Source of the DNA: Dyella amyloliquefaciens
GTDB taxonomy: Bacteria > Pseudomonadota > Gammaproteobacteria > Xanthomonadales > Rhodanobacteraceae
Assembly: GCF_004296575.1 (NCBI RefSeq)
Contig: NZ_SAYT01000001.1
Coordinates: 552,906-616,905 of the forward strand
Direction: 5' to 3'
DNA: 64,000 bases
The notes beneath the pieces are model-generated. The model worked only from the letters and a program-made list of their open reading frames with translations. It had not been told where the DNA came from and did no database searches. Of the stretch, positions 1 through 64,000 are shown one piece after another. Positions within the stretch are counted from its first letter, which is position 1; every line of letters starts with the position of its first letter. The position numbers and the translations under genes were made by a program.

Positions 1-142
1 AAGGAAGGGTATTACGGAAAGTTCTAATATCGTCGCCGGGACCTGGTGCTCAGGTTCCGGCACGCTTGTAAGAGTCGTTCCGGATGCCTAGAGGCAAGGC
101 TCACTACAAGTTCCAAAATCCACGTCGGAGGGGATTACCCGC

Positions 143-730
143 ATGTCTATCGATACTGAAATGAACGAAGAAGCCGTACTGGTTGTTGACGCGCCGGTGG
201 AAGTTGTCGCGGTCGAAGTGACCCCGGCAGCTGCCCCCAAGAAGGCCCGTGCCAAGAAGAAGTCGGCTCCGGCCAAGAAGGCAGCTCCGGCCAAGAAGGC
301 GGCAAAGGCAGTCAAGAAGGCTTCGGCCAAGAAGACCGCCAAGAAGGCTGCCAAGAAGACCGTGAAGAAGGCTGCCGCCAAGAAGGCCGTCAAGAAGGCG
401 GTGAAGAAGGCCGCCGTCAAGAAGGTCGCCAAGAAGGCCGCGAAGAAGGCGGTCAAGAAGGCTGCCGCCAAGCGCGTCGTGAAGAAGGCCGCCGCCAAGA
501 AGGTCGCTCGCAAGGTCGCCAAGAAGGCCGTGCGCAAGGCGGTTGCCAAGAAGGTTGCTCGCAAGGTCAGCAGCAAGAAGACGGCCAAGAAGGCCGCAGT
601 CAAGAAGGTGGTTAAGAAAGCCGCCGGTAAGAAGGCCGCCAAGGCGGTCAAGAGGTCCACTGCCAGCAAGAAGGCAGGCGTGAAGAAGGCCGTGCGCAAG
701 CCGGCCAAGAAAGCCGCCCGCCGCAAGTAA
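143..730 (+). CDS. Histone H1-like Lys/Ala-rich DNA-binding protein
   Basis: This 195-residue protein has an acidic head (about residues 1-30) followed by a tail made almost wholly of Lys, Ala and Val in short KKA/AKK units. This is the composition of bacterial H1-like proteins (AlgP and Hc-type tails) that bind DNA non-specifically and compact or modulate the nucleoid. The start ATG follows a GGAGGGG-like ribosome site at about 126-133. The gene has its own 3' hairpin and sits 250 bp upstream of nrdJb in the same direction. The long reading frame on the opposite strand is only the complement of the AAG/GCC repeats. The family call is secure from composition. The exact role cannot be read from sequence, and alignment of such low-complexity tails is not evidence of orthology. 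Confidence 0.88.
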   Translation: MSIDTEMNEEAVLVVDAPVEVVAVEVTPAAAPKKARAKKKSAPAKKAAPAKKAAKAVKKASAKKTAKKAAKKTVKKAAAKKAVKKAVKKAAVKKVAKKAAKKAVKKAAAKRVVKKAAAKKVARKVAKKAVRKAVAKKVARKVSSKKTAKKAAVKKVVKKAAGKKAAKAVKRSTASKKAGVKKAVRKPAKKAARRK

Positions 731-741
731 GCTGTAACCGG

Positions 742-771
742 TTCGGCCCGGCGTTCATTCGCCGGGCCGAA
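742..771 (+). terminator. Hairpin after H1-like gene
   Basis: Perfect 12 bp stem (742-753 with 760-771) and a 6 nt loop, 11 bp after the stop codon. There is no clear T tract, so it may act as an mRNA 3' stabiliser or a weak terminator. Confidence 0.55.
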
Positions 772-980
772 TCGCTCCAGAGTTACCGACAGGACAGGGT
801 GCGGACACCTCCCAGCCCGTCATTCCAGCGAACGCTGGAAGAGCTCCACAACAGCCGAAGGCTGGTCATCCAGCGCCTTTAAGCCCCTGGATCGAGTCCC
901 CAAATCGGGACCATGACCATCCTGTAGGCGACCCAAAGCCGTCCGCGCGCGCCGCCACTACTCGAAAAGAAGCACACACC

Positions 981-1724
981 ATGGCGATCAAGATCGAAAA
1001 GAAGATCAAGGGCTACAACGTCGTCAAGCCCGAGGACAAGGCCGCCGCGCCCGTCGCAACCCCTGCCGCCCCGGCTGCCAAAGAGGCGCCCAAGGCAGAA
1101 GTGATCCAGATGCACGAGAGCCTGGAGCGTCCCGAGACGCTCGTCGGCTCCACCTACAAGATCAAGTCGCCGCTGTTCGAGCACGCGTTGTACGTCACCG
1201 TCAACGACATCGTGCTCAACGCCGGCACCCAGTACGAACAGCGCCGCCCCTTCGAGATCTTCATCAACTCGAAGAACATGGACCACTTCCAGTGGATCGT
1301 GGCGCTCACCCGCATCATCTCCGCCGTGTTCCGCAAGGGCGGCGACGTCACCTTCCTGGTGGAAGAGATGAAGGCCGTGTTCGACCCGCGCGGCGGCTAC
1401 TTCAAGGCCGGCGGCGTCTACATGCCCAGCATCGTCGCCGAGATCGGCGCGGTCATCGAGCAGCACATGAAGATGATCGGCCTGATCCACGACCCGGAGC
1501 TGGACGAGTCCACCCGCAAGCTCATCGCCGAAAAGCGCGCAGCCTACGAGGCAGCCGCCAACCCCAAGAAGTCCGCCCCGGCTGCCGAAGCCAGCACCGA
1601 ATCGACCAGCGCCACCGGCTTCCCGCCCGGCGCCACCCTCTGCGCCAAGTGCAACACCCAGGCGCTGGTGCTGATGGACGGCTGCCAGACTTGCTTGAAT
1701 TGTGGGTATAGCAAGTGCGGCTAA
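981..1724 (+). CDS. nrdJb: NrdJb-like small subunit of adenosylcobalamin-dependent (class II) ribonucleotide reductase
   Basis: The 247-residue protein matches the separate C-terminal subunit of split class II ribonucleotide reductases, as in Pseudomonas NrdJa/NrdJb. The central TSCPD-type domain (about residues 50-165) includes runs such as VNDIVLNAGTQYEQRRPFEI and FRKGGDVTFLVEEMKAVFDPR. The C-terminus carries four paired cysteines (CAKC...CQTCLNCGYSKCG), the redox-active/zinc tail that re-reduces the catalytic subunit after each dNTP is made. An Ala/Pro linker follows residue 20. The catalytic NrdJa subunit is not in the window, so it probably lies upstream of position 1, with the H1-like gene in between. 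The enzyme allows oxygen-independent dNTP synthesis using coenzyme B12. Confidence in the family is high. Confidence 0.88.
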   Translation: MAIKIEKKIKGYNVVKPEDKAAAPVATPAAPAAKEAPKAEVIQMHESLERPETLVGSTYKIKSPLFEHALYVTVNDIVLNAGTQYEQRRPFEIFINSKNMDHFQWIVALTRIISAVFRKGGDVTFLVEEMKAVFDPRGGYFKAGGVYMPSIVAEIGAVIEQHMKMIGLIHDPELDESTRKLIAEKRAAYEAAANPKKSAPAAEASTESTSATGFPPGATLCAKCNTQALVLMDGCQTCLNCGYSKCG

Positions 1725-1753
1725 AGCTTGATTGATTAAGGCCGAAATTTAAG

Positions 1754-1784
1754 AAGGTGACTGCTCGCAGTCACCTTTTTTTTA
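1754..1784 (+). terminator. Rho-independent terminator of nrdJb
   Basis: Ten-bp stem AAGGTGACTG/CAGTCACCTT (1754-1763 with 1768-1777), 4 nt loop, overlapping and followed by a run of eight T (1776-1783). Classic intrinsic terminator. Confidence 0.93.
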
Positions 1785-1853
1785 GGGTTCAGTGGCACTG
1801 GGTGACCACTTCCAGTGGAGGTGGCGGAATGATTTTCAAAGGAGAGAAATGGT

Positions 1854-2075
1854 ATGGCGCATGAAGTGACAATGGATATTTCTACCAAGTTCGTACTTCA
1901 TAAAGACGTCAAGGTTGAGGTAAAAAAGAACGGGAGCAAGCTGGGGACAGTATTAATTAGTAAGGGGAACATTGAGTGGTTGCCAGCCGGTAATTCGGTG
2001 AACAAGAAACGCCTCTCGTGGACCAAATTTGCTGAGCTTATGAATGAACACGGCGGAGACGTCCGCGTTCGCTGA
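1854..2075 (+). CDS. Small conserved-looking protein of unknown function
   Basis: 73 residues, charged, with no signal peptide or membrane segment. The start ATG at 1854 follows AAAGGAG at about 1839-1845. A compact core (about residues 24-62: KKNGSKLGTVLISKGNIEWL, then SVNKKRLSWTKFAELM) looks like a small folded domain and is typical of short hypothetical proteins in mobile or accessory DNA. No function can be assigned. It opens the accessory region that ends in the SIR2 operon, on the opposite strand to that operon. Confidence 0.72.
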   Translation: MAHEVTMDISTKFVLHKDVKVEVKKNGSKLGTVLISKGNIEWLPAGNSVNKKRLSWTKFAELMNEHGGDVRVR

Positions 2076-2185
2076 AGCCGGGCTAATCACTGGTGTGAGA
2101 TCCACTGCGCGAGGGTTTTATTCCCGCGCGGATCAAGCCACAGAGTGGGCATCAGTGTCAGCCCGAGGAAATCGTTCTGTCGCAA

Positions 2186-2536
2186 GTGGAGCGAGCCTTG
2201 GTAAAGAAAAAGATCCCAAGCAATGAACCGATGCGCCCCTCGGATAGGGTCGCGCAAATGCTGTCAGCAATTACTCTGGACATGAGGTTGGAGTTTGCGT
2301 TGGAGGCCTTGGAGCTTGCGCAGGAGGCGCTACGCGAGGCGTTAGACCTGACTGCTGAGCTCGAGAGTGGTTTCATCCCTGATATCACTGACCTGGATGG
2401 CAAGATAATCTCAGCGTTAGCCTCGATAGACGAAGCTCTTGACGAGAAATTCTCTGTCGTCCGCAACGACAAGATAATGCGCCACATTGTTCGACAAGTA
2501 GAGGCAGCCAAGCGGCCAAGGAGAATAAAAAAGTAA
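2186..2536 (+). CDS. Hypothetical acidic helical protein
   Basis: 116 residues, predicted almost all helical. The region about residues 30-85 is rich in Leu, Glu and Ala (ALEALELAQEALREAL), suggesting a coiled coil or helical bundle, and the C-terminus is basic (AAKRPRRIKK). The start codon at 2186 is a GTG-type start following 'gcaa' and is uncertain; ATG at 2225 is an alternative. I do not recognise a family. It lies among other small unknown genes and has no partner that suggests a role. Confidence 0.55.
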   Translation: MERALVKKKIPSNEPMRPSDRVAQMLSAITLDMRLEFALEALELAQEALREALDLTAELESGFIPDITDLDGKIISALASIDEALDEKFSVVRNDKIMRHIVRQVEAAKRPRRIKK

Positions 2537-2638
2537 GCGTAGGGCGGTCCTGCACCTCGACGGGACTTTGCCCGGATGCCATCTATGGCGATGCGTCTCT
2601 GAGGAACAGGGCGGATTCGCATCCAGGGAGGCAACAAA

Positions 2639-2713
2639 GTGAGCCTGCTCCTTCTCGTTGCGACAACGGGAACTCGTCGCGATCCTTCAGGGAAGGGCGT
2701 GGGTGTGCGCTGA
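2639..2713 (+). CDS. Possible 24-residue peptide
   Basis: A GTG-started frame of 24 codons preceded by a good ribosome site (AGGGAGG, 7 nt spacing), with a hydrophobic start (MSLLLLVATTG) and a basic end. It lies in the gap between two hypothetical genes. The strong ribosome site is the only support, so it may be chance or the start of a decayed gene. Confidence 0.22.
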   Translation: MSLLLLVATTGTRRDPSGKGVGVR

Positions 2714-2784
2714 AAGCGCGATTTATCGAATCAAAATCTATTTGGGTCAACGGAATCTAACCATCTGCAACAGGGAGACGCAAA

Positions 2785-3111
2785 ATGGCTACAACGAAGA
2801 AGCCTGCAAAGAAGGCAGCAGATGCTCACAAGGAAAAGGGTGCGCCTCGCAACAAGAAGAACCTCATCCCCATCGGGGATAAGGACATCCCGGTCTATGC
2901 AACCCCGCGAGTTTCCAAAGCCTTGGATGAACTAACCGAGGACATGACGTTGTACCACGGCGTGCGATTCATTCAAGTTATCGAAGCCGTATATAAGCAA
3001 GGGCAGAAGGACGGGGCGCGCAATGCATTTGGCGAGCTTGAGAAAAAGATCAAGGAGGCTCAAAAGGCCATCCCGCACCGCAATCCAGGGCAGCCAAAAA
3101 AACAAAAATAG
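2785..3111 (+). CDS. Hypothetical basic protein with Lys-rich ends
   Basis: 108 residues starting at ATG 2785 after GGGAGA. The N-terminal 30 residues are Lys/Ala rich (TTKKPAKKAADAHKEKG) and the C-terminus is basic (NPGQPKKQK), around a middle region of ordinary composition that could fold (about residues 36-90). The tails suggest nucleic-acid or acidic-partner binding, but they are not the repeat tail of the H1-like protein at 143. Function unknown. The gene is followed by palindromic repeats and faces the methyltransferase end of the SIR2 operon. Confidence 0.65.
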   Translation: MATTKKPAKKAADAHKEKGAPRNKKNLIPIGDKDIPVYATPRVSKALDELTEDMTLYHGVRFIQVIEAVYKQGQKDGARNAFGELEKKIKEAQKAIPHRNPGQPKKQK

Positions 3112-3138
3112 GCCGCCGGCGCTCATAGATCAGATGGC

Positions 3139-3184
3139 GGGGTCAGGTTTCTTCTGAGATTGCTAGAAGCGAATCTAGCCCTGC
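3139..3184. repeat. Palindromic repeat, AGGTTCACTTCT type (diverged)
   Basis: Matches the family pattern GGGGTCAGGTT..CTTCT/AGAAG..AATCT..CC with several mismatches between the arms. It lies just after the 2785 gene. Confidence 0.65.
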
Positions 3185-3212
3185 TTGTCTGTCGCTTGTC
3201 GCCCAGCGATCA

Positions 3213-3264
3213 AAAACAGAGGTCAGAGTGCACTTTTCAGAAAGTCGACTCTGACTCCTGTTTT
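3213..3264. repeat. Palindromic repeat, AGAGTGCACTTTTC type
   Basis: Nearly symmetrical element: AAAACAG..GGTCAGAGT arm, short loop, then GACTCTGAC..CTGTTTT arm. Good example of the second subtype of the family. Confidence 0.82.
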
Positions 3265-3521
3265 GCCTTTCCTAGGAAACGTACTCTGAGCCCTTTTTCG
3301 TTCGCCAAGTAGAGACTACCAAGGGACCAAGCCGAGAGAAGAGGTAAGTGTTGCGAGGTTCCGCACTCGACGGAGCTTTTCCCGCTCGGCCATATGGTTG
3401 CGAATGGCGTCATGAGAAACGAGGCCAAGGTCATCTCTTAGGATGCGAGAGGTGAGCCTAGCCCGGTTTGGTTGTGCGTCGCTTCGTAGGTGCCAATCAA
3501 GAGATCTATGATTAGAGCGCC

Positions 3522-4643
3522 CTATGCCTTCCTAAAGACCAAAATGTGCTCGACCTTTGTGCCTCGGCAATCGCGTCGGGAGCGACGAATGTCAGGAATG
3601 TCATCGCGAATCGCATCGATCAGCTTGAGGCCATGATTCATTGCTTCCTCGAGAAAGGCCGAAGAAGGATGGCTCTGAATTCTCTTGCGGGTGACTGTCT
3701 CTCCCACTACGAGTACCAGCTTTCCACCTCGCTTTAGCGATTTTGAGGACTTTTGCATGAACCTCGTTACCATGTCCGTCAAACCCATGCGCTTGTCGGT
3801 CGGCTCGGGAGCATAGTTTGTAGTTCCTCTGTCGATGAACCACATTCGGAGCCGATTGTCCCTCCTGTAGTCGAGCGCATTCATATAGGGCGGGCTAGTG
3901 ATCACAGCGTCAACACGCGTTGGGAGCTCCACCGTTGCTACGGGGGCACCGTAGACCATCGAACTTCCTTGTACCGAGCGGCCTCCAACTTGCTTCAGTG
4001 CGCGCTTAATCTTTGCCTGAATTCTCGGCTCGAGGTCTCGCTTCTCGTACATCGAAGGAAACGCGTTGCGGGGAAACTTGTTACTTCGCAAATAGGGCAC
4101 AAGGTGGCTGCTGGGATAAGAAAGGAATCCAGGGCGTTGATGGTGCAAGATCCCGAGAAAGCAACTCAAGAAGAAATGCTGCTGCTGCTCTAGACATTCG
4201 TCAGCAAATGCTAAAGCCTCCTGTAGTGTCTCGGGATGAAAAAAGACGCGCACCCAGTCGGGCACCGACTCCAAGTCTACGCGCGCGCGCGCTCGAGACG
4301 ACTTCAGGAGTCGAGCTAGCTCAACTTCGGCAATCTCCAGAGAGGCCGGCGGATAAAGTTTGCCGGACGTCAGGATTTGCGCGTAGATGTTGTCGTCGGA
4401 GGCAAAGACCCGACGTCCGAGTAACGCGGCTTCTAGCGGGATAGTGCCGGAACCGCAAAAAGGATCCGCCACAAGATCTCCCGGTTTTGAGAAGCTTTCA
4501 ACCAGGTCACGAGCAATGCGTGGCTTCAGTTTCCCGATATACGGTGAAATCTGGTGCAACGATGAGAGGCCCATGGAGGCCTTTTCACCCCATTCGATTG
4601 GGGCCGCTCTGAAGTCCGGTGGTGAAGTCAGTGAGGAATTCAC
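3522..4643 (-). CDS. DNA methyltransferase (N4-cytosine/N6-adenine type) of a ParA-SIR2-MTase operon
   Basis: 373 residues with a GTG start at 4643. S-adenosylmethionine motif I is DPFCGSG at residues 60-66, preceded by a motif X-like segment (GLSSLHQISPYIGKLKPRIA, about 25-44). The catalytic motif IV is TSPPY at 249-253; the SPPY form is typical of N4-cytosine methyltransferases. The roughly 180 residues between motifs I and IV could hold the target recognition domain, giving an alpha-like motif order. It is the last gene of the operon, 7 bp after the SIR2 stop, with no strong ribosome site of its own, so translational coupling is likely. No restriction nuclease is adjacent. It probably marks self DNA or modifies DNA for the SIR2 and ATPase partners, which is inference. 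Base composition is lower in GC than the flanking core genes, consistent with transfer. Confidence 0.87.
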   Translation of the reverse strand: MNSSLTSPPDFRAAPIEWGEKASMGLSSLHQISPYIGKLKPRIARDLVESFSKPGDLVADPFCGSGTIPLEAALLGRRVFASDDNIYAQILTSGKLYPPASLEIAEVELARLLKSSRARARVDLESVPDWVRVFFHPETLQEALAFADECLEQQQHFFLSCFLGILHHQRPGFLSYPSSHLVPYLRSNKFPRNAFPSMYEKRDLEPRIQAKIKRALKQVGGRSVQGSSMVYGAPVATVELPTRVDAVITSPPYMNALDYRRDNRLRMWFIDRGTTNYAPEPTDKRMGLTDMVTRFMQKSSKSLKRGGKLVLVVGETVTRKRIQSHPSSAFLEEAMNHGLKLIDAIRDDIPDIRRSRRDCRGTKVEHILVFRKA

Positions 4644-4650
4644 TAGAGCA

Positions 4651-5520
4651 TTACCAATTCATCGTTGTGAGAAGCCCCGATCGGGATTCGTTGACCAGAT
4701 TCTTAAGTTGAGCAATTCCCTCACTCAATTCGCGATGATTGTCTTGAGGATTGTAGCTTATGGTCCTCAGATTCATGCTCGACTCGATCACCTTGACGAT
4801 AGGCGCAGGCGTGGCCCCGGCTGGCGAAACGACGTAGTGCGGTCTCGTCCCCGGATATCTTCGGGCGTAATCTTCAAGCAGCAGTCGGACGTCCGGGTCT
4901 GTCATTGAAGCGCCAAGGAACACGAAGGTGTGGGTCATAAACAGCGCGTCGAGAATGCGGTAGAAGTCAGCATGTTTGCTCCGCATGCGCGCGTAGTCTG
5001 TTCGAGTCAAGATTGCTTCGCGCGGTGAGTCAATCGATCCGTGAACTTTGAGGATGCAGCGATTCTGCCGACGAATGATATCCGCGAGATCTTCGCTGAG
5101 GTAAGTCTTTACGAGTATGTCGCCATGCAAAATCGAGTTCGCGGCATTCTCGTAAATCTTGTCGAAATTTGTAGTGAGTACAATGCGTGAATCGATTTCC
5201 ACCAAATCGGTGTGTACGGGCGATGGCCTAAATCGCTTTTCGGAGAACGCAGCTAGTAGCCGGCTTTCGAATGCAGCGACACGGAGCGCGTCTCTTGCAA
5301 CTTCACATGCTGTAAGTAAATCGCCGTTCGCGATGCACTGGTCGACAGCAGCACGTTCTTCACCGTCAATATCATTGGCGAGGCCTTGCAGGAACTCGAG
5401 CCAATCTGCGGGCCGCACCCCTTGGTCATTCGTCGAGTTCTTCGATACCCCCGCGCCAAGAAAGAGCACGCAGCGTCGCCGCGCGATGTCGGTGACAACC
5501 TCCTCTGGCCAGTCGATCAT
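4651..5520 (-). CDS. SIR2-domain protein (probable NAD-consuming effector)
   Basis: 289 residues made of a single SIR2-like (SIR2_2) domain: FLGAGVS at about 20-26 (nucleotide-binding loop), TTNFD at 116-120, KVHGSID at 158-164 with the likely catalytic His160, and FLGASMTDPD at 201-210. In characterised bacterial defence proteins (ThsA, DSR1/2, SIR2-HerA, SIR2-pAgo) this domain hydrolyses NAD+ and halts the infected cell. The ATG overlaps the stop of the ParA-like gene by 4 bp (5517-5520), so the two are translationally coupled. There is no extra sensing domain, so sensing must come from the ATPase, the methyltransferase or complex formation. NADase activity is inferred from family, not shown here. 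Confidence 0.9.
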   Translation of the reverse strand: MIDWPEEVVTDIARRRCVLFLGAGVSKNSTNDQGVRPADWLEFLQGLANDIDGEERAAVDQCIANGDLLTACEVARDALRVAAFESRLLAAFSEKRFRPSPVHTDLVEIDSRIVLTTNFDKIYENAANSILHGDILVKTYLSEDLADIIRRQNRCILKVHGSIDSPREAILTRTDYARMRSKHADFYRILDALFMTHTFVFLGASMTDPDVRLLLEDYARRYPGTRPHYVVSPAGATPAPIVKVIESSMNLRTISYNPQDNHRELSEGIAQLKNLVNESRSGLLTTMNW

Positions 5521-6581
5521 GCCTTAGCCTCTGAGACACGACGCAAATTGTGAAGAAGGGACGTGGCCAGGTTGGCGATGAATGACTTGTACTCTGACTG
5601 CTGGCTGTACTGACCGCCTGACAATCCATCGCGTCCTGTGAGCAGATCAATCGGGGCATGCGCTGTTTGCGCCAGAGGTACAAGACTGAACATGTGAGGG
5701 ACATCGCTTAGGCGAAGTTCGTCAGTCGACAGTCCGGGAGCGACAAGTTCGACGAGTCGTCGCTCGATGCGAGCAGGAATCTCGTTAAGGATCTCCTCGA
5801 AGGCCCCGGTTGCGCGACGTTCTTGCCGGATTGTCTTCGTAATGTACTGTTGAACGGTATATCCGATGAACTTGCTCATCTCGGTGTTCGGTCGAATTGC
5901 ATACTTTGCGATTTCACCTGGATGCCTTCTTTCGCAGAGGGAGAGTCCCTGCTCGTATACCTGCCTCCAGTCATTGAGCCAATCGGCGATATTGTCGATC
6001 CCGATCAAGCTAAAAATGTCACAGCCCATTGGTGCCAGGAAATAATCGGCACCTATCAGAACTGCACGATTTAGGGCGCCGAGACTGGGTCCGATATCGA
6101 ATACGACAAGATCGTAGTCGCCACTCAGGCTTGCGAGAAACTGGGTGTTCCAGTTCGTTACTCGAGCTCCGCCGATATCGCCGGCGATGAAGTTGCTCCA
6201 GTTCTGGCTCAACTTATCCTCTGTCAACGCTACCTTAGGATGTCCCGGGAGTAGGTCGACATTGAAGCGATTGGTAGAGGCAGCGATGACATTGAATGAC
6301 GTCTTCAGTGTCGCTTCGCCCGAATTGAGCGGTGCGAGAACATCTTTCAGAGTGTCGACGGTCGGTTTCGAGCTGTCAGAGGTCGCCCCATCGTCGCCAT
6401 ACAATTTATCAGCCTCAGAGGGCTGAAGAATCAGCTGCGACGCGTTGCATTGGGGGTCAGCGTCGACGACGAGAACCTTGAGGCCCTCGTGGCGTGCTAG
6501 GTAAGACGCCACATTGCAAGCAAGGGTAGTTTTCCCAACGCCCCCTTTGTTATTAAAGAAACACAAGCTCCATGTGCTCAT
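5517..6581 (-). CDS. ParA/MinD-type AAA ATPase, first gene of the SIR2-methyltransferase operon
   Basis: 354 residues from ATG 6581, chosen because AGGGG lies upstream at the right distance; a longer frame to 6644 lacks a ribosome site. The deviant Walker A motif is NNKGGVGKTT at about 10-19, the A' motif is VDADPQCNASQ at about 39-49, and Walker B is LVVFDIGPSLG about 160 residues in. This is the ParA (AAA_31) architecture, which dimerises with ATP and binds DNA or membranes in plasmid partition. There is no parB, no parS-like repeat cluster and no replication gene nearby, and the gene is coupled to a SIR2 effector instead. A role as a switch or sensor that assembles on foreign DNA is the best inference. 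The C-terminal 150 residues are not recognised. Confidence 0.86.
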   Translation of the reverse strand: MSTWSLCFFNNKGGVGKTTLACNVASYLARHEGLKVLVVDADPQCNASQLILQPSEADKLYGDDGATSDSSKPTVDTLKDVLAPLNSGEATLKTSFNVIAASTNRFNVDLLPGHPKVALTEDKLSQNWSNFIAGDIGGARVTNWNTQFLASLSGDYDLVVFDIGPSLGALNRAVLIGADYFLAPMGCDIFSLIGIDNIADWLNDWRQVYEQGLSLCERRHPGEIAKYAIRPNTEMSKFIGYTVQQYITKTIRQERRATGAFEEILNEIPARIERRLVELVAPGLSTDELRLSDVPHMFSLVPLAQTAHAPIDLLTGRDGLSGGQYSQQSEYKSFIANLATSLLHNLRRVSEAKA

Positions 6582-6983
6582 GCAAGCAATTTCCCCTAGG
6601 TGGCCAAGCCGGCGCTGGTGCCATTTTAACCTGCCAACAACCACTGTGAGGGTGCCTGCTGTATCCCGGTGAATGGGTTGGTGGCCGCCCTTTCTCAGGG
6701 GCTTGGGCGACGCCGGGGTACACTGGGGTTATCTAAGGGGCGAAGGGCACTGACATTCTGCCGGCCCCGGGGACGGCGCGCGCGCCCTCTGTTTGACGGA
6801 CACCCATCTCGCCCAAGCCCGACAGACGATGCCCGCCCTGCTTGTTAGGGTCGGGCAGTCATTCGCGCTGTTTTGCTGTAGGGCCTCGCGAGTGACCATG
6901 ACCACCAAGTCATGAGGCGCGAGCCGTGAGTGCTACCAACACCCACGACCCGCTAACCATCACCAGCTTCTTCGGAGTTGATC
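6582..6983. other. Intergenic region, divergent promoters for the SIR2 operon and the 6984 gene
   Basis: About 400 bp without a credible gene. It contains a GC-rich hairpin at 6830-6857 (TGCCCG..CCCT loop AGGG..CGGGCA). It must hold the promoter of the minus-strand operon, but I cannot pick out a convincing -35/-10 pair. Confidence 0.5.
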
Positions 6984-7328
6984 ATGGCTATCCACGATCA
7001 TACGGTACGCATTCGCCCGCACGTTCCCCCTGGCGGCACCCTCACTCCTCAATCTGGCGACTCGTCACGCACATGCGTGAGGTGGCCCGAAGCCCTGCGT
7101 CATAGCACTCGCGGTGACATCGCACTGGCAGTGCTTGCTCTCACGCGGTTGCTCCATGACAGCGAGCAGTGCCGCAACGCGCAGGCGCGGGGATTCCCCG
7201 GCAGACAACTGGAATGGCCGCTTCCCGCGGTCGTCATGGCCAATCTGGGCGCGGCCATCCAATGCCTCCAGCAGTACGCCAACCTGCTCGGTCACGAGCC
7301 CCGAGTGAACACACCACGCATCCGATGA
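6984..7328 (+). CDS. Hypothetical protein
   Basis: 114 residues from ATG 6984, which has GGAG at 6974-6977; a TTG two codons earlier is possible. No signal peptide is seen. A helical middle (IALAVLALTRLLHDSEQ, then VMANLGAAIQCLQQYANLLG) suggests a small helical domain. I do not recognise a family. It precedes an orphan HigA-type gene by 140 bp but does not look like a HigB/RelE toxin, so the two are not an obvious toxin-antitoxin pair. Confidence 0.6.
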   Translation: MAIHDHTVRIRPHVPPGGTLTPQSGDSSRTCVRWPEALRHSTRGDIALAVLALTRLLHDSEQCRNAQARGFPGRQLEWPLPAVVMANLGAAIQCLQQYANLLGHEPRVNTPRIR

Positions 7329-7467
7329 TCGCCTCTGCGGCGCATCGGCCGGCACGGCGATGCGCCGCACTCGGGCAATCACCGACAAAGCCATCAGGCA
7401 TTCACCGACACGGAGCGCTGTAAGCGCCTATCCGCTGTGCGGCCGTGTCCGACAGGGAGGACAACCC

Positions 7468-7782
7468 ATGGATCTGATCCAACTGACCGCACATGTGGAC
7501 GTGGACCCCTCGCAACCGCTGCGAACCCCCGGAGACATCTTGCTGCACGCCTACCTGATCCCCAACGCACTCAACCCCGCCCAACTCGCCCGCCGCACCG
7601 GCATATCCGCGCGCCACATCAAAGCCTTCATCGACGGCACCCACCCCATCACCCCCAAGATCGCCATCCGCCTTTCCCTCGCCCTCGATACCACCGCCTT
7701 CTACTGGCTGGCACTGCAGGCTCGATACGATCTGGAAAAGGGAAAGCCCGTAGTCCGCGCCTATCGTCCTCTTGTTGATTAG
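7468..7782 (+). CDS. higA: HigA-family (XRE) antitoxin-like DNA-binding protein, without a visible toxin
   Basis: 104 residues from ATG 7468, set by AGGGAGG at 7454-7460. The HigA/VapI pattern is clear: PGDILLHAYLIPNALNPAQLARRTGIS starts the helix-turn-helix (about residues 21-48), followed by HIKAFIDGTHPITPKIAIRLSLALDTTAFYW-like helices and a short basic tail. HigA proteins repress their own operon and neutralise the HigB mRNA interferase. No HigB gene is upstream or downstream, so it is an orphan regulator or antitoxin. Fragments of this same gene type occur at 13759-13899 and 42560-42658. Confidence 0.84.
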   Translation: MDLIQLTAHVDVDPSQPLRTPGDILLHAYLIPNALNPAQLARRTGISARHIKAFIDGTHPITPKIAIRLSLALDTTAFYWLALQARYDLEKGKPVVRAYRPLVD

Positions 7783-7860
7783 GCCGCTTTGGGTAAGGTC
7801 CGCTTTCGAACCAAAGTGGACGTCTTAGAGTGCGTCCACCTCGGCAACGGCCACCGAGGG

Positions 7861-8643
7861 CTAGGCCGTCGGCACAGTGCCGCCATCGATGGTGTATTCC
7901 GTCCCGGAAATTGAACCAGCGCGGGGAGAAACGAGGAAGGCAATCAGGTCTGCGACCTCCTGCGGGCGAGCGGGGCGGCCGAGTGGTATGCCTCCCAGGC
8001 CTCTCATGATGATCTCCTTGCCTCCTTCATAATCCGTGCCTGCCTCATCGGCCAGGCGCTGGGCGAATTCCACAGCCGCCTCTGTTTCGACCCAGCCAGG
8101 TGAAACGCGCACAACGCGAACGCCCTTGGGCGTGACCTCTTTTGAAAGGCTCTTGCTGTAAGTCGAAAGCGCAGCCTTCGCCGCGGCGTAGGCCGTGGTC
8201 GACTCAGGGAGCGGCAACCTATGTTGAATGGACGTAACGTGGACGATGACGCCTGAACCTTGCGCCAGCATCTGCGGAAGCAGCGCGCGGTCCAGCCGAA
8301 CAGCAGACATGAGATTGAGGTTGATCTCGTCAGCCCAGACGTCATCGCTCAGCGCGGCGAAGCCACCGGGTGGTGCGCTCGAACCGCCCACAACATTGAC
8401 GACAATGTCTATGCCACCAAGCTGAGCTTGAGCCGCCGCGGCGAACTGCTTGCAACCCTCCGCGGACATGAGGTCTGCAGCTACATACGACACACCATCA
8501 ACGGGTGATGCCGGAATCGACCGCGCTGATGTGATGACGCGCGCGCCTGCCGAGAGTAGTGTTGCGACAACCGCAGCGCCAACGCCCTTTGTTCCGCCGC
8601 TCACCAGAACGCGCTTGCCTTCCAATTGCAGACTAAAGCTCAT
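7861..8643 (-). CDS. Short-chain dehydrogenase/reductase
   Basis: 260 residues of the classical SDR family. Visible are the Rossmann motif [14 protein letters not shown] (TGxxxGxG type, about 12-25), NVVGG in place of NNAG (about 83-87), the catalytic Ser of the VHVTSIQH region, YxxxK as YAAAK (about 151-155), and the PGWVET loop. It oxidises or reduces a carbonyl/alcohol with NAD(P)H; the substrate is unknown. It overlaps the preceding NTF2-like gene by 4 bp (8640-8643) and is probably controlled by the divergent HxlR gene at 9099, a common arrangement for quinone- or electrophile-responsive enzymes. Confidence 0.93.
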
Positions 8644-8966
8644 ACGGTGATCTCGAGCCCGGCAACCTTATCGCCTTGCAGCGCAAAGATATATCGAAGG
8701 TCGACAGGGCTTCCTGGGAAGGTGCCAACAAGGTGGCTGGTGACGACAATTTTGTCCCCGTCTTCAGCAATGGCGAAGGGCGTGCTGGTGTACTGGTACT
8801 TTGTGGATGACTCCTCCTTCCATCGCTTGATGGCAGCTCGCCCCTTGTAGGTATGGCCTTCATCCACAACGATGGAGTCCTCGGTGAAGCATTGGCTGAC
8901 GACTTCTGCGTCTTTGAAGCGGTCCGCCGCAAAGTAGTCGCCGATGGGCTTGGGTAGATCTTTCAT
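8640..8966 (-). CDS. NTF2-like (SnoaL-type) small protein
   Basis: 108 residues from ATG 8966, chosen for GGAGG upstream; longer frames to 9158 run through the promoter. The pattern is NTF2-like: an N-terminal helix, [28 protein letters not shown], then beta strands such as [20 protein letters not shown]. Such domains form cone-shaped pockets used as isomerases, cyclases or ligand binders. It is the first gene of a two-gene operon with the SDR gene, with overlapping stop/start, so the two probably act on the same substrate. Confidence 0.88.
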
Positions 8967-9070
8967 CTTCTGAATCCTCCAGTGATGTTGGGCATGCTCT
9001 GGATGCCCAAACGTTCGGTCAGGAATCAGGGTGGGGTTGACGTAACCGGCTGACAAGAACGCACTGAAAA

Positions 9071-9094
9071 GTAAGCAACTTACCTGGAGGTAAG
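9071..9094. promoter_or_regulatory. Probable HxlR operator overlapping the ribosome site
   Basis: Two overlapping inverted repeats: GTAAG-CAA-CTTAC (9071-9083) and CTTACC-TGGA-GGTAAG (9079-9094). GTAAG/CTTAC palindromes are usual for HxlR-family sites. The site contains the GGAGG ribosome site of the HxlR gene and lies in the promoter gap of the divergent SDR operon, so both directions could be repressed. Confidence 0.7.
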
Positions 9095-9098
9095 GCAC

Positions 9099-9485
9099 AT
9101 GCCTGGCAAGAGAACGCGTTCGTACACCCAAGAAGAAGCGGCAGCCGGCGTCGAACAAGCGTTAAAGCTGCTCGAAGGGCGATGGAAGCTCGTCATCTTG
9201 TTCCACTTGTTTGGTCAGCGCGTCATGCGGTTTTCTGACCTTGAGCGCGCAATTCCCTCCGTTTCACAGAAGATGCTTATCCAGCAACTTCGGCAGATGG
9301 AAAGGGATGGCATCATCCGACGCGTCGTCCACCCTCAGGTGCCGCCCAAAGTGGAATATGGGCTGACCCAATGGGGCGAATCGCTGTGCCCTGCGCTCGA
9401 TTCCCTGCTCACTTGGCTGGAAGCACGTCCCGCGCTAGATGAGAAAGAAGAAGGTTCCCCCGTGATCGAGCCTGACAACAATTAA
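9099..9485 (+). CDS. HxlR-family transcriptional regulator
   Basis: 128 residues. The winged helix-turn-helix core is LLEGRWKLVILFHL, then MRFSDLERAIPSVSQKMLIQQLRQMERDGIIRR and a wing with VEYGLTQWGESLCPAL, the diagnostic HxlR pattern. Members act as dimeric repressors of divergently transcribed oxidoreductase genes and often sense quinones or aldehydes through cysteines. Apart from Cys in SLCPAL, few cysteines are present, so thiol sensing would be unusual. It is divergent from the NTF2/SDR operon with a palindromic site in between and within its own ribosome site, so autoregulation is likely. Confidence 0.93.
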   Translation: MPGKRTRSYTQEEAAAGVEQALKLLEGRWKLVILFHLFGQRVMRFSDLERAIPSVSQKMLIQQLRQMERDGIIRRVVHPQVPPKVEYGLTQWGESLCPALDSLLTWLEARPALDEKEEGSPVIEPDNN

Positions 9486-9660
9486 AGATGGTTAGGACGT
9501 TGTGGCCGAAAGTATCGGCTCTCGACCCAAAGCCGACAGTTTAGAAGCCAGGCTTTAGTTCAGTGATTGACAGAATTTGGCTCGTCGCTTGCGCGCGCCA
9601 CATGAGTTTTCCATCACGCTGGCGCTCAAGCAGCTGCCATTGTCCCTAGGAGGCCAGACC

Positions 9661-10035
9661 ATGGAGTACCACGCTCACTGCCATTGCAAGCGCGTGCACT
9701 TTTCGTTCCGCAGTCACGAAATCACGTCCGGCAAACGCTGCAACTGCTCGCTGTGCGTCCGCAGGGGCGCGGTGCTGTCGTCAGACTACATTCCGGACGC
9801 CGACTTCACGCCGCACGCCGATGAGAGCGACCTGAGCGTATACCTCTGGAACGACAAGGTTATGCGCCACTATTTCTGCAAGATCTGCGGCATCTCTACC
9901 TACGGTGCCGTAGCTGGCGAAGACGGCAAGGATCGTTACCGAGTCAACCTCGGTTGCGTGGAGGGCCTCGACGCGCTGGCGCTCGACATCACGATCGTCA
10001 ACGGCAAGGCGCTACCGCTCGCCGATGAGCTTTGA
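9661..10035 (+). CDS. GFA-family (Mss4-like zinc fold) protein
   Basis: 124 residues from ATG 9661, with TAGGAGG upstream; the in-frame start at 9577 has no ribosome site. Zinc ligands are visible as CHC (HAHCHCKRVHF), CNCSLC (about 32-37) and CKICG. This is the glutathione-dependent formaldehyde-activating (GFA) fold, whose members bind glutathione adducts or unknown substrates. No formaldehyde dehydrogenase is nearby, so formaldehyde activation should not be assumed. One of three GFA-type genes in the window. Confidence 0.88.
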   Translation: MEYHAHCHCKRVHFSFRSHEITSGKRCNCSLCVRRGAVLSSDYIPDADFTPHADESDLSVYLWNDKVMRHYFCKICGISTYGAVAGEDGKDRYRVNLGCVEGLDALALDITIVNGKALPLADEL

Positions 10036-10062
10036 GTCATCTGACGCCGACAACGCCAGGCC

Positions 10063-10137
10063 GAAAACGGGGTCAGGTTGAAAGCGAGGCCAGGTTCACT
10101 TCTCTCGAGTCCACAAGTGAATCTGGCCCCGTTTCCT
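10063..10137. repeat. Palindromic repeat, AGGTTCACTTCT type with nested half
   Basis: A full element (CCAGGTTCACTT..AAGTGAATCTGG) preceded by an extra left half (ACGGGGTCAGGTT), as if one copy landed inside another. A further CCCCGTTTCCTTAA half follows. Confidence 0.8.
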
Positions 10138-10168
10138 TAACCCCCGTTTCCTTAAGGAGAAAAGAACG

Positions 10169-10339
10169 ATGACTCGCTTGTTTTGGAAGGGGCAACAGGC
10201 AGTTGCCTTTGTCGCAGCCGCCGGCGGGGTGCTTTTTTGGCTGGGCTACGGGCTAAGCAAAGGTATTCAATTTGCACTGGTAGCCTGGCTGATCCTGCAG
10301 ATTCCAATGCTCTTTGAGTATTGGAAGAACCGGCGTTAA
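10169..10339 (+). CDS. Small two-helix membrane protein, 56 residues
   Basis: ATG 10169 follows AAGGAGAAAAG, a strong ribosome site. The product has a basic start (MTRLFWKGQQ), two hydrophobic helices (about residues 11-27 and 34-50) and a basic end (EYWKNRR). This is typical of very small inner-membrane proteins. The ribosome site, codon use and clean amphipathic layout support it. Function unknown. It follows a palindromic repeat and precedes another. Confidence 0.62.
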   Translation: MTRLFWKGQQAVAFVAAAGGVLFWLGYGLSKGIQFALVAWLILQIPMLFEYWKNRR

Positions 10340-10365
10340 CCGAGATCGCAACTCAGCTCTTCAGT

Positions 10366-10420
10366 GAAAAAGTGAGGCCGGAGTACTCTCCCCAAGAAAC
10401 GCACTCTGACCCCATTTTCC
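10366..10420. repeat. Palindromic repeat, AGAGTNCACTTTC type (diverged)
   Basis: AAAAGTGAGGCCGGAGTACT, loop, then GCACTCTGACCCCATTTT. Asymmetric but clearly of the second subtype. Confidence 0.68.
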
Positions 10421-10517
10421 GCCATTTCTCGGTAGCACCGTACAATGAGTCACCGACATTCCACTATCGGAGATAACTCTGTCACTGCGTGCTACGTGCC
10501 TATGTGGGAAAATTTCC

Positions 10518-10901
10518 GTGGACCTGCACGGCAGCCCGGCCGCGCGCGCGAACTGCCACTGTTCGTCATGCAGGGACTTTTACGGGGCGCCCGTGTTTTC
10601 TGCGACAGCCTGGGAGCCCGATGCAGTCTGCAATAGCGAAGGTTTAGGGCAGACTTTCAAACATCCAGAAAAGCAACTGACGAAAACGTTCTGCGACGTT
10701 TGCGGCGAAGTTGTGTTCGGTACCAATCGGCTGGGAATGCGTGTGGTTCCGAATGCTTTGCTCGCCCGCGCTACGGATGGGAAGCTCGAAGCGAACTTGT
10801 CCCCAACGATGCACCTGTTCTACAGGCAGCGTGTCGTTGATGCCTCGGATGATTTGCCAAAGTACCTCGACGGCTGGGATGGCCCCACGTACGCGTCGTA
10901 G
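10518..10901 (+). CDS. GFA-family protein with a problematic start
   Basis: The body has the GFA zinc pattern CHCSSC (residues about 13-18 from GTG 10518), CDVCG and a family-like C-terminus. However, the first conserved motif (CLCGKI) lies upstream of this GTG in the same frame, at 10497-10514, and no ATG, GTG or TTG precedes it before the in-frame stop at 10446. An ATG at 10445 is in another frame. Either a rare start codon is used or a one-base shift near 10450-10495 broke the N-terminus. The coding region therefore probably extends to about 10450. It may be a recent pseudogene. Confidence 0.7.
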   Translation: MDLHGSPAARANCHCSSCRDFYGAPVFSATAWEPDAVCNSEGLGQTFKHPEKQLTKTFCDVCGEVVFGTNRLGMRVVPNALLARATDGKLEANLSPTMHLFYRQRVVDASDDLPKYLDGWDGPTYAS

Positions 10902-10903
10902 GG

Positions 10904-10956
10904 AAAAAAGGGGTTAGAGTGCTTTTTCACAGAAGCATGCGCTCCGCCCCCTTTTC
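10904..10956. repeat. Palindromic repeat, AGAGTGCACTTTTC type (diverged)
   Basis: AAAAAGGGGTTAGAGTGCTTTTT, loop, GCATGCGCTCCGCCCCCTTTT. Directly after the GFA-like gene. Confidence 0.65.
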
Positions 10957-11065
10957 ACCGCTAGACGCTAAAGCGGGCTAAGTCGGTCTAACTACCCCCG
11001 GCCCCATGGCTACCCGTGCGCCTACCCGCTCCCGTCGCTCTGCTGTTGGCTGTTCGCCACGGTGT

Positions 11066-11557
11066 TCATGCTGTCTGAGCCAGCTGTCTGTGCCTACGCA
11101 AATAAATGACCTGCGCCGTGACACCGGCGATGAGGAGTACCAGCAGCGCTCCCATGGCTCCAAGAAGAATCGGTGACTTCGGGTCCGTCACTAGCGGGTG
11201 ACCGTCCGGGACACGGCGTAGGGTTTCGGAAACAGCGGGCAACATGAGCAGGAATGAGGTCAGCGTCAGGCTGATGGTCTCGATATATCGCTTCACGCTT
11301 TGCCGCCAGGGCAGCCGTCCGACGCCATAGCCCACCAGCAGTAGCACGAGTGTTGCGCCCGCAATGACGTAACTGACCGGCTGGTGTGTGATGAGCGCGA
11401 TGGTGGCTGCGCCGATCAGCATCGAAACAAGATAGACGGTGCCTGCGGTCGAGCGAGGCACGATTCGACCGGAGCGGCCGAACATATAGACGGCGGCCGG
11501 AATGGCCGGGAGGCTGCCGAGGGTGTGTATCCATCCGGGCGGCGAGATTCCAAACAT
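11066..11557 (-). CDS. Integral membrane protein of unknown function
   Basis: 163 residues from ATG 11557 with GAGGAG upstream. Four hydrophobic helices can be seen (about 13-28, 38-58, 60-78 and 130-152), with a further hydrophobic stretch around 95-108, and the C-terminus is basic (YLRRHRQLAQ). No motif is recognised. It is monocistronic, between the GFA region and a secreted protein gene. Confidence 0.75.
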   Translation of the reverse strand: MFGISPPGWIHTLGSLPAIPAAVYMFGRSGRIVPRSTAGTVYLVSMLIGAATIALITHQPVSYVIAGATLVLLLVGYGVGRLPWRQSVKRYIETISLTLTSFLLMLPAVSETLRRVPDGHPLVTDPKSPILLGAMGALLVLLIAGVTAQVIYLRRHRQLAQTA

Positions 11558-11897
11558 GGGCTTCTCCTCAAAGCGTTGGGGTGAGGGTGAACAGGTTCCG
11601 GTGCGATTGGCCCAGGATTCTTTGACGCTCTTACCTGTTCGCTGCTCGCGCCATGTCGGTTACCTCACTGTGTAGCTGTAGCTAACCAGGGCCGACTAAC
11701 GGAGTCAGGTTCACTTCACTTTAGTTTGGAAGTGAACCTGACCTCATTGGTTTGCTGGGAGGGCGAGAGGTGACCAAGAACCCTTCTTTCGGACGTAAGC
11801 GACCTGCGCCCTTGTGGCGCGGCAGCGAATGCGGAGCCAAGACAAGGTCTAACCCGCGCACAAAGGGTAGAATCGCCGCCCCCAAGGAGACCCCACC
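11558..11897. other. Intergenic region with one palindromic repeat
   Basis: About 340 bp between divergent genes with no credible gene. It contains the symmetric repeat at 11696-11747. The rest is presumably promoter and leader. Confidence 0.55.
11696..11747. repeat. Palindromic repeat, AGGTTCACTTC type, near-perfect
   Basis: GAGTCAGGTTCACTTC, 14 nt centre, GAAGTGAACCTGACCTC. One of the most symmetrical copies and a good seed for a genome search. Confidence 0.88.
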
Positions 11898-12293
11898 ATG
11901 CGCACGGAACGAATCGCCTACCTAATCGCGCCACTTCTGATGGCCAGCACGCTGGCCCACGCAGATCCGAAGTGGATGAAGGAATCATCAGAAATCCAGA
12001 GCCTTCTCAAGTCCGTGTCTACGGTCGATGGCGATCTGGGAGTGCGTTTCGCGCACGTTGGCCTTCGCATCAATGCCGTTCGTCTGGAGGAGATTAGCCC
12101 GGAGGACATCAAAGAAGACCCGACGCTGAAGCCGGGCGATGTCGAGATCAGCATCCTGACTGAAGGCACGCCGCGCTCGGGCGACTGTAAGGTCCTCGGC
12201 TCGCCGACTTTCATCCGGCGCAAGGGTCAGTTCCTGCCGCAGGATCGCACTGGGATGTGGCTACTCACCGGCATCTGCGCCGTGCCGCATTGA
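11898..12293 (+). CDS. Secreted hypothetical protein
   Basis: 131 residues from ATG 11898, preceded by AAGGAG. Residues 1-22 form a Sec signal peptide ending in LAHA before DPKW. The mature part is about 109 residues, with two cysteines in its second half (GDCKV and GICAV) that could pair in the periplasm. I do not recognise the family. Monocistronic and followed by a palindromic repeat. Confidence 0.75.
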   Translation: MRTERIAYLIAPLLMASTLAHADPKWMKESSEIQSLLKSVSTVDGDLGVRFAHVGLRINAVRLEEISPEDIKEDPTLKPGDVEISILTEGTPRSGDCKVLGSPTFIRRKGQFLPQDRTGMWLLTGICAVPH

Positions 12294-12625
12294 TGGCCAA
12301 GTAGCCACCGCTCGAGCACCGCGCTCATGCGATAACGGGGTCAGGTTCACTTCTGAGATGGCGAGAAGTGAGCCTGGCCCCGTTGTCGTTGAAAGGTGCG
12401 TAGATTTCCATCGAGCTGGAGCGCTGCAATGTACCGAGGCTGGAAGTTGAAAACTTCTTTGACCACTTCTCGTCTCAGGTTCTCCCCGAGGACGTCTGCC
12501 GCGAAGGTGTGGAGAGCAGTCCCAATACCTCTGGAATCAGTTTCAGAGCAGCCCTCCAAGAGATTCTCTTGTAGCCTCGCAGTGCCTAAGGATGGTATTC
12601 ACAGCGTTCCATGGAGACCCGGCCT
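12294..12625. other. Gap with a repeat and a possible decayed frame
   Basis: About 330 bp. After the repeat at 12331-12387, a minus-strand TTG-started frame (12347-12559, 70 codons) reads partly through the repeat and could be a remnant of a gene. I see no ribosome site strong enough to call it. Confidence 0.4.
12331..12387. repeat. Palindromic repeat, AGGTTCACTTCT type
   Basis: GATAACGGGGTCAGGTTCAC, then TTCTGAGATGGCGAGAA and GTGAGCCTGGCCCCGTTGTC. The GATAACGGGG left edge recurs at 13744 and 18863. Confidence 0.88.
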
Positions 12626-12922
12626 ATGAGTGAAAATCTCCGGTCCGATATAGTCTTGAGCGTCAATCGGGCGCTGCTCGGAGAGGTATTCTCAGAACTT
12701 GTTGCAGTTTCTTGTAAGGTCGAGAACGAACGGAGGTTTGAGTTGACTTTCTTTGTTGATTCAGAGGTCTCTGACGCTCTGTCGGAAGACATTTCTTGCA
12801 TCGAAACAGAGATTATCGCTGACTTTCCGGTCGGCTTTGAGATATCGCACAAGGTCGTACGCGCCAAGCGAGCTAGTCTTCTGACACCCGATGCTTTCTG
12901 GATATTCCTAAGTAAGGCTTAG
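12626..12922 (+). CDS. Small acidic protein, possibly an orphan immunity-type protein
   Basis: 98 residues from ATG 12626 (GGAG 9 nt upstream; ATG 12611 is an in-frame alternative). It is a compact alpha/beta protein with pattern LTFFVDSEVSDALSEDISCIETEIIADFP and no signal peptide. The size, acidity and isolated position resemble immunity-type proteins found in polymorphic-toxin loci, but there is no toxin gene next to it. The resemblance is weak, and it should be treated as hypothetical. Confidence 0.6.
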   Translation: MSENLRSDIVLSVNRALLGEVFSELVAVSCKVENERRFELTFFVDSEVSDALSEDISCIETEIIADFPVGFEISHKVVRAKRASLLTPDAFWIFLSKA

Positions 12923-12932
12923 TGTGTAGAAG

Positions 12933-12980
12933 AGAAGTGAGGTCAGAGCGCTTTCCTTGAAAGTCGATTCAAGCCAGGCT
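12933..12980. repeat. Palindromic repeat fragment, AGAGTGCACTTTC type
   Basis: GAAGTGAGGTCAGAGCGCTT, then CCTTGAAAGTCGATTCAAGCC. The right arm is degenerate. Confidence 0.6.
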
Positions 12981-13063
12981 TCCGTCGCACATAGCCAAGC
13001 GCATGACATCCCGCCAACCGCGGTCAGCTGGAGTGGAAGTTGGCTGTGTTCCATGGCCAGGTG

Positions 13064-13114
13064 GATAATGGGGTCGGGTTCACTTTTAGGATGTGAGAAG
13101 TGAACCGGTCCCCT
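13064..13114. repeat. Palindromic repeat, AGGTTCACTTCT type
   Basis: GATAATGGGGTCGGGTTCAC, TTTTAGGATGTGAGAA, GTGAACCGGTCCCC. The left edge GATAATGGGG corresponds to GATAACGGGG of other copies. Confidence 0.85.
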
Positions 13115-13222
13115 TGCTCAAGAAGAGATTCGGGATGCCCAGGATCCTGGATATGTCAGCCCTGACCACCAGCGAAATTGCCAGGTGTCGTCAACAAATG
13201 TGCGCGGCCATTGAGGGTTTCC

Positions 13223-13744
13223 ATGAAGCGGATGCTAACTCTTACCCTGTTGGGATATTTATCGTTATGCCACACAGGGGCGGCTCAGCACCTGCCTTTT
13301 CACCCAAGCTATTGCGGGTCAGCCATATGCTTCGCAATAGCGGACTACTTTGATGGGTCCAACCGGGTTAGGCCAACCATATCCACAACGCAAAATTTGG
13401 GTTCAGACAAGTCCACCTACCACATTGAGTACGGCAACGTCGGCTCCATAGACATAGCCGCAGACACGCACATCGACTGCAAGAATCTTCATCCCAGCGA
13501 CATCAAAACGCTTGTACGGAGTGGAGCAAACAGTGCGAGAGGGAGTTTGAGAGGGAAGCTCGGCAACGGAAATTGTTATGCACTCGATGTTGTGTACAGC
13601 ACCAACCGCCCCGACGCTCTCAAAGACTTTACGGACAGCACCATCGGACGCATGTGGCTGTACGACACAAGGAGACAACAAGTCTTCCCGCAAGGCCCGA
13701 TCCCTATAACCGATGAACTAATTTATCCCACCCTTGCGCACTGA
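13223..13744 (+). CDS. Secreted hypothetical protein
   Basis: 173 residues from ATG 13223 (TTGAGGG upstream). The Sec signal peptide is MKRMLTLTLLGYLSLCHTGA with cleavage near AAQ. The mature protein has cysteines at the start (SYCGSAICF) and later (DCKNL, GNCYAL), suggesting disulphides. Family not recognised. Its stop codon is 14 bp before a truncated higA-like fragment that begins at a repeat boundary. Confidence 0.7.
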   Translation: MKRMLTLTLLGYLSLCHTGAAQHLPFHPSYCGSAICFAIADYFDGSNRVRPTISTTQNLGSDKSTYHIEYGNVGSIDIAADTHIDCKNLHPSDIKTLVRSGANSARGSLRGKLGNGNCYALDVVYSTNRPDALKDFTDSTIGRMWLYDTRRQQVFPQGPIPITDELIYPTLAH

Positions 13745-13758
13745 GATAACGGGGCCCC

Positions 13759-13899
13759 CATCCCATCACCCCCAGGATCGCCATCCGCCTTTCCCTCGCC
13801 CTCGACACCACGGCCTTCTACTGGCTGGCACTGCAGGCCCGGCACGACCTGGAAAGAGCAAAGCCCGTAGTCCGCGCCTATCGTCCTCTCGTTGACTAG
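13759..13899 (+). pseudogene. 3' fragment of a higA-like gene
   Basis: About 140 bp closely matching codons 57-104 of the intact higA-like gene at 7468-7782 and extending past the stop (CTTTGGGTAA in both). The frame still encodes ITPRIAIRLSLALDTTAFYW and ends in PLVD. It has no start and lacks the helix-turn-helix. Its left edge abuts GATAACGGGG, the usual left edge of the palindromic repeats. Confidence 0.85.
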
Positions 13900-14245
13900 C
13901 TGGCTTTGGGTAACAGGAATCCGCGAGGGTGGGAAAGTAAGGGTGCGTTCGCATCCCCCATTGGCGGTACTTGTGGCTCCATAGGTGTCGTGACAGGATT
14001 CCCTTCGCCAATAGCTAGGACGCGGGATCGGTTTGGGGTGCTCTGCGGTTGCGCGTAGGCCTCCACGCACTGTCCCAATCGTCGCTTGGGCTGCTCGTTG
14101 TCTTGGGGGAGACAACGCTTCGGGGATTCCAATCAAATAAGCCGTTCTGGGCTCGCCCAATCGCGTTCGGTAAGCCGGGCGCGGGTAGTTCGTTCGTGCA
14201 AATGGTTTGCACGAAACGTCATGTGTCTTCAGGGGGAAGGCCGCG
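13900..14245. other. Gap with an inverted repeat before the 14246 gene
   Basis: About 345 bp with no credible gene. A perfect inverted repeat TTCGTGCAAA-TGG-TTTGCACGAA (14193-14202 with 14206-14215) lies 30 bp before the next start codon and could be an operator or an mRNA hairpin. Confidence 0.5.
14193..14215. promoter_or_regulatory. 10-bp perfect inverted repeat upstream of the 14246 gene
   Basis: TTCGTGCAAA, 3 bp centre, TTTGCACGAA. Position and symmetry suit a repressor site. No matching regulator gene is adjacent. Confidence 0.45.
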
Positions 14246-15004
14246 ATGTTCATAGTGTGGGGCAAGCGCGTCATGCGCAAAAAGCAGGGGTACGTCGCGG
14301 ACTTCTGTCCGATGTGCCGCGAGCTGCAAACTTTCCTGCTCAGAGAGGTGCGTAGCTACTCGCACATCTACTACATCCCAACGAGTGCCAACACCTTGGT
14401 TGGCTACGAGCGGGTCTGCCAGGGGTGCAAGCTCGCGCTGCACGGTGCACCCAGACAATATGTCGCTGCGTCCAAACGGCCTGGGCATGTGAGGGAAATC
14501 GTCGGCCGCAGTTTCCCTGCCTTCCACGAGGTGTACGGCGAGCGGTTGAAGGTCGAGGAGTCACTGAGGATCTCTCCGGACGGTCTTTCCCCGGAGGTGC
14601 GTCGGGCGCTGATACAGCAACCGTTTCTCGTGCTGTCGCCGCTGGTCGAGGCTCAATATGGCAGGACGTCGGTCGACTGGGTCATAGGCGCCTCGCTCGC
14701 TGGAGGCGTCGCGGTGGTGGCGCTCGCGGCGCAGCTCACCGAGTGGCTGCCCGACAACTATCACACGGCTTGCTTCGCCGTTGGCGGAGCGTTGGGCCTG
14801 GGCCTGATCATCTGGGCATTTGCCACGGCGGTTCAACGCTTTGTCAAACGCAAGATTGTTCCCAGGGCTGCCAGGACGCTGAAGCCGCTCAGGCCGACAG
14901 AGACCGAAATCGCGGCCGCGCTGGCCGACTTGAAGCGGATGGGCCACAAAATCGGCGGGATTCTGAAACCGAAGCACGTGGTCACCGCAATCCAGGACGG
15001 GTGA
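14246..15004 (+). CDS. Zinc-ribbon membrane protein of unknown function
   Basis: 252 residues from ATG 14246, chosen for the GGGGGAAGG ribosome site. The N-terminus has a two-pair cysteine knuckle (CPMC about residues 23-26 and CQGC about 60-63), suggesting a cytosolic zinc ribbon. Two hydrophobic helices follow (about 149-168 and 178-200), then a basic tail ending KRMGHKIGGILKPKHVV. This layout (zinc ribbon, then two helices) is common in uncharacterised membrane proteins that may sense or scaffold. It precedes the Hsp70 gene by 200 bp in the same direction but is not obviously in its operon. Confidence 0.72.
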   Translation: MFIVWGKRVMRKKQGYVADFCPMCRELQTFLLREVRSYSHIYYIPTSANTLVGYERVCQGCKLALHGAPRQYVAASKRPGHVREIVGRSFPAFHEVYGERLKVEESLRISPDGLSPEVRRALIQQPFLVLSPLVEAQYGRTSVDWVIGASLAGGVAVVALAAQLTEWLPDNYHTACFAVGGALGLGLIIWAFATAVQRFVKRKIVPRAARTLKPLRPTETEIAAALADLKRMGHKIGGILKPKHVVTAIQDG

Positions 15005-15205
15005 GCGCCGACGTCGTCAAACACAGCTGACGGTCGCGATCCCCGGCTTAGCCCGCAGGATCGCCAGGTCAGCTTTCAACACGACGCGACGTGGCGCATC
15101 GAGGGAGCAGCAGGTCGAGTGGCTCGCTGTGGCCGCTGAGTTCTCGCTGGTCGGCGGTGCACTTCCTTGACGGCGCTTGGTTCACTGATTTTCAAGGGGA
15201 ATGTT

Positions 15206-16930
15206 TTGATTGTCGGTATCGATCTAGGGACGACCAACAGTCTTGTTGCTGTATGGAAGGATGGCGGACCCATTCTTGTACCCAATGCACTGGGGGCCAT
15301 GCTGACCCCTTCGTGCGTTGGCTTTTCCGATGGCGGTGAACTCCTGGTTGGCCAGGCAGCCAAGGACCGTCTGCAGACACATCCGCGTCTGACGGCAGCA
15401 AATTTCAAGCGTTACATGGGATCTGCGCGAGAAGTCCCCCTTGGAAAGCGCAGTTTTCGTCCGGAAGAGCTTTCATCTTTTGTGTTGCGCGCTCTGAAGG
15501 ACGATGCGGAAGCCTTTCTCGGCGAACCCGTCGATGAGGCCATCATCAGCGTGCCGGCGTACTTTAGCGACGCGCAGCGAAAAGCCACGCGCGCAGCAGG
15601 TCAGTTGGCGGGTCTTCGCGTGGGGCGGTTGGTCAACGAGCCCACGGCCGCGGCACTCGCCTATGGTGTGCGGGATGCGGGAAGCGAACGCAAATTCCTC
15701 GTGTTCGATCTTGGCGGTGGGACGTTCGATGTCTCCATCCTGGAAATCTTCGAAGGCGTGATGGAGGTGCGTGCCAGCGCTGGCGACAACTTCCTCGGTG
15801 GAGAAGACTTCCTGGATGTGCTCGTCGAGGATGTCCTTGCTTCCGCGGGAAGCAAGGCGAAGCTGACCCTGTCCGACTTGTCGCCCAACGAGCAGCAACG
15901 GCTGAGGGAGGCCGCGGAACGCCTGAAGTGCGCCTTGTCGGTAGCCTCTGAGGCCGACCTGTCAGTTCGGTTGCGCGACAAGGACATAGCTTATCGTGTC
16001 CATGAAGATCGATTCATGGAACTCTGCGAGCCGCTTTTGCAGCGACTGCGGCTTCCTGTGGAGCGGGCTCTTCGCGATGCAAGAATCCGTGCCGCGGATC
16101 TCTACGAAATTGTTCTGGCGGGCGGATCCACGCGCATGCCGATCGTGCGCAAACTGGTCACGCGCATGTTTGGCCGCTTCCCGGCGACGACCGTGAATCC
16201 GGACGAAGTCGTCGCGCTTGGCGTGGGTGTCCAGGCTGGCCTCGCCATGAACGACTCGGCGCTGGACGAAGTGGTCATGACCGATGTCTGTCCCTACACG
16301 CTTGGCATCAATACATCGCAGCAAGTCGGCAGCAACGGAAATGGTTTCGTCGATGGCTTCTATCTTCCCATCATCGAACGAAACACTGTCGTTCCTGCCA
16401 GTCGAAGTCGGGACATCTTTACAGTCCGCGACGGGCAATCAAGGGTCGCCATCGATATCTATCAAGGCGAAGCAAGACTTGTGAAGGACAACATCCCCCT
16501 CGGCAAATTCATCGTTGAGGTGCCACCCAATTTGCCGGCAGGGGGGGCTGGGGCGAATGTTCGGTTCACCTATGACGTGAACGGGTTGCTTGAGGTCGAA
16601 GCCACGGTTCATAAGACCGGCGCCAAAGAAAGCATCGTCATCCAGGAACACTCGGGTGTGTTGTCCTCCGAGGAAATCCGTTCGCGCCTTCAGGCGCTGG
16701 CCAGTATCAAGCTGCATCCGCGGGAAGAGGCGCGCAATGCGGCCATCATGGCACGTGCCAATCGCCTCTTTGAAGAAGCGCTGGGACCTGCACGCATGAC
16801 CATCTCGAGGGCACTGGCTCAGTTCGAGGCGATTCTGGAGAGGCAGGAGCCACATGAGGTCGCGTCCGCTCGCGAACAGTTTCAGGTGTGGTTGGATCAG
16901 TTCGAAAGCAATCCTTTGATTGACGCCTGA
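15206..16930 (+). CDS. hscC: HscC-type Hsp70 chaperone
   Basis: 574 residues from TTG 15206, set by AAGGGG 6 nt upstream and by the family N-terminus IVGIDLGTTNSLVAVW. Hsp70 signatures are present: GIDLGTTNS (4-12), VPAYFSDAQRKATRAAG, NEPTAAALAYG, FDLGGGTFDVS and VLAGGSTRMP, then a short substrate-binding part (VEVPPNLPAGGAG) and a reduced lid. The length and sequence style fit HscC rather than DnaK (about 640). HscC proteins work with membrane J-like partners (DjlB/DjlC) rather than DnaJ/GrpE. The next gene begins 25 bp after the stop and encodes just such a partner, so they form a chaperone pair. Confidence 0.92.
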   Translation: MIVGIDLGTTNSLVAVWKDGGPILVPNALGAMLTPSCVGFSDGGELLVGQAAKDRLQTHPRLTAANFKRYMGSAREVPLGKRSFRPEELSSFVLRALKDDAEAFLGEPVDEAIISVPAYFSDAQRKATRAAGQLAGLRVGRLVNEPTAAALAYGVRDAGSERKFLVFDLGGGTFDVSILEIFEGVMEVRASAGDNFLGGEDFLDVLVEDVLASAGSKAKLTLSDLSPNEQQRLREAAERLKCALSVASEADLSVRLRDKDIAYRVHEDRFMELCEPLLQRLRLPVERALRDARIRAADLYEIVLAGGSTRMPIVRKLVTRMFGRFPATTVNPDEVVALGVGVQAGLAMNDSALDEVVMTDVCPYTLGINTSQQVGSNGNGFVDGFYLPIIERNTVVPASRSRDIFTVRDGQSRVAIDIYQGEARLVKDNIPLGKFIVEVPPNLPAGGAGANVRFTYDVNGLLEVEATVHKTGAKESIVIQEHSGVLSSEEIRSRLQALASIKLHPREEARNAAIMARANRLFEEALGPARMTISRALAQFEAILERQEPHEVASAREQFQVWLDQFESNPLIDA

Positions 16931-16955
16931 CTACAGTGATTCACCGGGGACGCGC

Positions 16956-18857
16956 ATGCAGTGGGTATTCGAAACACTTGGCATCGACAAGAGTGCCGAC
17001 GTAAGCACTGTTCGCAAGGCTTACGCTAAAGCTCTGAAGCAGTGCGACCAGGTCGCCGAAGCAGAACGTTTCCAACGCATCCGCCAGGCCTATGAGTGGG
17101 CGCTCCAGTGGGCCAGGCAACAGGAGATGGAAGCAACTGTCGCTTTGGAGACGTCCTCGCAAGAGCCGTCTATCGACCTTTTCGATGGGACGGATGGCCA
17201 GTTGCCGGTCAGGACGCCCGCCAAAGCTGTGCGGTTGGATGAGAACGAAGACTTGTCCCGGCAAGTGTTTGACGAGTTCGTCGCCGCCATCACGCTTGGT
17301 GCGGCCGAGGTCGGCCCGATCCTGACGAAGTATGCCCAGGACGTTCGGCTTACCGCGCTCGATGCAAAGGCCCTGTTTGAGCAAGCGGTTCTTGTTCGTG
17401 CGTTTACCCAGCCGGGCAATATCCAGCTTCTGGACGCGGCCTGTGATCTATTCGCGTGGGACACGTCTAGCAGGCATTTGGCTGCGGTGCGCCCCGATCT
17501 GGTTCATCGAATGCTGCGTCAGCAGACTCTGCGGCGCCTTCTCATGGGAAATGGCGGCTCCGATGGCAGGGAGCTCGGAGAAATGGTCAGCGTCTTTGCG
17601 CAATGCCAAAGGGACTCCAAGGAGAAGGTGGAGCCATGGCAGATTGTGAACGCGAACCAGGTGCTTGACCGCTACTCGGCGTTCAAATTCGAGCTTGGCG
17701 AACGCTATGGGGCTGAAGCGCTGACCTGGTGGCATGACAAGCTGCGATCGAATGCAAATTTGTGGGCTGCGTACGATGAGAAGAGAGCGCAGGCTGCTGT
17801 CCTCCCTCCGCCGAGCCGGCCAGTGCGTCGGACCGGCGGTTCGTCGGCGGGATGGCTTTTGATCTTACCGGTCATCGTCTTGATGAATGTGCTCAACGGC
17901 GCTCTCTCGCCGTCCCATCAGGAGCGGACAAGTTATCAACCTTCGTCGACGCCGCTGGTAGCAAACCCGGTTCCTGCCGATCCTCATAAGCAGGAGATGG
18001 ATTTCCTGCATGAATTGGCGGACAAAGGGGACCCGGAAGCGGAAAACAAGCTGGGCGAGATCATCAAGGTCAGCGCGACTGGCGATGTGGACTATCGCAG
18101 CGCCGTCGGTTTGTTCCGAAAAGCATCTGACAGTGGGTTGGCTCCAGCGCAGTTCAACCTCGGGGCCATGTATGAGGAAGGCCACGGGGTAACGCGCGAC
18201 CTTTCCAGGGCTGCCGAGCTGTACAAGAAGGCTGGGGAAAAGGGCTACGCGGAGGCGCAGTTTCGCCTCGGTGTGATGTATAGGGAGGGGCGCGGCGTGA
18301 AGGCGAACGCCGCGGCCGCGCATGCCTGGTGGGAGAAAGCGGCCAAGCAAGGATATCTTGCTGCCCAGTTCAACCTGGGCCTTTCCTTCGCCAAGGGCGA
18401 GGGTGTGAAGCAGGACTACACGGAGGCAGCACGCTGGTGGCGCATGGCTGCGATGCGAGGAAATGCAAACGCACAAGGCGGTCTGGGTTGGCTCTATCAG
18501 CAAGGCCTTGGTGTGCCGCGGGATGACAAGGCTGCCGCCCAGTGGTTTCGCAATGCAGCTTCGGCGGGGGACGTCGCTGCGCAGATCAGCCTCGCATCGA
18601 TGTACGAGCGGGGTGTGGGAGTCAGCAAGAATCCAGTGATTGCGTACGCCCTGCTGACAGTCGCGGCTTCCCGCGGCGACTCTCCGAATCATGATGCGTC
18701 CACGGCGATCAAGCGTCTTGACGGCGTACTCAGCAAGGATCAGACGAGGAGCGCGGTCGATCTTGCAGGGAAACTTCGGTCGCGCAACACCTTCCTTGCC
18801 AGGCTGGATGCGGCTGTCCAGTCGCAGAAGAGCGACGGGGTGCACTCGGCAATCTAG
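16956..18857 (+). CDS. J-like membrane protein with Sel1 repeats, HscC partner
   Basis: 633 residues from ATG 16956. Residues 1-50 read as a J-domain of the DjlB/DjlC kind (FETLGIDKSADVSTVRKAYA then RFQRIRQAYEWAL), but the loop that should carry HPD reads KQCDQVAEAE, so the motif needed to stimulate Hsp70 ATPase is absent. Residues about 60-290 are a helical region, one membrane helix follows (about 296-315), and the C-terminal half (about 345-600) holds five to six Sel1/TPR-like repeats (for example AQFNLGAMYEEGHGVTRDLS) that would lie in the periplasm. It is coupled to hscC. It probably anchors HscC at the membrane. Missing HPD is the notable point. Confidence 0.88.
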   Translation: MQWVFETLGIDKSADVSTVRKAYAKALKQCDQVAEAERFQRIRQAYEWALQWARQQEMEATVALETSSQEPSIDLFDGTDGQLPVRTPAKAVRLDENEDLSRQVFDEFVAAITLGAAEVGPILTKYAQDVRLTALDAKALFEQAVLVRAFTQPGNIQLLDAACDLFAWDTSSRHLAAVRPDLVHRMLRQQTLRRLLMGNGGSDGRELGEMVSVFAQCQRDSKEKVEPWQIVNANQVLDRYSAFKFELGERYGAEALTWWHDKLRSNANLWAAYDEKRAQAAVLPPPSRPVRRTGGSSAGWLLILPVIVLMNVLNGALSPSHQERTSYQPSSTPLVANPVPADPHKQEMDFLHELADKGDPEAENKLGEIIKVSATGDVDYRSAVGLFRKASDSGLAPAQFNLGAMYEEGHGVTRDLSRAAELYKKAGEKGYAEAQFRLGVMYREGRGVKANAAAAHAWWEKAAKQGYLAAQFNLGLSFAKGEGVKQDYTEAARWWRMAAMRGNANAQGGLGWLYQQGLGVPRDDKAAAQWFRNAASAGDVAAQISLASMYERGVGVSKNPVIAYALLTVAASRGDSPNHDASTAIKRLDGVLSKDQTRSAVDLAGKLRSRNTFLARLDAAVQSQKSDGVHSAI

Positions 18858-18862
18858 CTTGC

Positions 18863-18919
18863 GATAACGGGGCTAGGTTCACTTCTTCGCTCTTCCAGAA
18901 GTGGACGTGACCCTGTCTT
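18863..18919. repeat. Palindromic repeat, AGGTTCACTTCT type
   Basis: GATAACGGGGCTAGGTTCAC, TTCTTCGCTCTTCCAGAA, GTGGACGTGACCCTGTC. It sits directly after the J-like gene. Confidence 0.82.
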
Positions 18920-18957
18920 TGTAGATCGAAAACGTAGAACGTTCTTGGGGGAACGGA

Positions 18958-19722
18958 ATGAAACGCTTTGTTTTAGGTGTTGCTGCTCTGATGTTCGCTC
19001 ATGGCGCTTGGGCAGAAGGCCCAAGTGCAAATGATTGGAAGCGGTCTACGCTGTTCGTGACAGGTGTTGCCGACATTGATGCACAGGGCAATGTTCAGCA
19101 GATCGAACTCTTGCCCAACGAGGACAAGGACAGCAAGGCGCTCTCAGAAGAGCTCGCGCCGCTTGCCAAGTCCACTATGTCCCATTGGGGATTCGAACCT
19201 GCAACCGAAGATGGCAAACCGGTGGCAGGTCGCACCTTCCTGCATGGCGTTTTCGAATTCCAGGAGGAGGGAAGCAGTTACAAGGCTCGCCTTGCCTTCA
19301 TTGGTAATGGTCCGGAGATCTACAAGCCGGTAGCGCCGAAATATCCGAAAAATATGATGTCTGATTATGTCCAGGCCACCTTGAACATGATCGTGCGGGT
19401 ACAGCCGGATGGGAGCATTACAGACATTCACCTTGAGTCAGCACAGAGCACGGGCAAGCGACGGGTTGCGGGGTTCGTTCAAGCCGCCATGGTGGCTATG
19501 AAATCTTGGCGTGCTGAGCCGGAGACGGTCGATGGGCATCCCACGAGCACGTGGGTCCGTGTCCCGATATCGTTCAACCTGCGCGATCCCGTTAGCGGGC
19601 GCCGATACGCTCCTGAGCTTGAGCGGTCCCTCGACTCGCCTGAAGAGCCTCCTGAGTCCTCGTCAGGCGATCTGGCCCTGGCGCTCGATAGCCGCATCAA
19701 GATTCGCCCTCAGACGCCCTGA
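18958..19722 (+). CDS. Secreted protein with TonB-C-like domain
   Basis: 254 residues from ATG 18958 with a clear signal peptide (MKRFVLGVAALMFAHGAWA). The C-terminal half resembles TonB C-terminal folds of the energy-transducer TonB type: PVAPKYPKNMMSDYVQATLN, VRVQPDGSITDIHLES, then a strand ending VRVPISFNL. There is no N-terminal membrane anchor or Pro-rich spacer, so it is not a working TonB. Such soluble proteins are common in Xanthomonadales and their role is unknown. A paralogue with the same layout is at 33231-34079. Confidence 0.8.
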   Translation: MKRFVLGVAALMFAHGAWAEGPSANDWKRSTLFVTGVADIDAQGNVQQIELLPNEDKDSKALSEELAPLAKSTMSHWGFEPATEDGKPVAGRTFLHGVFEFQEEGSSYKARLAFIGNGPEIYKPVAPKYPKNMMSDYVQATLNMIVRVQPDGSITDIHLESAQSTGKRRVAGFVQAAMVAMKSWRAEPETVDGHPTSTWVRVPISFNLRDPVSGRRYAPELERSLDSPEEPPESSSGDLALALDSRIKIRPQTP

Positions 19723-20208
19723 CAGCGCGACCAAAAAGGGGCTGAGTGGGTGCCCCGACTTCCCAAAGGGTTGCCGCGAGGCATCCCTATGTGCCTTGCT
19801 CCGGGCGCAGGTTTCCAACATTCACGCACGCAAATGGGCCGGGTTCCCCTCCTCGAAGTGGAGAAGTGAACCCGGCCCGTTTGTCGATGGCAGCGCGCTG
19901 CGCTGAGCCCAGAAAAGGAAATGGGCGGCCCTTGTGTGGCCGCCCATCATTCCAGCCAGTCCTCCGTACCCGGTGGCCCGCTGGTGCTCCGCCAGAAAGG
20001 CGGTCGCATGCTTGGCCGAGCTGTCCTGCCAACTCGGGAGCAGGGTCAGATTAAGTGACTGACCGTTGTGGTGCCATCAGGAGAATCTTAGTAAGTCGTA
20101 AAACCGAGCCCGCAGGTCAGCATCGTACAGCTATCTGTCACATGGCGGGCGCAAGGAGCGACCGGCCTTGGAGAACCAGGGGGCGGCGCACACTTCAATC
20201 CCGGCCGA
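19723..20208. other. Gap holding a direct-repeat copy
   Basis: About 490 bp without a credible gene. It carries the first copy of the ~280 bp direct repeat (19823-20102) that recurs at 26967-27243. Confidence 0.6.
19823..20102 (+). repeat. Direct repeat copy 1 (with palindromic element inside)
   Basis: Shared landmarks with 26967-27243 in the same order: CGCAAATGGGCC, GAACCCGGCCCGTTTGTCGA, AAAAGGAAATGGGCGGC, GCGGTCGC, AGATTAAGTGACTGACCGTTG and CTTAGTAAGTCGTAAAAC. The palindromic element is 19831-19883. The copies have diverged, so the duplication is old or the repeat is a family. Confidence 0.75.
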
Positions 20209-21417
20209 TCATGGCTGGCTCTCGGCAGGGCGGAAATCGACACTCATGAAGTGTTTCGGGGCGCCGTGAGCGACCGGCGAGTCATTCAGGAACGCCACCG
20301 CGCCGGTATCACCCTTCATATAGGCGTCGAGAAAGCCCAGGGTGTAGCGAGCGACCAGTGCGTAGCTGGCATTGGCGTCGCTCCGGCCATAGTCCTCCAT
20401 CTGGTTCTCAGCGAACTTCTGCGCGCTACTGGCTCGCTGGTACATCGAGGAGAACTCGGGGTGAGACATGCCCAGCATGTGGATCATCCATAGATCGCCA
20501 TGCGTCCACGCGTTCAGCACGCTGGGCCCCTCGTTATCGGCGGTGGCATAGCGATTCCAATCCTCGAGTGACAGATAGCCCCGGCTAAAGAACAGCAATG
20601 GGATGGTCATGCGTTCGGGATGGATGTTTCCGGACTTTTTTATCAGGCCGGGGTAGTAACGCATGCTTCCATCAAGCGCCACCAGCGCCTTGATGCGGCT
20701 ATCGCGAGTCGCGGCAAAGAGATTGGAGATGCCACCCCAGCTCCAGCCGGCGACCGCGACCTTGGCCATGTCGACATCCGGTAGCGATTTCGCATAGTCG
20801 ATCAGGAAGGATATGTCGGCAGCTTCCGCATCGATATCGTCGAGATTGTCGTCTGCGTCCCGTGTCGACTTTCCAAGGGATGGACTGGCGATGACCACGT
20901 ACCCGTGGCTTGCGAGGTACTCGCAGAGATCAGCGTTGTCCCAGGCGACAGACGATTGGCCGGGCGCATAAATGACAAGCGGAAAGCGCCCGTTGGCCAT
21001 GGGGGCATCGTATTGTGCCCAAAGCACGGCATGGGCCGACCCAGCCAACTTCGATACCCATTTATTGTTTTCGTCGGGACGATCGAAGTGGACTTCCGTC
21101 TTCGCAAGTTGAGCATAGTCACCGACCGTCATGGCCCGGCCGCTTTTGCCCGAGGCCGGATACCAGATCAGGGTCTGGATGGGACGTGGACCGGTGGCAG
21201 CAGCGGAAGTCGTATTGCCAGTAGGCTCGAGAGGAAATGTTCTGGAAGCGTCGAACTGATTTACAACTTTCAATCCGACGCTGTAAGGACCCGGCTTTCC
21301 CGAGAACTCGAAACCCGCCCCCGGTGCCTGAGCCAAGGCTGCAGGAGCATGAAGGGTCAGTGCGACCAGCATGGATAGTGCAACCAGAACCCGGGCTGCT
21401 ACTTGGCGTCCCCGCAT
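20209..21417 (-). CDS. Secreted alpha/beta hydrolase (dienelactone/PAF-acetylhydrolase-like)
   Basis: 402 residues from ATG 21417, with AGGAGAGG upstream, giving a clean signal peptide (MRGRQVAARVLVALSMLVAL, cleavage near ALA-QAPGAG). The nucleophile elbow is GWSWGG (GxSxG) following DVDMAKVAVA, with strand RFPLVIYAPGQSS upstream for the oxyanion region. ASHGYVVIASPSLGKSTRD resembles the platelet-activating-factor acetylhydrolase/chlorophyllase branch. It is exported and acts on an unknown ester. It lies between the two copies of the direct repeat with the autotransporter, in the same direction, but 417 bp apart and so probably a separate transcript. Confidence 0.87.
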   Translation of the reverse strand: MRGRQVAARVLVALSMLVALTLHAPAALAQAPGAGFEFSGKPGPYSVGLKVVNQFDASRTFPLEPTGNTTSAAATGPRPIQTLIWYPASGKSGRAMTVGDYAQLAKTEVHFDRPDENNKWVSKLAGSAHAVLWAQYDAPMANGRFPLVIYAPGQSSVAWDNADLCEYLASHGYVVIASPSLGKSTRDADDNLDDIDAEAADISFLIDYAKSLPDVDMAKVAVAGWSWGGISNLFAATRDSRIKALVALDGSMRYYPGLIKKSGNIHPERMTIPLLFFSRGYLSLEDWNRYATADNEGPSVLNAWTHGDLWMIHMLGMSHPEFSSMYQRASSAQKFAENQMEDYGRSDANASYALVARYTLGFLDAYMKGDTGAVAFLNDSPVAHGAPKHFMSVDFRPAESQP

Positions 21418-21834
21418 GCTTGGTTCCTCTCCTGGCGCCCTCGTCGGGAGAACAGCGAACGTTATTGGCGCATCGAACACCGCCAACGGCGCCGTGAGAT
21501 GCAACTTCCCCTCACGACATGCGCCGTGAGGCTAGCGTGCTTTCCATTGACTTCTGAATGTGTCGTTGGTCATGGCACGCAGGCCGGTGATCCATTCACG
21601 AATCCTTGAGGGTCGCGTGGACTGACGCTAAAGGTGGTTGAGGTGGCCTGTGTAGTGGTCAAGTCACCCTGGACCACCGGATAGGTACTCAGGCCGCCAG
21701 CGCATCAACGACAACTGGCGGGCGTTGCCTCAATGCGCATGCAGGCGGCGGTGGTGGAGTGGATCGGCCCACGGAAGTCGCTGGGCCGATGCGCTCCACC
21801 ACCGCCATTGCTTTCAACGGAAACCGCGCGTTCC
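21418..21834. other. Gap between autotransporter and hydrolase
   Basis: About 415 bp without a credible gene. It holds the hydrolase promoter and a very long GC-rich hairpin at 21747-21806. Confidence 0.55.
21747..21806 (-). terminator. Long hairpin downstream of the autotransporter gene
   Basis: 25 bp arms (21747-21771 with 21782-21806) with two mismatches and a 10 nt loop, 30-90 bp past the stop codon of the autotransporter gene. No T tract follows. It could stop transcription or protect the 3' end of this long mRNA. Confidence 0.6.
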
Positions 21835-24800
21835 CTAGAGCGCGACAACCACCTGCGTCGAGAGCATCTGCGCCTGGTCACGCTGGCCCTTTTCGTAGTC
21901 GTAGCCGAATTTCAACGACGTGCGCGCCGAAAGCGTTGCATTGAGACCGACATTCAACACGCCGCTGTATCGCGACAGGCCGATGCCGACCAGCGGCTGC
22001 CATTGCTGCAGGCCGACGAAACTGGCGTCGAACGCATCGCCCTGCGAAGCGAGCGTGCGACGGAACTGCGCGCTGGCACTGAAATCAATGGTGCGGCCTT
22101 CGTCCAGGTCCCAGTGATGGGCCGCACGCAGGCCGAGGCCGGCCTGCCAGCGATCCAGCGTCTGGGCGTTGGCGCGCAAGCCGAAACCGCCGGCGCCCTG
22201 CTCGGCAAAACCGCCGCGCTCGATGCTTGCATATTCCAGATTGGCGAAGGGCGTGATGCGGCTGCCGGCCCAGTTCAAACGCAGGCCGCTCTCGCCATAG
22301 GCTACGTTGTAGTTGCCACTGTAGTCGGTGGATACGCCCTGCGTGCCCGTGCCCAGCAGCAGCTGGCGGCTGACGTCCTGCTGGAAGTAGCCGAAGCCGA
22401 TGCGCCCCTGCGTGTACCAGTCGCCATTGCGCCAGCCGGCATACACCATGCCTTCCGTACTGCGGCTGTGGTTGCGGTCAAAACTCTGATCGAGCTGCTG
22501 TCGACCCTGGCTCTGGCCGAAAGCGAAACCCGCCACGCCGGAACTGCCGATCTGCCGATCGTTGCCGACCAGCCATCCGTTCAACTGGAAGCCGACACCG
22601 TCATAGCCGGCGCGGGCCATATCGCCACCCACGTTGACGTCGTGCGTCCACATGCCGAAACCGGAATTCTTGCCCAGCAGATCGTCGAAGCGATCCGCCA
22701 GCGCACGGCTGGATGCATCGATGGCCTCGAAAGTCATCGCCGCGCTCGCGGCGTGCAACTGGCCAGAGAGGCTTTGCAACGATGTTTGTGCCGCCTGCAG
22801 GGTCGGCGCCTGCTGGAACTCACCGGCGGCCTGCACGAAGCCACTCGGCACGCTCGAGAGATTGCCCGCGGCGATCTTGCTGTCCAGCTGGGTGAATGCG
22901 CCCTGCACGCGTTGCGCGCTGACGAACGAAGATGGCGTGTAGGACACGCCATTGCCGGCAGCGGCGGTCGTCACGTTGAGGCCGGTGGTATCCAGCCACA
23001 CGCTATTGGCGTCGTAGTTGATGGTGGTTGCCGTGAACACCACGCCGGCGTCCTTGACCAGCTGGCCGAAGGTGCCGGTCAGGCCACCGGTTGCGGTAAG
23101 GACATTCGTGTGCGCGTTGCCGACGTAGCCGCTGTCGGCGCCAGTGATTTCGAGCGTGCCTCCGTTGAGCGCAGCTGTTCCGCTGACTGCAAGCTTGCTG
23201 CCGAGGCTGACTGCCAGGGTGCCAGTGGCTGGCTGGCTGTAATTGCCGCCCACGTTCGTATCGCCGCCATGGACGGCGATCTTGCCGGCGTTGGTGAGAT
23301 TGCCGCCAATGCCGGGTACGCCAGGATGCAGCGATGCGCCCGAGTAACCGTCGAGGGTGCCCGCCGGGTTGATGGTTACATCGCCAGGCAAGGCATTCAT
23401 GGACATGACCGAACCGCTATTGATCGTCATGCCGCCCGTGTAAGTGTTGAGCCCCGCAAGGATCAGTTCGGACGAGCCATTCTGCGTGACGGATCCTGTT
23501 CCGGTAATGGTCCCGCCGAAAATGGCCAGCGAGCTATCGAATACGAGGGAGCCGTTGTTCAGGATATCTGACCCAAAAAACGTACTGCTGATCGGACTAC
23601 CGGGCAGGTTGCCTGTGTTGTCGATCTGCAACGTACCGCTCTGGATCACGATGTGCGAGGGACTGATGTTGGCCCCCGACAGCGGTAAGGTGAGGGTGCC
23701 CGCGCCGGCTTGCACCAGCGTGCCGTCGTACGCTTCCGAGTTGTAGCTCGTAATCGTGCCGCTGAACGTCACGTCGTCGCTGCGGTCAAATACCAGGCTG
23801 CCGTGGTAGAGGCTGATAAGAGTGCCCTGGCCAATGGAGCCCGTCGTACCTCCGTTGCCAATCTGCAGGGTGCCGCCGCTGATGGTGACCATGCGCGGGC
23901 TGAGATCGTCGTTGTCGATGATCCAGGTGCCGCTGGTGGGGCCCCCCAAGAAGCCGGCGAACGTGGTTTTGCCGGTGACTGCCTGCGAATACAACTGCAC
24001 GGTGCCTGGGCTGCTGTTCAACGTCAGGAGAGACGTGTCGTTCGAGCCGATGTCGAGGTCGCCATGAATGGAGCCACCGGGCGAGAGCGTCACGTAGTTG
24101 ACTGCGGTGGGATTCATTTGCACATTGCCGACGATGGTGCCCGCATTTGTCAGCGTCAGCGCTCTACTCATGCCCCCGGCAGTCTGGCTGTCCGGGACCA
24201 CAAAAATGGCGCAATCGCCGGCACCCGCGCAGTCCCCTGCCGTTGTCCCGGTGGTTTCGATGGTGGAACCGGCAGCGTTTGTCACGCTGCCTCCCTGCTG
24301 CAGGTAGAGAGCTGTCGTCGCCCCCGAAATGGTTGCGCCCCCGGTATTTTTTACCACCGCGCTGTCGCCGCTCACACGGATGGCAAAACCGTTTGCGGAA
24401 CGGATCGAGCTGCCGACGCCGTCATTGGTGATGCTGCCGCCGTATTGCAGGTCGATCGCGCCCGCGCCACCTGCAATGGCGCCGCCTCCCGTATTTTTAA
24501 CGCTGCCCGCCGTCAGCAGCGTCCGGATCGCGATGCCGCCGACGGAGCGAATGTTGCTGCCGGGACCATCGTTGGCGATCGAGCCGCCATAGCCTGAGTC
24601 GATGCCGATGTCCCCGCCTTCTATCAGTCCGCCGCTGCTGTTTTGGACGGTAGCCACATAACCATAAAGCGCGATGCCAGCATGATTTCCCTGAATGATG
24701 CCGCCGTCATGGTTCTGCACCGCAGGGGTGTCGAAATAGGCGCCTCCGGCATCCACGGCAACGCTCGTGTTGCCACCTAGCACGCCCGCATTGTCCAGGC

Positions 24801-26802
24801 CCCCGCGACCTTGCAGCGCGATGTGGTTCGACAGCGAGGCCCCTTGATCTACCTGCAAGGTGGAGGTGGGACCATATGACACATTGCTGATGCCAACGGT
24901 GATGTCACCGGCCCCCAGCGCTGCTCCCGCAGCAACCTCCAGGGTGCCGGTGTTCACCATCGTGCCGCCTGCATAGGTATTGGCGCCGGTCAGGGTCAGC
25001 TTCCCCATGCCGAGTTGGGTCAATGCGCCGCTGCCACTGACGATGCCGCTGAACGCCAGGTTGTCACTGCGGTTGAACGCCAGCGACGCATTGTCCGTCA
25101 CATTGCCAAGGATCGAACCGGTGGCGCTGCCGTTGCCGATCTGCAAAACGCCGCCGCTGATGATGGTGCCGCCGCTATAGGTGTTGTTGCCGCCCAGCAC
25201 CAGCGTGCCGGCGTCGGTCTTGACCAGCGCGGTGCTACCGTCGAGCACGCTGTTGATGGTGGCCTTGAAGCCTGCGCCGGCCGAGGTTCCGTCACCGACC
25301 CGGAGAATGGACTGCGTCGTATCGTCAACGCTGCCGACGAGGTTTATCGCATCACCCTGGATAACGTAACCGTCGCTGGCGAACTGCATGCCTTGCGCAT
25401 GGACGATGCCGTTGCCATCGTTCACGGTCACCGTGCCCGGTGCACCCTGGAACACGGCAAAAGAGCTGTCGCTGAAAGGCGCGTTGATGGCACCATCAGC
25501 GCCGGTCCAGTTGTTGTTCGTGCCGCCTATCGCCCAGGTGCCATTGCCACCATTGATGACATTGTCTCCCTTGGGACCGGCATCGCCGTCCCAGAAACTG
25601 AAGACCATGCCCTTGGTGTCCACCAGATTGACCTCATGGGCAACGCCGGTCTGCACCGCCCAGCCCGTGGATGGCATGACGCCGAGCGTCAGGCCGTTGT
25701 CGACCAGGGACCCGTCGTAGTTGAACAGGCGGTGCACGCCGGGGCCCAGGTCGCCGCCCGACGCGACGTCGATATTGAGCACGCCATCCAGAGTCAGGTT
25801 GCCTTTGACGTTGATCAGGTCGCCGGGCTGGGTGCCGCCCGTGGCTTGTCCAAAGCCGAAATTGAGCAACGAGCCGGAAGACAGGGTGAGATTGCCATTG
25901 ACGGTGAGCGTGCCCGTGGCCCCCTTGTCACCTGGCGCCAGCGCCGCGCCATCGGCCACGAAGACATCGCCACCCAGCGTGCCATAGCCGCCGAGCGTGG
26001 CACCGTTGAGAACGGTGGTCGCACCCGTTGCGGCGGACTGGTTACCGTTCACGTAAAGTGCGCCGGCATCGATCTGCGTGGTGCCGGTATAGCTATTGGT
26101 GCCGGTGAGAAAGAGAGCGCCGATGCCGGCCTGGATGAACCCGCCGGTGCCCGTGATCGCATGGGTGAAGCTCACGTCGTCAGCGCGGTCGAAGGACAGC
26201 GTTCCGTTGTTGAGGACGTCGCCGATGATCGATCCGGTCGTGCCGCCACCGCCGATCCGCAGGAGGCCGCTGCTGATCGTGGTGCCGCCGGTATAGGTGT
26301 TGGCGCCGGTGAGGATAAGTGCGCCGTTGCCGGCCTGCACCAGTGCGCCGCTGCCGCTGACGATGCCATTGAACGTGATGTCGTCACTGCGATTGAACAC
26401 CAGCAGCGCGTTGTCCACCACATCGCCGGTGATCGAGCCGGTCCAGCTGCCATTGCCGATCTGCAGGACGCCCTGGTTGATCGTGGTGCCCCCGGTATAA
26501 GTATTGGTGCCGGTCAGCGTCAGAGTACCTGCGCCGCCTTTGACCAGATTGATCGAACCGCTCAGGTTGTCCGGCCATACGGTGACGGTGTTGGCGCCCA
26601 CGTCGATGTTGCCGCCGGTGAAGCCGGTTGGAGCTACGGGGGGAGACGTTGGCTGCGTGGGTTTGACGTTGCCGCCGCCACCGCCACCGCCACCGCCGCA
26701 GCCTGACAACCCAACTGCCACGGCCACAGCCAATGCGCATGGCCTGACCCACACACGCACGATCCTACGACCGGGTGCATCTGCACCGCGCCATGCTTCC
26801 AT
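21835..26802 (-). CDS. Type V autotransporter with lipoprotein signal and PATR-repeat passenger
   Basis: 1655 residues from ATG 26802 (AGGGGGGGAAAAC upstream). A signal peptide ends in the lipobox LSGC (Cys35), followed by nine glycines and a Pro/Thr linker. The passenger is a beta-helix with at least six passenger-associated transport repeats, typified by GTLTLTGTNTYTGGTTI and GVLQIGNGS, plus a middle set of about 30-residue NDG/NTGG repeats. The last ~280 residues are a beta-barrel (GFGMWTHDVNVGG, later YASIERGGF) for outer-membrane insertion, ending VVVAL rather than the usual aromatic residue. It probably acts at the cell surface in adhesion or biofilm. A lipidated N-terminus is unusual for an adhesin autotransporter but known in NalP/SphB1-like proteins. 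The long frames on the opposite strand are not genes. Confidence 0.92.
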   Translation of the reverse strand: MEAWRGADAPGRRIVRVWVRPCALAVAVAVGLSGCGGGGGGGGGNVKPTQPTSPPVAPTGFTGGNIDVGANTVTVWPDNLSGSINLVKGGAGTLTLTGTNTYTGGTTINQGVLQIGNGSWTGSITGDVVDNALLVFNRSDDITFNGIVSGSGALVQAGNGALILTGANTYTGGTTISSGLLRIGGGGTTGSIIGDVLNNGTLSFDRADDVSFTHAITGTGGFIQAGIGALFLTGTNSYTGTTQIDAGALYVNGNQSAATGATTVLNGATLGGYGTLGGDVFVADGAALAPGDKGATGTLTVNGNLTLSSGSLLNFGFGQATGGTQPGDLINVKGNLTLDGVLNIDVASGGDLGPGVHRLFNYDGSLVDNGLTLGVMPSTGWAVQTGVAHEVNLVDTKGMVFSFWDGDAGPKGDNVINGGNGTWAIGGTNNNWTGADGAINAPFSDSSFAVFQGAPGTVTVNDGNGIVHAQGMQFASDGYVIQGDAINLVGSVDDTTQSILRVGDGTSAGAGFKATINSVLDGSTALVKTDAGTLVLGGNNTYSGGTIISGGVLQIGNGSATGSILGNVTDNASLAFNRSDNLAFSGIVSGSGALTQLGMGKLTLTGANTYAGGTMVNTGTLEVAAGAALGAGDITVGISNVSYGPTSTLQVDQGASLSNHIALQGRGGLDNAGVLGGNTSVAVDAGGAYFDTPAVQNHDGGIIQGNHAGIALYGYVATVQNSSGGLIEGGDIGIDSGYGGSIANDGPGSNIRSVGGIAIRTLLTAGSVKNTGGGAIAGGAGAIDLQYGGSITNDGVGSSIRSANGFAIRVSGDSAVVKNTGGATISGATTALYLQQGGSVTNAAGSTIETTGTTAGDCAGAGDCAIFVVPDSQTAGGMSRALTLTNAGTIVGNVQMNPTAVNYVTLSPGGSIHGDLDIGSNDTSLLTLNSSPGTVQLYSQAVTGKTTFAGFLGGPTSGTWIIDNDDLSPRMVTISGGTLQIGNGGTTGSIGQGTLISLYHGSLVFDRSDDVTFSGTITSYNSEAYDGTLVQAGAGTLTLPLSGANISPSHIVIQSGTLQIDNTGNLPGSPISSTFFGSDILNNGSLVFDSSLAIFGGTITGTGSVTQNGSSELILAGLNTYTGGMTINSGSVMSMNALPGDVTINPAGTLDGYSGASLHPGVPGIGGNLTNAGKIAVHGGDTNVGGNYSQPATGTLAVSLGSKLAVSGTAALNGGTLEITGADSGYVGNAHTNVLTATGGLTGTFGQLVKDAGVVFTATTINYDANSVWLDTTGLNVTTAAAGNGVSYTPSSFVSAQRVQGAFTQLDSKIAAGNLSSVPSGFVQAAGEFQQAPTLQAAQTSLQSLSGQLHAASAAMTFEAIDASSRALADRFDDLLGKNSGFGMWTHDVNVGGDMARAGYDGVGFQLNGWLVGNDRQIGSSGVAGFAFGQSQGRQQLDQSFDRNHSRSTEGMVYAGWRNGDWYTQGRIGFGYFQQDVSRQLLLGTGTQGVSTDYSGNYNVAYGESGLRLNWAGSRITPFANLEYASIERGGFAEQGAGGFGLRANAQTLDRWQAGLGLRAAHHWDLDEGRTIDFSASAQFRRTLASQGDAFDASFVGLQQWQPLVGIGLSRYSGVLNVGLNATLSARTSLKFGYDYEKGQRDQAQMLSTQVVVAL

Positions 26803-26966
26803 GTTTTCCCCCCCCTGTGGTCGCAGCATCTTGCCGCAAGAATGGTCGGTGGGCCAGTACGGCCAGTCCGGGCTTCCCAGGTCGCCAGAAAAAGGGGGGC
26901 GCGAACAAGACGCGCGAAAACGGGCATGCGCATGTACCTCGCTGCTGCGCCTGGACCGCCAGCACT

Positions 26967-27243
26967 CGCGTACGCAAACGGGCCGCGCCCGCCTGCTCGA
27001 CGTCGAGTAGTGAACCTGGCCCGCTTGTCGATGGCTGCGCGTTGCGCAGGGCCTGAAAAGGAAATGGGCGGCGCTTTCACCACCGTCCATCTGGATCCAC
27101 CCAGCGATGCTCATTGACTGGTGGCACTCCGTCAGCATGGCGGTCGCTCACTCTCGTCAGTCGTCCAGCCGACTGGAGAGCAACTTCAGATTAGGTGGTC
27201 GACCGTTGGGTTCTATTTGGCGGACCCTAAGTAGGTTGTGAAA
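26967..27243 (+). repeat. Direct repeat copy 2
   Basis: Diverged copy of 19823-20102 in the same orientation, about 7.1 kb away, with the same landmarks in the same order and near-equal spacing. Its palindromic element is 26971-27027. Together the copies bracket the hydrolase and autotransporter genes. Confidence 0.75.
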
Positions 27244-27308
27244 GCGGAAGGCCGAATCGCTCTTCGGGAGAAATTTGCCTGGCCTTCGACACGCGACGGG
27301 GCCGGTGC

Positions 27309-27360
27309 GGAAGTGGGGTCGGAGTGCACTTTTCTTGAAAGCGAGCTCTGGCTCCGACTG
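27309..27360. repeat. Palindromic repeat, AGAGTGCACTTTTC type
   Basis: AAGTGGGGTCGGAGTGCACT, TTTCTTGAAA, GCGAGCTCTGGCTCCGACTG. Good match to the second subtype. Confidence 0.8.
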
Positions 27361-27407
27361 TTCGCGAATCCAAGACGATAGACGCCGAAAAGTCGGTCCT
27401 ACATCCT

Positions 27408-28349
27408 TCACTTCGCAGACAGAGCGATCGCTGTGGCTAGGTTGGTGAGGTTGTGCAGCACAAGACTGCTTAGCAGGCTGCCCGTCCGCAGGCGGACATA
27501 CATAAATCCGCATGCACCGACGGCTATGTACGCGAATGTGCCCCAGGAGAAGACGAAATGCTCGCCATGGAAACGCCACGCGTGCATGAGCGCAAAGGCC
27601 ATGGTGGGTATGGAGAAGGCCAGAAGTGCGTTTGCTTTCCGGGTTTTTTCCGGTGATTTGTCCTGCGTACTCAGGAGTGAGGGCATGAGCCCTCTGAACA
27701 CGACTTCTTCATCCGAGCCGGACACAAGCGCCATGAAGAGCACTTTGTTCAGCGAGAGCTCCTGGTGGATCGGGATGAAGTGAGTTGCACCCAGGTCCAT
27801 CATCAGAAGGACGGCAAATACCACCAGGGTCGGCCACCAGCTATTTGATCGTGGTGCGCATAACCCGATGTCTACGCGGCTGGATCGATTGAGGGCTGCT
27901 TTGACGAAGAAGCCCAGTCCGGCCAGGGCCAGCATCTTTCCAATCCATGGTGTGGCTGGATTGCCGTAGTGTCGATCCAGAATCATCCCGGCAGCGAGGC
28001 AAGCGCACTCAACAAGCAGCACGCCAACCGCTAGAAGAATATTTCCGTACCCGGGAAGAATGCTCTTGAATGTCGTCTTCAACGCCAGAAGAAAGACGAG
28101 CATCATGGCGGCGATGCACAGTGACGGAACGACGAATGGCGGCACGAGGTGACCTTTGGATCCGTCATCTACTAGAAGAGTGGCGGCCCACCGAAGGGCC
28201 GCCATGCAGAACGCGGTCTTCAGCAGGCAAAGCAGAAGAATAGCCACAGCGCCGGCGATGGCCGTCAACCGTGCGACACATCTCAAGGCTACCGCTTGCC
28301 TGATCGATCTCGACCTGTTCCAGCTCGTCCATGTTGTATCTCCTTGCAT
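27408..28349 (-). CDS. CPBP-family intramembrane metalloprotease
   Basis: 313 residues from ATG 28349. Seven or eight membrane helices and the CAAX-protease/bacteriocin-processing motifs: EEVVFRG (EExxxR), FALMHAWRFHG (H) and LVLHNLTN (HxxxN-like). These residues bind the catalytic zinc. Related bacterial enzymes mature or degrade membrane peptides or act in self-immunity. The start is uncertain. Neither 28349 nor 28385 has a ribosome site, while an ATG at 28332 with AAGGAG at the right distance opens another frame (MDELEQVEIDQASG...) that would join this one only through a frameshift near 28270-28300. Confidence 0.85.
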   Translation of the reverse strand: MQGDTTWTSWNRSRSIRQAVALRCVARLTAIAGAVAILLLCLLKTAFCMAALRWAATLLVDDGSKGHLVPPFVVPSLCIAAMMLVFLLALKTTFKSILPGYGNILLAVGVLLVECACLAAGMILDRHYGNPATPWIGKMLALAGLGFFVKAALNRSSRVDIGLCAPRSNSWWPTLVVFAVLLMMDLGATHFIPIHQELSLNKVLFMALVSGSDEEVVFRGLMPSLLSTQDKSPEKTRKANALLAFSIPTMAFALMHAWRFHGEHFVFSWGTFAYIAVGACGFMYVRLRTGSLLSSLVLHNLTNLATAIALSAK

Positions 28350-28771
28350 CGTCAACGACGGAGCGTCTCCGTCAGGCAAACGCATGTGCGTTTGGAGTCA
28401 TGGCGGACAACGGCGGCATCTTGCTCCCAGGTTCAGCGAATCGGCGCTGATAGATCAGGCCGCGGCTTGGCATCATTGAAGTGGCGGTCCGGGGATTGCT
28501 ATCGGCGGGCATCGCGCGATGTCCGCTGATTTGACCCTCTTGAACGTACGAAACTCGCCTCGGCGATAGCTGAAGAGTGCTAACCCTCCATCAGAAACGG
28601 GCATTCGGCCAAGGTGAGTCGTCGAGCCTGGCATCCGGGACGGATTGGAAGGCCGCGCCAATCCCTTTACCATCCAGCTCGGGGACGTATTCCTGAGCTG
28701 TAACCCGTTAAACCCGGGTCGCACAGCATTCGCCGCACGTTCGCTAGCCAACATCCAGAAAGGGCATTGCC
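28350..28771. other. Divergent promoter gap
   Basis: About 420 bp between the CPBP gene and the aminoacylase gene. A minus-strand frame at 28473-28754 has no ribosome site and unremarkable composition, so I leave it out. No palindromic repeat here. Confidence 0.5.
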
Positions 28772-30514
28772 ATGGTCGCTGTCCTGCGTCGTCGTGTTAT
28801 TCCTTTGGCTGTACTCATGGGTCTTTCGTCGCTGGCGGCGGCGCACGACGTGGTGATCCGAAACGGCATGATCTACGACGGCTCTGGCAGCAAGCCTTAT
28901 GCCGGCGAAGTGGCGATCGACGGCGACCGCATTACCTATGTGGGTCCGGCGCGCAAGGACACGAGCCGCAGCAAGGACAAGACCGTCATCGATGCGCATG
29001 GCCAGGCGATTGCACCCGGCTTCATCAATATGCTGTCGCATCCGGAAGACTCGCTGTTCGTCGACGGGCGTGCGCTTAGCGACCTGACACAGGGCGTGAC
29101 GCTGGAGGTCATGGGCGAGATGTCGATGGGGCCCTTGAACCCCGCCATGCAGCACCTGATGGCCGAGCGTCAGATCGACATCAAGTATCCGGTGACGTGG
29201 ACGACGCTGGGCCAGTATCTGACGCAGCTCGAACACAAGGGGATTTCGCCGAACATTGCATCGTTTGTCGGTGAAGGCACGGTACGCACCAACGTGCTTG
29301 GCGAACGAAACGTGGAGCCTGATGCCGCGCAGCTTGCCACCATGCGTGCGCTGGTACGGCAAAGCATGGAGGAGGGCGCGTTGGGTGTTACCACGGCCCT
29401 GATCTATTCGCCCGAGACCTATGCCAAGACGCCGGAGCTGATCGCCATGGCGCAGGAGTCAGCTCGCTGCGGCGGCATCTACTCGGCCCACATGCGCAGC
29501 GAAGGCGACCGTATCGAGGGCGCCATCGACGAGATGATTGCCATCGCCAAAGCCAGCGGAGCACCGGTCGAGATCTACCACCTGAAACTGGCGGGCAAGG
29601 ACAACTGGCGCAAGATCGACAAGGTGATCGGCACCATCGAGCAGCAGCGCGCCCAAGGCGTGCGCATCACCGCCGACATGTACACCTACACGGCAGGCGC
29701 TACAGGACTGGATGCGGCCATGCCCTCCTGGGTGCAGGAGGGCGGCCTGGAGGCATGGATCGCGCGCCTGCGCGACCCGGTCGTGCGCAAGAAGGTGCTG
29801 GCGGAAATGCGCAATCCGCACCCGGACAACTGGGAAAACCTGCTAGCCGCCGCGGGGGCGGAGAACACGGTGCTTCTGCAATTCAAGAATCCCGCGCTCA
29901 AGAACCTCATCGGCAAAAGCCTGGCGGAAGTCGCGCGCGAACGTGGTGTGAGTCCGGAAGATGCGGCAATCGACCTGGTGATTGAAGACGGCTCGCGCGT
30001 CGGCATCGCCTATACGCTGATGAGCGAAGAGAATGTGCGCCGCATGGTCGCGCTGCCGTGGGTGAGCTTCGACTCCGACGAAACAGGCGCGGCACCGGAA
30101 GGCGTGTTCCTGAAATCATCCCCGCACCCACGCGCCTATGGCAGCTTTGCCCGCGTGTTCGCGCAGTACGTGCGCCAGGATCATGTCCTGACCGTGGAAC
30201 AGGCGGTACGCAAACTGAGCACACTGCCAGCCGACGTCCTGTCACTGCCTGATCGCGGCCGCCTGAAGGCAGGCGCCTATGCCGACGTGGTGGTGTTCGA
30301 CCCCGCAACGATCCAGGACCACGCCACCTACGCCAAACCGCACCAACTGACGACCGGTGTCCAGCAAGTACTGGTGAACGGCCAATTCGCCATCCGCGAC
30401 GGCAAGGCCACCGGCGCGCCTACCGGCCGCTTCGTCCGGGGCCGCGCCGCCAAATCACTTGGCGGCAGCTGCAAGGATGCGGCTAGCGAATGGACTTGGG
30501 CGTGGACGAAGTAG
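28772..30514 (+). CDS. Exported D-aminoacylase-like amidohydrolase
   Basis: 580 residues with a signal peptide (MVAVLRRRVIPLAVLMGLSS, cleavage after AAA). The family layout is amidohydrolase: N-terminal beta-sandwich HDVVIRNGMIYDGSGSKPYA, AQAIAPGFIN, YHLKLAGKDNW (carries the metal His/Lys region), HMRSEGDR, SFDSDETGAAPEG and a closing GRLKAGAYADVVVFDPAT. The first metal motif reads NMLSHPED where typical members have the HxH form, so metal use may be the single-zinc type seen in N-acyl-D-amino-acid deacylases. It likely hydrolyses N-acyl-D-amino acids or D-residue peptides in the periplasm. No partner gene is adjacent. Confidence 0.88.
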   Translation: MVAVLRRRVIPLAVLMGLSSLAAAHDVVIRNGMIYDGSGSKPYAGEVAIDGDRITYVGPARKDTSRSKDKTVIDAHGQAIAPGFINMLSHPEDSLFVDGRALSDLTQGVTLEVMGEMSMGPLNPAMQHLMAERQIDIKYPVTWTTLGQYLTQLEHKGISPNIASFVGEGTVRTNVLGERNVEPDAAQLATMRALVRQSMEEGALGVTTALIYSPETYAKTPELIAMAQESARCGGIYSAHMRSEGDRIEGAIDEMIAIAKASGAPVEIYHLKLAGKDNWRKIDKVIGTIEQQRAQGVRITADMYTYTAGATGLDAAMPSWVQEGGLEAWIARLRDPVVRKKVLAEMRNPHPDNWENLLAAAGAENTVLLQFKNPALKNLIGKSLAEVARERGVSPEDAAIDLVIEDGSRVGIAYTLMSEENVRRMVALPWVSFDSDETGAAPEGVFLKSSPHPRAYGSFARVFAQYVRQDHVLTVEQAVRKLSTLPADVLSLPDRGRLKAGAYADVVVFDPATIQDHATYAKPHQLTTGVQQVLVNGQFAIRDGKATGAPTGRFVRGRAAKSLGGSCKDAASEWTWAWTK

Positions 30515-31015
30515 AGCGCGTGCAACCCCGAGTCACATGCGGTGAGCGGAGCTGACATCTTGTCTGCCTGACACCATGACTGCGCATGGCCGAGCCGAGA
30601 GCCATCTGCCCGGTCTGACAAGCGATGCCCACTCGTTCCGCCAAGAAATTGGGCGGGGCGTGGGTCGGCGTGCACCAATTCGGAAAGTCGACTCGGACCT
30701 TTGCTTTCGCATTGGAAGCTTGAGGCCACTTCGCTCATCGATGTGAGCATCGGTCTCCACGTGTAGGTGAACTTCGCGGGCAGCCGTGGGTGGCTGAAGT
30801 CAATGGATATAAGCGTCTAGCGCTTCATTCGAATCTCCGCAAATGTTGACCGGTCTTTAACTTGAGGTGCCATCCCATCGGGGGGCGCAATGCCTGCGCC
30901 TGTCCCGGGGCAATCCAGTCATCGATGCTTTCAAGCGTGCCCGGGCCGTATCCCGTACTGACGTGCCGTATCGAGCACGCCAGCCCGGCGCATCACCAAA
31001 TAGGGAGATCGAGCC
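30515..31015. other. Intergenic region before the Cys-rich secreted gene
   Basis: About 500 bp with one palindromic repeat (30658-30704) and no credible gene. TTGACC at 30846-30851 could be a -35 box, but I see no good -10 box at the right spacing. Confidence 0.45.
30658..30704. repeat. Palindromic repeat, AGAGTGCACTTTC type (diverged)
   Basis: GCGTGGGTCGGCGTGCACCA, then ATTCGGAAAGTCGACTCGGACCTTTG-type right arm in pieces. Mismatched centre. Confidence 0.6.
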
Positions 31016-31558
31016 ATGAACCTCAAGTTGAAGATCGTTGCCGCCTGCGCCCTTGCCTCGCTCGCATTCACTGTTCCAGCAGCCGAGACGCCGCAGCACA
31101 CATCCACCGTTTCCGCAAAGGCACAGAACGTCGATTTGGTAGCGACGGTGGCCCGCCAACATCAACTCGACTTCATCGCAGCGCCCATCAAGTCATCGAG
31201 CGATCTGCAGTCGTATCTGACCTTGATGCCCAAGGCGTTATCGCCGATTGAGAAGCTGTCGCCCGGTGCAAAGAGGCGATTTCTCGCGAGCCTGGTGTTC
31301 AATGAGAACGGCCTCGTTGGCTATGACTACTCCGACATTACGGCGGAACTACCTGCATCCGACGTGTACCGCCTTATGAGCCTTTTTGGCGCCCAGCGCA
31401 CCGTTCATCTCATCGATGGGCTAAGGGTCGAAGGGGAGTCGGACAAAGTCGTGGAGGAGACGTCCGATATGCCCATGGCAGATCATAAGGACTTTCGCTG
31501 CGTCGGTGGGCACAACTGCGCTCATTACACCAGCATGATTTGCATGTCTGGCTGCTGA
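31016..31558 (+). CDS. Secreted protein with Cys-rich C-terminal tail
   Basis: 180 residues from ATG 31016 (AGGGAGATCGAGCC upstream). A Sec signal peptide (MNLKLKIVAACALASLAF, cleavage after PAA or AA) leads into a mostly hydrophilic globular part without cysteine. The last 20 residues hold all four mature cysteines (CVGGHNC...MICMSGC) with two histidines. That tail could bind metal or form disulphides, or be a processed peptide. A secreted thioredoxin-fold gene begins 72 bp later in the same direction, so the pair probably cooperates. I do not recognise the family. Confidence 0.75.
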   Translation: MNLKLKIVAACALASLAFTVPAAETPQHTSTVSAKAQNVDLVATVARQHQLDFIAAPIKSSSDLQSYLTLMPKALSPIEKLSPGAKRRFLASLVFNENGLVGYDYSDITAELPASDVYRLMSLFGAQRTVHLIDGLRVEGESDKVVEETSDMPMADHKDFRCVGGHNCAHYTSMICMSGC

Positions 31559-31630
31559 CCATCCATGGGTGCGGCCGTATGTTCGTTGGTCGCGCCCATT
31601 CCTCTGCTTATCACGATGGGACCGCGAGTT

Positions 31631-32548
31631 ATGTCCAGATGGCTATTCTTGCTCGTCGCTTCATGGTCAGCCACAACGGATGCCGCAGAGATTTTGGGTA
31701 GCATCATTGAGGCAGGCTACGACAAGGTCTATGCGTTGAATCTTGCCGACACAGGTACGGACATTGATCAGAAGAGGCGGAAGATCAGTGAGTACTACGA
31801 TGCCCATTTAGCCCGCTTTCAAGCGCCATCTGCGCTGGCGGGTCGCGCGAGTGCCGAAGTGGATCTCCTGTTTCGATCCGCTTACTTGGCGGGTTCCTAT
31901 ACATTTGATGCGAAGTACCTTTCCGATATGCGTAGGGATATCGCTGCGCTAGAGCGCCGAGGCGTTGCGTCGCAACGTAGCCTGAGCGACTTCTACCATT
32001 CGCTGGTCGCCTATCGCCGTTTTGATGAGGCTTCCAGCTTTCTGCGCGCGCATCCCCTGACTGGTGTACCGCCGCTACCGAGGGTCGAGGATGAAGTTCC
32101 GGACGGCTATTCGGGGCCATCTGCGCTTTACTTGGTCGACGCGAGTGGCGGCCCAATCCTTCATCGAAGAGCATCGCCCCTTGCCGTCGTGTCGCCACAG
32201 ATCGTCGTCGTTTCCCATCCGAACTGCCACTTCTCGCGTAACGCTTCGGATGCCATTGAACGTAGCGACGTGCTGCTCCCTATCTTCCAGGCCCACTCGA
32301 CATGGATCACTCCCCAGGACGGATTCATTAAGATCACTAGCCTGGCCCGCTGGAATCAGGCCAGCAAGTTGCCTCCAACTGCCGTGGCTTACCGCCAAAG
32401 CGAGTGGCCCATGTTCAAAAACTGGGCAACCCCGACGTTCTACTTTTTCAAGGGCGGAAAGTTGGTGCGCGAGGTAAGTGGGTGGCCACCCGAGGGAAAT
32501 GAAGAAGCGCTCAAGGCTGCGATGCGAGAGGTAGGCCTCCTTGATTAA
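31631..32548 (+). CDS. Secreted thioredoxin-fold protein
   Basis: 305 residues from ATG 31631 (upstream in-frame starts at 31565 and 31616 also lack a ribosome site). Signal peptide MSRWLFLLVASWSATTDA. An N-terminal helical part (about 20-150) is followed by a thioredoxin-like domain: IVVVSHPNCHFSRNASDAI, with a single-Cys CHFS in place of CxxC, and the cis-proline strand ATPTFYFFKGGKLVREV. A single active-site Cys suggests a binding or sulfur-relay role rather than disulphide exchange alone. It follows the Cys-rich secreted gene and is likely co-transcribed. The substrate may be that tail. Confidence 0.78.
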   Translation: MSRWLFLLVASWSATTDAAEILGSIIEAGYDKVYALNLADTGTDIDQKRRKISEYYDAHLARFQAPSALAGRASAEVDLLFRSAYLAGSYTFDAKYLSDMRRDIAALERRGVASQRSLSDFYHSLVAYRRFDEASSFLRAHPLTGVPPLPRVEDEVPDGYSGPSALYLVDASGGPILHRRASPLAVVSPQIVVVSHPNCHFSRNASDAIERSDVLLPIFQAHSTWITPQDGFIKITSLARWNQASKLPPTAVAYRQSEWPMFKNWATPTFYFFKGGKLVREVSGWPPEGNEEALKAAMREVGLLD

Positions 32549-32734
32549 CAAGCATGACGGCGTAGCGATTTCCGGCGTCGAGCGGAAAGTTGGATGGAAA
32601 TATGACCTTCAACGTCGGCGCGCTTGTGGTGGCGGGCCTACTTTCCTCCGAGAAGAGGCCTGACTGTTCAGATCTGGAGGCGGATTTGAAAAATGAGGGG
32701 GTCTGAACTTGTCAGATGCCGCGGAGCCTTCCTC

Positions 32735-33022
32735 ATGCGTCGCCACCTGATTTACCTGCTTCTGCTTGTGTCCATTTTCGCTCATGCCGCGACGTCGCTG
32801 CGGGTCGGCAACAAGGTGCTCACGGTTGGCGACAGTGCGGCGCGGGTGCTTCAGTTGATGGGCGAGCCGTCGATCCGCGCGTTCAAGCAGTTTCAGGTTG
32901 GCGGGATGCCAGATAACCAGCTTGCCAACGGAGAAGAATGGCAATACCTGCAGGACGGTAAAACGATCATCGTTACCGTCGTAGGCGGCAGGGTTGTCAA
33001 TTTTGAAACGGTCTACGATTGA
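32735..33022 (+). CDS. Secreted DUF2845-type protein
   Basis: 95 residues from ATG 32735. The signal peptide is MRRHLIYLLLLVSIFAHAA. The mature part matches the DUF2845/SmpA-like pattern LRVGNKVLTVGDSAARVLQL then MGEPS, and ends in two strands (EWQYLQDGKTIIVTVVGGRV). Such small periplasmic proteins resemble the BamE/OmlA fold, but no outer-membrane partner is adjacent. No ribosome site is convincing, so the start was chosen by signal-peptide fit. Confidence 0.78.
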   Translation: MRRHLIYLLLLVSIFAHAATSLRVGNKVLTVGDSAARVLQLMGEPSIRAFKQFQVGGMPDNQLANGEEWQYLQDGKTIIVTVVGGRVVNFETVYD

Positions 33023-33084
33023 TTGCGTGAGGGGTGCGGCCTCTTTCCGGGAGGGGCTGCAAGGACAATCTGGCCAGGTGAAAC

Positions 33085-33160
33085 GTCAATGCGTCGACGC
33101 TGTTTCCAGCTCTGGCGTGGACTTCTCCAGAATCTTCATTGCCTCGCGATGCCACTTCGA
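33085..33160 (-). pseudogene. Duplicated 3' end of the Mrr-like gene
   Basis: On the minus strand this encodes EAMKILEKSTPELETASTH and a stop, almost identical to the last codons of the membrane nuclease gene at 34248-35246 (EAMKILEKTTPELETAPTH, stop). Identity is about 80% at DNA level for some 75 bp. No start or domain remains. A palindromic repeat lies directly at its upstream edge. Confidence 0.82.
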
Positions 33161-33165
33161 AGAAC

Positions 33166-33208
33166 CGGTCCAGGTCCACTTCTTTTGAGGGCGAAGTAGA
33201 CCTGGCGG
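33166..33208. repeat. Palindromic repeat, AGGTTCACTTCT type (short)
   Basis: CGGTCCAGGTCCACTTC, TTTTGAGGGC, GAAGTAGACCTGG. It abuts the mrr-tail fragment. Confidence 0.75.
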
Positions 33209-33230
33209 CGCTTGCTGGATCAATTAGGCA

Positions 33231-34079
33231 TCATTCCGCGTCTAGTGGTGTGGTAAGAGCGAGCCGGTGATCGACGGGTTGCAGGGTGCCGGCGGGCAGC
33301 GCGTCATTGTCCATCTCCGGCTTTTCATAGCCATATTTGGCGAGCCATGCGGCGTCTTCCTTTGGGCCAGGCACATAGACGAGCCACTTGCCTACGTTTG
33401 CGTCTGGTTTGCCAAACTCCTGCATGGCAAAGGTGGCGGGTATCCGTACAACCCAGGCGCCATCCGGCTGATTGCTCAGCCGGTGCACCGTAAACGTCCA
33501 CGACTTGGCCGCTCTGACAGAGCTTTCGGCGAATTGCTTCCTGATCTGCTTGATGACTGATTCGGTGGCAACGGTGTCGAGATCAACTTCTTCGGAAGTT
33601 ACATCTGTCACGACGCCATTTCGATCTACTCGTACGAGCAAATGAACAGTGCCTTGGATCCTGTTCCATATCGCATAAGGAGGGTACTGAGGTCGTTGTA
33701 TGCTCTTGGCTTCGAGATCTTCATCTGACGCGTGTGACCCGAAACTTGCTGCGACGATCCTTGTCTTGTAGGTGCCGTCCGTTTGATGCCTCGCGACGAT
33801 CCGCAACGTCATGTCTGTATGACGCGCGGTCGGGCTCTTGGTCAAATCTTCCTGGAAATGCCAGCGCGCGGCGGCTCGGTCGACCAGGTCTGCCACGATG
33901 GCCGGAAGCTTGTCGCGGTGATCCAGAGTATGCGACGTCACCGTGCCATCGGGCGAAATGTCGACGGTGCCCGTTACTACCATGCTGGACTCGGCTCTCC
34001 GCTGCATCTCGGAAACCGTTTCTGCACCGGCATCAAGGGTGATTGCCCACGCGAGTAGGCAAAAGACGAGCTTGGTCAT
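33231..34079 (-). CDS. Secreted protein with TonB-C-like domain (paralogue of 18958 gene)
   Basis: 282 residues from ATG 34079, signal peptide MTKLVFCLLAWAITLDAGA. The layout matches the 18958 gene: an N-terminal strand pair with VVTGTVDISPDGTV, then KSIQRPQYPPYAIWNRIQGT, VRVDRNGVVTDVTSEE and a closing VVRIPATFAM. The C-terminal domain resembles TonB-C, but there is no membrane anchor. Function unknown. Ends with a short basic/acidic tail. Confidence 0.8.
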   Translation of the reverse strand: MTKLVFCLLAWAITLDAGAETVSEMQRRAESSMVVTGTVDISPDGTVTSHTLDHRDKLPAIVADLVDRAAARWHFQEDLTKSPTARHTDMTLRIVARHQTDGTYKTRIVAASFGSHASDEDLEAKSIQRPQYPPYAIWNRIQGTVHLLVRVDRNGVVTDVTSEEVDLDTVATESVIKQIRKQFAESSVRAAKSWTFTVHRLSNQPDGAWVVRIPATFAMQEFGKPDANVGKWLVYVPGPKEDAAWLAKYGYEKPEMDNDALPAGTLQPVDHRLALTTPLDAE

Positions 34080-34247
34080 ATCAATTCCCTGCTGGGTTTG
34101 AATGAAGTGTTCTTGATCGAAGGCGACTACTTCGAGATGTCCGCGAAAGGGGTGTTCTTCGAGTCCATGGATAAATGGTGGGCGGGATCATTTCATTCGA
34201 GTTGAGGGTTGCACATCGGGCTCATCCCTTGTGACTGCTCGTGCACT

Positions 34248-35246
34248 TCAATGCGTCGGCGCCGTCTCCAGCTCCGGTGTGGTCTTTTCCAGGATCTTCA
34301 TAGCCTCGCGATTTCGCTTCTCCCACTCGCGTTGCTCTTCGTTCGACATGGGCGGATCCGCTTGGTAGGTCTTCTGATTTGGCGATGCAGTTGCCTGGAG
34401 TGGAGTGGGCGGTATCCGTATCACTGGGGCGTCTTGCGTGGCAGCACCGCTTTGAATTGGCGCAGGGGAGGGTGCCAATGAGGCACCCGGCACGTTGGCA
34501 GGATGCCCTGGGTACTGCTTAGGCAGTGCAGCTGCAACCAGCAGGCAGGCCAACACGCCGCTAGCGAAGAACAAAGGATTGTCCAATGCGAGCTCAGGCT
34601 CTTTCCTCGCCTGAATGCTCCTGACGGTAGCAAGCAACGCGCTGCCGTCGACCAGCTCGATACGCTTGCCGCGAGCGAATGCGGCGGCATCGAGCGTGTA
34701 GCCGCCGAGGGCGACGATTTTCACGGCGATGGCGCCCCTATCCACCAGAATGCCGAACATCTCGCGGACGGTCTGCACGCCTACGCTTTGCGAGCGCCAC
34801 TGCTTGCATTGAACCAATGTGATCTGGCCCTCTTTGTGCAGCTCTAGATCGACACCCCCGTCAGCGCCTCCCTGGCCGGTCTCCTTCACAACGTAGCCTT
34901 GACGTCGAAAGGCTTCGCCGACCAATCGCTCGAATGAACGCCAATCCATGCTGCGAAGGCTATCCATGCGTGTCTGGGATTCCAGTAGGTGTCGACGCTT
35001 GCGTCGTCCGAGGAATGAAGCCAGCGCCGCGATGCAGCAGCCCACAAGGGCGAGCCATGCCAATGGCGCGTAGATACCTGTCGATGAAACCCTGGCGAAG
35101 GCCGACAGAAACGGATTACTGCTGGATCCCCACAGCCAGCCGATGCCGTACTCGATGCCGATGAAGCCGATCAGTCCGAGAACCAGACATGCTGGCCAGG
35201 GCATCGACGCCAGAACGTCGAAACCGCTTTCCTTGCGCTTTCCCAT
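34248..35246 (-). CDS. Membrane-anchored Mrr-type restriction endonuclease-fold protein
   Basis: 332 residues from ATG 35246 (GGGGG upstream). Two N-terminal membrane helices (about 15-35 and 50-70) precede a cytosolic Mrr_cat domain (about 93-215): MDWRSFERLVGEAFRRQGY, the metal-binding Asp of GGVDLEL and QCKQW (the QxK part of PD-(D/E)xK). A third helix follows (about 229-248), then a Pro-rich region and the acidic end EKTTPELETAPTH. Mrr-like nucleases cut modified or foreign DNA. The anchored three-helix form could act on incoming DNA at the membrane. It is unaccompanied. A decayed copy of its tail lies 1.1 kb away. Confidence 0.83.
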   Translation of the reverse strand: MGKRKESGFDVLASMPWPACLVLGLIGFIGIEYGIGWLWGSSSNPFLSAFARVSSTGIYAPLAWLALVGCCIAALASFLGRRKRRHLLESQTRMDSLRSMDWRSFERLVGEAFRRQGYVVKETGQGGADGGVDLELHKEGQITLVQCKQWRSQSVGVQTVREMFGILVDRGAIAVKIVALGGYTLDAAAFARGKRIELVDGSALLATVRSIQARKEPELALDNPLFFASGVLACLLVAAALPKQYPGHPANVPGASLAPSPAPIQSGAATQDAPVIRIPPTPLQATASPNQKTYQADPPMSNEEQREWEKRNREAMKILEKTTPELETAPTH

Positions 35247-35495
35247 GTATCCCCCTGAGTAACGGCCATCCCGGCATGCCGGGGCGGCGGTATGCCCGAA
35301 GGCTATCGCTGCGTGGATATCTGCGCCAGAGCCATAGGGGGGAGGGGCCAGGCAGGGGCACTTTCCAGAACGCAAATCGGAACCTGGTTTTGGGCGAGCC
35401 AGATAATTCGTGGCCTGTCTAGGTGCCTCCGCCGCCAACAGCTATGCTGGGCCTGCTCGGCGCGGGGGCGCCGATCTTCAAAACAGGGGAAATAG

Positions 35496-36395
35496 ATGAC
35501 GACACGATCCAATGGACCGTCGGCTGGCTGGGGCTGGCTGACGAATGGTTTCAGTGTGGGCTTCCGCCATCCGAAGCCATTGCTGGGCGGGGCGGCGATG
35601 CTGATGGTGGCGTGCCTGTTGCCGTCGCTGGTCACGCTGCCGATGCAGTACTACGCGGTGTCCACTGGTACGCCACAGAGCCCGGCAACCGTTGCCTGGA
35701 TCATGGGCTTCTCCATGCTGGCCGGTCTGCTCACCGTGCCGCTCTATGCGGGCTATTTGCAGGTAGTTGATGCGGCCGAGCGCGGGATGCCAGCCCGTGC
35801 CATGGACACCTTCAATCCTTATCGGAATGGCGAAGCTCTGCGCGTGATGGGCTTCGGGCTGGCGAACCTGGCGCTCTACGTCCTGTTGATCGGTATCGTC
35901 GTCGTGCTGACAGGCGGTGGCATAGCCAGTTGGTACATGCAGACGCTGGCGGCACAGGCCGCCCATCAGGCGCCGCCGGGACTGCCGGCGGGTTTTGGAA
36001 CCATCATGGCACTCTTCTTGGTGGTGGGCCTTTTCATGATGGGTTTCTACGCGATCAGCCTGGGCCAGGTCGCGCTGAGCCAGCGCAGCGTGTTCGGCGC
36101 CATCGGAGATGGCATGGTGGGCGCCCTGAAGAACCTGCTGCCGTTGCTGGTGTTTTTGGTGAGCAGCGTGCTCGCTTCGATCGTGGTTTTGATCGGTTTC
36201 CTGGTCGTGGGTCTGCTGCTGGTTTTTCTGGGCAAGCTACTTACTCCATGGCTGATCCTCGTGCTGATCGTTCCGCTCTATATCGCATTGTTCCTGGTGA
36301 TGTTCACGGTGATGTTCGGCGTGATGTATCACCTGTGGCGTGATGTATGTGGCGATGACAGCATGACGGACATGGTCGCTGCGACCGCGGCCTGA
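35496..36395 (+). CDS. Polytopic membrane protein (BPSS1780-like)
   Basis: 299 residues with about six hydrophobic helices: near residues 28-52, 66-88, 118-142, 168-190, 210-235 and 245-280. The pattern NGFSVGFRHPKPLLGGAAML at the start and SLGQVALSQRSVFGAIGDGM resemble the BPSS1780 family of uncharacterised membrane proteins. No transport motif can be read. It is isolated, between the divergent mrr-like gene and a bestrophin gene. Confidence 0.78.
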   Translation: MTTRSNGPSAGWGWLTNGFSVGFRHPKPLLGGAAMLMVACLLPSLVTLPMQYYAVSTGTPQSPATVAWIMGFSMLAGLLTVPLYAGYLQVVDAAERGMPARAMDTFNPYRNGEALRVMGFGLANLALYVLLIGIVVVLTGGGIASWYMQTLAAQAAHQAPPGLPAGFGTIMALFLVVGLFMMGFYAISLGQVALSQRSVFGAIGDGMVGALKNLLPLLVFLVSSVLASIVVLIGFLVVGLLLVFLGKLLTPWLILVLIVPLYIALFLVMFTVMFGVMYHLWRDVCGDDSMTDMVAATAA

Positions 36396-36424
36396 CCGGC
36401 ATCAGCCGACAAACCGTCGTTCAA

Positions 36425-36474
36425 ACAGGGGCCAGGTTGGACTTTTCAACGAAGTCGACTCTGGCCCTGTTTTT
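36425..36474. repeat. Palindromic repeat, second subtype, well paired
   Basis: AACAGGGGCCAGGTTGGACT, TTTCAAC, GAAGTCGACTCTGGCCCTGTT, then a T run. The T run and stem could let this copy work as a terminator for the 35496 gene. Confidence 0.82.
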
Positions 36475-36660
36475 TTGGGCAGTGCTTCCATGCGCGCATA
36501 GATGCGAAACAAGGGGCAGGCGAATGTTCCAGGGTGGATAGGGGTTTTGCTTCTCCTTTCGATCCGAAATGGAAAGCCTCAAGTGCGCCAGTCCCCGTCC
36601 TGGCTCACAATAGTCGCCAACGGGGCGACGCGAGCCTGAGCCCCTTGCACAGGTAGCCCC

Positions 36661-37584
36661 ATGATCGTCCGTCCCCACAAAGCCCACTCGGCGCCGACAC
36701 TGCTGTTGGCGTGGCGCGGATCCATCGTGCCCATCATCTGGCCGAGCGTGCTGTACACCATGCTGCTCTCGCTCGCGGTGGTGGTGGCGGAGCGGAATGG
36801 CATCGCCGTGTCGTTCACCCTGAACTCGGCGCCGTTGACGTTGCTTGGCCTGACGCTGGCGATCTTCCTGCAGTTTCGAAACAGCGTGGCTTACCAGCGG
36901 TGGTGGGAAGGGCGGACGTTGTGGGGTGATCTCATCATCGCGGTGAGGAATATCGCTCGACAGACCGATTCGTACATGCCCAATCTTCCCGCCGATCAGC
37001 GGCGCGCGCTGGTCTTTGGCCTGATCGGTTTTGTGCATGCGTTGCGACATCGCTTGCGCGGTACGCCTTCCGATGAATCACTGAAGGGTTGGTTGAAGCA
37101 GGATGTACTCGATCGAGCGGCGACAGCACCGAACCCGCCGAATCTGATCCTGGGTTTCCTGGGAAAGGCTTACGTTGATGCGGCGCGCGAAACGGGTCTG
37201 GACAGCATCCTGCTGGCCCAGATAGAAAATGAGCTCAGTGCTCTGGGGCGCGTGCTGGCTGGTTGCGAGCGGCTCAACAACACGCCGATCCCGTTTGCGT
37301 ACATCCTGCTTCTGCACCGTACGGTGCACGTGTATTGCCTGATGTTGCCGTTCTGCCTCATTGGTCCGCTGGGTTGGTTCACGCCTGTCGTGGTTGGTGT
37401 CATCGCGTATACGTTCTTCGGGCTCGACGCGATCGGTGGGCAGATCGAGGATCCATTCGATGATCTGCCCAACAGCCTGCCGCTGATGGCCATGAGCAGG
37501 AATATCGAGATCGAAATGCTGAGCCTGCTGGGTGAGAGCGAGATCCCTGCGCCCATCGAGCCGGACAATTTCGTCTTGCTTTGA
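36661..37584 (+). CDS. Bestrophin-family anion channel
   Basis: 307 residues matching the bacterial bestrophin (UPF0187) family: VRPHKAHSAPTLLLAWRGSI at the N-terminus, FLQFRNSVAYQRWWEGRTLW, which spans the conserved NxAYxRWWE core, then RNIARQ, IPFAYILLLHRTVHVYCLML (the pore helix region), and IEDPFDDLPNSLPL (calcium-clasp region in eukaryotic relatives). Four membrane helices are expected, in a pentamer that passes chloride or other anions across the inner membrane. It is monocistronic. Confidence 0.9.
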   Translation: MIVRPHKAHSAPTLLLAWRGSIVPIIWPSVLYTMLLSLAVVVAERNGIAVSFTLNSAPLTLLGLTLAIFLQFRNSVAYQRWWEGRTLWGDLIIAVRNIARQTDSYMPNLPADQRRALVFGLIGFVHALRHRLRGTPSDESLKGWLKQDVLDRAATAPNPPNLILGFLGKAYVDAARETGLDSILLAQIENELSALGRVLAGCERLNNTPIPFAYILLLHRTVHVYCLMLPFCLIGPLGWFTPVVVGVIAYTFFGLDAIGGQIEDPFDDLPNSLPLMAMSRNIEIEMLSLLGESEIPAPIEPDNFVLL

Positions 37585-37850
37585 CGCTGAAACGAGGGCG
37601 GGAAACCGCTTTCGAGGTCAACAGAATCGGGCCTGGCGCGTTCTACCTCTCTTCTTCGCAAAAAGGCAGTCTGGCCCTCCCTCCTTTCCTCTCCCTCTTG
37701 CCATCGAGCAGGAGCTGCGCGGCACACCCCTTTCTGGGTTGCCGACAAGGGGAACCCGGAACGAAAGAACCTGTCTACCGTGGCTCGCCTCAACACGCGC
37801 CGACGGCAGGCGCCGGTTTCGCAGGGGGTCATGGGTTTGCATGAGGCAGT

Positions 37851-38924
37851 GTGGTGGAACGTTCTGGGCAGGTCCGACATCGACAGGAAGGCGATAGTGC
37901 TCGCGGCCTGGTTTGGCTCGACAGCGAAACGCGCGAGAGCCTGGGTCGCAGGCGCTGGCGACAGCCGCCGCTGACGCGCCCAGTGCTGGCGCTCGCGCTG
38001 GTTTTTGTCTTCGTACTGCATGCCTTGTTTGCGCTGGCGCTGTGGTACGAGATGCAGCCCCAGTCGCGGCATCCGGAGCTGGCGCAAGTCGATAACGATC
38101 GAGCCTTGATCGTGCGTCTGATCGACCACCCCGCCAAGCCACGCGTTGCGCAGCCGCCCGAGCCTGCTGCGTTGCCCGAGAAGCCGGTAGCGTCGCCGCA
38201 AGTGGCGCCCCCGCCGGTGCCGGTGACGCACGAGAAGCCGCGTCATGACGCCATGGTCGTGCAGGATCATCAGGCGGCGCCTGCGCCTGCGGCCTCCGCG
38301 GCCTCCGCGGCTACGCCGCCCGACATCCATCTGTACGGACTGCACCTGCCGTCCTCGACGACGCCTGCACCTGCCACGGCAAACACCAAGGCCGAGCCGG
38401 CCAAGCCGGCGGATGATCGCCAGATCATGCAGCACGACAGCAACCGCATGCAGTACAAGGCCACGCGCTTCGAAAAGTATTTCCCACCGCCGAATGAGAC
38501 GGCCGGCGGTGCGATGGGGCGCCATATCGGCGATGCGCTCAAGGCGATCGCCAAGAGCGTGTGCGATCCCGACAAGAAGAGCACGGCCTCCAATCCGTTG
38601 TGCGCCGCGCCTCCGCCGCCCGCTTCGCCGATGGATCGCGACGGGCGCCTCAACCTGCCGCCGGCGCCGCTGGCCAACAATCCGGATGCGCCCAAGGGGC
38701 CGTCCATCGAGAGCTGTATCGCCGAGTACAAGTCGGAAAAGCCGCTGTCGGCTGGCTGCCCCGCGAACACGCCGGATCTCGCTTTCAAGGCGGAGATGCG
38801 TGAATGCATCGATCTGTTCCGCGCGGGCAAGCGTCTCAAGTCCTGGTGCCCGGCCGACACGCCGCAGCGTGCAGCGGCCGAGGCGTCGACGCCGGCAGCC
38901 TCGGCGAGCGCGGGTTCGCCCTGA
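37851..38924 (+). CDS. Single-span inner membrane protein with Pro/Ala-rich periplasmic region
   Basis: 357 residues from GTG 37851 (GAGG near 37843-37846). About 40 basic cytosolic residues precede one helix (LALALVFVFVLHALFALALW), a long Pro/Ala-rich spacer follows (about 85-190), and a C-terminal part with six cysteines in SVCDPDKK, NPLCAAP, ESCIAEY, AGCPAN, RECIDLF and KSWCPAD. The build (anchor, spacer, small domain) is TonB-like, but no TonB-C motif is visible. Function unknown. The six-cysteine tail suggests a disulphide-stabilised periplasmic domain. Confidence 0.7.
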   Translation: MVERSGQVRHRQEGDSARGLVWLDSETRESLGRRRWRQPPLTRPVLALALVFVFVLHALFALALWYEMQPQSRHPELAQVDNDRALIVRLIDHPAKPRVAQPPEPAALPEKPVASPQVAPPPVPVTHEKPRHDAMVVQDHQAAPAPAASAASAATPPDIHLYGLHLPSSTTPAPATANTKAEPAKPADDRQIMQHDSNRMQYKATRFEKYFPPPNETAGGAMGRHIGDALKAIAKSVCDPDKKSTASNPLCAAPPPPASPMDRDGRLNLPPAPLANNPDAPKGPSIESCIAEYKSEKPLSAGCPANTPDLAFKAEMRECIDLFRAGKRLKSWCPADTPQRAAAEASTPAASASAGSP

Positions 38925-38953
38925 GCACGATCGGCAACACCAGACGGTTTAGG

Positions 38954-39003
38954 CACGGGATCAGGCTTGCGTCGTTCGCGTGCGGAAAGGGCCTGACCCG
39001 CTG
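38954..39003. repeat. Degenerate palindromic repeat
   Basis: CACGGGATCAGGCTTGCGTC and GCGGAAAGGGCCTGACCCG. Arms pair partly. Weak member of the family. Confidence 0.45.
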
Positions 39004-39115
39004 TGGTTAATCAATGTTGTCGCGTCTTCACAGGATCGTAGCGGTTCGCTCAGCGTTGTCGCCGAACAATGCAGTGGCCCGGCAATGGGCCAGCTACAGC
39101 TTCTGGAGAGCGGTC

Positions 39116-39352
39116 ATGACCAGCAAAGACACATTCGGCGGTTCGGACGCGAAAGCGAAGGGCCGCGGCACAGCGAGCCAGGACGACAAGGCGAAGACGC
39201 GCCTTGAGCAACCACACGAGATGGAAGCCGGCTCATCCGTTCACCATGTCGCCAACCAGGGTGCGCCGGGTGGCACCTGCGATGACGACGGCGACAGCGA
39301 CAATCAGCAGGATCCCACTCGCCGCGCTTCGCATCACTCTGACCACGAGTAG
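39116..39352 (+). CDS. Small disordered hydrophilic protein
   Basis: 78 residues from ATG 39116 (GGAGAG upstream). It is strongly hydrophilic and lacks any hydrophobic segment: acidic/basic mix with GGSDAKAKGRGTASQDDK and a tail rich in Asp, Asn and His (CDDDGDSDNQQDP, RRASHHSDHE). The composition fits an intrinsically disordered stress-protective protein, but no family is recognised. Only the ribosome site and frame length support it. Confidence 0.5.
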   Translation: MTSKDTFGGSDAKAKGRGTASQDDKAKTRLEQPHEMEAGSSVHHVANQGAPGGTCDDDGDSDNQQDPTRRASHHSDHE

Positions 39353-39551
39353 GGCCTACGGCGGCCGTCCTCCGCGCTCGGAGCCCGCGAGAGCGGGGGC
39401 GGGTTTGCCGTCAAGCGGCTAAGTAGGAGCGCCAGCCCGCAGCCCCGGCATCACGCCACGAAGGCGGCTCCGTCCGTTATTCACGCCGTCACCCCGTGCC
39501 CGGGTTCATGGTTGCGGGCCAGGACAACCCAGGGCCTGAGGGGTGACTCGC

Positions 39552-40244
39552 ATGGCATCGGAGAGAACGACTGTCCAGGTGACCGTTTCCAGGGACGGTC
39601 CGTATCTGGTGGTGGGTGATATCTCGCTGGCGACCCAGACCGTAGTCGCTGATGGCGAGGGCGGTTCGGAAGACTGGCAGGAAGGGCCGCCCATCGATCA
39701 CCCGGCAAGCTATGCGCTGTGCCGGTGTGGCATGTCACAGTCGAAGCCGTTCTGCGATGGCTCGCACAAGAAGGTCGGTTTCGACGGCACCGAGACGGCG
39801 AGTCGGCAGCCTTACCTCGATGAGGCGCAGGCCTTGAACGGCCCCGTGCATACCCTGACGGACACAGAAAGCCTTTGTGCGTTTGCCCGGTTCTGCGATC
39901 CCCATGGGCAGGTCTGGAGCCAGGTGGAAGAGACTGACGATCCGCAGGTACGGGCCATGTTCCTCCGTCAGGTGAACCGGTGCCCGTCCGGGCGCCTGGT
40001 GGCGTGGGACAGGTCAACGGGGGAGCCCATCGAAGATGCGCTGCCGGTTTCCATCGGCCTCGTCGAAGATCCGGTGGAAGCATGCAGTGGCCCGCTGTGG
40101 CTGCGTGGTGGCATCCCCGTCATTTCTGCCGACGGCTTCCGCTACGAAGTGCGCAACCGCGTCACGCTGTGCCGATGCGGCCAGTCAAAAAACAAACCCT
40201 TCTGCGATGGCACCCATGCGGCGGTCCATTTCAGGGACGATTGA
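39552..40244 (+). CDS. Double CDGSH iron-sulfur protein
   Basis: 230 residues from ATG 39552. Two CDGSH motifs bind 2Fe-2S clusters with three Cys and one His: CRCGMSQSKPFCDGSH at about 57-72 and CRCGQSKNKPFCDGTH at about 204-219. Between them is a segment (about 95-160) with LCAFARFCDPHGQ and VNRCPSGRL, resembling the divergent ferredoxin-like (DUF1271/Fer4_19-like) piece found in bacterial CDGSH proteins. Likely a soluble electron-transfer or redox-sensing protein. No partner is visible. Confidence 0.9.
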   Translation: MASERTTVQVTVSRDGPYLVVGDISLATQTVVADGEGGSEDWQEGPPIDHPASYALCRCGMSQSKPFCDGSHKKVGFDGTETASRQPYLDEAQALNGPVHTLTDTESLCAFARFCDPHGQVWSQVEETDDPQVRAMFLRQVNRCPSGRLVAWDRSTGEPIEDALPVSIGLVEDPVEACSGPLWLRGGIPVISADGFRYEVRNRVTLCRCGQSKNKPFCDGTHAAVHFRDD

Positions 40245-40316
40245 GCGGCTCCGATACACGAAGAAAAGCGCGCTCCAACCGCTGTTTTCCCCAGTGTGCT
40301 GACGTGGGTAACTCCT

Positions 40317-40946
40317 ATGGGCCTTTTCAGCTTTGGCGCACCCATTCCGAAGATGACCGAACGTGCGCGGCAGGATCGCTGCACGGATGAACTCATCGGC
40401 ATATGCAGAGGCGTGATTGCCGATGGCAGCGTCAACGTGCAGGAGGCACGCTTCCTGTTGAACTGGCTGGAACGGCACCGCGAATTTCTCGGTATCTATC
40501 CCTTCGACATCCTGCACCGGCGCATCCAGGACGCGATGTTCGACGGCGTGCTCGACAGTGATGAGGAAAGGGACCTGCTCGACGTGCTCTCACGAACCGT
40601 CGGCGGCGAATCCCACGCCGCAGGCAGCTCCACCAGCCTGTCCACGGCGCTGCCCTTTGACGTGCCGCCTCCTGTCATCACGTTCCCCGGACAGGTCTTT
40701 GCCGTGACCGGCATATTCACCTTTGGGCAGCGCACCGCCGTGGTGGAGGCCATCCAGGGCCGAGGCGGCGTCGTGAAACCAGCCATGTCCAAAAAGGTGC
40801 GTTTCCTCGTGGTCGGCGAGATCGGCTCGCGTGACTGGAACCACTCGTCCTTTGGACGAAAGATCGAAGAGGCCGTTGCGCTAAGGGCTGGCGGTGAAAA
40901 TCTGTCGATCGTGTCCGAGGAGCTTTGGGCGAAGTCGCTTGGGTAA
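40317..40946 (+). CDS. BRCT-domain protein with TerB-like N-terminus
   Basis: 209 residues from ATG 40317. The first 85 residues are helical with ICRGVIADGSVNVQEARFLL and GVLDSDEERDLLDVL, a TerB-like pattern of acidic, possibly metal-binding turns. The C-terminal part is a BRCT fold (about 115-209): FPGQVFAVTGIFTFGQRTAV, IQGRGGVVKPAMSKKVRFLV, and IVSEELW. Single BRCT domains bind DNA ends or phosphoproteins. Such proteins occur singly in proteobacteria and some phages. No ligase or polymerase is adjacent. Confidence 0.82.
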   Translation: MGLFSFGAPIPKMTERARQDRCTDELIGICRGVIADGSVNVQEARFLLNWLERHREFLGIYPFDILHRRIQDAMFDGVLDSDEERDLLDVLSRTVGGESHAAGSSTSLSTALPFDVPPPVITFPGQVFAVTGIFTFGQRTAVVEAIQGRGGVVKPAMSKKVRFLVVGEIGSRDWNHSSFGRKIEEAVALRAGGENLSIVSEELWAKSLG

Positions 40947-40968
40947 TGGCACGCTTTGCGGAAGCCAG

Positions 40969-41008
40969 CGTCGGGTTCACTTTCATCGTCCGGAAGCGAA
41001 CCGGACAC
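40969..41008. repeat. Palindromic repeat, AGGTTCACTTC type (short)
   Basis: CGTCGGGTTCACTTTCATCG, TCCGGAAGCGAACCGGAC. The last member of the family in the window. Confidence 0.65.
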
Positions 41009-41068
41009 CGGCCATCTCGGACCGAAGCCATGTAACCAAGGCTGCGGGCGCATCAGCTCGATGCCCGG

Positions 41069-42397
41069 TCAGGGCATGATCGCTGAATGCAGATAATTCG
41101 TGCGCCGCACATGCACCCTCACACCCACGACAGGCTCGAAGCCTTGCCCTTGCTGTCGCCAGAGACCGACCAGCCAGTCGTCGCCGACGCGCCAGCCGAG
41201 ACCATCGCGGCTGATCTTGCCCAGCAGAAGTTCGCCATGCCAATGCAAGGGGAAAGTCGGGCCGCTCGAGAAATCCGGATACCCGCTGGTGGCGGTTTGG
41301 CCGAACGTGGGAAACGTGCTGTCCTGTGTTTTGAAGGTCGCCTGCATGGTGCCGAACCTCGACTTCTCCGAGTCGGGTAGCGAGGTACCGATCAACAGCT
41401 CCGGAATGCGGCTACGGTCATAACGCGTGACATAGCCGTTGGCGAGCGCGGTGAGTTCGGCGCAGTCCGGGTTGTTCTTCGCGCAGTAACCTTGCGGGCT
41501 CTGCAACTCATAGTCGTAGCGCACCAGCAGTCGCGTCGGTGCGCTCCACTTGCCGTCAACCCATGCCTGCGTCTGGATGTTGGAGCTGGTTATCTCGCGC
41601 TGGATCGACAACGCCTGCAACTTGCCCTGGAACGCGACGAGGGTTCCCCAGGTGGTCCAGCAGTTCTGCTGCAGGATCGTCGGCGTTTCCAGGGGCTGGA
41701 TGGTGCGGTTGCGCCACGTGAAGAGCGACCAGGTGACGCAGTGAAGCGTCCCCCCTGCCTGGTTCATGCCTCCCGCACCCATGTCCGGAAGCATCGCGAG
41801 ATTGACTGGTGAAACATCGTCGGTGCTGAAGAGCGTATGGATCACCTGCGTCAGCGCCTTTCCTGCGTCGACGGGAATCTTCGATCCAACGTTCTTTATA
41901 TCGGTGTCTTCTTCCGCCGGTGCGACGAACACAGAGCCGTCGCCACCCAATGACTTCCACACATCGCTCGAATCGCCGCGATCCGTACTCTTCGACAGCT
42001 TGTCCGCAATGCCGGTCAGCAACGGCGAGCTTCCCGGCTCGCTGCGGAACACATGGTCGAGATAGGTGATGCGTTCCTGATACAGGTGGACCAGGGGCTT
42101 TTCCACCCGGTCTTCCTTGGCTGGAGTCGGGGCGGACTCGGTCAGCGAGGCGATCAGCTCATTGCGTTCCGCCAGCCAGTGACGCTGGTCGTGCAATAGC
42201 TTGTCCTGCGCGACACCGGCGCGCTGCGCGGCTTTCGCATACGCTCGGCCCATCTGCACATCGAGAGCGGGAAGCGCTTGGCTATGGCAGATGGCAAGGT
42301 CGATCGAATTCGTGGCCTTGTCACAGTTGATACCCGACGCCGCTGCCAGGCCGCTGCCGCTGCAGATCACCAACGCTGCCATCCGTCGAAGCCACAT
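41069..42397 (-). CDS. Secreted protein with LprI-like (DUF1311) domain
   Basis: 442 residues from ATG 42397, set by GAGGG 8 nt upstream (ATG 42403 has too short a spacer). Signal peptide MWLRRMAALVICSGSGLAAA. The N-terminal mature part is LprI-like: INCDKATNSIDLAICHSQAL ... LHDQRHWLAERN, with paired cysteines. LprI-type domains inhibit lysozyme. The rest (about 130-442) is a beta-rich unrecognised domain with cysteines in HCVTWSLFTW, QNCWTTWGT and YCAKNNPDC. Probably periplasmic or surface-exposed. No lysozyme gene is near. Confidence 0.8.
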   Translation of the reverse strand: MWLRRMAALVICSGSGLAAASGINCDKATNSIDLAICHSQALPALDVQMGRAYAKAAQRAGVAQDKLLHDQRHWLAERNELIASLTESAPTPAKEDRVEKPLVHLYQERITYLDHVFRSEPGSSPLLTGIADKLSKSTDRGDSSDVWKSLGGDGSVFVAPAEEDTDIKNVGSKIPVDAGKALTQVIHTLFSTDDVSPVNLAMLPDMGAGGMNQAGGTLHCVTWSLFTWRNRTIQPLETPTILQQNCWTTWGTLVAFQGKLQALSIQREITSSNIQTQAWVDGKWSAPTRLLVRYDYELQSPQGYCAKNNPDCAELTALANGYVTRYDRSRIPELLIGTSLPDSEKSRFGTMQATFKTQDSTFPTFGQTATSGYPDFSSGPTFPLHWHGELLLGKISRDGLGWRVGDDWLVGLWRQQGQGFEPVVGVRVHVRRTNYLHSAIMP

Positions 42398-42559
42398 AGC
42401 CATATCCCTCGTGTGGAAGCGCAAGTGTGGCATCGCGAAAGCAGGGTGGGGAAGGCGGTGCTGCGCTGGGGTCAGGGCTATTTTGGGCAGTGCGTGTGGC
42501 AGTTCTGCGTAGATGGGCAGAGGAGGGCAGCACAAGGACATGATCCACCTCGTTCTGCA

Positions 42560-42658
42560 ATCGGCACCACCGCCCTCTATTGGCTGGCGTTGCAGGCAAG
42601 GTACGATCTGGAGATCCAGTGGCGAAGACGCTGCGTCATGCGTCTGCCGGTCGAGTAG
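42560..42658 (+). pseudogene. Second higA-like gene fragment
   Basis: The frame encodes GTTALYWLALQARYDLE, matching the end of the higA-like gene (DTTAFYWLALQARYDLE), then diverges and ends at TAG 42656. Only about 55 bp align well. No start or helix-turn-helix remains. It is the third higA-type sequence in the window, 29 kb from the second. Confidence 0.75.
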
Positions 42659-42701
42659 CGCCAAGACGAAACCCGAACGACTTCAACTCAAGGGAATGAG
42701 C

Positions 42702-43439
42702 GTGAGCATCGAGAAGAAGAATTCTGCCGACCTCGTATCCCTGAGTGGCAGCCCGATCTATCAACACAGCGAAGAACGCCCGTGGGCCGCACCCGAAGGC
42801 GAGGAATTCATCGAGCAGATCTCCGGTCATATCGAAGCCCATCTCGGCCCGGTGGACACGGTGTTCCATGAGTTCATGTCCGATACCGTCCATGTCGACG
42901 TGCATGTGGTCAAGCCGACCGCTGATTTCCCCTATGTTCGACTGGTGACCTCGGGGATGAGCGATCTCCCCATGGCCACGCCGGATGATCCGCGGATATC
43001 GACTCACCTCGAACTCATGATCACCTTGCCCGCCCACTGGCGGTTGGACATGGAGTCGTTCGAGGATGAGCGGTGGTATTGGCCGATGCGCTTGCTCAAG
43101 TATCTGGCCAGATTTCCGCACAAGTACGGAACATGGCTCGGGTGGGGTCACACGATTCCGAACGGCGACCCTGCGGAGCCCTACGCGCAGGGCATGAAGT
43201 TCAATGGTGCCATCCTGTTGCCCTCCGTCAACGTGCCCGAAGCGTTTCATTCGCTGGTGATCGAAGGCGTCAAGACAGTTTCCTTCTATGCCGTCGTACC
43301 GCTTTATCAGGCCGAAATGGACCTTAAGCTCCGTTCGGGTTCGGACGAATTGCTCAAGAGATTCGACAAGAGGAATGTCTCGGACATCGTCGATCTGGGC
43401 CGCCCCAATGTGGCCGTGAAGCGCTTCGGTCTCTGGTAA
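42702..43439 (+). CDS. SUFU-domain protein (immunity-type)
   Basis: 245 residues from GTG 42702 (AAGGG 7 nt upstream; ATG 42696 is too close). Matches the suppressor-of-fused domain: SPIYQHSEERPWAAPEGEEF, VHVDVHVVKPTADFPYVRLV, SGMSDLPM and STHLELMITLPAHW. Bacterial SUFU proteins are mostly found as immunity proteins in polymorphic-toxin loci (Zhang and Aravind). No toxin gene with a nuclease or deaminase domain is adjacent, so this is an orphan immunity gene or has another task. A hairpin follows it. Confidence 0.85.
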   Translation: MSIEKKNSADLVSLSGSPIYQHSEERPWAAPEGEEFIEQISGHIEAHLGPVDTVFHEFMSDTVHVDVHVVKPTADFPYVRLVTSGMSDLPMATPDDPRISTHLELMITLPAHWRLDMESFEDERWYWPMRLLKYLARFPHKYGTWLGWGHTIPNGDPAEPYAQGMKFNGAILLPSVNVPEAFHSLVIEGVKTVSFYAVVPLYQAEMDLKLRSGSDELLKRFDKRNVSDIVDLGRPNVAVKRFGLW

Positions 43440-43476
43440 AGGTTCCAAGGGACGAATCACCCTGAAGACGCGGCGC

Positions 43477-43495
43477 CAGGCCCGAGCCGGGCCTG
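43477..43495 (+). terminator. Hairpin after SUFU gene
   Basis: Perfect 8 bp stem CAGGCCCG/CGGGCCTG (43477-43484 with 43488-43495), 3 nt loop, 38 bp past the stop. No T run. Confidence 0.5.
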
Positions 43496-43704
43496 AGGGC
43501 GGAGTACTGGAAGGTCCCCCGGCACTTCTTCACGGCAGCACGAGAGTCGCCGGGGGAGAATCCCGCGGCCAGCACACCCGCCCAGGGCGGAAACAAGGCC
43601 GGGTCGGCGGCAAGGCGGTCACGGCTGCATGTCCGTGCTTCACCCGACATGACCGACGCGGCCGGTTCCCATGGGGCGTAGTTGAGCGTCGTTGGGGGAA
43701 GGTC

Positions 43705-44505
43705 ATGCAGACATCGAAACGGCATGTGGCAGGTATCGCTGCAGTGGTGGTCACGTTGGCGTCGGTGGGCGCCTTGGCGTTGCCTTTGGCAGCAGATAAC
43801 GAGGCCACGCCACCGCATTGGTCGTACTCGGGCGAATCGGGGCCGGCCCACTGGTCGACCCTGGACGCGAAATTCGCCGCCTGTGGCAACGGCATGGCGC
43901 AGTCGCCTATCGATCTGGAGTCGCACGATGCGAAGCCGGGCAAGGCCGGCGAGTTCCATATCGACTACGAGAAGGGCGACGTGGCGCTGGTGAACAACGG
44001 CCACACGGTGCAGGCCAATGTCGCCGATGCCAAGGACACCGTGGTGTTCGACGGCGATACCTATCACCTGGCCCAGTTCCACTTCCACTCGCCCAGCGAA
44101 CACACGACGGACCAGAAGCGGTTTCCGTTGGAGATCCACTTCGTCAATCAGGATGGCGCCAAGCACATCCTGGTCGTGGGCGTGATGGTCAAGCTGGGTG
44201 ACGAGAACCCGACTCTCGCACCTGTCTTTCGCAGTCTCCCGCCCGCATCGAGTCGCGCGTCGGTCACCGCCGCGGCCCCCATTCCGGTGGACCTCGCCTC
44301 CGTGCTCCCCAAGAACCACGAGGCCTATGTCTACAACGGCTCGCTCACCACGCCGCCGTGCACGGAGGGCGTGCGCTGGGTCGTGCTGTCACATCCCATC
44401 GAGATGTCCAAGGATCAGGTTGCGTCGTTCTCCAGGATGTTCCCGGACAACCACCGGCCCCTGCAGAAGGTCAATGGCCGGGAGATTGACGACGACACGG
44501 ATTGA
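43705..44505 (+). CDS. Alpha-type carbonic anhydrase, exported
   Basis: 266 residues from ATG 43705 (GGGGGAAGG upstream). Signal peptide: MQTSKRHVAGIAAVVVTLAS to about LPLAA. Alpha-class signatures: HWSTLDAKFAACGNGMAQSP, QSPIDL, zinc His pair in LAQFHFHSPSEH, third His in PLEIHFVN and substrate-pocket SLTTPPCTEGVRW with WVVL. Two cysteines (ACGNG and PPCTE) form the usual periplasmic disulphide. It interconverts CO2 and bicarbonate in the periplasm. Confidence 0.95.
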   Translation: MQTSKRHVAGIAAVVVTLASVGALALPLAADNEATPPHWSYSGESGPAHWSTLDAKFAACGNGMAQSPIDLESHDAKPGKAGEFHIDYEKGDVALVNNGHTVQANVADAKDTVVFDGDTYHLAQFHFHSPSEHTTDQKRFPLEIHFVNQDGAKHILVVGVMVKLGDENPTLAPVFRSLPPASSRASVTAAAPIPVDLASVLPKNHEAYVYNGSLTTPPCTEGVRWVVLSHPIEMSKDQVASFSRMFPDNHRPLQKVNGREIDDDTD

Positions 44506-44524
44506 AGGCCTGCGGCCGCCGCGG

Positions 44525-44557
44525 AGCGAGCGCCTGGGCATGGCCTGGGCGCTCGCT
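44525..44557 (+). terminator. Hairpin after carbonic anhydrase gene
   Basis: 10 bp stem AGCGAGCGCC/GGCGCTCGCT (44525-44534 with 44548-44557), 13 nt loop. It lacks a T run. Confidence 0.5.
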
Positions 44558-44660
44558 TCGTGAGCGCTTCACGCCGGGCATCGGTGGCCAAAGTGGCGGA
44601 GACGCTTTGCAAGGCGCTCACCAGGGGCGATCATGCCGTTTCGACTCCAGGTAGCACGCC

Positions 44661-45200
44661 ATGAATCACTCCGACGACGACTTCGACACCGAGCGCCACA
44701 ATCACGACCACGACGATGACGACAGCGGTTTGGAGGCGTCGGTCTGGCAACTGCTGCTGATGATCAACCCTGGCGACGACGATGCTGCGTTCCAGCAATT
44801 CGCGGCGTATCGCGATGCCGTGGGCGATACGCCCGAGGATGAGGTCGACGTGGCGCAGGTGGTGGGACAGGTGGCCGACTGGCGCTCGACCTTCCACGTG
44901 GATGCCGAGGACACGCGCGCGCTGGTGCAGGCCATCAATGAGCTGACAGCTCGCTGGAATATCGCGATTGACTGGGACGGCGACGCGGATGAGGACGAGT
45001 TCCATGCCGACGCCGATGCGGGCGAACTGCTTGCCACCGCGTACGACAGCCTTGCCCCGCACGGTTACACCTTGTGGGTGCTCGACACCGACGACGATTA
45101 CTACGCCGGCTGGATGACCTTGTCGCGTGACGTCGAGCCGATGCGCGAGCTGGCGACGGAGCTGGGCCTTCACCTTCGGCTCGGCAGCGAGATGGGCTGA
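44661..45200 (+). CDS. DUF6630-like acidic protein
   Basis: 179 residues, very acidic, with a His/Asp-rich head (DDDFDTERHNHDHDDDD). The body fits the DUF6630 pattern: LLLMINPGDDDAAFQQFAAY, WDGDADEDEFHAD, and a C-terminal part with LWVLDTDDDYYAGWMTLSRD. DUF6630 proteins are small, soluble and often immunity-like. ATG 44661 is 156 bp after the carbonic anhydrase stop. Function unknown. Confidence 0.72.
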   Translation: MNHSDDDFDTERHNHDHDDDDSGLEASVWQLLLMINPGDDDAAFQQFAAYRDAVGDTPEDEVDVAQVVGQVADWRSTFHVDAEDTRALVQAINELTARWNIAIDWDGDADEDEFHADADAGELLATAYDSLAPHGYTLWVLDTDDDYYAGWMTLSRDVEPMRELATELGLHLRLGSEMG

Positions 45201-45273
45201 TGTACTGGCTGGCTGACGGATCGTTCCGGCAATCGGCACACGCCATGTTGGCCCTGACGGATCCGGTTTTCTC

Positions 45274-45732
45274 ATGACTGCAACCATGCACTTTCCCTAT
45301 GCCGGCCTGCTCGCGCGGCTGGAGTCATCCAGCGGCGAAGGTTCGCCGGATGCGGCTGCTGTGCTGCCTCCATCGCTCGAGCGCGCATTGTCTGCGAGTG
45401 ATGCGTCAAAGAGCGACGTGGTCGCAGCGCTCGCCGTGCTCTTGAAGGCGCGCAAGGCGACATTGCAGGCAGCATTCGACACCACGCTCGCCGCCGACGA
45501 GCTGCGCCGTTACCAGAAGTTCGCCAAGCCGGGAAAGCCATCGGCGCACATCGTGCAGTTGCGCCAGAAGCAGGCCGCTGCACGCCAGGCGACCAGCATT
45601 GCGCGTCAGTCGCTGATCAAGGCAGCCGCCGCTTTCGTGCGCGATGCAGGTATCGATGTGCCGGCGCGTACGCCGCTGGACGTGTTCATCATCGACTGGA
45701 TCGATGTGCACGTTCCCAGGGAACCCGCCTGA
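45274..45732 (+). CDS. Hypothetical helical protein
   Basis: 152 residues from ATG 45274, mainly helical with Ala-rich stretches (SDVVAALAVLLKARKATLQA, SIARQSLIKAAAAF) and no signal peptide. It ends FIIDWIDVHVPREPA. I see no known motif. It lies between the DUF6630-like gene and the operator of the YCII gene. Confidence 0.65.
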   Translation: MTATMHFPYAGLLARLESSSGEGSPDAAAVLPPSLERALSASDASKSDVVAALAVLLKARKATLQAAFDTTLAADELRRYQKFAKPGKPSAHIVQLRQKQAAARQATSIARQSLIKAAAAFVRDAGIDVPARTPLDVFIIDWIDVHVPREPA

Positions 45733-45754
45733 CTCGCGGCGCGGGCTCACGCTC

Positions 45755-45789
45755 AAAATATGTTCTTTAACATAAATTGACGAGGCGTA
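45755..45789 (+). promoter_or_regulatory. TetR-type operator copy A with promoter of the YCII gene
   Basis: AAAATATGTT-CTTT-AACATAAATT (45755-45778), nearly the same palindrome as 50475-50498. The downstream part GCGTAAGCTCG (45786 on) is also shared. TTTAAC within the palindrome and TAAGCT 16 bp later could be the -35 and -10, so a bound repressor would block the polymerase. The regulator is probably the TetR protein at 49856. Confidence 0.82.
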
Positions 45790-45879
45790 AGCTCGACGAT
45801 CGGTAGCGTCACGCACCGCAGGCAGGGCCGCCTCTTGGCTTGCCTGCCGACATCGGACACGTGTAGCGAGGAGAGCACC

Positions 45880-46233
45880 ATGAAGAACTATCTGGCGGTT
45901 TATCTCGGCGACGAAGCGTCACACAAAGCATCCGGCTGGGATGCCTTGAGCGAGGATGATCGAAAGAAGCGCGAGCAGGAAGGCATCCAGGCCTGGGGCA
46001 AGTGGGTGCAGGATCACCAGGACGCCATAGTCGACATCGGTGCACCGCTGGGCAAGACGCTGCGGTCCTCCAAGGCCGGTATCGAAAGCGTGCGCAACAA
46101 CCTCACGGGTTACACCGTGGTGCGTGCCGAATCGCAGGAAGCGGCCGCGAAAATGTTCGTAGGCCATCCGCATTTCATGATCTTCCCCGGCGCCGCCATT
46201 GAAATCATGGATTGCCTGCCGATTCCCGGATAA
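45880..46233 (+). CDS. YCII-related protein
   Basis: 117 residues from ATG 45880 (AGGAGAGCACC upstream). The fold is the dimeric alpha+beta barrel of the YciI family, with DAIVDIGAPLGKTLR, NLTGYTVVRAESQEAAAKMF and HPHFMIFPGAAIEIMDC; the usual catalytic His/Asp pair cannot be verified from sequence alone. Its promoter carries the same operator as the glutathione S-transferase gene, which links it to the TetR regulator at 49856 and suggests a detoxification task. Confidence 0.85.
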   Translation: MKNYLAVYLGDEASHKASGWDALSEDDRKKREQEGIQAWGKWVQDHQDAIVDIGAPLGKTLRSSKAGIESVRNNLTGYTVVRAESQEAAAKMFVGHPHFMIFPGAAIEIMDCLPIPG

Positions 46234-46298
46234 CGGCGGCGCTTGCTTTCCTTCCCGGGTGACCCATTGGTTGAAGAGACGCCTGGAGAGGGAGCGAC

Positions 46299-46688
46299 AT
46301 GAAAGCACTGCTGGCCGCATGGCTCCTGTTCGCTGCCGTAGCCGGGCCATCGGCGCCCGTGCAATGCCTGGTCGATTCGACGGCCACCGATTTCCATCTG
46401 CATGGTGCGCAGGGAGCGGTCCAGTTTCGCGATGTACGCCTGGGGCATGTCGGCACGCCCGGTGGCTCCAGGCAGTATTTCCTTTGCGGCGAATTCTCGC
46501 GGTCGTCTTCGCAAGGGAAGGCCGAATCGGGCCCTTTCATCACCATCAAGACCTCAGGCCACGAGACCTGGTTGGGCGAGCAGGCCAGAAGCATGTGCGA
46601 GCGCGCATCCAATCAGTGGGACAAGTCGGGCCCGGAGCTATCAAGCGTGCTGCAGCAGCGGTTTGATGCAGGGCAGTCGGCCAGATAG
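46299..46688 (+). CDS. Secreted hypothetical protein
   Basis: 129 residues from ATG 46299 (GGAGAGGGAGCGAC upstream). Signal peptide MKALLAAWLLFAAVAGPSA. The mature part has three Cys (PVQCLVD, YFLCGEF, SMCERA), with a beta-rich segment GAVQFRDVRLGHVG. Not recognised. It is directly after the YCII gene in the same direction and may be transcribed with it. Confidence 0.72.
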   Translation: MKALLAAWLLFAAVAGPSAPVQCLVDSTATDFHLHGAQGAVQFRDVRLGHVGTPGGSRQYFLCGEFSRSSSQGKAESGPFITIKTSGHETWLGEQARSMCERASNQWDKSGPELSSVLQQRFDAGQSAR

Positions 46689-46733
46689 ACGGGGAGGCCG
46701 TGTGCCCGATGATGGTGTGGCACCGGGCGTGGG

Positions 46734-47588
46734 TCAGATCGCCGCGATCAGGAAGGCTTCGCCCCGCGGCACTTCCAGTCCATCGGATCGATCGGCGAAG
46801 TAGCGCGCATTGAGATCGTCGTTGGATACGTAGCGGGCGGTGTCGAAGCCCGCCTCGCGTGCGAGCGTCATCACTTCTTCGGGAGCGAAGAAGCTGATGA
46901 ACGGCGTGCCGGACGCGCGGGCGCGCTCGTGCAGCATCTGGTGCAAAGGGCGTTCGGCCGGATCGATGAGGTCCAGCGGCAGCAGGAACGTCATCGCGAA
47001 ACTGGAGCCGGGAGCGAGTACGGCGACCTGGCGCAGCGTGGCCAGGTTGGCCTCGTGGCTGAGGTACATGGAGACGCCGGTGGAGACCACCACGGCGGGC
47101 GCGCGCGTATCGAAGCCGGCGGCCACCAGCTTCTCCCACCAGGACTGGCCGGCCTCGAAGTCCACCGGGACGAAGTGCAGCCAAGAGGGTATGCCAAGGC
47201 CCAGCTCGACCAGCCGCTCGCGCTTCCACAGCTGGGCTCCCGGCTGATCCACTTCGAAGATGCGCATGCGCGAAGCGAGGTCGGGGCGACGTTGCGCGAA
47301 CGTATCCAGGCCGGCGCCGAGCAGTACGTATTGCGTCACGCCGTGCGCGAGCTGTTCCTCCACCAGTTCTTCGATGAAGCGTGCACGTGCAACCACGCCG
47401 GCCCGGAAGCCTCGCGTGCCTTGCGGGTCCATGTCCGGCCGCTGGCGCCAGCTCTCGTTGGGCGCCACCAGCTGCAGTCCGACCACGTCGTCGAACACAT
47501 GCGGTGGGGAATCGATCTGGACGTGCATGGCGCGCCACAGGGCGACGCGTACGGCGGTCTTTTCCGGCTCGATCTGCATGGGCGGCAT
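46734..47588 (-). CDS. SAM-dependent methyltransferase (leucine carboxyl methyltransferase-like)
   Basis: 284 residues from ATG 47588 (start uncertain; 47579 is an alternative and neither has a good ribosome site). The pattern is that of the LCM-like SAM methyltransferases (TIGR00027): an N-terminal segment TAVRVALWRAMHVQIDSPPH, motif I in YVLLGAGLDTFAQR, acidic VDQPGAQLWKRERL, and STGVSMYLSHEANLATL. Members methylate small molecules or protein carboxyls; the substrate is unknown. It is convergent with the secreted gene at 46299. Confidence 0.87.
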   Translation of the reverse strand: MPPMQIEPEKTAVRVALWRAMHVQIDSPPHVFDDVVGLQLVAPNESWRQRPDMDPQGTRGFRAGVVARARFIEELVEEQLAHGVTQYVLLGAGLDTFAQRRPDLASRMRIFEVDQPGAQLWKRERLVELGLGIPSWLHFVPVDFEAGQSWWEKLVAAGFDTRAPAVVVSTGVSMYLSHEANLATLRQVAVLAPGSSFAMTFLLPLDLIDPAERPLHQMLHERARASGTPFISFFAPEEVMTLAREAGFDTARYVSNDDLNARYFADRSDGLEVPRGEAFLIAAI

Positions 47589-47840
47589 CCGGTTGTCGAG
47601 GGAACTGGGCCGTGTCGACGAGGCAAGGGCGCCACGGACGGGGGAGCCTAGAGTTACCGCCGATGCGGGCGGCGGGCAAGTCCCGGAGGGCTGGTACGGT
47701 CTAAGGCCGGCGATTTGTATCCATTTGTATCCGACGGTCAGTGGATACAAAACGATGCAAAGGGGCGGCGCCGCTTACACAGTGAGGACACATGGGGATG
47801 GTCTTCTATAGCGGCACACCCATCAGCCGGGAGAGGGCAC

Positions 47841-48896
47841 ATGTCGGACCGTATCGATCAGCGCAGGCGCAAGTTTCTGGGCACCGCCGCCCTGGGTTTG
47901 GCGGCCACGCAAGTGGGCTGGATGTCCTTGGCCCAGGCACAGGCGGGCATGCCCGCGGCGTCTAGCCCTGGCAAGGCATCAGCAAGGACGGGGCACACGT
48001 CGTTTTCGTCGATCAAGCACGTGAAGACGGATGTGCTCGACATCGCCTACGCCGAGGAAGGCCCGGCCAACGGCAAGCCCGTGCTGCTGCTGCACGGCTG
48101 GCCGTATGACATCTACAGCTTCGTCGACGTGGCCCCGATCCTGGCGGCCGCCGGCTATCGCGTGATCATTCCCTACCTGCGCGGCTATGGCGATACGCGC
48201 TTCCTCTCTGCCGATACGCCACGCAACGGCCAGCAGGCCGCGCTGGCGGCCGATGGTCTCGCGCTACTGGATGCATTGCACATCAAGCAGGCCATCGTGG
48301 CCGGCTTCGACTGGGGTGCGCGCACCGCCGACATCATGGCCGCGCTGTGGCCGGAACGCTGCAAGGCGCTGGTGTCGGTGAGCGGCTATCTGATCGGCAG
48401 CCAGGAACTCAATCGTGCGCCGCTGCCGCCAAAGGCCGAGCAGCAATGGTGGTACCAGTACTACTTCACCACCGAGCGCGGCCAGGCAGGCTACGCGAAA
48501 TACACGCATGATTTCGCGCGGCTGATCTGGGAAACCGCGTCGCCGAAGTGGACGTTCGATGACGCTACCTTCAATCGCTCGGCGGCCGCACTGGACAACC
48601 CGGACCAGGTAGCGGTGGCAATCCACAATTATCGCTGGCGCCTGGGGCTGGCAGAGGGCGAGGCCAAGTACGACGCCTTTGAGAAAAGGCTCGCCACGTT
48701 GCCCGCCATCACCATTCCCACCATCACGATGGAAGGCGACGCAAACGGTGCGCCGCATCCCGACCCGAGTGCGTATGCCAAAAAGTTCACCGGGAAGTAC
48801 GAGCATCGCCTGATCACTGGCGGCATCGGCCACAACCTGCCGCAGGAAGCGCCCGAAGCGTTCGCCAAGGCTGTCATCGACGTGGACAAGTTCTGA
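47841..48896 (+). CDS. Tat-exported epoxide-hydrolase-like alpha/beta hydrolase
   Basis: 351 residues from ATG 47841 (GAGAGGG upstream). A Tat signal sits at the N-terminus (DQRRRKFLGTAALGLAATQV, RRxFL type), cleaved near AQA. The fold is the epoxide-hydrolase branch: oxyanion loop HGWPYD, then the Asp nucleophile in GFDWGA (GxDxG type rather than GxSxG), YLRGYGDTRF upstream, and the His of GGIGHNLPQEAPEAF. It probably opens epoxides or haloalkanes in the periplasm. The convergent PH-domain gene follows, with a shared terminator. Confidence 0.9.
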   Translation: MSDRIDQRRRKFLGTAALGLAATQVGWMSLAQAQAGMPAASSPGKASARTGHTSFSSIKHVKTDVLDIAYAEEGPANGKPVLLLHGWPYDIYSFVDVAPILAAAGYRVIIPYLRGYGDTRFLSADTPRNGQQAALAADGLALLDALHIKQAIVAGFDWGARTADIMAALWPERCKALVSVSGYLIGSQELNRAPLPPKAEQQWWYQYYFTTERGQAGYAKYTHDFARLIWETASPKWTFDDATFNRSAAALDNPDQVAVAIHNYRWRLGLAEGEAKYDAFEKRLATLPAITIPTITMEGDANGAPHPDPSAYAKKFTGKYEHRLITGGIGHNLPQEAPEAFAKAVIDVDKF

Positions 48897-48948
48897 TGAG
48901 GCGTTGAGAGCTTGCGAAGCGGCACAAGCGTGGCTTCAAGGCAAAAAG

Positions 48949-48972
48949 AAAGGGGCGCACGGCGCCCCTTTT
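48949..48972. terminator. Bidirectional terminator between convergent genes
   Basis: 10 bp stem AAAGGGGCGC/GCGCCCCTTT with a 3 nt loop (48949-48958 with 48962-48971), flanked by A-rich sequence on the left and T on the right. It suits both the hydrolase gene and the PH-domain gene. Confidence 0.88.
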
Positions 48973-49007
48973 CCTTGTCATCTGCTGTTGATGCGGTGCG
49001 CGACGCT

Positions 49008-49535
49008 TTACATGTTCTCGACGGGCAGCACGCGACGGCGCGAGCGCTCGCGTAGCGAGCAATCGCGCAGGGTATCGGCCATGGCTTCCAGGTCGGGGAT
49101 GCCATAGAGACGAACCATGGACATGTCGCGATCGGAGGAGTGCATGCAGAGCAGGCATTGCCCCAGCAAGCGCATGCCGAGCGGCTTCTCCAGGTCGAAA
49201 TGGTCGACGCGGAACAGCTCCAGATTGTCCTGCGTCTTCGACAGCAGGCCATGTTCCACGCGGATGCGCTGGGTGGTGATGGTGTAGGTGACCGAGACGC
49301 TGCGCATCCAGTAGACCAGCGCGCCGATGCCCAGTGTCAGCACGGCAATCACGTACTGGCCGAAACTGTAGAACGTGGCCGGATGCCCCTGGAACAGCAC
49401 CTTCTCGACGGTGGATTCGCGCGCGGCCTGGAAGGCCTCGAGATCCGTGCCACAGAACCGGCATTTCTTGGCGATGGCCATGATGGACTCGCCACACACC
49501 GGACACGGCTTGCGCTCTTCGGTTGCTTCGGACAT
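49008..49535 (-). CDS. Zinc-ribbon, PH-domain (bPH2-like) membrane protein
   Basis: 175 residues from ATG 49535 (AGGGAGAGGCC upstream). The N-terminus has a zinc ribbon with CPVCGESIMAIAKKCRFCG. A membrane hairpin follows (about 60-81: FGQYVIAVLTLGIGALVYWM). The remainder is a bacterial PH domain (YTITTQRIRVEHGLLSKTQD, DHFDLEKPLGMRL, GIPDLEAMADTL). Such proteins may bind lipids or partners at the membrane face. Function unknown. Confidence 0.85.
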   Translation of the reverse strand: MSEATEERKPCPVCGESIMAIAKKCRFCGTDLEAFQAARESTVEKVLFQGHPATFYSFGQYVIAVLTLGIGALVYWMRSVSVTYTITTQRIRVEHGLLSKTQDNLELFRVDHFDLEKPLGMRLLGQCLLCMHSSDRDMSMVRLYGIPDLEAMADTLRDCSLRERSRRRVLPVENM

Positions 49536-49696
49536 GGCCTCTCCCTTGGAATTGATGCGTGCTGCTGACTGCGTAAAGTCTGCCTGATTTTGGCATGGGC
49601 AGGGGTTTGCGAGGTGGCTGCTGTTCACGCTGAGGGAGGTGGGCTTTCGTACCGCTGCCGCGACCAGGGGCACTTTCTCCTTGCGTAGTCATCCCT

Positions 49697-49779
49697 TGTA
49701 GGAGCGCACCCAGTGCGCGATCGCGGCGTTACGGCGTCATCGCTCCGTTGGCTTTTCGCGCACTGGGTGCGCTCCTACA
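49697..49779. repeat. Large inverted repeat (REP-type of a second family)
   Basis: Perfect 24 bp arms starting TGTAGGAGCGCACC and ending with GGTGCGCTCCTACA (49697-49720 with 49756-49779) and a 35 bp centre. Unlike the GGTTCAC and GAGTGCAC families, this resembles the GTAGGAGCGC-type repeats common in Pseudomonas and Xanthomonadales. Only copy in the window. Confidence 0.85.
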
Positions 49780-49855
49780 GAGGTAGGCAGACGATCGAAG
49801 CGCCCACTGCATCCCATGTGGACTTACTTAGGTCGCAGGCGGCTACCGGGCAACC

Positions 49856-50437
49856 CTAATCCTGCTTCAACAAAGCCAGCGCCTGATGCCTTGCCGACTG
49901 TCGCAACGACTTGCGCAGCACCGGATCATTGGTCGTGCGCGCCAGCACCATGCCACCTACGCACAGCGCCACGATGGCTTCCGCACGACGATCCGCATCG
50001 CGAACGCCCGTGAGCGCGCAGCGATAGATGTGGCGCATGCCGCGCATGAGGTCGGTGTAGGCCTGCTGCGGCTCCAGCCCCGCGCGTGCGACATCGGACG
50101 GCAGCGCATACAGAGGGCAGTGCAGGTCGATGTTCTCCAGCACTTCGTCGCTCAGGTAGAGATCCACCAGCATGCGCGCCATGCGCTTGGGATCATCGAT
50201 GGCCTCGGCGCCGTGGGCCGTGGCGAACGGATTGCAGGTTTCGAAGCTGGCGACGGCAGCGGCGTACAGATCGTCCTTGCTGTCGAAGTGGTGATAGAAG
50301 GCGCCGCGCGTGAGTCCGGCCGACGCCATGACCTGGTCGATAGTGACCTGCTCGAAGCCGTGGCGATTGAACAGGCGGCGGGCGGATTCGACGACGCGTG
50401 CGCGCGTCTGCACTTTGTGTCCGGGACTGTATGGCAT
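49856..50437 (-). CDS. TetR-family repressor
   Basis: 193 residues from ATG 50437 (GGAGGG upstream). The N-terminal helix-turn-helix is TRARVVESARRLFNRHGF, IDQVMASAGLTRGAFYHHFD (about 12-60). The C-terminal ligand domain contains DLHCPLYALPSDVARAG, close to NemR-like/TetR_C13-type regulators of electrophile response, with Cys at about residue 94. The operator (palindrome at 50475-50498) lies between it and the divergent GST gene. A second copy lies upstream of the YCII gene at 45755-45778, indicating a regulon of at least three transcripts including itself. Confidence 0.9.
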   Translation of the reverse strand: MPYSPGHKVQTRARVVESARRLFNRHGFEQVTIDQVMASAGLTRGAFYHHFDSKDDLYAAAVASFETCNPFATAHGAEAIDDPKRMARMLVDLYLSDEVLENIDLHCPLYALPSDVARAGLEPQQAYTDLMRGMRHIYRCALTGVRDADRRAEAIVALCVGGMVLARTTNDPVLRKSLRQSARHQALALLKQD

Positions 50438-50474
50438 GACTGCGACCCTCCGGGGACAGGTATAGCAGGCCGTC

Positions 50475-50498
50475 AAAATATGTTCTTTAACATATTTT
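50475..50498. promoter_or_regulatory. TetR-type operator copy B, perfect palindrome
   Basis: AAAATATGTT-CTTT-AACATATTTT: 10 bp perfect arms with a 4 bp centre, in the divergent gap between the TetR gene and the GST gene. TTTAAC (-35) and TAAGCT (-10) spacing matches copy A at 45755. Confidence 0.88.
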
Positions 50499-50550
50499 GC
50501 GCCGGCGTAAGCTCGGATGCCGATAGCGGACCAGGCACCGGAGGACGGAC

Positions 50551-51204
50551 ATGAAGATCTACTGGATCAGGGCCCAGGCGCCGCGCCGCGTGCTGGCGCT
50601 GCTGAAGTATCTCGGCATCGACGCCGACTGCATCGAGGTCGAGGCGAAACAGGGCGGTCTCAGGGCGCCCGAGTACCTGGCACTCAATCCGAACGGCAAG
50701 GCGCCGACCCTGGTAGATGGCGACGTCGTGCTGTGGGAGTCGTCGGCCATCAATGCCTATCTGTGCATCAAGCAAGGCTCGGACATGTGGCCGGCGCACA
50801 ACCCGGCCGAGCAGGTCGAGGTGATTCGCTGGTTGTCATGGAACGACAACCATTGGGCTCGCGCGGTCGGGCCGTTCTATTTCGAGTTCGTGGTGAAGGC
50901 GACCTTCCAGATCGGCCCACCGGATCGCACGGGCTTGGCGGCCGCGACACCCGAGCTGAAGAAGCTGGCCGCGGTGCTGGACGGTCATCTCGAAGGCCGC
51001 GATTTCGTGGCGTGCGGCCGGCTCACCATCGCCGACTTCCAGCTGGCGGCGATGGCGTGCGACTGGCGCCAGTCGGAAATGCCGTTCGCCGAATTTCCCA
51101 ACATCGTGCGCTGGCTCGATAGGCTGCATCGCATTCCGGCATGGGCCGACCCGTGGCCAGTCAACACGAAGCAGAAACACGTGGCGGCACCAAGCGTGGC
51201 CTGA
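50551..51204 (+). CDS. Glutathione S-transferase
   Basis: 217 residues from ATG 50551 (CGGAGGAC upstream). N-terminal thioredoxin-like half with EYLALNPNGKAPTLVDGDVV and ESSAIN (the glutathione-binding loop), then an all-helical C-terminal half with FVACGRLTIADFQLAAMACD. It conjugates electrophiles to glutathione. It is directly controlled by the TetR-type operator upstream and is followed by a second GST gene 40 bp later, so the two form an operon. Confidence 0.92.
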   Translation: MKIYWIRAQAPRRVLALLKYLGIDADCIEVEAKQGGLRAPEYLALNPNGKAPTLVDGDVVLWESSAINAYLCIKQGSDMWPAHNPAEQVEVIRWLSWNDNHWARAVGPFYFEFVVKATFQIGPPDRTGLAAATPELKKLAAVLDGHLEGRDFVACGRLTIADFQLAAMACDWRQSEMPFAEFPNIVRWLDRLHRIPAWADPWPVNTKQKHVAAPSVA

Positions 51205-51244
51205 GCGGTACCGAATCGCGTCGTGATAGCGAATGGAGGCATGC

Positions 51245-51910
<666 letters not shown>

Positions 51911-51925
51911 CCCCTGGCCGGGCCG

Positions 51926-52753
51926 TCACGACGCGCGGGCGCGGATGATCCAGCAGGCGGCGTTGTAACGCACTTCGTCGCCGTGCACGTAGGGATCGAA
52001 CGCAGGCCGGATGGCGGCGGCGACGCTGGCGAGGGTCGCTTCGTCCGCCTGCTGCAACGCGACGCCCACGGGGCCGAGGCGTGTGAAGTAGCTGACCAGT
52101 GCGCTTTCGGGAAATGCACAGGTGACATCGAGTGGCTGGATGTCGACATGCAGCCAACCGCCGTCTCGCAGCATCGATGACGTGTGCTCCCAGTCGGCAA
52201 AACCGAATTGACCCGGCCCGGGCTGCCGCGCGGGGAGGTCGATGACGGCGGCGGCCACGCGCTCGGCTGTCGTCATGTACGGATTCTCCTCGGCGCTGCG
52301 CCATGCAATGAAGCACAACGACGCGTCGTTGCGCGCTGCGCGGCGCAGGTTTGCGAAGGCGACGACCGGTTGCTCGAAGAACATCACGCCAAAGCGTGAG
52401 ATGAACATGTCGATGCTTTCCGGTGCGAAGACATAGGTCTGCGCGTTGTCGCAGACGAATCGCGCAGTGGAACCTTCGCTTCGTGCGCGCTCGATCGCGG
52501 CGTCCGTCATCGGCCGCGAGATGTCCAGGCCCATGCACTCGGCACCATTCCCCAGCGCCCGGGCCGCGGCCAGCGTAGTGCCGCCGGTACCGCAGCCGAT
52601 GTCGAGCAGTTGGTGCGGTGAACGGGTGCGAACCTCCCGGATCAGCACCTCGGTGAGTGGCAGGAACATGCCGTCGAGCATGGGCTGCAGGTCGACCCAG
52701 CTGCGTCCGGAATGACCATTCCAGGCGTCGATGGGCGAGGGCGTGGTGGCCAT
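51926..52753 (-). CDS. Class I SAM-dependent methyltransferase
   Basis: 275 residues from ATG 52753 (GGGAAAT upstream). Motif I LLDIGCGTGGTTLAAARALG at about 54-73, motif II acidic GLDISRPM, then VCDNAQTY and FDMFISRFGVMFF-type motif IV. Small-molecule methyltransferase; substrate unknown. Convergent with the second GST gene, 15 bp apart. Confidence 0.9.
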   Translation of the reverse strand: MATTPSPIDAWNGHSGRSWVDLQPMLDGMFLPLTEVLIREVRTRSPHQLLDIGCGTGGTTLAAARALGNGAECMGLDISRPMTDAAIERARSEGSTARFVCDNAQTYVFAPESIDMFISRFGVMFFEQPVVAFANLRRAARNDASLCFIAWRSAEENPYMTTAERVAAAVIDLPARQPGPGQFGFADWEHTSSMLRDGGWLHVDIQPLDVTCAFPESALVSYFTRLGPVGVALQQADEATLASVAAAIRPAFDPYVHGDEVRYNAACWIIRARAS

Positions 52754-52916
52754 GGGCGATTTCCCGGGCGGCAAGTCGGCGGCGGGCAGCCTGGGCCATA
52801 AGGGGTCGACTGGACGTCAAGGGTGAAAACGCCGCCCCGCAGGGCTCCGGCTCCTTGTAAGGCGCCCGGTCCGGGAGGCATAGTCACGCGGCAGCTGGGT
52901 ACGGTCGGGAGAAGAC

Positions 52917-53975
52917 ATGCGGGTACGCCTCGAAGATGTAGCGCGCGCGACGGGCGTCTCGCCGAAGACGGTGTCCCGCGTCCTGAACGAGGAGCCCTCG
53001 GTCAAGGAATCCACGCGCCAGAAGGTGCTCGCGGCGATGGAGTCGATGAACTATCGGCCCAGCCCTTCCGCACGCGGACTGGCCGGCAGCCGCTCGTTCC
53101 TGGTGGCGATGTTGTATGACAACAACGACAACCCGGCCTCGACCTATCTGGCGGAAATCCAGGACGGCGTGCTCGACGCCTGCGACGCGCATCGCTACAG
53201 CATGATGGTGTGCCCGCTGCGGGTGCGCGATCAGGATTTCATCCGTCGCGTGGATGCGCTGGTGTCCGACCACCACATCGATGGCGTCATCGTCACGCCA
53301 CCGCTCACCGATCACGCGCCGCTGCTGAAGCGGCTGCAGGAACACGGCGTGCCGCACGCAAGCATCTCGCCGGTGAACCACGAAGGCGTGATCGGCGTCT
53401 GCATGGACGAGCAGAAGGCGGCCAAGGCACTGGTCGATCACCTGCTGCAGGAAGGCCACCGCCGCATTGCCTACATCGCCGGTTTCGCCACGCATGGCGC
53501 CAGCCGCTGGCGACTCAACGGCTACAAGGACGCGATGATGGCGGCGGGCATCCCCTACGACCCGAAGTACGTGGTGCAGGGCGAATTCACTTTCGGCTCC
53601 GGCGTGCTTGCGGCGCGCCAGCTGTTTTCGCTGGCTGAACCGCCCACGGCGATCTTCGCCGCGAACGACGACATGGCCGCCGGTGTCATGTGGGCCGCGA
53701 ACGAGCGTGGCCTGAAAGTGCCGCGCGACCTTTCCGTCTGCGGGTTCGACGACACGCCGCTCGCCACGCAGCTGTGGCCGCCGCTCACCACGGTGCGCCA
53801 GCCGAGCCGCGACATGGGCAAGCTCGCCGCGTTGCAGTTGATGGAATTGCTGCGCGGCCGAGGCAATGGCTTGCTGGTGCAGGTGCCGTACTCGCTGCAG
53901 CTGCGTGAATCGACGGCGCCCGCGCCGCGCGAAGCGCCGGCCAAGGGCAAGCGCAAGACGCGCGCCAGCGGTTGA
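52917..53975 (+). CDS. LacI-family transcriptional regulator
   Basis: 352 residues from ATG 52917 (GGGAGAAG upstream). N-terminal LacI helix-turn-helix and hinge: RLEDVARATGVSPKTVSRVL, NYRPSPSARGLAGSRSFLVA. The C-terminal half is a periplasmic-binding fold (DGVIVTPPLTDHAPLLKRL, AYIAGFATHGASRWRLNGYK, FDDTPLATQLWPPLTTVRQP). It would bind a sugar or a related effector. No sugar operon is adjacent in the window, so its targets are elsewhere or further off. It ends in a basic tail (KGKRKTRASG). Confidence 0.93.
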   Translation: MRVRLEDVARATGVSPKTVSRVLNEEPSVKESTRQKVLAAMESMNYRPSPSARGLAGSRSFLVAMLYDNNDNPASTYLAEIQDGVLDACDAHRYSMMVCPLRVRDQDFIRRVDALVSDHHIDGVIVTPPLTDHAPLLKRLQEHGVPHASISPVNHEGVIGVCMDEQKAAKALVDHLLQEGHRRIAYIAGFATHGASRWRLNGYKDAMMAAGIPYDPKYVVQGEFTFGSGVLAARQLFSLAEPPTAIFAANDDMAAGVMWAANERGLKVPRDLSVCGFDDTPLATQLWPPLTTVRQPSRDMGKLAALQLMELLRGRGNGLLVQVPYSLQLRESTAPAPREAPAKGKRKTRASG

Positions 53976-54033
53976 AGTCATGCGATCGCGAGCGACGATG
54001 GATGCGTCGTCGTTCTGTCATGACTAACGCAAC

Positions 54034-54057
54034 GTGCAGCACTTGCATGTGCTGCAT
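54034..54057 (+). other. Hairpin in the RsgA leader region
   Basis: GTGCAGCAC-TTGCAT-GTGCTGCAT, a 8-9 bp stem between the LacI stop and a strong ribosome site at 54096-54102. May end LacI transcription or be part of the leader. Confidence 0.45.
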
Positions 54058-54110
54058 CACGTGGCTACTCTGCGCCTCCCATCAACCCCACCAACAGGAG
54101 GAATAGAACA

Positions 54111-54155
54111 ATGATTGTTGTAGCAGCAGCCTCCGCCGGGTCGACGCGCTTCTGA
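54111..54155 (+). CDS. Putative 14-residue leader peptide before rsgA
   Basis: ATG 54111 follows the strong ribosome site AGGAGGAATAGAACA and is followed by 13 codons (MIVVAAASAGSTRF) and TGA. A perfect hairpin GCCAGCT-TTCC-AGCTGGC (54163-54180) starts 8 nt after the stop. Gene, stop and hairpin together resemble a translation-linked control element. Whether it is translated is not known. Confidence 0.4.
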   Translation: MIVVAAASAGSTRF

Positions 54156-54162
54156 TTGTCTG

Positions 54163-54180
54163 GCCAGCTTTCCAGCTGGC
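54163..54180 (+). promoter_or_regulatory. Hairpin between leader peptide and rsgA
   Basis: Perfect 7 bp stem with 4 nt loop directly after the leader stop codon, about 90 nt before the rsgA start codon. Could be an attenuator or a ribosome-responsive switch. Confidence 0.5.
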
Positions 54181-54267
54181 GCGCTTCATCTCTCCGCTTC
54201 GCACCCTGGCGATTCGTTCGGCCCCGTTTCGGTTGGCCGTCGTTCCCTTTGTCTGCAGGGTGCTTCC

Positions 54268-55320
54268 ATGTCTTTGATGTTTTCCCTCCACCAGCTCGGC
54301 TGGCGGCCTGAATATGCGCAACATTTGACGCTCGACGACTTCGAGGCGGGTTATCCCGCGCGCGTCGCGGCGGTGCATCGTGGTGGTCTCGATCTGCTCT
54401 CCTCGCGTGGGCCCGGTTCGGCCGTGGTGCCGCGCCATGTCGAGGCCGATGCCGGTATCGCCGCGGGCGACTGGGTACTGGTGGAGCATGAGGCGGATCG
54501 CGTGATCCGCTTGCTGGATCGCCAGTCGCTGCTCGTTCGCATGGCGGCAGGTGCAGATCATCGCCGCCAGTCGATCGCGGCCAACCTTGATGCGTTGTTC
54601 ATCGTGACCTCGTGCAACGACGACTTCAATGCGTCGCGCCTCGAGCGTTACCTGGCCCTGGCGTTCGATGCATCGGTCACGCCCGTATTAGTGCTTACCA
54701 AGGCTGACCTTTGCGCCGATGTGGGTGGCTACGTCTCGCTGGCTGAGCGGCTCGCGCCGTCGGTGCCCGTCGTGGCACTCGATGCCACCCACCCCGAATC
54801 AGTGGAGCAGCTGTCGCCCTGGCTATCGCCCGGCAAGACGGTGGCGTTTGTCGGTTCTTCGGGCGTGGGCAAATCCACCCTGGCCAACAGCGTGATCGGC
54901 GACGTCGTGCAGCGCACGAGGGACATCCGTGAGGATGATGCGCGTGGCCGGCATACCACCACGGCACGCGAGATGTTTGCCACGGCCAGTGGCGCGTGGG
55001 TGATCGACACGCCGGGCATGCGCGAGTTGCGGTTGGGCACGGCGGCGCCTGACCTCGGCGCGGTGTTCGATGACGTGGAGCAGTACGCCATGCAATGCCG
55101 TTTCCGCGATTGCCTGCATGAGGATGATGCGGGTTGCGCCGTGGCGCGCGCCGTCGCTGAGGGTGCATTGGATGCGCGACGCCTGGAGAACTATCGCAAG
55201 CTGCAGCGAGAGGCGGCTCACGTCCAGCGCAGTGTGCGGGAGGAGCGTGAGCATGGCCGGCAGTTCGGCAAGCTGGTTCGCGAGGCCGTTCGTACGAAGC
55301 GCAAACGCCTGGAGCGCTGA
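54268..55320 (+). CDS. rsgA: Ribosome small-subunit-dependent GTPase A
   Basis: 350 residues from ATG 54268. The circularly permuted GTPase order is present: OB-fold (about 30-95), LTKADL (G4, about 149-154), VGSSGVGKSTLAN (P loop, G1), and IDTPGMRE (G3). The C-terminal zinc site is CRFRDCLHEDDAGC. RsgA helps mature the 30S subunit. The long leader upstream contains a short translated-looking frame and a hairpin, so its expression may respond to translation. Only the GTPase gene itself is followed by a terminator. Confidence 0.94.
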   Translation: MSLMFSLHQLGWRPEYAQHLTLDDFEAGYPARVAAVHRGGLDLLSSRGPGSAVVPRHVEADAGIAAGDWVLVEHEADRVIRLLDRQSLLVRMAAGADHRRQSIAANLDALFIVTSCNDDFNASRLERYLALAFDASVTPVLVLTKADLCADVGGYVSLAERLAPSVPVVALDATHPESVEQLSPWLSPGKTVAFVGSSGVGKSTLANSVIGDVVQRTRDIREDDARGRHTTTAREMFATASGAWVIDTPGMRELRLGTAAPDLGAVFDDVEQYAMQCRFRDCLHEDDAGCAVARAVAEGALDARRLENYRKLQREAAHVQRSVREEREHGRQFGKLVREAVRTKRKRLER

Positions 55321-55349
55321 GGGGCAGCCATGAAAGCGAGGAAGAGCGG

Positions 55350-55384
55350 GACGATAGAGGCCGTGAAGAACGGCCTCTATCGTC
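55350..55384. terminator. Bidirectional hairpin terminator between rsgA and the convergent secreted gene
   Basis: 14 bp perfect stem GACGATAGAGGCCG/CGGCCTCTATCGTC (55350-55363 with 55371-55384), 7 nt loop, between converging genes. Confidence 0.85.
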
Positions 55385-55391
55385 GATGTGC

Positions 55392-56168
55392 TTACTTGCT
55401 GGAGGCCTTGTAGGTCAGGTCGCTGCTGTAGCTGTCCACGTGCGATGAACTGCTTTCAGTGGCGTCGTTGAGCGACTTGCGCATCGCCTGAGCGTCCTGC
55501 TGGCCATACACGTTGGCAACCATCGTCCATAGCGGTGTTTCCGGATCCTTGCCCAGGTCTTCCCACGACTTGGCGGGAATGATCACGACGAAGTCCGGTG
55601 AATCGGCACCGGCATGCTGCATCTCGCCGATCATGTAGTTGTTGGGCCACTTGGCCTTGTCTGCGGCTGCGGCGATCTTCTTGATCACGTCGACAAAGGC
55701 CTCATGCGGCTCGTGACCGTTCTTAAGCTTGAAGTCGACGACCTGGATGAACGGCGACGACAGCTGCATGCCCTTGGGCATGTGGCTCAGGTCCACGCGT
55801 GCCACGACGAACCCGCTCACTTCGCTCTTGAGGTGCGGATTGACGCTTGTGCGGTAGATCTGGTCGCACGCCTTGCTCGTCTCGTGCATCGCGTCGAAGG
55901 CTGACCACGGCACCGCATCGGTGGTGTAGGAGTACGCATAGGTGTCGCCGGTTTCGTGCGACCAGGCGGTCCATGTGTACTTGAAGCCATGCTCGCTCAG
56001 GCACTGGTTGTAGCTCTTGATACCGGTTTCATAGGCCTGCTGGTCGGCCGGGGCGACATAGTCGGTGTAATCACGGATGAGCATGGGCTTGGGCGCGTCG
56101 GCAGCAACGACAGCGCTGATGCAGCAGCAGGCGGCCACGCAGGCCAGCCAGAGCGTCGATGATTTCAT
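55392..56168 (-). CDS. Secreted protein of unknown function
   Basis: 258 residues from ATG 56168 (AAGGGAGAACACC upstream). Signal peptide MKSSTLWLACVAACCCISAV to AA-DAPKP. The mature part has Cys in YNQCLSEH and KACDQIY, and a beta-rich region with VARVDLSHMPKGMQLSSPFI and SWEDLGKDPE. Not recognised. The ribosome site is strong. Separated from the upstream gene by nearly 480 bp. Confidence 0.8.
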   Translation of the reverse strand: MKSSTLWLACVAACCCISAVVAADAPKPMLIRDYTDYVAPADQQAYETGIKSYNQCLSEHGFKYTWTAWSHETGDTYAYSYTTDAVPWSAFDAMHETSKACDQIYRTSVNPHLKSEVSGFVVARVDLSHMPKGMQLSSPFIQVVDFKLKNGHEPHEAFVDVIKKIAAAADKAKWPNNYMIGEMQHAGADSPDFVVIIPAKSWEDLGKDPETPLWTMVANVYGQQDAQAMRKSLNDATESSSSHVDSYSSDLTYKASSK

Positions 56169-56646
56169 GGTGTTCTCCCTTGAGGCGGCAGCCTCGTTGG
56201 TGGTTGCGGTCGCGTTATGGAGCGAAAGCGCGAAAACGATCGATCACGAAGGCAACAGCGTGGAATGAGACGTCTGCCATACGGGGATGGGGTGAAAAGC
56301 AGGAACGCCGGACACGACGTGTCGGCAACACGTTGTGGGTAGGGGTGACGCAACGCCTTGTGGCGTCGTCGTGCCCGGCGTGTCGGAAAGGGAGAATGGT
56401 GAGCTATCGAGCATGGCGCGTCCCGACTTGGTCGAAGGGGCAGACTTCACGTGAAACCGATCGTCGAACGATGTGTGACGTGAAGCGTCTGCCAGAAGCA
56501 AAGCCGGGCGGCGAGATGAATGTGGCGCTGGCTGCGAAGAGCGGGAATACCCCAAAAAGCATAGGCCGCCCACGAGGGGCGGCCCGTTGATTCCATCAGT
56601 GCTTTCTTACGTTTCGTGGTGAAACGCCAGATGGTTCTTCTTCGGC
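56169..56646. other. Gap between secreted protein genes
   Basis: About 480 bp. Plus-strand frame 56159-56590 has no ribosome site and a composition typical of antisense reading, so I leave it out. The right end holds the terminator hairpin of the 56647 gene. Confidence 0.5.
56564..56584 (-). terminator. Terminator of the 56647 gene
   Basis: GGCCGCCC/GGGCGGCC stem (56564-56571 with 56577-56584) with 5 nt loop, followed on the minus strand by GCTTTTTG. Confidence 0.65.
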
Positions 56647-57501
56647 TCAGGGCTTGGCGTTTGTCCAGGACAGGTCGGTCACGACAGGGAAGTGGTCGGA
56701 CGGATAGCGGCCGTTTTCCTGCGTGGTGACGGTGGCGTAATGCGTCGGTGTAAAGCCACGCGTAAGGATGAAATCGATGCGTTGGTCCGGGTTGCCGGTG
56801 AAATTGTGGAAGGTTTTTTCAGGGCCTTCGACCTTGGGCGAAGCCGCGCGGGCATCCTGCAGGGTTTTCGTCAGCAAGGCGTAAGTCGGGCTGCTGGGCG
56901 TGGTGTTCAGATCACCGGTGAGAATGAACGGCACATCCTTGGGCAGCGTCGCGATGCGCGCGATGATTTCCTTGGCGCCCTTTACGCGGATCGGCTCGTC
57001 CTGGTCGCGGTAGGGGAGATGCGTGTTGTAGTAGTAGAACGTCCGCCCCGTGTGGATGTCTTCGAACAGCGCCCAGGTCACCATGCGCGGGAAGATGTTG
57101 CCCCAGGTGATGCTGCCGGGCTTGTCGGGTGTATCGGAAAGCCAGAAGTTGCCCGAGTCCTTCAGGCGCAGTACGTCCTTCCGATAGAACACGCCCATGT
57201 GCTCATCGGCATGGCCACCGAAGCGATCGATACCGAACCAGGTGTATTCGGGCAGCTTGCTCACGACGTAGTCGCCCTGTTCCTTGTGCAGCTCCTGCGT
57301 ACCGATCAGGTCGGGATGCTGTTCGCGGATGGTGTCCACGAAGATGTCGCGCCGGGCTTCCCAGCGATTGGGACCATCGGCCTCGACGGGGACGCGCACG
57401 TTGAAGCTCATCACGCGCAGGGTCTGGGCGGCGAGCGGATGGCTGGCGAAGCCAAAGACGACGAGCAACAGAGCCATCAACCAGGGGCGGAATGAAGTCA
57501 C
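56647..57501 (-). CDS. Exported endonuclease/exonuclease/phosphatase-family enzyme
   Basis: 284 residues from GTG 57501 (AAGGA 10 nt upstream; ATG 57477 is a weaker alternative). Signal peptide: FRPWLMALLLVVFGFASHPL to LAA. EEP motifs: RVMSFNVRVP (N), LIGTQELHKEQG (catalytic Glu), YYYNTHLPYRDQDE (His), FILTGDLNTTPSS (Asp-Asn), PDQRIDFILTRG (Asp) and YPSDHFPVV (Ser-Asp-His). Sphingomyelinase- and inositol-phosphatase-like enzymes share this set. Substrate unknown, acts outside the cytoplasm. Confidence 0.9.
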   Translation of the reverse strand: MTSFRPWLMALLLVVFGFASHPLAAQTLRVMSFNVRVPVEADGPNRWEARRDIFVDTIREQHPDLIGTQELHKEQGDYVVSKLPEYTWFGIDRFGGHADEHMGVFYRKDVLRLKDSGNFWLSDTPDKPGSITWGNIFPRMVTWALFEDIHTGRTFYYYNTHLPYRDQDEPIRVKGAKEIIARIATLPKDVPFILTGDLNTTPSSPTYALLTKTLQDARAASPKVEGPEKTFHNFTGNPDQRIDFILTRGFTPTHYATVTTQENGRYPSDHFPVVTDLSWTNAKP

Positions 57502-57707
57502 GTGGGGAGGGTCCTTGCGATGAAGAGCCCCGACCGTAACACGGTGTGTCGCCCTGATGACAGGCACATGCGGTATGGTTTGCGCGAACTGCGCGGTAGT
57601 TGGGGAGCGCGCGTGGCGTCGCGATCGTCGATGGCGATGCGTGCCGTATCGGGTTTCCCATGGCGGCGTGCCACGCACAGGTGTTCACCACTCCAGGGTT
57701 TCGAGCC

Positions 57708-58103
57708 ATGCCCCAGCGCGTCGCCACTTGCAGTTGTCGTCAGCTGATGTTGCGTACGACGGAAGAACCGTTGCGCGTTTCCATTTGTCATTGCCATGCG
57801 TGCCAGCGACGGACCGGCAGCGTGTTCGCCGTGCAGGCGCGCTTCCGCGAAGGGAGCGTGGTCGTCCGTGGCAACGCCACGCAGTACGTTCGCAAGGGCG
57901 ATACCGGTCAGGACGCCACGTTCCATTTCTGCCCGGTGTGCGGTTCCACGTTGTACTACCAGCTGGATTCCGTGGACGGCCTGATTGGCGTGCCCGTGGG
58001 TGCCTTTGCCAACCCGGATTTTCCCGCACCGAACATTTCCGTGTTCGAGGAGTGCATGCATTCGTGGGTGGTGTTGCCGGAAGGCATCGAGCACATGGAT
58101 TGA
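57708..58103 (+). CDS. GFA-family protein (third copy)
   Basis: 131 residues from ATG 57708. GFA zinc ligands: TCSCRQ at the start, CHCHAC (about 27-32), CPVCG, and the family C-terminal SWVVLPEGIEH. Same fold as the proteins at 9661 and 10518, but diverged. Function not proven; these proteins are often annotated as formaldehyde-activating. No strong ribosome site. Start chosen by family length. Confidence 0.87.
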   Translation: MPQRVATCSCRQLMLRTTEEPLRVSICHCHACQRRTGSVFAVQARFREGSVVVRGNATQYVRKGDTGQDATFHFCPVCGSTLYYQLDSVDGLIGVPVGAFANPDFPAPNISVFEECMHSWVVLPEGIEHMD

Positions 58104-58240
58104 TTGGCCATCCGCCGTGACGGCTGGAAAATGCGCCCCGGTCTCACGCGATTTGCAACGCAAAAACTTGCACTTCAAGGATGTATAGGGGGCGCCGATA
58201 CCTGTCATGGGGGGATAATCGTCCCTGGCAGGGGTTTGTC

Positions 58241-59899
58241 ATGCGCTTTACCGTTCGTCTGAAAATCATTGCGGCCATGGGCATTGCCCTGGCCATAGCG
58301 GTCGTCGTGGGTGTGGTCGGGCTTTATGGCGTACGCGCCACGTACCGGCTGGTCGACGATATGTATCGCTCCAACGTGCTCGCGATCGTCGCCGTCAGTG
58401 ACGTGCGCACGGCCATCATCAATGATCGGCTCGCACTCAATCGTTCGATCATCGATCCCAGCCAGCGCACTCTTGGGAAGAAGGTCGCGGCCGACAAGGT
58501 GCGGCTGGACGCGGCGTGGCATCGCTATTACCCCGCCATGGTGTCCACGGATGAAGAGCGCCGCGTGGCCGAGCAATTCGAAGCCGCCCGCAAGGAAACC
58601 CTTCCCGTGATGGATCACGAGGTCGAGTTGCTGGACGCAGGCAAGACCGACGAAGGTCGTGCGCTGCACATCGGCAAGGTGGGTGATGGCATGAGCCGCG
58701 AAACGGCCGCCATCGACCAGTTGGTCGGCATCAACGAGAAGCAGGCGGAAAATTCTGCGGCGGACGCGGCTGCGCATTTCGCGCGCACGTGGAAGGTCTC
58801 CATCGCCATGCTAGTGCTGGGTGTGCTGGTCCTGCTGGCGGTTGCCATGGCGCTGATCCGGGCCGTGACGCGACCGCTGAACCAGGCCCGCTTGCTTGCC
58901 AGCGCGATCCAGCAAGGACGGCTCAACAACACGACCGCCATCACCGGCAACGACGAATTCAGCGACACGCTGCATTCGCTGGACGACATGGATCGCCAGC
59001 TCACCGCCATCGTCACCCAGGTGCGTGACGTGGCCGAGCAGGTCAATCATGCCGCGCGCGATCTTTCCCAGGGCAACGACGACCTGTCCCAGCGCACGCA
59101 GGAACAGGCCAGCTCGCTTGAGGAAACCGCGGCCTCGATGGAAGAGCTGGCCACCACGGTGAAGCAGAATGCCGAGGGTGCGGGCCAGGCGCGCGAGATG
59201 GCGCTGCGCATGCGCCGACGCGCCGAAGAGGGTCGTGACGTCGCGGTCACTGCCGTCGACGCGATGCAGGCGATCACCCAGGCCAGCAAGGAAGTGGGTG
59301 AGATCGTGGGCATGATCGATGAGATCGCCTTCCAGACCAATCTGCTGGCCTTGAATGCCGCGGTGGAAGCGGCGCGCGCGGGCGAGCAGGGGCGCGGCTT
59401 CTCGGTGGTGGCCACCGAGGTGCGCAATCTCGCCCAGCGCAGCAGCGTGGCGGCCAAGAGCATCAAGTCGCTGATCCAGGACACCACGTTCAAGGTGTCC
59501 GAAGGCGCAGGCCTGGTGCAACGTACCGGCCAGGCTCTCAACGACATCGCCGGCGACGTGCGTGAAGTGAGCACGATCATCGAAGTGATCGCCGCGGCGT
59601 CCGAAGAACAGTCCGCCGGCATCGGCCAGGTGAACAACGCGGTGATGACGCTGGATGACGTGACCCAGCAGAACGCCGCCCTGGTCGAGGAAGCCAGCGC
59701 GGCCAGCCGCAATACGCTAGACCTGTCACAGGTACTGATGAAGCAGGTGGCTTACTTCACCCTGCAGGGCGAAACGGTCGTGGCGAAGCCGGCCATCGAA
59801 CCTGCGGCCGTTCGACCGCCGGTCGGTCCGGCCCGGTCCCTCAAGCGCGCCGCCAGTGCCGAACTTGCCGTGGCCGGAGATGCCTGGACGGAATTCTGA
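58241..59899 (+). CDS. Methyl-accepting chemotaxis protein
   Basis: 552 residues from ATG 58241 (AGGGG upstream). TM1 (about 8-30), a periplasmic four-helix-bundle sensor (4HB_MCP type, about 31-185), TM2 (about 187-208), HAMP, and a signalling domain with the hairpin tip [20 protein letters not shown] and [13 protein letters not shown]. The C-terminus ends DAWTEF, close to the CheR/CheB-tethering pentapeptide (xWxxF). No other chemotaxis gene is near, so it feeds a remote CheA/CheW array. Confidence 0.93.
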
Positions 59900-59990
59900 G
59901 CGACTTCTCGGAATGGCATTCAACCCATGGCGCGCTCGGACGTTCCATGCATGGGCCATCATCCTGATGGCGGCGAAGCAAGAGGAACCT

Positions 59991-60239
59991 ATGCAGTCAG
60001 GAGAGTCCGATCGTTGGGCAAGGACGCGCGAGCGTGGCATGTGGCGCTTTGTGCTGCGCAGCGGTGTGCTGTTCTATGGCCTGCCGATGTTTTTCATCAT
60101 GACCTACCTCATCCCCCATCCGCGATTGACGACACCGCAGTCCGCCGTGTTGTGGCTGATTGGCGGCGCGGGCTACGGCCTGGCCATGTGGATGGTGCAG
60201 GAACGCCGATTCAGAAAGGTGACTCGACGCCCATCGTGA
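59991..60239 (+). CDS. Small two-helix membrane protein
   Basis: 82 residues from ATG 59991 (AAGAGGAACCT upstream). Two membrane helices (about 21-40 and 52-70) with a charged N-terminus (SDRWARTRERGMWRF) and a basic tail (ERRFRKVTRRPS). Function unknown. Located after the chemoreceptor gene but probably separate. Confidence 0.65.
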   Translation: MQSGESDRWARTRERGMWRFVLRSGVLFYGLPMFFIMTYLIPHPRLTTPQSAVLWLIGGAGYGLAMWMVQERRFRKVTRRPS

Positions 60240-60495
60240 TTTTCCCTTCACGAAAAGGCGAATCGCTTTTCATCTGGTCTTTCGGTCTGCTGGCGCAGTG
60301 TCTCGTGAGACCGCGGTCGGGCGGTTTGTGGCTGCGGTGGGTCGGTGTGTACGTGTGCCTGCATCACGGGCGGCGTGACAACCGGGAGGCTTCAGCAAGT
60401 TCCGCCTGACGTAGGGGGCGGGGTCTCTCGGCATGCAGCTTGCCCACGCTATGCGGGCGCGCGCACGCATGAAGCCAACAAAAGGAGACCAGACC

Positions 60496-61077
60496 ATGGC
60501 ACGCCAAATTACCTACGTCGTTCGTGCATTCGCTGGTGCAATGATCGTCGCGCTCTGCGGCTGCTCTGACTTCGTCAAGAAGACCGATTACGACGCCGCC
60601 ATCACCGAACTGCGCGGCAACGATCAGAAGCAACAGCAGGAAATCGATTCGATCAAGCAGGACATGCAGCAGAAGTTCGCGCAGTACGATTCGCAGATCA
60701 CCGCCATGCAGGGGCGCATCAGCGTCAATACGATCGCGCACTTCGATACCAATCAATCGACGATCCGCGACGACGACAAGAAGCAGCTCGATGATTTCGC
60801 CAAGATCATCAAGGACCATCATTCCAATGCCGTCATCACCGCCGAAGGGTTCGCCGACCCGTCGGGCAGCGCAGGCTACAACCGCCGTCTTGCCCAGAAA
60901 AGGGCTGACGCCGTACGCGACTACCTGATCCAGACCGGCGGCCTCAATGCCGAACAGGTCCGCGCCGTCGGCTACGGCGAAGTGAAGAACCGCCAGGTCG
61001 TGAAAGGCGCCCATGGCGACGAAGGCCAGCCGAACCGCCGCGTGACCCTGGTGACGGATTTCACCGGTAGTACCTGA
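60496..61077 (+). CDS. OmpA-type peptidoglycan-binding lipoprotein
   Basis: 193 residues from ATG 60496 (AAAGGAG upstream). Lipobox ALCGC (Cys about 24), a coiled coil (about 30-75, EIDSIKQDMQQKFAQYDSQI) and an OmpA C-terminal domain (about 80-190: IAHFDTNQSTIRDDDKKQLD, AEGFADPSGSAGYNRRLAQK, NRRVTLV). It resembles Pal-like proteins that link the outer membrane to peptidoglycan, with an added coiled coil. Monocistronic, with a hairpin after it. Confidence 0.9.
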   Translation: MARQITYVVRAFAGAMIVALCGCSDFVKKTDYDAAITELRGNDQKQQQEIDSIKQDMQQKFAQYDSQITAMQGRISVNTIAHFDTNQSTIRDDDKKQLDDFAKIIKDHHSNAVITAEGFADPSGSAGYNRRLAQKRADAVRDYLIQTGGLNAEQVRAVGYGEVKNRQVVKGAHGDEGQPNRRVTLVTDFTGST

Positions 61078-61133
61078 GGCTTCTTTGGTCAGCGTGCCAT
61101 TCCATATGGCACGGAGCTGGTTGTAGCTAAACG

Positions 61134-61163
61134 ACAAACGCCGCCCCACGGGGCGGCGTTTGT
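61134..61163 (+). terminator. Terminator after the OmpA-type lipoprotein gene
   Basis: ACAAACGCCGCCCC/GGGGCGGCGTTTGT with 2 nt between (practically a 12 bp stem and 6 nt loop), preceded by a second small hairpin at 61094-61112. No long T run. Confidence 0.75.
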
Positions 61164-61284
61164 GCTTTCCGGCAAAACGCTCGGGATCAGGATTTCATCG
61201 AACTGAAGAGTTCGTGATCGGCCGTCATTGGTTGAACCTTCCAAATGAGCCTTCTCACTTGCGGTCGATCGACAGCGGTCTTGC

Positions 61285-61313
61285 TTGAAACTTACAAACC
61301 GTGACAGTAATGT
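61285..61313 (+). promoter_or_regulatory. Sigma-70 promoter for the LTA-synthase-like gene
   Basis: TTGAAA (61285-61290), 17 bp spacer, TAATGT (61308-61313): a good match in both boxes and spacing. About 90 bp upstream of the start codon, no other gene in between. Confidence 0.68.
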
Positions 61314-61402
61314 TATCACTACGTCAGCTTGGCGTAAGTTTTTGCGCAAGGGCGTGACGGACGCTCGAAACGACGATTTGTTTCTTGCTCGGGGGCTGCC
61401 GC

Positions 61403-63163
61403 GTGAACAGAAGTGGATATCGCAGCGTGGCGAAGATTGCCATCGGCGTGCTCCTCGTCGCGTGTTTTGCCTGGGTGCTGGATCGCTGGTCGCTGGGTGT
61501 CGCAACCGATGCCTATCTATTTTCTTATGGATTCTGGGTGCAGGCAGGGGTCGTTGCGCTGACGACACTTGCAGTCATTGCACTGACGTCACGTGTGTGG
61601 CTGGCGTGCTGGATGACTTCGGCACTGCTGGCTGCGCTTTACGTGGCCAATTACTTCAAGCTCCACTACCTGGCTTCACCGATCACGATCGAAGACTACT
61701 TTCTAGTCAAAGATCTCGATGCCGATGGGTTGTCCCTGTTCCTGCACTATCTGAACGTAGGTTGGTTACTGGTCTGTGCCCTCTTGTTCGCGGGAGTTGG
61801 CGGGGTGTTGTTCTGGAGGGAGGGGCGGCTGATCACCGGGCGGCGGTTACCGCGTGCCGTGATGTTTCTTCTCTCTTTTGCAATGCTGGCCGCGTGTGCC
61901 TCGGGTAGCACCGGAGAGCGCATCTTCGATGCCGACCGCCTTCGCGTCCTGCCGTTCAATCCTGTCGTTAGTCAGTTGCGTGCTGGGCTCGTAAGCCACC
62001 TCATGTATTCCGCCCGTTACATGGCTCGGGCGTTTGACGAACCTGTCGATCCGGAAGCCGTGCGGCGGTTGGTCGCGAGCGTTCGGTTCAATGCGGATCG
62101 GAAACCCGCAGACGAAAAACAGGGTTTGCCGCCGGATGTTGTGGTCATTCAAAGCGAGTCGTTCTTCAATCCAGATAGCATCAGGGAGGTTGGCGACACC
62201 TCCGACTTATTGCCCAACTTGCATCGCGCGATTACGCAAGGTGAGGGCGGCGCAATGATCGTGCCGACATTTGGTGGCGGAACGATTCGGACCGAATTCG
62301 AGGTGCTTACAGCTGTTCCGCTGCGGGCATACGCGAAGGTGCAATTTCCGTACCTTCAATTTGGGCAAGACAAGGTGCCGAGCATCGCGCGTGTTTTTTC
62401 TGGAGCAGGCTACGAATCTATTGCGATACATGGCAACAGCGGCACCTTCTGGAGTCGTAATCACGCCTTACGTGTGCTTGGGTTTGACCGCTTCCTGACT
62501 GAAAAAGACTTTGGGAAAGACGCGCAACGGGATGGCGCATTCCTGTCAGATCGGTCGATGACCGACAAGATCATCAACGAACTGGACAAGCCCGGACGAC
62601 CGCGCTTTATCTTTGCCATCAGCATCGAAGCGCATGGTCCATATACCCAAGTACCCGTTTCGGATGAGTCGTCTCGAGAACTCATGGCGCACTCCTCGCC
62701 GTTTTCGGCCGACGCAGCGGACGAGTACTCGCACTATGCCTATCACATTGCGCACGCCGACCACGAATTCGGGCGCCTTTGGGATTACCTGAAAAGACGT
62801 GGGCGCCCATACCTCTTGGTTTTTTATGGCGACCATCTGCCTGGATTCCGCTACGTATATCAAAGCGCCACCTTCCGGAATGGGTTGTCCGCTCAGGATC
62901 AGCAGGTCCCTTGGGTGGCGGTTGGCTCCGATGTGCAGCAGTCCACGCAGAAGAGCATTTACTCTTGGATGTTGCCAGGCCACGTACTCGATTTGGCTGG
63001 CCTGAAGCAGCAGTCCTATATGGGTCTCGCAGAACTTATCGGCCGGAACTTGTTGGACGACAGCGCGGATGAAGAGGCGCAGCGAGCGGGGCTCTACTCA
63101 GCCGCTCGGCTGGACCTTCAAGGCAAGTTCGACAGTTCTGATGAATGGAGTGGGATCCAGTGA
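61403..63163 (+). CDS. Phosphoglycerol-transferase / LTA synthase-like sulfatase-fold enzyme
   Basis: 586 residues from GTG 61403 (GGGGG upstream; TTG 61385 is an alternative). Four or five membrane helices in the first 165 residues, then an extracytoplasmic alkaline-phosphatase/sulfatase-fold domain: VVVIQSESFFNPD (metal-binding Glu), FGGGTIRTEFEVLT (Thr nucleophile region, about 285-295), GYESIAIHGNSGTFWSRNHA, VFYGDHLPGF (metal Asp/His). In Gram-negatives such enzymes move phosphoglycerol or phosphoethanolamine onto glucans or lipids. It is followed by a coupled gene. Confidence 0.88.
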   Translation: MNRSGYRSVAKIAIGVLLVACFAWVLDRWSLGVATDAYLFSYGFWVQAGVVALTTLAVIALTSRVWLACWMTSALLAALYVANYFKLHYLASPITIEDYFLVKDLDADGLSLFLHYLNVGWLLVCALLFAGVGGVLFWREGRLITGRRLPRAVMFLLSFAMLAACASGSTGERIFDADRLRVLPFNPVVSQLRAGLVSHLMYSARYMARAFDEPVDPEAVRRLVASVRFNADRKPADEKQGLPPDVVVIQSESFFNPDSIREVGDTSDLLPNLHRAITQGEGGAMIVPTFGGGTIRTEFEVLTAVPLRAYAKVQFPYLQFGQDKVPSIARVFSGAGYESIAIHGNSGTFWSRNHALRVLGFDRFLTEKDFGKDAQRDGAFLSDRSMTDKIINELDKPGRPRFIFAISIEAHGPYTQVPVSDESSRELMAHSSPFSADAADEYSHYAYHIAHADHEFGRLWDYLKRRGRPYLLVFYGDHLPGFRYVYQSATFRNGLSAQDQQVPWVAVGSDVQQSTQKSIYSWMLPGHVLDLAGLKQQSYMGLAELIGRNLLDDSADEEAQRAGLYSAARLDLQGKFDSSDEWSGIQ

Positions 63164-63549
63164 TCCGTGAACGCCTGTTGGCTGTGCCCGGGAGGCTACG
63201 TTTGGTGGCGCTTGGGTTTGTCGCAGTTCTTGTTGCCTGCACCCTCAAAATACTCTTTTGGGGCGGGTTCGGCGTACTGATCATGACGCCCGACGAGGGA
63301 GATTTTTGCCGTTCACCCGAAGGCATCGCCGTGGAGTTGCGCTGGCTTGCCATTAATCGGAATGGGACGAAGTTTACTAACTACGGACCGGCGGGCACTC
63401 ATCCTTTCCCTTGGCGTCAGGCCGGACGCATGGGAACTTTGCAAACCGGGCCGTGGTTTACTGAGGGCGTCAGCGTCGTGATGACCGATCCTGAGGGCCA
63501 TGTGCTGGCGCGGAAAACGATGGCTGCCATCCGGTGCCCGAATACGTAA
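63160..63549 (+). CDS. Membrane protein coupled to the LTA-synthase-like gene
   Basis: 129 residues from GTG 63160, which overlaps the previous stop by 4 bp (GTGA). One membrane helix (about residues 12-33, GRLRLVALGFVAVLVACTLK), then a short extracytoplasmic part with two cysteines (GDFCRSPE and AIRCPNT) that could pair. Not recognised. The overlap argues that it works with the transferase. Confidence 0.75.
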   Translation: MIRERLLAVPGRLRLVALGFVAVLVACTLKILFWGGFGVLIMTPDEGDFCRSPEGIAVELRWLAINRNGTKFTNYGPAGTHPFPWRQAGRMGTLQTGPWFTEGVSVVMTDPEGHVLARKTMAAIRCPNT

Positions 63550-63869
63550 TCCGGTCATGAGGCCTGCGTTACCCGGGATACAACCTGTGCTTACGCTTCA
63601 TGCCCAAGCCAATAGGACATGCGAGACCATAAAAAAGCCGCCCAAAGGCGGCTTTTTTATGGATGAAACGCTGGCGATCAACGCTTCATCGAATTGAAGA
63701 ACGCAGCGTTGGGCTTGGCTCAGTTGTTCTTGTTGAGCGTGAAATTCTCTCGTTCAACGAAGGGGCTGGCGTGCAAAGGAACGAGGTCTTGGAAAGCGGG
63801 TCTGGTACCGATTAGGAATTGGGCGACAAGGATCGTCTGGACTTCCGAATGGAAGTCTACACACCGCGT
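63550..63869. other. Gap between the LTA operon and the converging acyltransferase gene
   Basis: About 320 bp with a strong terminator at 63629-63660 and no credible gene. The frame at 63500-63697 runs through the terminator and is not supported. Confidence 0.55.
63629..63660. terminator. Strong bidirectional Rho-independent terminator
   Basis: Perfect stem ATAAAAAAGCCGCC/GGCGGCTTTTTTAT (63629-63642 with 63647-63660) with a 4 nt loop. A and T runs make it work on both strands. Confidence 0.95.
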
Positions 63870-64000
63870 TTAGGGTGCAGCATCGGGAAACCAGCGGCGT
63901 AGGTGGCGCTTAAGGGCCAAAGCGGGCGCCTCCACAACATGCCAGGAACACCAGCCGAGCAGGACTGTTCCGGCCATGGCGATGGCAGTTGTCGCGATAT
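63870..64000 (-). CDS. C-terminal end of an acyltransferase-3 (OafA-like) gene, cut by the window
   Basis: On the minus strand the last 43 codons before TAA (63870-63872) encode a membrane helix followed by GWCSWHVVEAPALALKRHLR and RWFPDAAP, stop. The segment (helix, then SWxxVExPALxLKR) is the usual C-terminal end of OafA/YrhL-type acyltransferase 3 proteins that O-acetylate surface glycans. The start and most of the gene lie beyond 64000. Next to the LTA-synthase-like operon it suggests a surface-glycan locus. Confidence 0.75.
   Translation of the reverse strand, partial: IATTAIAMAGTVLLGWCSWHVVEAPALALKRHLRRWFPDAAP

Follow-up and report, generated by a model that had tools for sequence, protein, structure and literature searches.

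A leader frame with competing RNA structures as a predicted translational attenuator of RsgA2, a paralogous ribosome-assembly GTPase

Introduction

Does the short frame that precedes an RsgA-type gene in Dyella amyloliquefaciens respond to translation and, if so, through which RNA structure and on behalf of which gene? RsgA matures and checks the decoding region of the 30S subunit (PMC6912228), and an original prediction, made from the letters of a 64,000-nt window (i.e., the whole stretch of DNA analyzed here), proposed that a strong Shine–Dalgarno (SD) site, a 14-codon frame and a perfect hairpin form a leader through which expression of rsgA could sense translation efficiency. It also knew of no leader of this type described for rsgA, and neither the open-access literature on RsgA/YjeQ leader peptides, rsgA2 and attenuation nor Rfam yielded a prior description; no Rfam covariance model matched at its gathering score in the window region or at 16 representative loci.

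Results

The gene downstream of the leader (54268..55320, + strand; ATG at 54268) encodes a 350-aa RsgA-type GTPase that scores 148 bits against the TIGR00157 family HMM (cut-off 100), matches RsgA chains in the PDB (E 1e-32) and carries the G motifs GSSGVGKST and DTPG in its translation. The same genome holds a core rsgA elsewhere (G000:C1:493048-494013; 40% identical), with no such leader in its upstream region, and a 100-protein tree places the core RsgA copies in one clade (support 100/100) with the Dyella gene outside it. Because a separate core copy exists and the core clade excludes the gene at 54268, we consider the latter a paralog, named RsgA2 (a ribosome small-subunit-dependent GTPase), and the predicted target was mistaken in this respect—the leader belongs to the second copy and not to the housekeeping gene. 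On the opposite strand, 55392-56168 is a conserved neighbor of RsgA2 without an NCBIfam match, and it also adjoins RsgA2 in related Dyella (L004, L005).

The leader frame (MIVVAAASAGSTRF; 14 codons, stop TGA; 54111..54155, + strand as are all leader features) is kept in relatives and follows an SD, AGGAGGA (54096..54102); a GAGG or related SD-like site precedes the frame in the compared leaders. Hairpin H (54163..54180), a perfect 7-bp stem (GCCAGCT-TTCC-AGCTGGC) that begins 7 nt after the leader stop and ends 87 nt before the RsgA2 ATG, completes the predicted trio, all of which is present. Two larger pairings share these elements. Segment A (the last leader codons, 54134..54148) pairs with segment B (54195..54211) over 14 bp, with hairpin H inside (from folding and alignment A2), while B (54201-54208) can alternatively pair with segment D (54256..54263), with hairpin C (54219..54239; scored for covariation on alignment A2) inside. 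The assignment of B draws on duplex prediction, folding and alignment, and that of D on duplex prediction, folding and masking tests on 72 leaders; D includes the RsgA2 ribosome-binding site (AGGGTG, 5 nt from the ATG). The hairpin of the original prediction is conserved and covaries, but it is only the apical part of the larger A:B helix, and the switch itself is, in our model, the competition of A:B with B:D rather than hairpin H.

A promoter-like TTGCAT - 17 nt - TACTCT (54043..54071), read from the sequence, recurs as the same stretch upstream of other Dyella leaders; a consensus scan for promoters did not flag it, and a consensus scan of 53900-54500 found no terminator-like site. The single-sequence folding energy of the leader is unremarkable (z -1.35): the signal is comparative, and single-sequence folding alone is uninformative. 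In the MFE structure, the leader SD is paired with codons early in rsgA2; this pairing was rejected, as by eye it is kept only in close relatives.

Within Rhodanobacteraceae, RsgA2 clears a threshold of E 1e-76 in 30 of 234 genomes, which, with four pattern-scan loci, gave 34 leaders for comparison. All 34 carry an SD, a frame of 13–16 codons and the identical order of elements, and both kinds of pairing (A:B and B:D) appear in their duplex predictions. Even L043, in which the sequence is wholly different, still pairs (A GCUGGCG, B CGCCAGC, D GCUGGUG); leader sequences diverge while the alternative pairings, as far as they can be predicted from sequence, persist. A scan for GAGG-N-ATGAWTGTT-N-GCCGGGYYG across 84,980 species matched 29 stretches, and every match with the full layout lies in Dyella, Frateuria, Luteibacter or Rhodanobacter, each ahead of RsgA2; the other matches (e.g., Streptomyces and Williamsia) lack the full layout and look like chance. 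The check originally proposed, i.e., conservation of frame, start, stop and structure in related genera together with compensatory stem changes, came out positive, the latter on alignment A2. Its comparison had been confined to Xanthomonadales, where the leader is indeed conserved, but conservation extends far beyond that order.

Covariation was scored for helices A:B, H and C on alignment A2 (31 sequences), with B:D left out because the alignment of D is unreliable. In these helices 91.7% of cells are paired (88.6 in shuffled alignments, 33–49 when the helices are slid), and 11 pairs have changes on both sides, against 4.6 in shuffles (0/500). Most of this covariation lies in H (5/6 scored pairs changed on both sides) and C (4/5); A:B contributes two such pairs, few because A is nearly fixed.

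Folding of the 34 family leaders without a ribosome gives a mean of 14.2 A:B and 3.0 B:D pairs, and with a ribosome footprint masking A, 2.5 and 8.3, respectively. Across 72 leaders from many lineages, which are not mutually independent, masking the frame makes the RsgA2 site less accessible by 0.070, a value that none of 40 sets of intergenic-part shuffles reaches (-0.014, sd 0.010); the effect varies by leader, and a number of leaders show little of it or the opposite sign (e.g., L007, L033, L099, L117). When pairing partners are swapped across lineages, the pairing of A is equaled in 0/2000 swaps and that of the ribosome-binding site in 2/2000 over all leaders, 58/2000 in 20 deep representatives and 125/2000 within the family, where swaps are uninformative for A because A is nearly invariant. 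The specific pairing of A is therefore supported, and the specificity of the ribosome-binding-site pairing is only modest. The predicted polarity is that an empty A allows A:B and leaves the RsgA2 site freer, whereas a ribosome on A would leave B to hide it.

The frame itself recurs well beyond chance. Rates computed from the window and locus flanks place an SD-preceded short frame starting M-(x)-[I/F]-[V/A] in 0.001–0.005 of 340-nt stretches; such a frame precedes 49 RsgA2 genes vs. 0/12 core rsgA genes. The distance from AUG to the core of A is 21 or 24 nt in 31/31 aligned leaders (four lack one codon), and the gap from the leader stop to RsgA2 occurs in all phases (8/13/10). Differences among close leaders fall 65/91/177 by codon position, favoring the third, in pairs that are not independent. 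With its strong start site, the leader is predicted to be normally translated. A specific peptide was rejected as the main constraint, since the middle of the peptide varies. All 48 leaders with Ile after the start encode it as ATT, whereas 48 of the 53 Ile codons in five window genes are ATC, and AUUGU after the start (54111-54119; all MIV-type leaders) is thus held at the nucleotide level. The pairing model gives no reason for its conservation. In some alphaproteobacterial leaders, AUUGU stands one codon later (ATGGAGATTGTC).

Related leaders of the form M-I-V-x-x-[T/S]-x-[R/P]-[A/V]... precede RsgA2 in more distant bacteria. Other gammaproteobacterial peptides include MIVVNTFRVVG, MIVFRTCRVDFS, MIVIKTFRVTE, MIVINTFRATSK and MIVVKTLRADS, and Photobacterium, Vibrio and Pseudoalteromonas have MIVFRTHSAKNVKTAR, MIVARTHPAELVKTS and MIVLLSHPVKVVARCD. 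Outside the class, Rhodobacter sp. CZR27 has MSELASLRAGAV, and MIVVTTLRAGIC and MEIVIILRAAAV come from related genomes assigned to Rhodobacterales by similarity; from sequence, the leader is likely homologous between the two classes. In several distant leaders a five-segment chain can be read, as in L149 (A CCGGGCUG, B1 CGGCCCGG, B2 GCUGGGCUUC, C GAAGCCCGAUC, D UUGAUCGAGGUUUC), and there the modeled parity is unchanged: a ribosome on A would yield B1:B2 together with C:D and so hide the site. Scanning 340 genomes across the class with a pattern returned five matches, four of them ahead of RsgA2 (reversed control, 0), and in both pattern scans (84,980 species and 340 class genomes) the full leader was found ahead of no gene but RsgA2.

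In other lineages, a recognizable leader is missing from many RsgA2 genes, and the leader label requires 14 changes on the tree; losses, gains or gene transfer are thus mixed. In this tally L083, a truncated locus, carries the leader, L109 has the same leader as its near-duplicate L108 and was set aside (so that it is drawn leaderless in the tree), and L074 and L087, with borderline frames, were excluded. Two genomes of another class (L118, L120) show an MSV(V/I)VP..QAGMT frame ~200 nt upstream of RsgA2, which may be a diverged form of the leader. An MIV-type frame (MIVPELVTIAGQCAVAGLPSLR) also lies 144 nt ahead of L090, an RsgA from a gammaproteobacterium that branches beside the core clade. 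Large plasmids, those of Rhizobium among them, commonly carry RsgA paralogs (matches in 184 plasmid records); the two inspected (L102, L103) show no recognizable MIV-type leader.

Discussion

We propose, with a probability of roughly 0.6, that the leader frame controls an attenuator acting on translation of a 30S-assembly GTPase paralog, which would be ON when elongation over the leader stops. An elongating ribosome covering A would leave B free to pair with D, keeping RsgA2 translation low, and with no ribosome on A the A:B helix would form and expose the RsgA2 ribosome-binding site; in vibrios and others, two extra segments would set A:B1 and B2:C against B1:B2 and C:D with the polarity unchanged. 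This proposal builds on the conserved frame, the mutually exclusive structures, the covariation in A:B, H and C and the predicted polarity, which sequence and computation establish, and it takes the RNA to act in vivo and the control to be translational, as both probably are. The strongest A helix begins at a median of +23 from the A of the AUG, and the footprint of a ribosome on a start codon reaches about +15 to +17. Because A starts ~23 nt after the AUG, beyond that footprint, initiation-blocked ribosomes should also give ON. Given that RsgA acts in maturing and checking the decoding region of the 30S subunit, a natural purpose would be to raise RsgA2 when competent 30S subunits or initiation are scarce (e.g., cold, starvation, initiation inhibitors), and the translation sensing envisaged in the original prediction is a role that would fit the predicted anatomy.

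The RsgA2 leader can be placed among known attenuators. In trp/his attenuation, ribosome position sets serial alternative pairings (1:2/3:4 vs. 2:3); these the RsgA2 leader shares, with five segments in the vibrio version, but it has no regulatory codon run or terminator, and its output lies at the ribosome-binding site. In erm/cat, a drug-dependent arrest peptide frees a sequestered ribosome-binding site; leader peptide and sequestered site are shared, but the RsgA2 leader peptide is variable and its predicted polarity opposite. The closest system in polarity is whiB7/wblC of actinomycetes, in which uORF translation means OFF and its disruption ON (described in PMC11550727), though it works via an intrinsic transcription terminator, and the RsgA2 leader has no terminator-like site. 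Closest in anatomy is toiL-topAI of E. coli, a proposed translation-stress sensor in which ribosome occupancy of a short translated leader sets an RNA structure that blocks or opens the ribosome-binding site downstream (PMC12121999), as is predicted here. In that system a ribosome stalled on the uORF, be it at the start or farther inside, lifts the occlusion, whereas here a ribosome past the start is predicted to occlude and an empty leader to relieve; the target also differs, and we found no sequence relation. As in erm, cat and toiL, then, a short frame that has an SD of its own lies ahead of the gene, and computation gives mutually exclusive structures, one of which occludes the target ribosome-binding site. 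Release of the site by a stalled ribosome is not what computation gives, in that masking the frame lowers accessibility, and a conserved arrest peptide is not seen, as only M-I-V and [R/P]-[A/V] recur.

These differences bear on the alternative that, with a drug or metabolite present, the nascent peptide arrests the ribosome at one set codon of the leader and so switches RsgA2, in the manner of erm, cat or toiL. Recurrence of the M-I-V start and the [R/P]-[A/V] position across lineages would suit such inducible stalling, as would the sensing of antibiotics by leaders of this kind, shown by toiL (PMC12121999), yet we judge it unlikely: the peptide middle is variable and has no codon run, the fixation of Ile2 as ATT is a nucleotide-level constraint, and by prediction a stall covering A would conceal the RsgA2 site instead of exposing it. 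A lower probability still attaches to autoregulation, i.e., RsgA2 or another protein binding the leader RNA with the frame secondary. The OB and zinc domains of RsgA bind RNA (PMC6912228) and the stems are strongly conserved, but their primary sequence is wholly different between lineages (L002 vs. L043), and frame, SD and spacing are kept while the stem sequences differ.

Could the frame encode a functional microprotein, with the RNA structure incidental? Start, stop and frame are kept, and close pairs show the third-position excess, but with 11–20 residues, a variable middle and a covarying structure specific to RsgA2, this is very improbable. We give next to no credence to chance, with a spurious short frame and hairpins arising by accident in an untranslated region of high GC content: such leaders do fold easily, and the single-sequence z is low, but recurrence in two classes, RsgA2 specificity and the covariation and shuffle tests already contradict it.

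If the attenuator reading is true, RsgA2 would be, as far as could be found, the first RsgA-family ribosome-assembly GTPase described as under leader control, across two proteobacterial classes, and its leader would tie translation status to 30S maturation in a direct and testable way. This would further account for the retention of a second RsgA in many bacteria, as a conditional copy for times when translation falters, and offer a natural reporter with which blocked initiation and stalled elongation might be told apart. Tentatively, we extend it to a sensor that would gauge free translation capacity in general and be ancestral to the RsgA2 genes of alpha- and gammaproteobacteria, with the leader acting as a strong test message: left empty when 30S subunits are scarce or blocked at the start, it might turn ON the spare 30S-maturation GTPase and close a homeostatic loop between initiation and assembly, and the AUGAUUGU start might then be a dedicated initiation signal.

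In five Dyella/Rhodanobacter species (L021, L056, L058, L062, L071), an intact leader stands ahead of a degenerate RsgA2 of 252–277 aa with its C-terminal part missing.

What the first reader, a model, noticed from the sequence alone, without database searches (positions are those of the whole stretch)
61285..64000. LTA-synthase-like enzyme with a coupled single-span partner next to an acyltransferase
The transferase and its partner overlap (GTGA), and the partner has two Cys outside the membrane. The adjoining gene is OafA-like. In a Gram-negative this points to phosphoglycerol- or acyl-decoration of a surface glycan. The partner is not described as far as I know.
Basis: inference. Interest (0 to 1): 0.5.

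Follow-up and report, generated by a model that had tools for sequence, protein, structure and literature searches.

The report
Glycan-modifying enzyme and its Ig-like partner
A soil bacterium carries an enzyme that probably attaches glycerol-phosphate to its surface sugar chains, encoded together with a small, uncatalogued membrane-anchored protein that may hold the sugar chain for it, and relatives of that small protein sit beside or inside several other kinds of surface-sugar-modifying enzymes.

Summary
In detail: an LTA-synthase-family gene (61385/61403-63163) overlaps by GTGA a 129-residue protein (63160-63549) with one membrane helix and two cysteines outside it; the convergent neighbour is an Acyl_transf_3 gene (63870-65024, mostly beyond the window). 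The transferase is closest to GacH, the streptococcal glycerol-phosphate transferase. The partner is an Ig-like beta-sandwich without a Pfam or NCBIfam family. Of 12 transferase orthologues in 233 family genomes, 11 have the partner directly downstream. The pair recurs in Lysobacter, Pseudomonas rustica and one further gammaproteobacterium; one genome has both domains in a single frame. The domain is modular: beside acyltransferase and gtr-type genes, at the C-terminus of polytopic, probably GT-C-type proteins, and at the C-terminus of Wzt-like ATPases, where its cysteines are lost. GT-C and Wzt C-termini are known glycan-binding-module positions. Best reading: a phosphoglycerol transferase acting on O-antigen-like glycan, with a separate acceptor-binding subunit (untested). 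The acyltransferase is an independent cassette at the same variable rho 3'-end site. Decaheme cytochromes also carry the domain, which argues against an exclusively glycan role.

The parts
61385..63163 (+). GacH-like LTAS-family (PF00884) membrane transferase, 592 aa from TTG 61385 or 586 aa from GTG 61403; five N-terminal hydrophobic segments, then a catalytic domain with E258, T300, H349, R358, H417, D483, H484 (numbering from 61385)
63160..63549 (+). partner protein, 129 aa from GTG 63160 (GTGA overlap with the transferase stop): membrane anchor 11-34, Ig-like beta-sandwich about 36-128, conserved C50/C126
63627..63662 (.). perfect 16-nt inverted repeat with A/T runs: bidirectional terminator-like hairpin between the partner and the convergent acyltransferase
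61129..61168 (.). 19-nt inverted repeat (89%) between the OmpA-like gene and the transferase: terminator-like, so the pair looks like its own two-gene unit
63870..64000 (-). 3' end of an Acyl_transf_3 (OafA-like) gene that continues to window-frame position 65024 (L016:9870-11024); convergent neighbour, judged an independent cassette
63678..63743 (-). decayed duplicate (66 nt, 80%) of the 3' end of rho, between the partner and the acyltransferase
61194..61215 (-). short (22 nt, 86%, E 0.36 in the BLAST) duplicate of the end of rho upstream of the transferase; its 16-nt core has three exact copies in the genome: here, at 63685 and at the end of rho itself

Best explanation
The two genes form one unit. 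The first product is an inner-membrane, GacH-like phosphoglycerol transferase: its Thr300 nucleophile takes glycerol-phosphate from phosphatidylglycerol at the outer face of the inner membrane and passes it to a sugar of a surface polysaccharide, most likely lipid-linked O-antigen in the periplasm. The second product is a periplasmic, disulfide-closed Ig-like domain tethered to the membrane, which binds the acceptor polysaccharide and holds it at the transferase: a carbohydrate-binding module carried as a separate subunit. Shown: both genes, intact catalytic residues, similarity to GacH, near-constant coupling of the orthologous transferase, coupling in three separate transferase lineages (independent origin not shown), and the same domain on or beside other glycan genes. 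Inferred: donor, acceptor, disulfide, glycan binding and complex formation.
For: Transferase: best solved match GacH (phmmer 2e-23; Foldseek 1.1e-14); E258, T300, H349, R358, H417, D483, H484 invariant in 29 rows. Coupling: 12 orthologues score 830-903 bits, clear of the other listed matches (at most 549 bits; list cut), and by coordinates 11 of the 12 have the partner directly downstream. In a 43-row tree the window's clade (support 84/94) has the partner in 17 of 19 rows, a remote clade in 4 of 4, the widespread paralogue in 0 of 11. One 834-aa frame holds both domains. Pairs also in Lysobacter telluris and Pseudomonas rustica and G1122; a single-sequence search found the P. rustica partner in 1 of 199 genomes of its genus, its own, which suggests arrival as a unit. 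Glycan context: etfA, a flank of the xanthomonad LPS locus (PMC524487, passages), lies within 3 kb of 10 of 19 coupled partners. Domain position: C-terminus of polytopic proteins (10 frames) and of Wzt-like ATPases (2 frames). Carbohydrate-binding modules are known at the C-terminus of EmbC (PMC3044687, abstract), in ORF12, EmbA/B/C and AftD (PMC11127046, passages) and on Wzt (PMC9445017, passages). The cysteine pair is absent in the two Wzt copies and invariant in the 41 rows of A2, none of which is a Wzt copy.
Against: No binding, activity or complex has been measured. The model gives a generic Ig-like fold: no Foldseek match with E at or below 1e-3 and VIA Z at most 8.5, mostly to complement-like and antibody domains, so fold alone shows no glycan binding. 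The domain also sits inside MtrC/MtrF-like decaheme cytochromes (11 frames, Pfam-checked in one), where a glycan role is not obvious. Pfam names only 1 of the 10 polytopic fusions, below cut-off (PMT_2, 19.7 of 26.1 bits), so 'GT-C' is partly my reading. One orthologue (G001, 50% identical) lacks any partner in its genome, so the enzyme can apparently do without it. In the window's genus the pair is not in the etfA locus but at the rho 3' end, so the acceptor is less certain there. 72 of 92 frames have no LTAS gene fused or directly upstream, and 39 of 92 (decaheme, tandem, other) have no recognised glycan gene directly beside them.
Confidence: 0.45

Rival explanations
1. The partner is a structural subunit: it stabilises or positions the catalytic domain of the transferase (and of other enzymes) by protein-protein contact, without binding glycan itself.
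For: Four- and eleven-base overlaps, strict gene order and the fusion fit any subunit; the fold is a generic Ig-like sandwich.
Against: The same domain family accompanies enzymes of unrelated folds (LTAS, polytopic GT-C-like, AT3) and a Wzt-like ATPase; what these share is the polysaccharide, not a protein surface. An orthologue exists without it.
Confidence: 0.27
2. The transferase is a LtaS-family enzyme with another donor or product, for example phosphoethanolamine or a short poly-glycerol-phosphate chain, or it acts on periplasmic glucans rather than O-antigen.
For: EptA/MCR enzymes share the fold. NCBIfam gives only a weak match to the LtaS equivalog (38.5 bits against 970) and no other family. 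In the window's genus the genes are not in the etfA locus.
Against: GacH outranks LtaS, LtaP and EptA by sequence or fold. Ten of 19 coupled partners are within 3 kb of etfA, and the Pseudomonas copy lies near Glycos_transf_4, gtrA and gtrB-like genes.
Confidence: 0.25
3. Transferase, partner and acyltransferase form one three-gene decoration module.
For: Adjacent here; in L328 transferase, partner and an AT3-SGNH gene are co-directional; acyltransferases lie within a few kilobases of the pairs of L020, L097, L153 and L206 too.
Against: In the window the acyltransferase is convergent and separated by a hairpin and a rho duplicate; it is missing in 3 of 4 pair-bearing genomes of the genus and present without the pair at the site in G011.
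Confidence: 0.12
4. The partner is a general adhesion or Ig-like lipoprotein that hitch-hikes in variable surface loci and has no part in the enzyme reaction.
For: Tandem copies (7), stand-alone copies without a recognised direct neighbour (21 of 92) and copies in decaheme cytochromes (11).
Against: 11 of 12 orthologous transferases coupled, coupling in separate lineages, fusion.
Confidence: 0.1

Closest known systems
GacH, group A carbohydrate glycerol-phosphate transferase of Streptococcus pyogenes (PDB 5u9z, 5wcx, 6dgm)
   Same: Same catalytic fold and aligned active-site residues; TM part followed by an extracytoplasmic domain; best sequence and fold match. GacH takes GroP from phosphatidylglycerol to side-chain GlcNAc (PMC12282279, passages).
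   Different: 22% identity in the Foldseek alignment; Gram-negative host; about five TM segments; a separate Ig-like partner, which the passages read on GacH do not mention.
LtaS / LtaP lipoteichoic acid synthases
   Same: PF00884 fold, Thr nucleophile position.
   Different: Weaker matches than GacH; NCBIfam LtaS equivalog far below its cut-off (38.5 of 970 bits); no lipoteichoic acid is expected in this host (general knowledge).
Carbohydrate-binding modules of GT-C enzymes (EmbC, AftD, GT136 ORF12)
   Same: Extra domain outside the membrane, C-terminal to a polytopic glycan-modifying enzyme, as in 10 frames of this family.
   Different: No Pfam CBM match of weight (best CBM96, 1 of 41 members, E 0.093); here the domain is most often a separate anchored protein.
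Wzt C-terminal carbohydrate-binding domain
   Same: Position at the end of an O-antigen-type ABC-transporter ATPase (L161, L166); beta-sandwich.
   Different: No Wzt_C match among the Pfam families listed for those two proteins; the family is mostly exported with a conserved cysteine pair.
gtrA-gtrB-gtr(GT-C) O-antigen glucosylation operons
   Same: Periplasmic modification of O-antigen; four partners follow a gtrB-like GT2 gene, two of them with gtrA-like and GT-C-like genes further upstream (L100, L108).
   Different: The three-component systems in the passages read have no such fourth protein.

Membership tests
LTAS-type / GacH-like phosphoglycerol transferases | PF00884 catalytic domain above cut-off | tested here: met
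   122.7 bits against 25
LTAS-type / GacH-like phosphoglycerol transferases | Thr nucleophile and metal ligands | tested here: met
   E258, T300, D483, H484 align with GacH and are invariant in 29 rows; their roles are recalled, not measured
LTAS-type / GacH-like phosphoglycerol transferases | N-terminal polytopic part, catalytic domain outside | tested here: met
   five hydrophobic segments, helices and fold in the model
LTAS-type / GacH-like phosphoglycerol transferases | glycerol-phosphate transfer from phosphatidylglycerol to a glycan | not testable with these tools
   needs NMR or an enzyme assay
LtaS equivalog (NCBIfam NF053595) | score above curated cut-off 970 | tested here: not met
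   38.5 bits
OpgB/MdoB | match to an OpgB equivalog model | tested here: inconclusive
   only NF053595 was listed for the protein in NCBIfam; whether the library holds an OpgB model was not checked
Known Pfam or NCBIfam family for the partner | match above cut-off | tested here: not met
   no family matched more than 2 of 41 members; best E 0.0074 in Pfam and 0.0016 in NCBIfam
Carbohydrate-binding module | sequence match to a CBM or Wzt_C model | tested here: not met
   CBM96 in 1 of 41 at E 0.093; no Wzt_C listed for L161 or L166
Carbohydrate-binding module | beta-sandwich at a position known to carry CBMs | tested here: met
   model; C-termini of polytopic proteins and Wzt-like ATPases
Carbohydrate-binding module | binds glycan | not testable with these tools
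   needs purified domain
Bacterial lipoprotein | lipobox before a Cys | tested here: inconclusive
   window LVAC lies inside a longer hydrophobic helix; lipobox-like motif in 13 of 19 LTAS-coupled partners, none in 6
OafA-like acyltransferase (neighbour) | PF01757 above cut-off | tested here: met
   87.5 bits against 31

The most novel reading that the evidence does not exclude
An uncatalogued, interchangeable acceptor-binding domain serves the periplasmic decoration of O-antigens. As a tethered subunit or a fused tail it brings the same kind of polysaccharide to chemically unrelated enzymes (phosphoglycerol transferases, acyltransferases, GT-C glycosyltransferases) and, without its disulfide, to the exporter ATPase. 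Together with an enzyme it moves as a serotype-changing cassette, in Dyella at the 3' end of rho.
Probability: 0.38. Interest if true: 0.72.

Novelty: new variant of a known kind. Interest (0 to 1): 0.55.

Why it matters
To my knowledge it is not well understood how periplasmic enzymes such as GacH, OafA or Gtr proteins find the right residue on a long polymer. A small partner shared across these enzyme classes would give a direct handle: one can test whether it dictates acceptor choice. It would also annotate a domain that matches no Pfam or NCBIfam model and mark surface-variation cassettes in Xanthomonadales and some other Gammaproteobacteria.

Tried and rejected
Scans of the partner, alone or in its first eight-member alignment, against Pfam, NCBIfam and PHROGs gave only noise. 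A profile search of PDB sequences gave mostly antibody light chains at E 0.034 or worse, taken as generic Ig-like signal. The P. rustica partner had no match in the plasmid collection (E limit 1e-3) and the window's partner none in the phage collection (E limit 0.01). Promoter scan: 0 sites against 1.7 expected, no use. Papers: nine term sets; the titles and abstract starts listed show no description of such a partner, but most subscription papers are not held, and the original GacH paper was not available.

Considered and rejected: that the overlap is a chance open frame (conserved protein); that the acyltransferase belongs to the unit; that the domain is LTAS-specific; that L120 and L164 are fusions (L120 was matched only by a profile seeded from itself; L164 is a lipoprotein whose frame merely runs open upstream). 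In the wider set the first Cys is present in 95 and the second in 80 of 100 matched stretches; some missing second ones are matches that ended early (L158, L169 and L181 do have the Cys), others were not checked.

Limits of the counts: the 92 frames come from 77 loci; four of the 65 positive genomes (G627, G664, G744, G769) were not fetched, G051 was fetched but gave no frame, and L201, L206 and L328 are not among the 92. Neighbour labels come from profiles I built from single seeds, of which some were confirmed by Pfam. Pfam named only one of the 10 polytopic fusions, weakly, so 'GT-C-like' rests on many hydrophobic segments, length and neighbouring gtrB-like genes. The forced label changes on the tree (3) may include losses, so independent origins of the coupling are not shown; the fusion row L152 has a very long branch, and the L155 row is a fragment. 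One search did not list all its matches.

Full report
What is there. The host name is therefore inferred. At 61385/61403-63163 is a LTAS-family gene (PF00884) with five hydrophobic segments and a catalytic domain. At 63160-63549, overlapping by GTGA, is a 129-residue protein with one anchor helix. An OmpA-like gene precedes the pair, and an inverted repeat at 61129-61168 separates the two; a second inverted repeat at 63627-63662 follows the partner. The convergent acyltransferase (PF01757) and then rho follow. G+C is 55.6-58.4% from 61000 to the window end, against 62-67% from 58500 to 60500, but also 58.2% at 58000-58500 and 58.6% at 60500-61000; this is only a weak hint of acquired DNA.

The transferase. 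phmmer against PDB sequences gives GacH (2e-23), then LtaP and LtaS (2.8e-8 and weaker). An AlphaFold2 model from 29 rows (mean pLDDT 87.2) matches GacH first, including the sn-glycerol-1-phosphate complex 6dgm (E about 1e-14), then an uncharacterised Vibrio alkaline-phosphatase-superfamily protein (3lxq), LtaP, LtaS, MCR-1 and EptA. S257, E258, T300, H349, R358, H417, D483 and H484 are invariant in the 29 rows. Donor and product are inferred from GacH, whose reaction I read in passages of PMC12282279.

The partner. An 11-row model (mean pLDDT 84.1) shows helix 11-34 and a beta-sandwich. Foldseek finds nothing at E 1e-3 or better. The VIA second look gives Ig-like domains up to Z 8.5, with the V. 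cholerae biofilm protein RbmA at 7.5; such Z values are common and show no function. C50, W62, W99 and C126 are invariant in 41 rows. No Pfam or NCBIfam family matches more than 2 of the 41 members, none convincingly.

Coupling. With the profile A3, 12 genes of 233 family genomes score 830-903 bits, and every other listed match 549 or less (the list was cut). Eleven of the 12 have the partner directly downstream by coordinates; G001 has none in its genome (where it is G872). In the named collection, 8 of the best 80 transferase loci carry a partner directly downstream; these include Lysobacter telluris (directly after etfA, PF00766) and Pseudomonas rustica (with Glycos_transf_4, gtrA, GT2 and acyltransferase genes). 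L328 (G1122, same class) adds a pair followed by an AT3-SGNH gene. With the starts chosen here the overlap is four bases in the window, L020, L094, L097, L201 and L328, and eleven in L017-L019. In a 43-row tree the coupled label needs 5 changes against 14.6 in shuffles; well-supported branches force 3, which may include losses. The window's clade (support 84/94) holds 17 coupled rows of 19, a remote clade 4 of 4, the widespread paralogue 0 of 11, and another clade 0 of 5. G048 carries both domains in one 834-aa frame: Sulfatase 230-460, partner domain 731-831.

The domain elsewhere. Profile A1 finds it in 34 of 233 family genomes; profile A2 in 65 of 398 order genomes, 3 of 369 class and 4 of 398 phylum. 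The P. rustica partner as a single query is found in 1 of 199 genomes of its genus, its own. I classified 92 frames in 77 loci: LTAS gene directly upstream 19; fused to LTAS 1; fused to polytopic proteins 10; acyltransferase adjacent 7; gtrB-like GT2 upstream 4 or downstream 2; GT-C-like downstream 3; etfA upstream 3; sulfotransferase-like upstream 2; at the end of a Wzt-like ATPase 2; inside decaheme cytochromes 11; tandem 7; other 21. The last three groups, 39 of 92, give no direct support to the glycan reading, and the cytochromes speak against an exclusive glycan role. The two Wzt copies lack both cysteines, as expected if the pair forms a disulfide only outside the cytosol.

Why glycan binding. 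Carbohydrate-binding modules are established at the C-terminus of EmbC (PMC3044687, abstract read), in the GT-C enzyme ORF12 and relatives (PMC11127046, passages), and on Wzt (PMC9445017, passages). This family occupies what look like both positions and otherwise accompanies enzymes that share the polysaccharide acceptor. etfA, a flank of the xanthomonad LPS locus (PMC524487, passages), is within 3 kb of 10 of 19 coupled partners. This is inference from position, not a test.

The acyltransferase and the rho site. In the 20 genus genomes the neighbour of the rho 3' end varies: an OmpA-like gene directly in 4, the pair in 4 (the window's genome among them, behind its acyltransferase), the acyltransferase directly in 2 (the window's genome and G011, 85% identical), a homologue of the gene at 55392-56168 in 6, and none of my query genes in 5 (loci of 3,300 bases only). 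Decayed copies of the rho 3' end border the cassettes: 66 nt at 80% in the window and 217 nt at 79% in L017 (Dyella sp. ASV24 by contig match). An extra rho-end copy beside rho is found in 2 of 20 genomes. Hence the acyltransferase next door is most simply a second cassette at the same variable site.

Verdict. The enzyme half is a new member of a known kind. The partner half is a domain family without a Pfam or NCBIfam model, with a well-supported link to glycan-modifying enzymes and a plausible but untested acceptor-binding role.

Noticed in passing
window 61194-61215 and 63678-63743; L016:11021-11320; L017:8955-9159: Decayed duplicates of the 3' end of rho border the pair and the acyltransferase; the 16-nt core has three exact copies in the genome, all here (one is the end of rho itself). 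The rho 3' end looks like an insertion hotspot for small cassettes; I saw no integrase in the parts read.
   Followed up: partly
L181:2546-5011 and ten similar frames (L179, L183-L190, L192): The partner-type domain sits inside multi-heme cytochromes, MtrC/MtrF-like where Pfam was run (L181), from genomes of one other family in the order.
   Followed up: partly
L161:8446-10347, L166:7820-9040: The domain forms the C-terminus of Wzt-like ATPases and has lost both cysteines there.
   Followed up: partly
G000:C12:302348-303985 (L054): A second LTAS-family gene (about 40% identical) belongs to a widespread paralogue group (196 of 233 family genomes have some match to A3 at E 1e-60) with no partner in any of 11 tree rows: a candidate for a conserved, different glycan target.
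   Followed up: no
L173, L174, L175, L177, L178, L180, L182: Proteins with two tandem copies of the domain, without a recognised direct neighbour.
   Followed up: no
L106:5644-7531, L111:7252-9170: Stand-alone partner-type lipoproteins directly after sulfotransferase-like genes near etfA; the sulfotransferase label is by eye.
   Followed up: no
L021:5134-9108: In G014 a partner-type lipoprotein lies 1.7 kb from a different LTAS gene in opposite orientation, in a glycosyltransferase locus.
   Followed up: no
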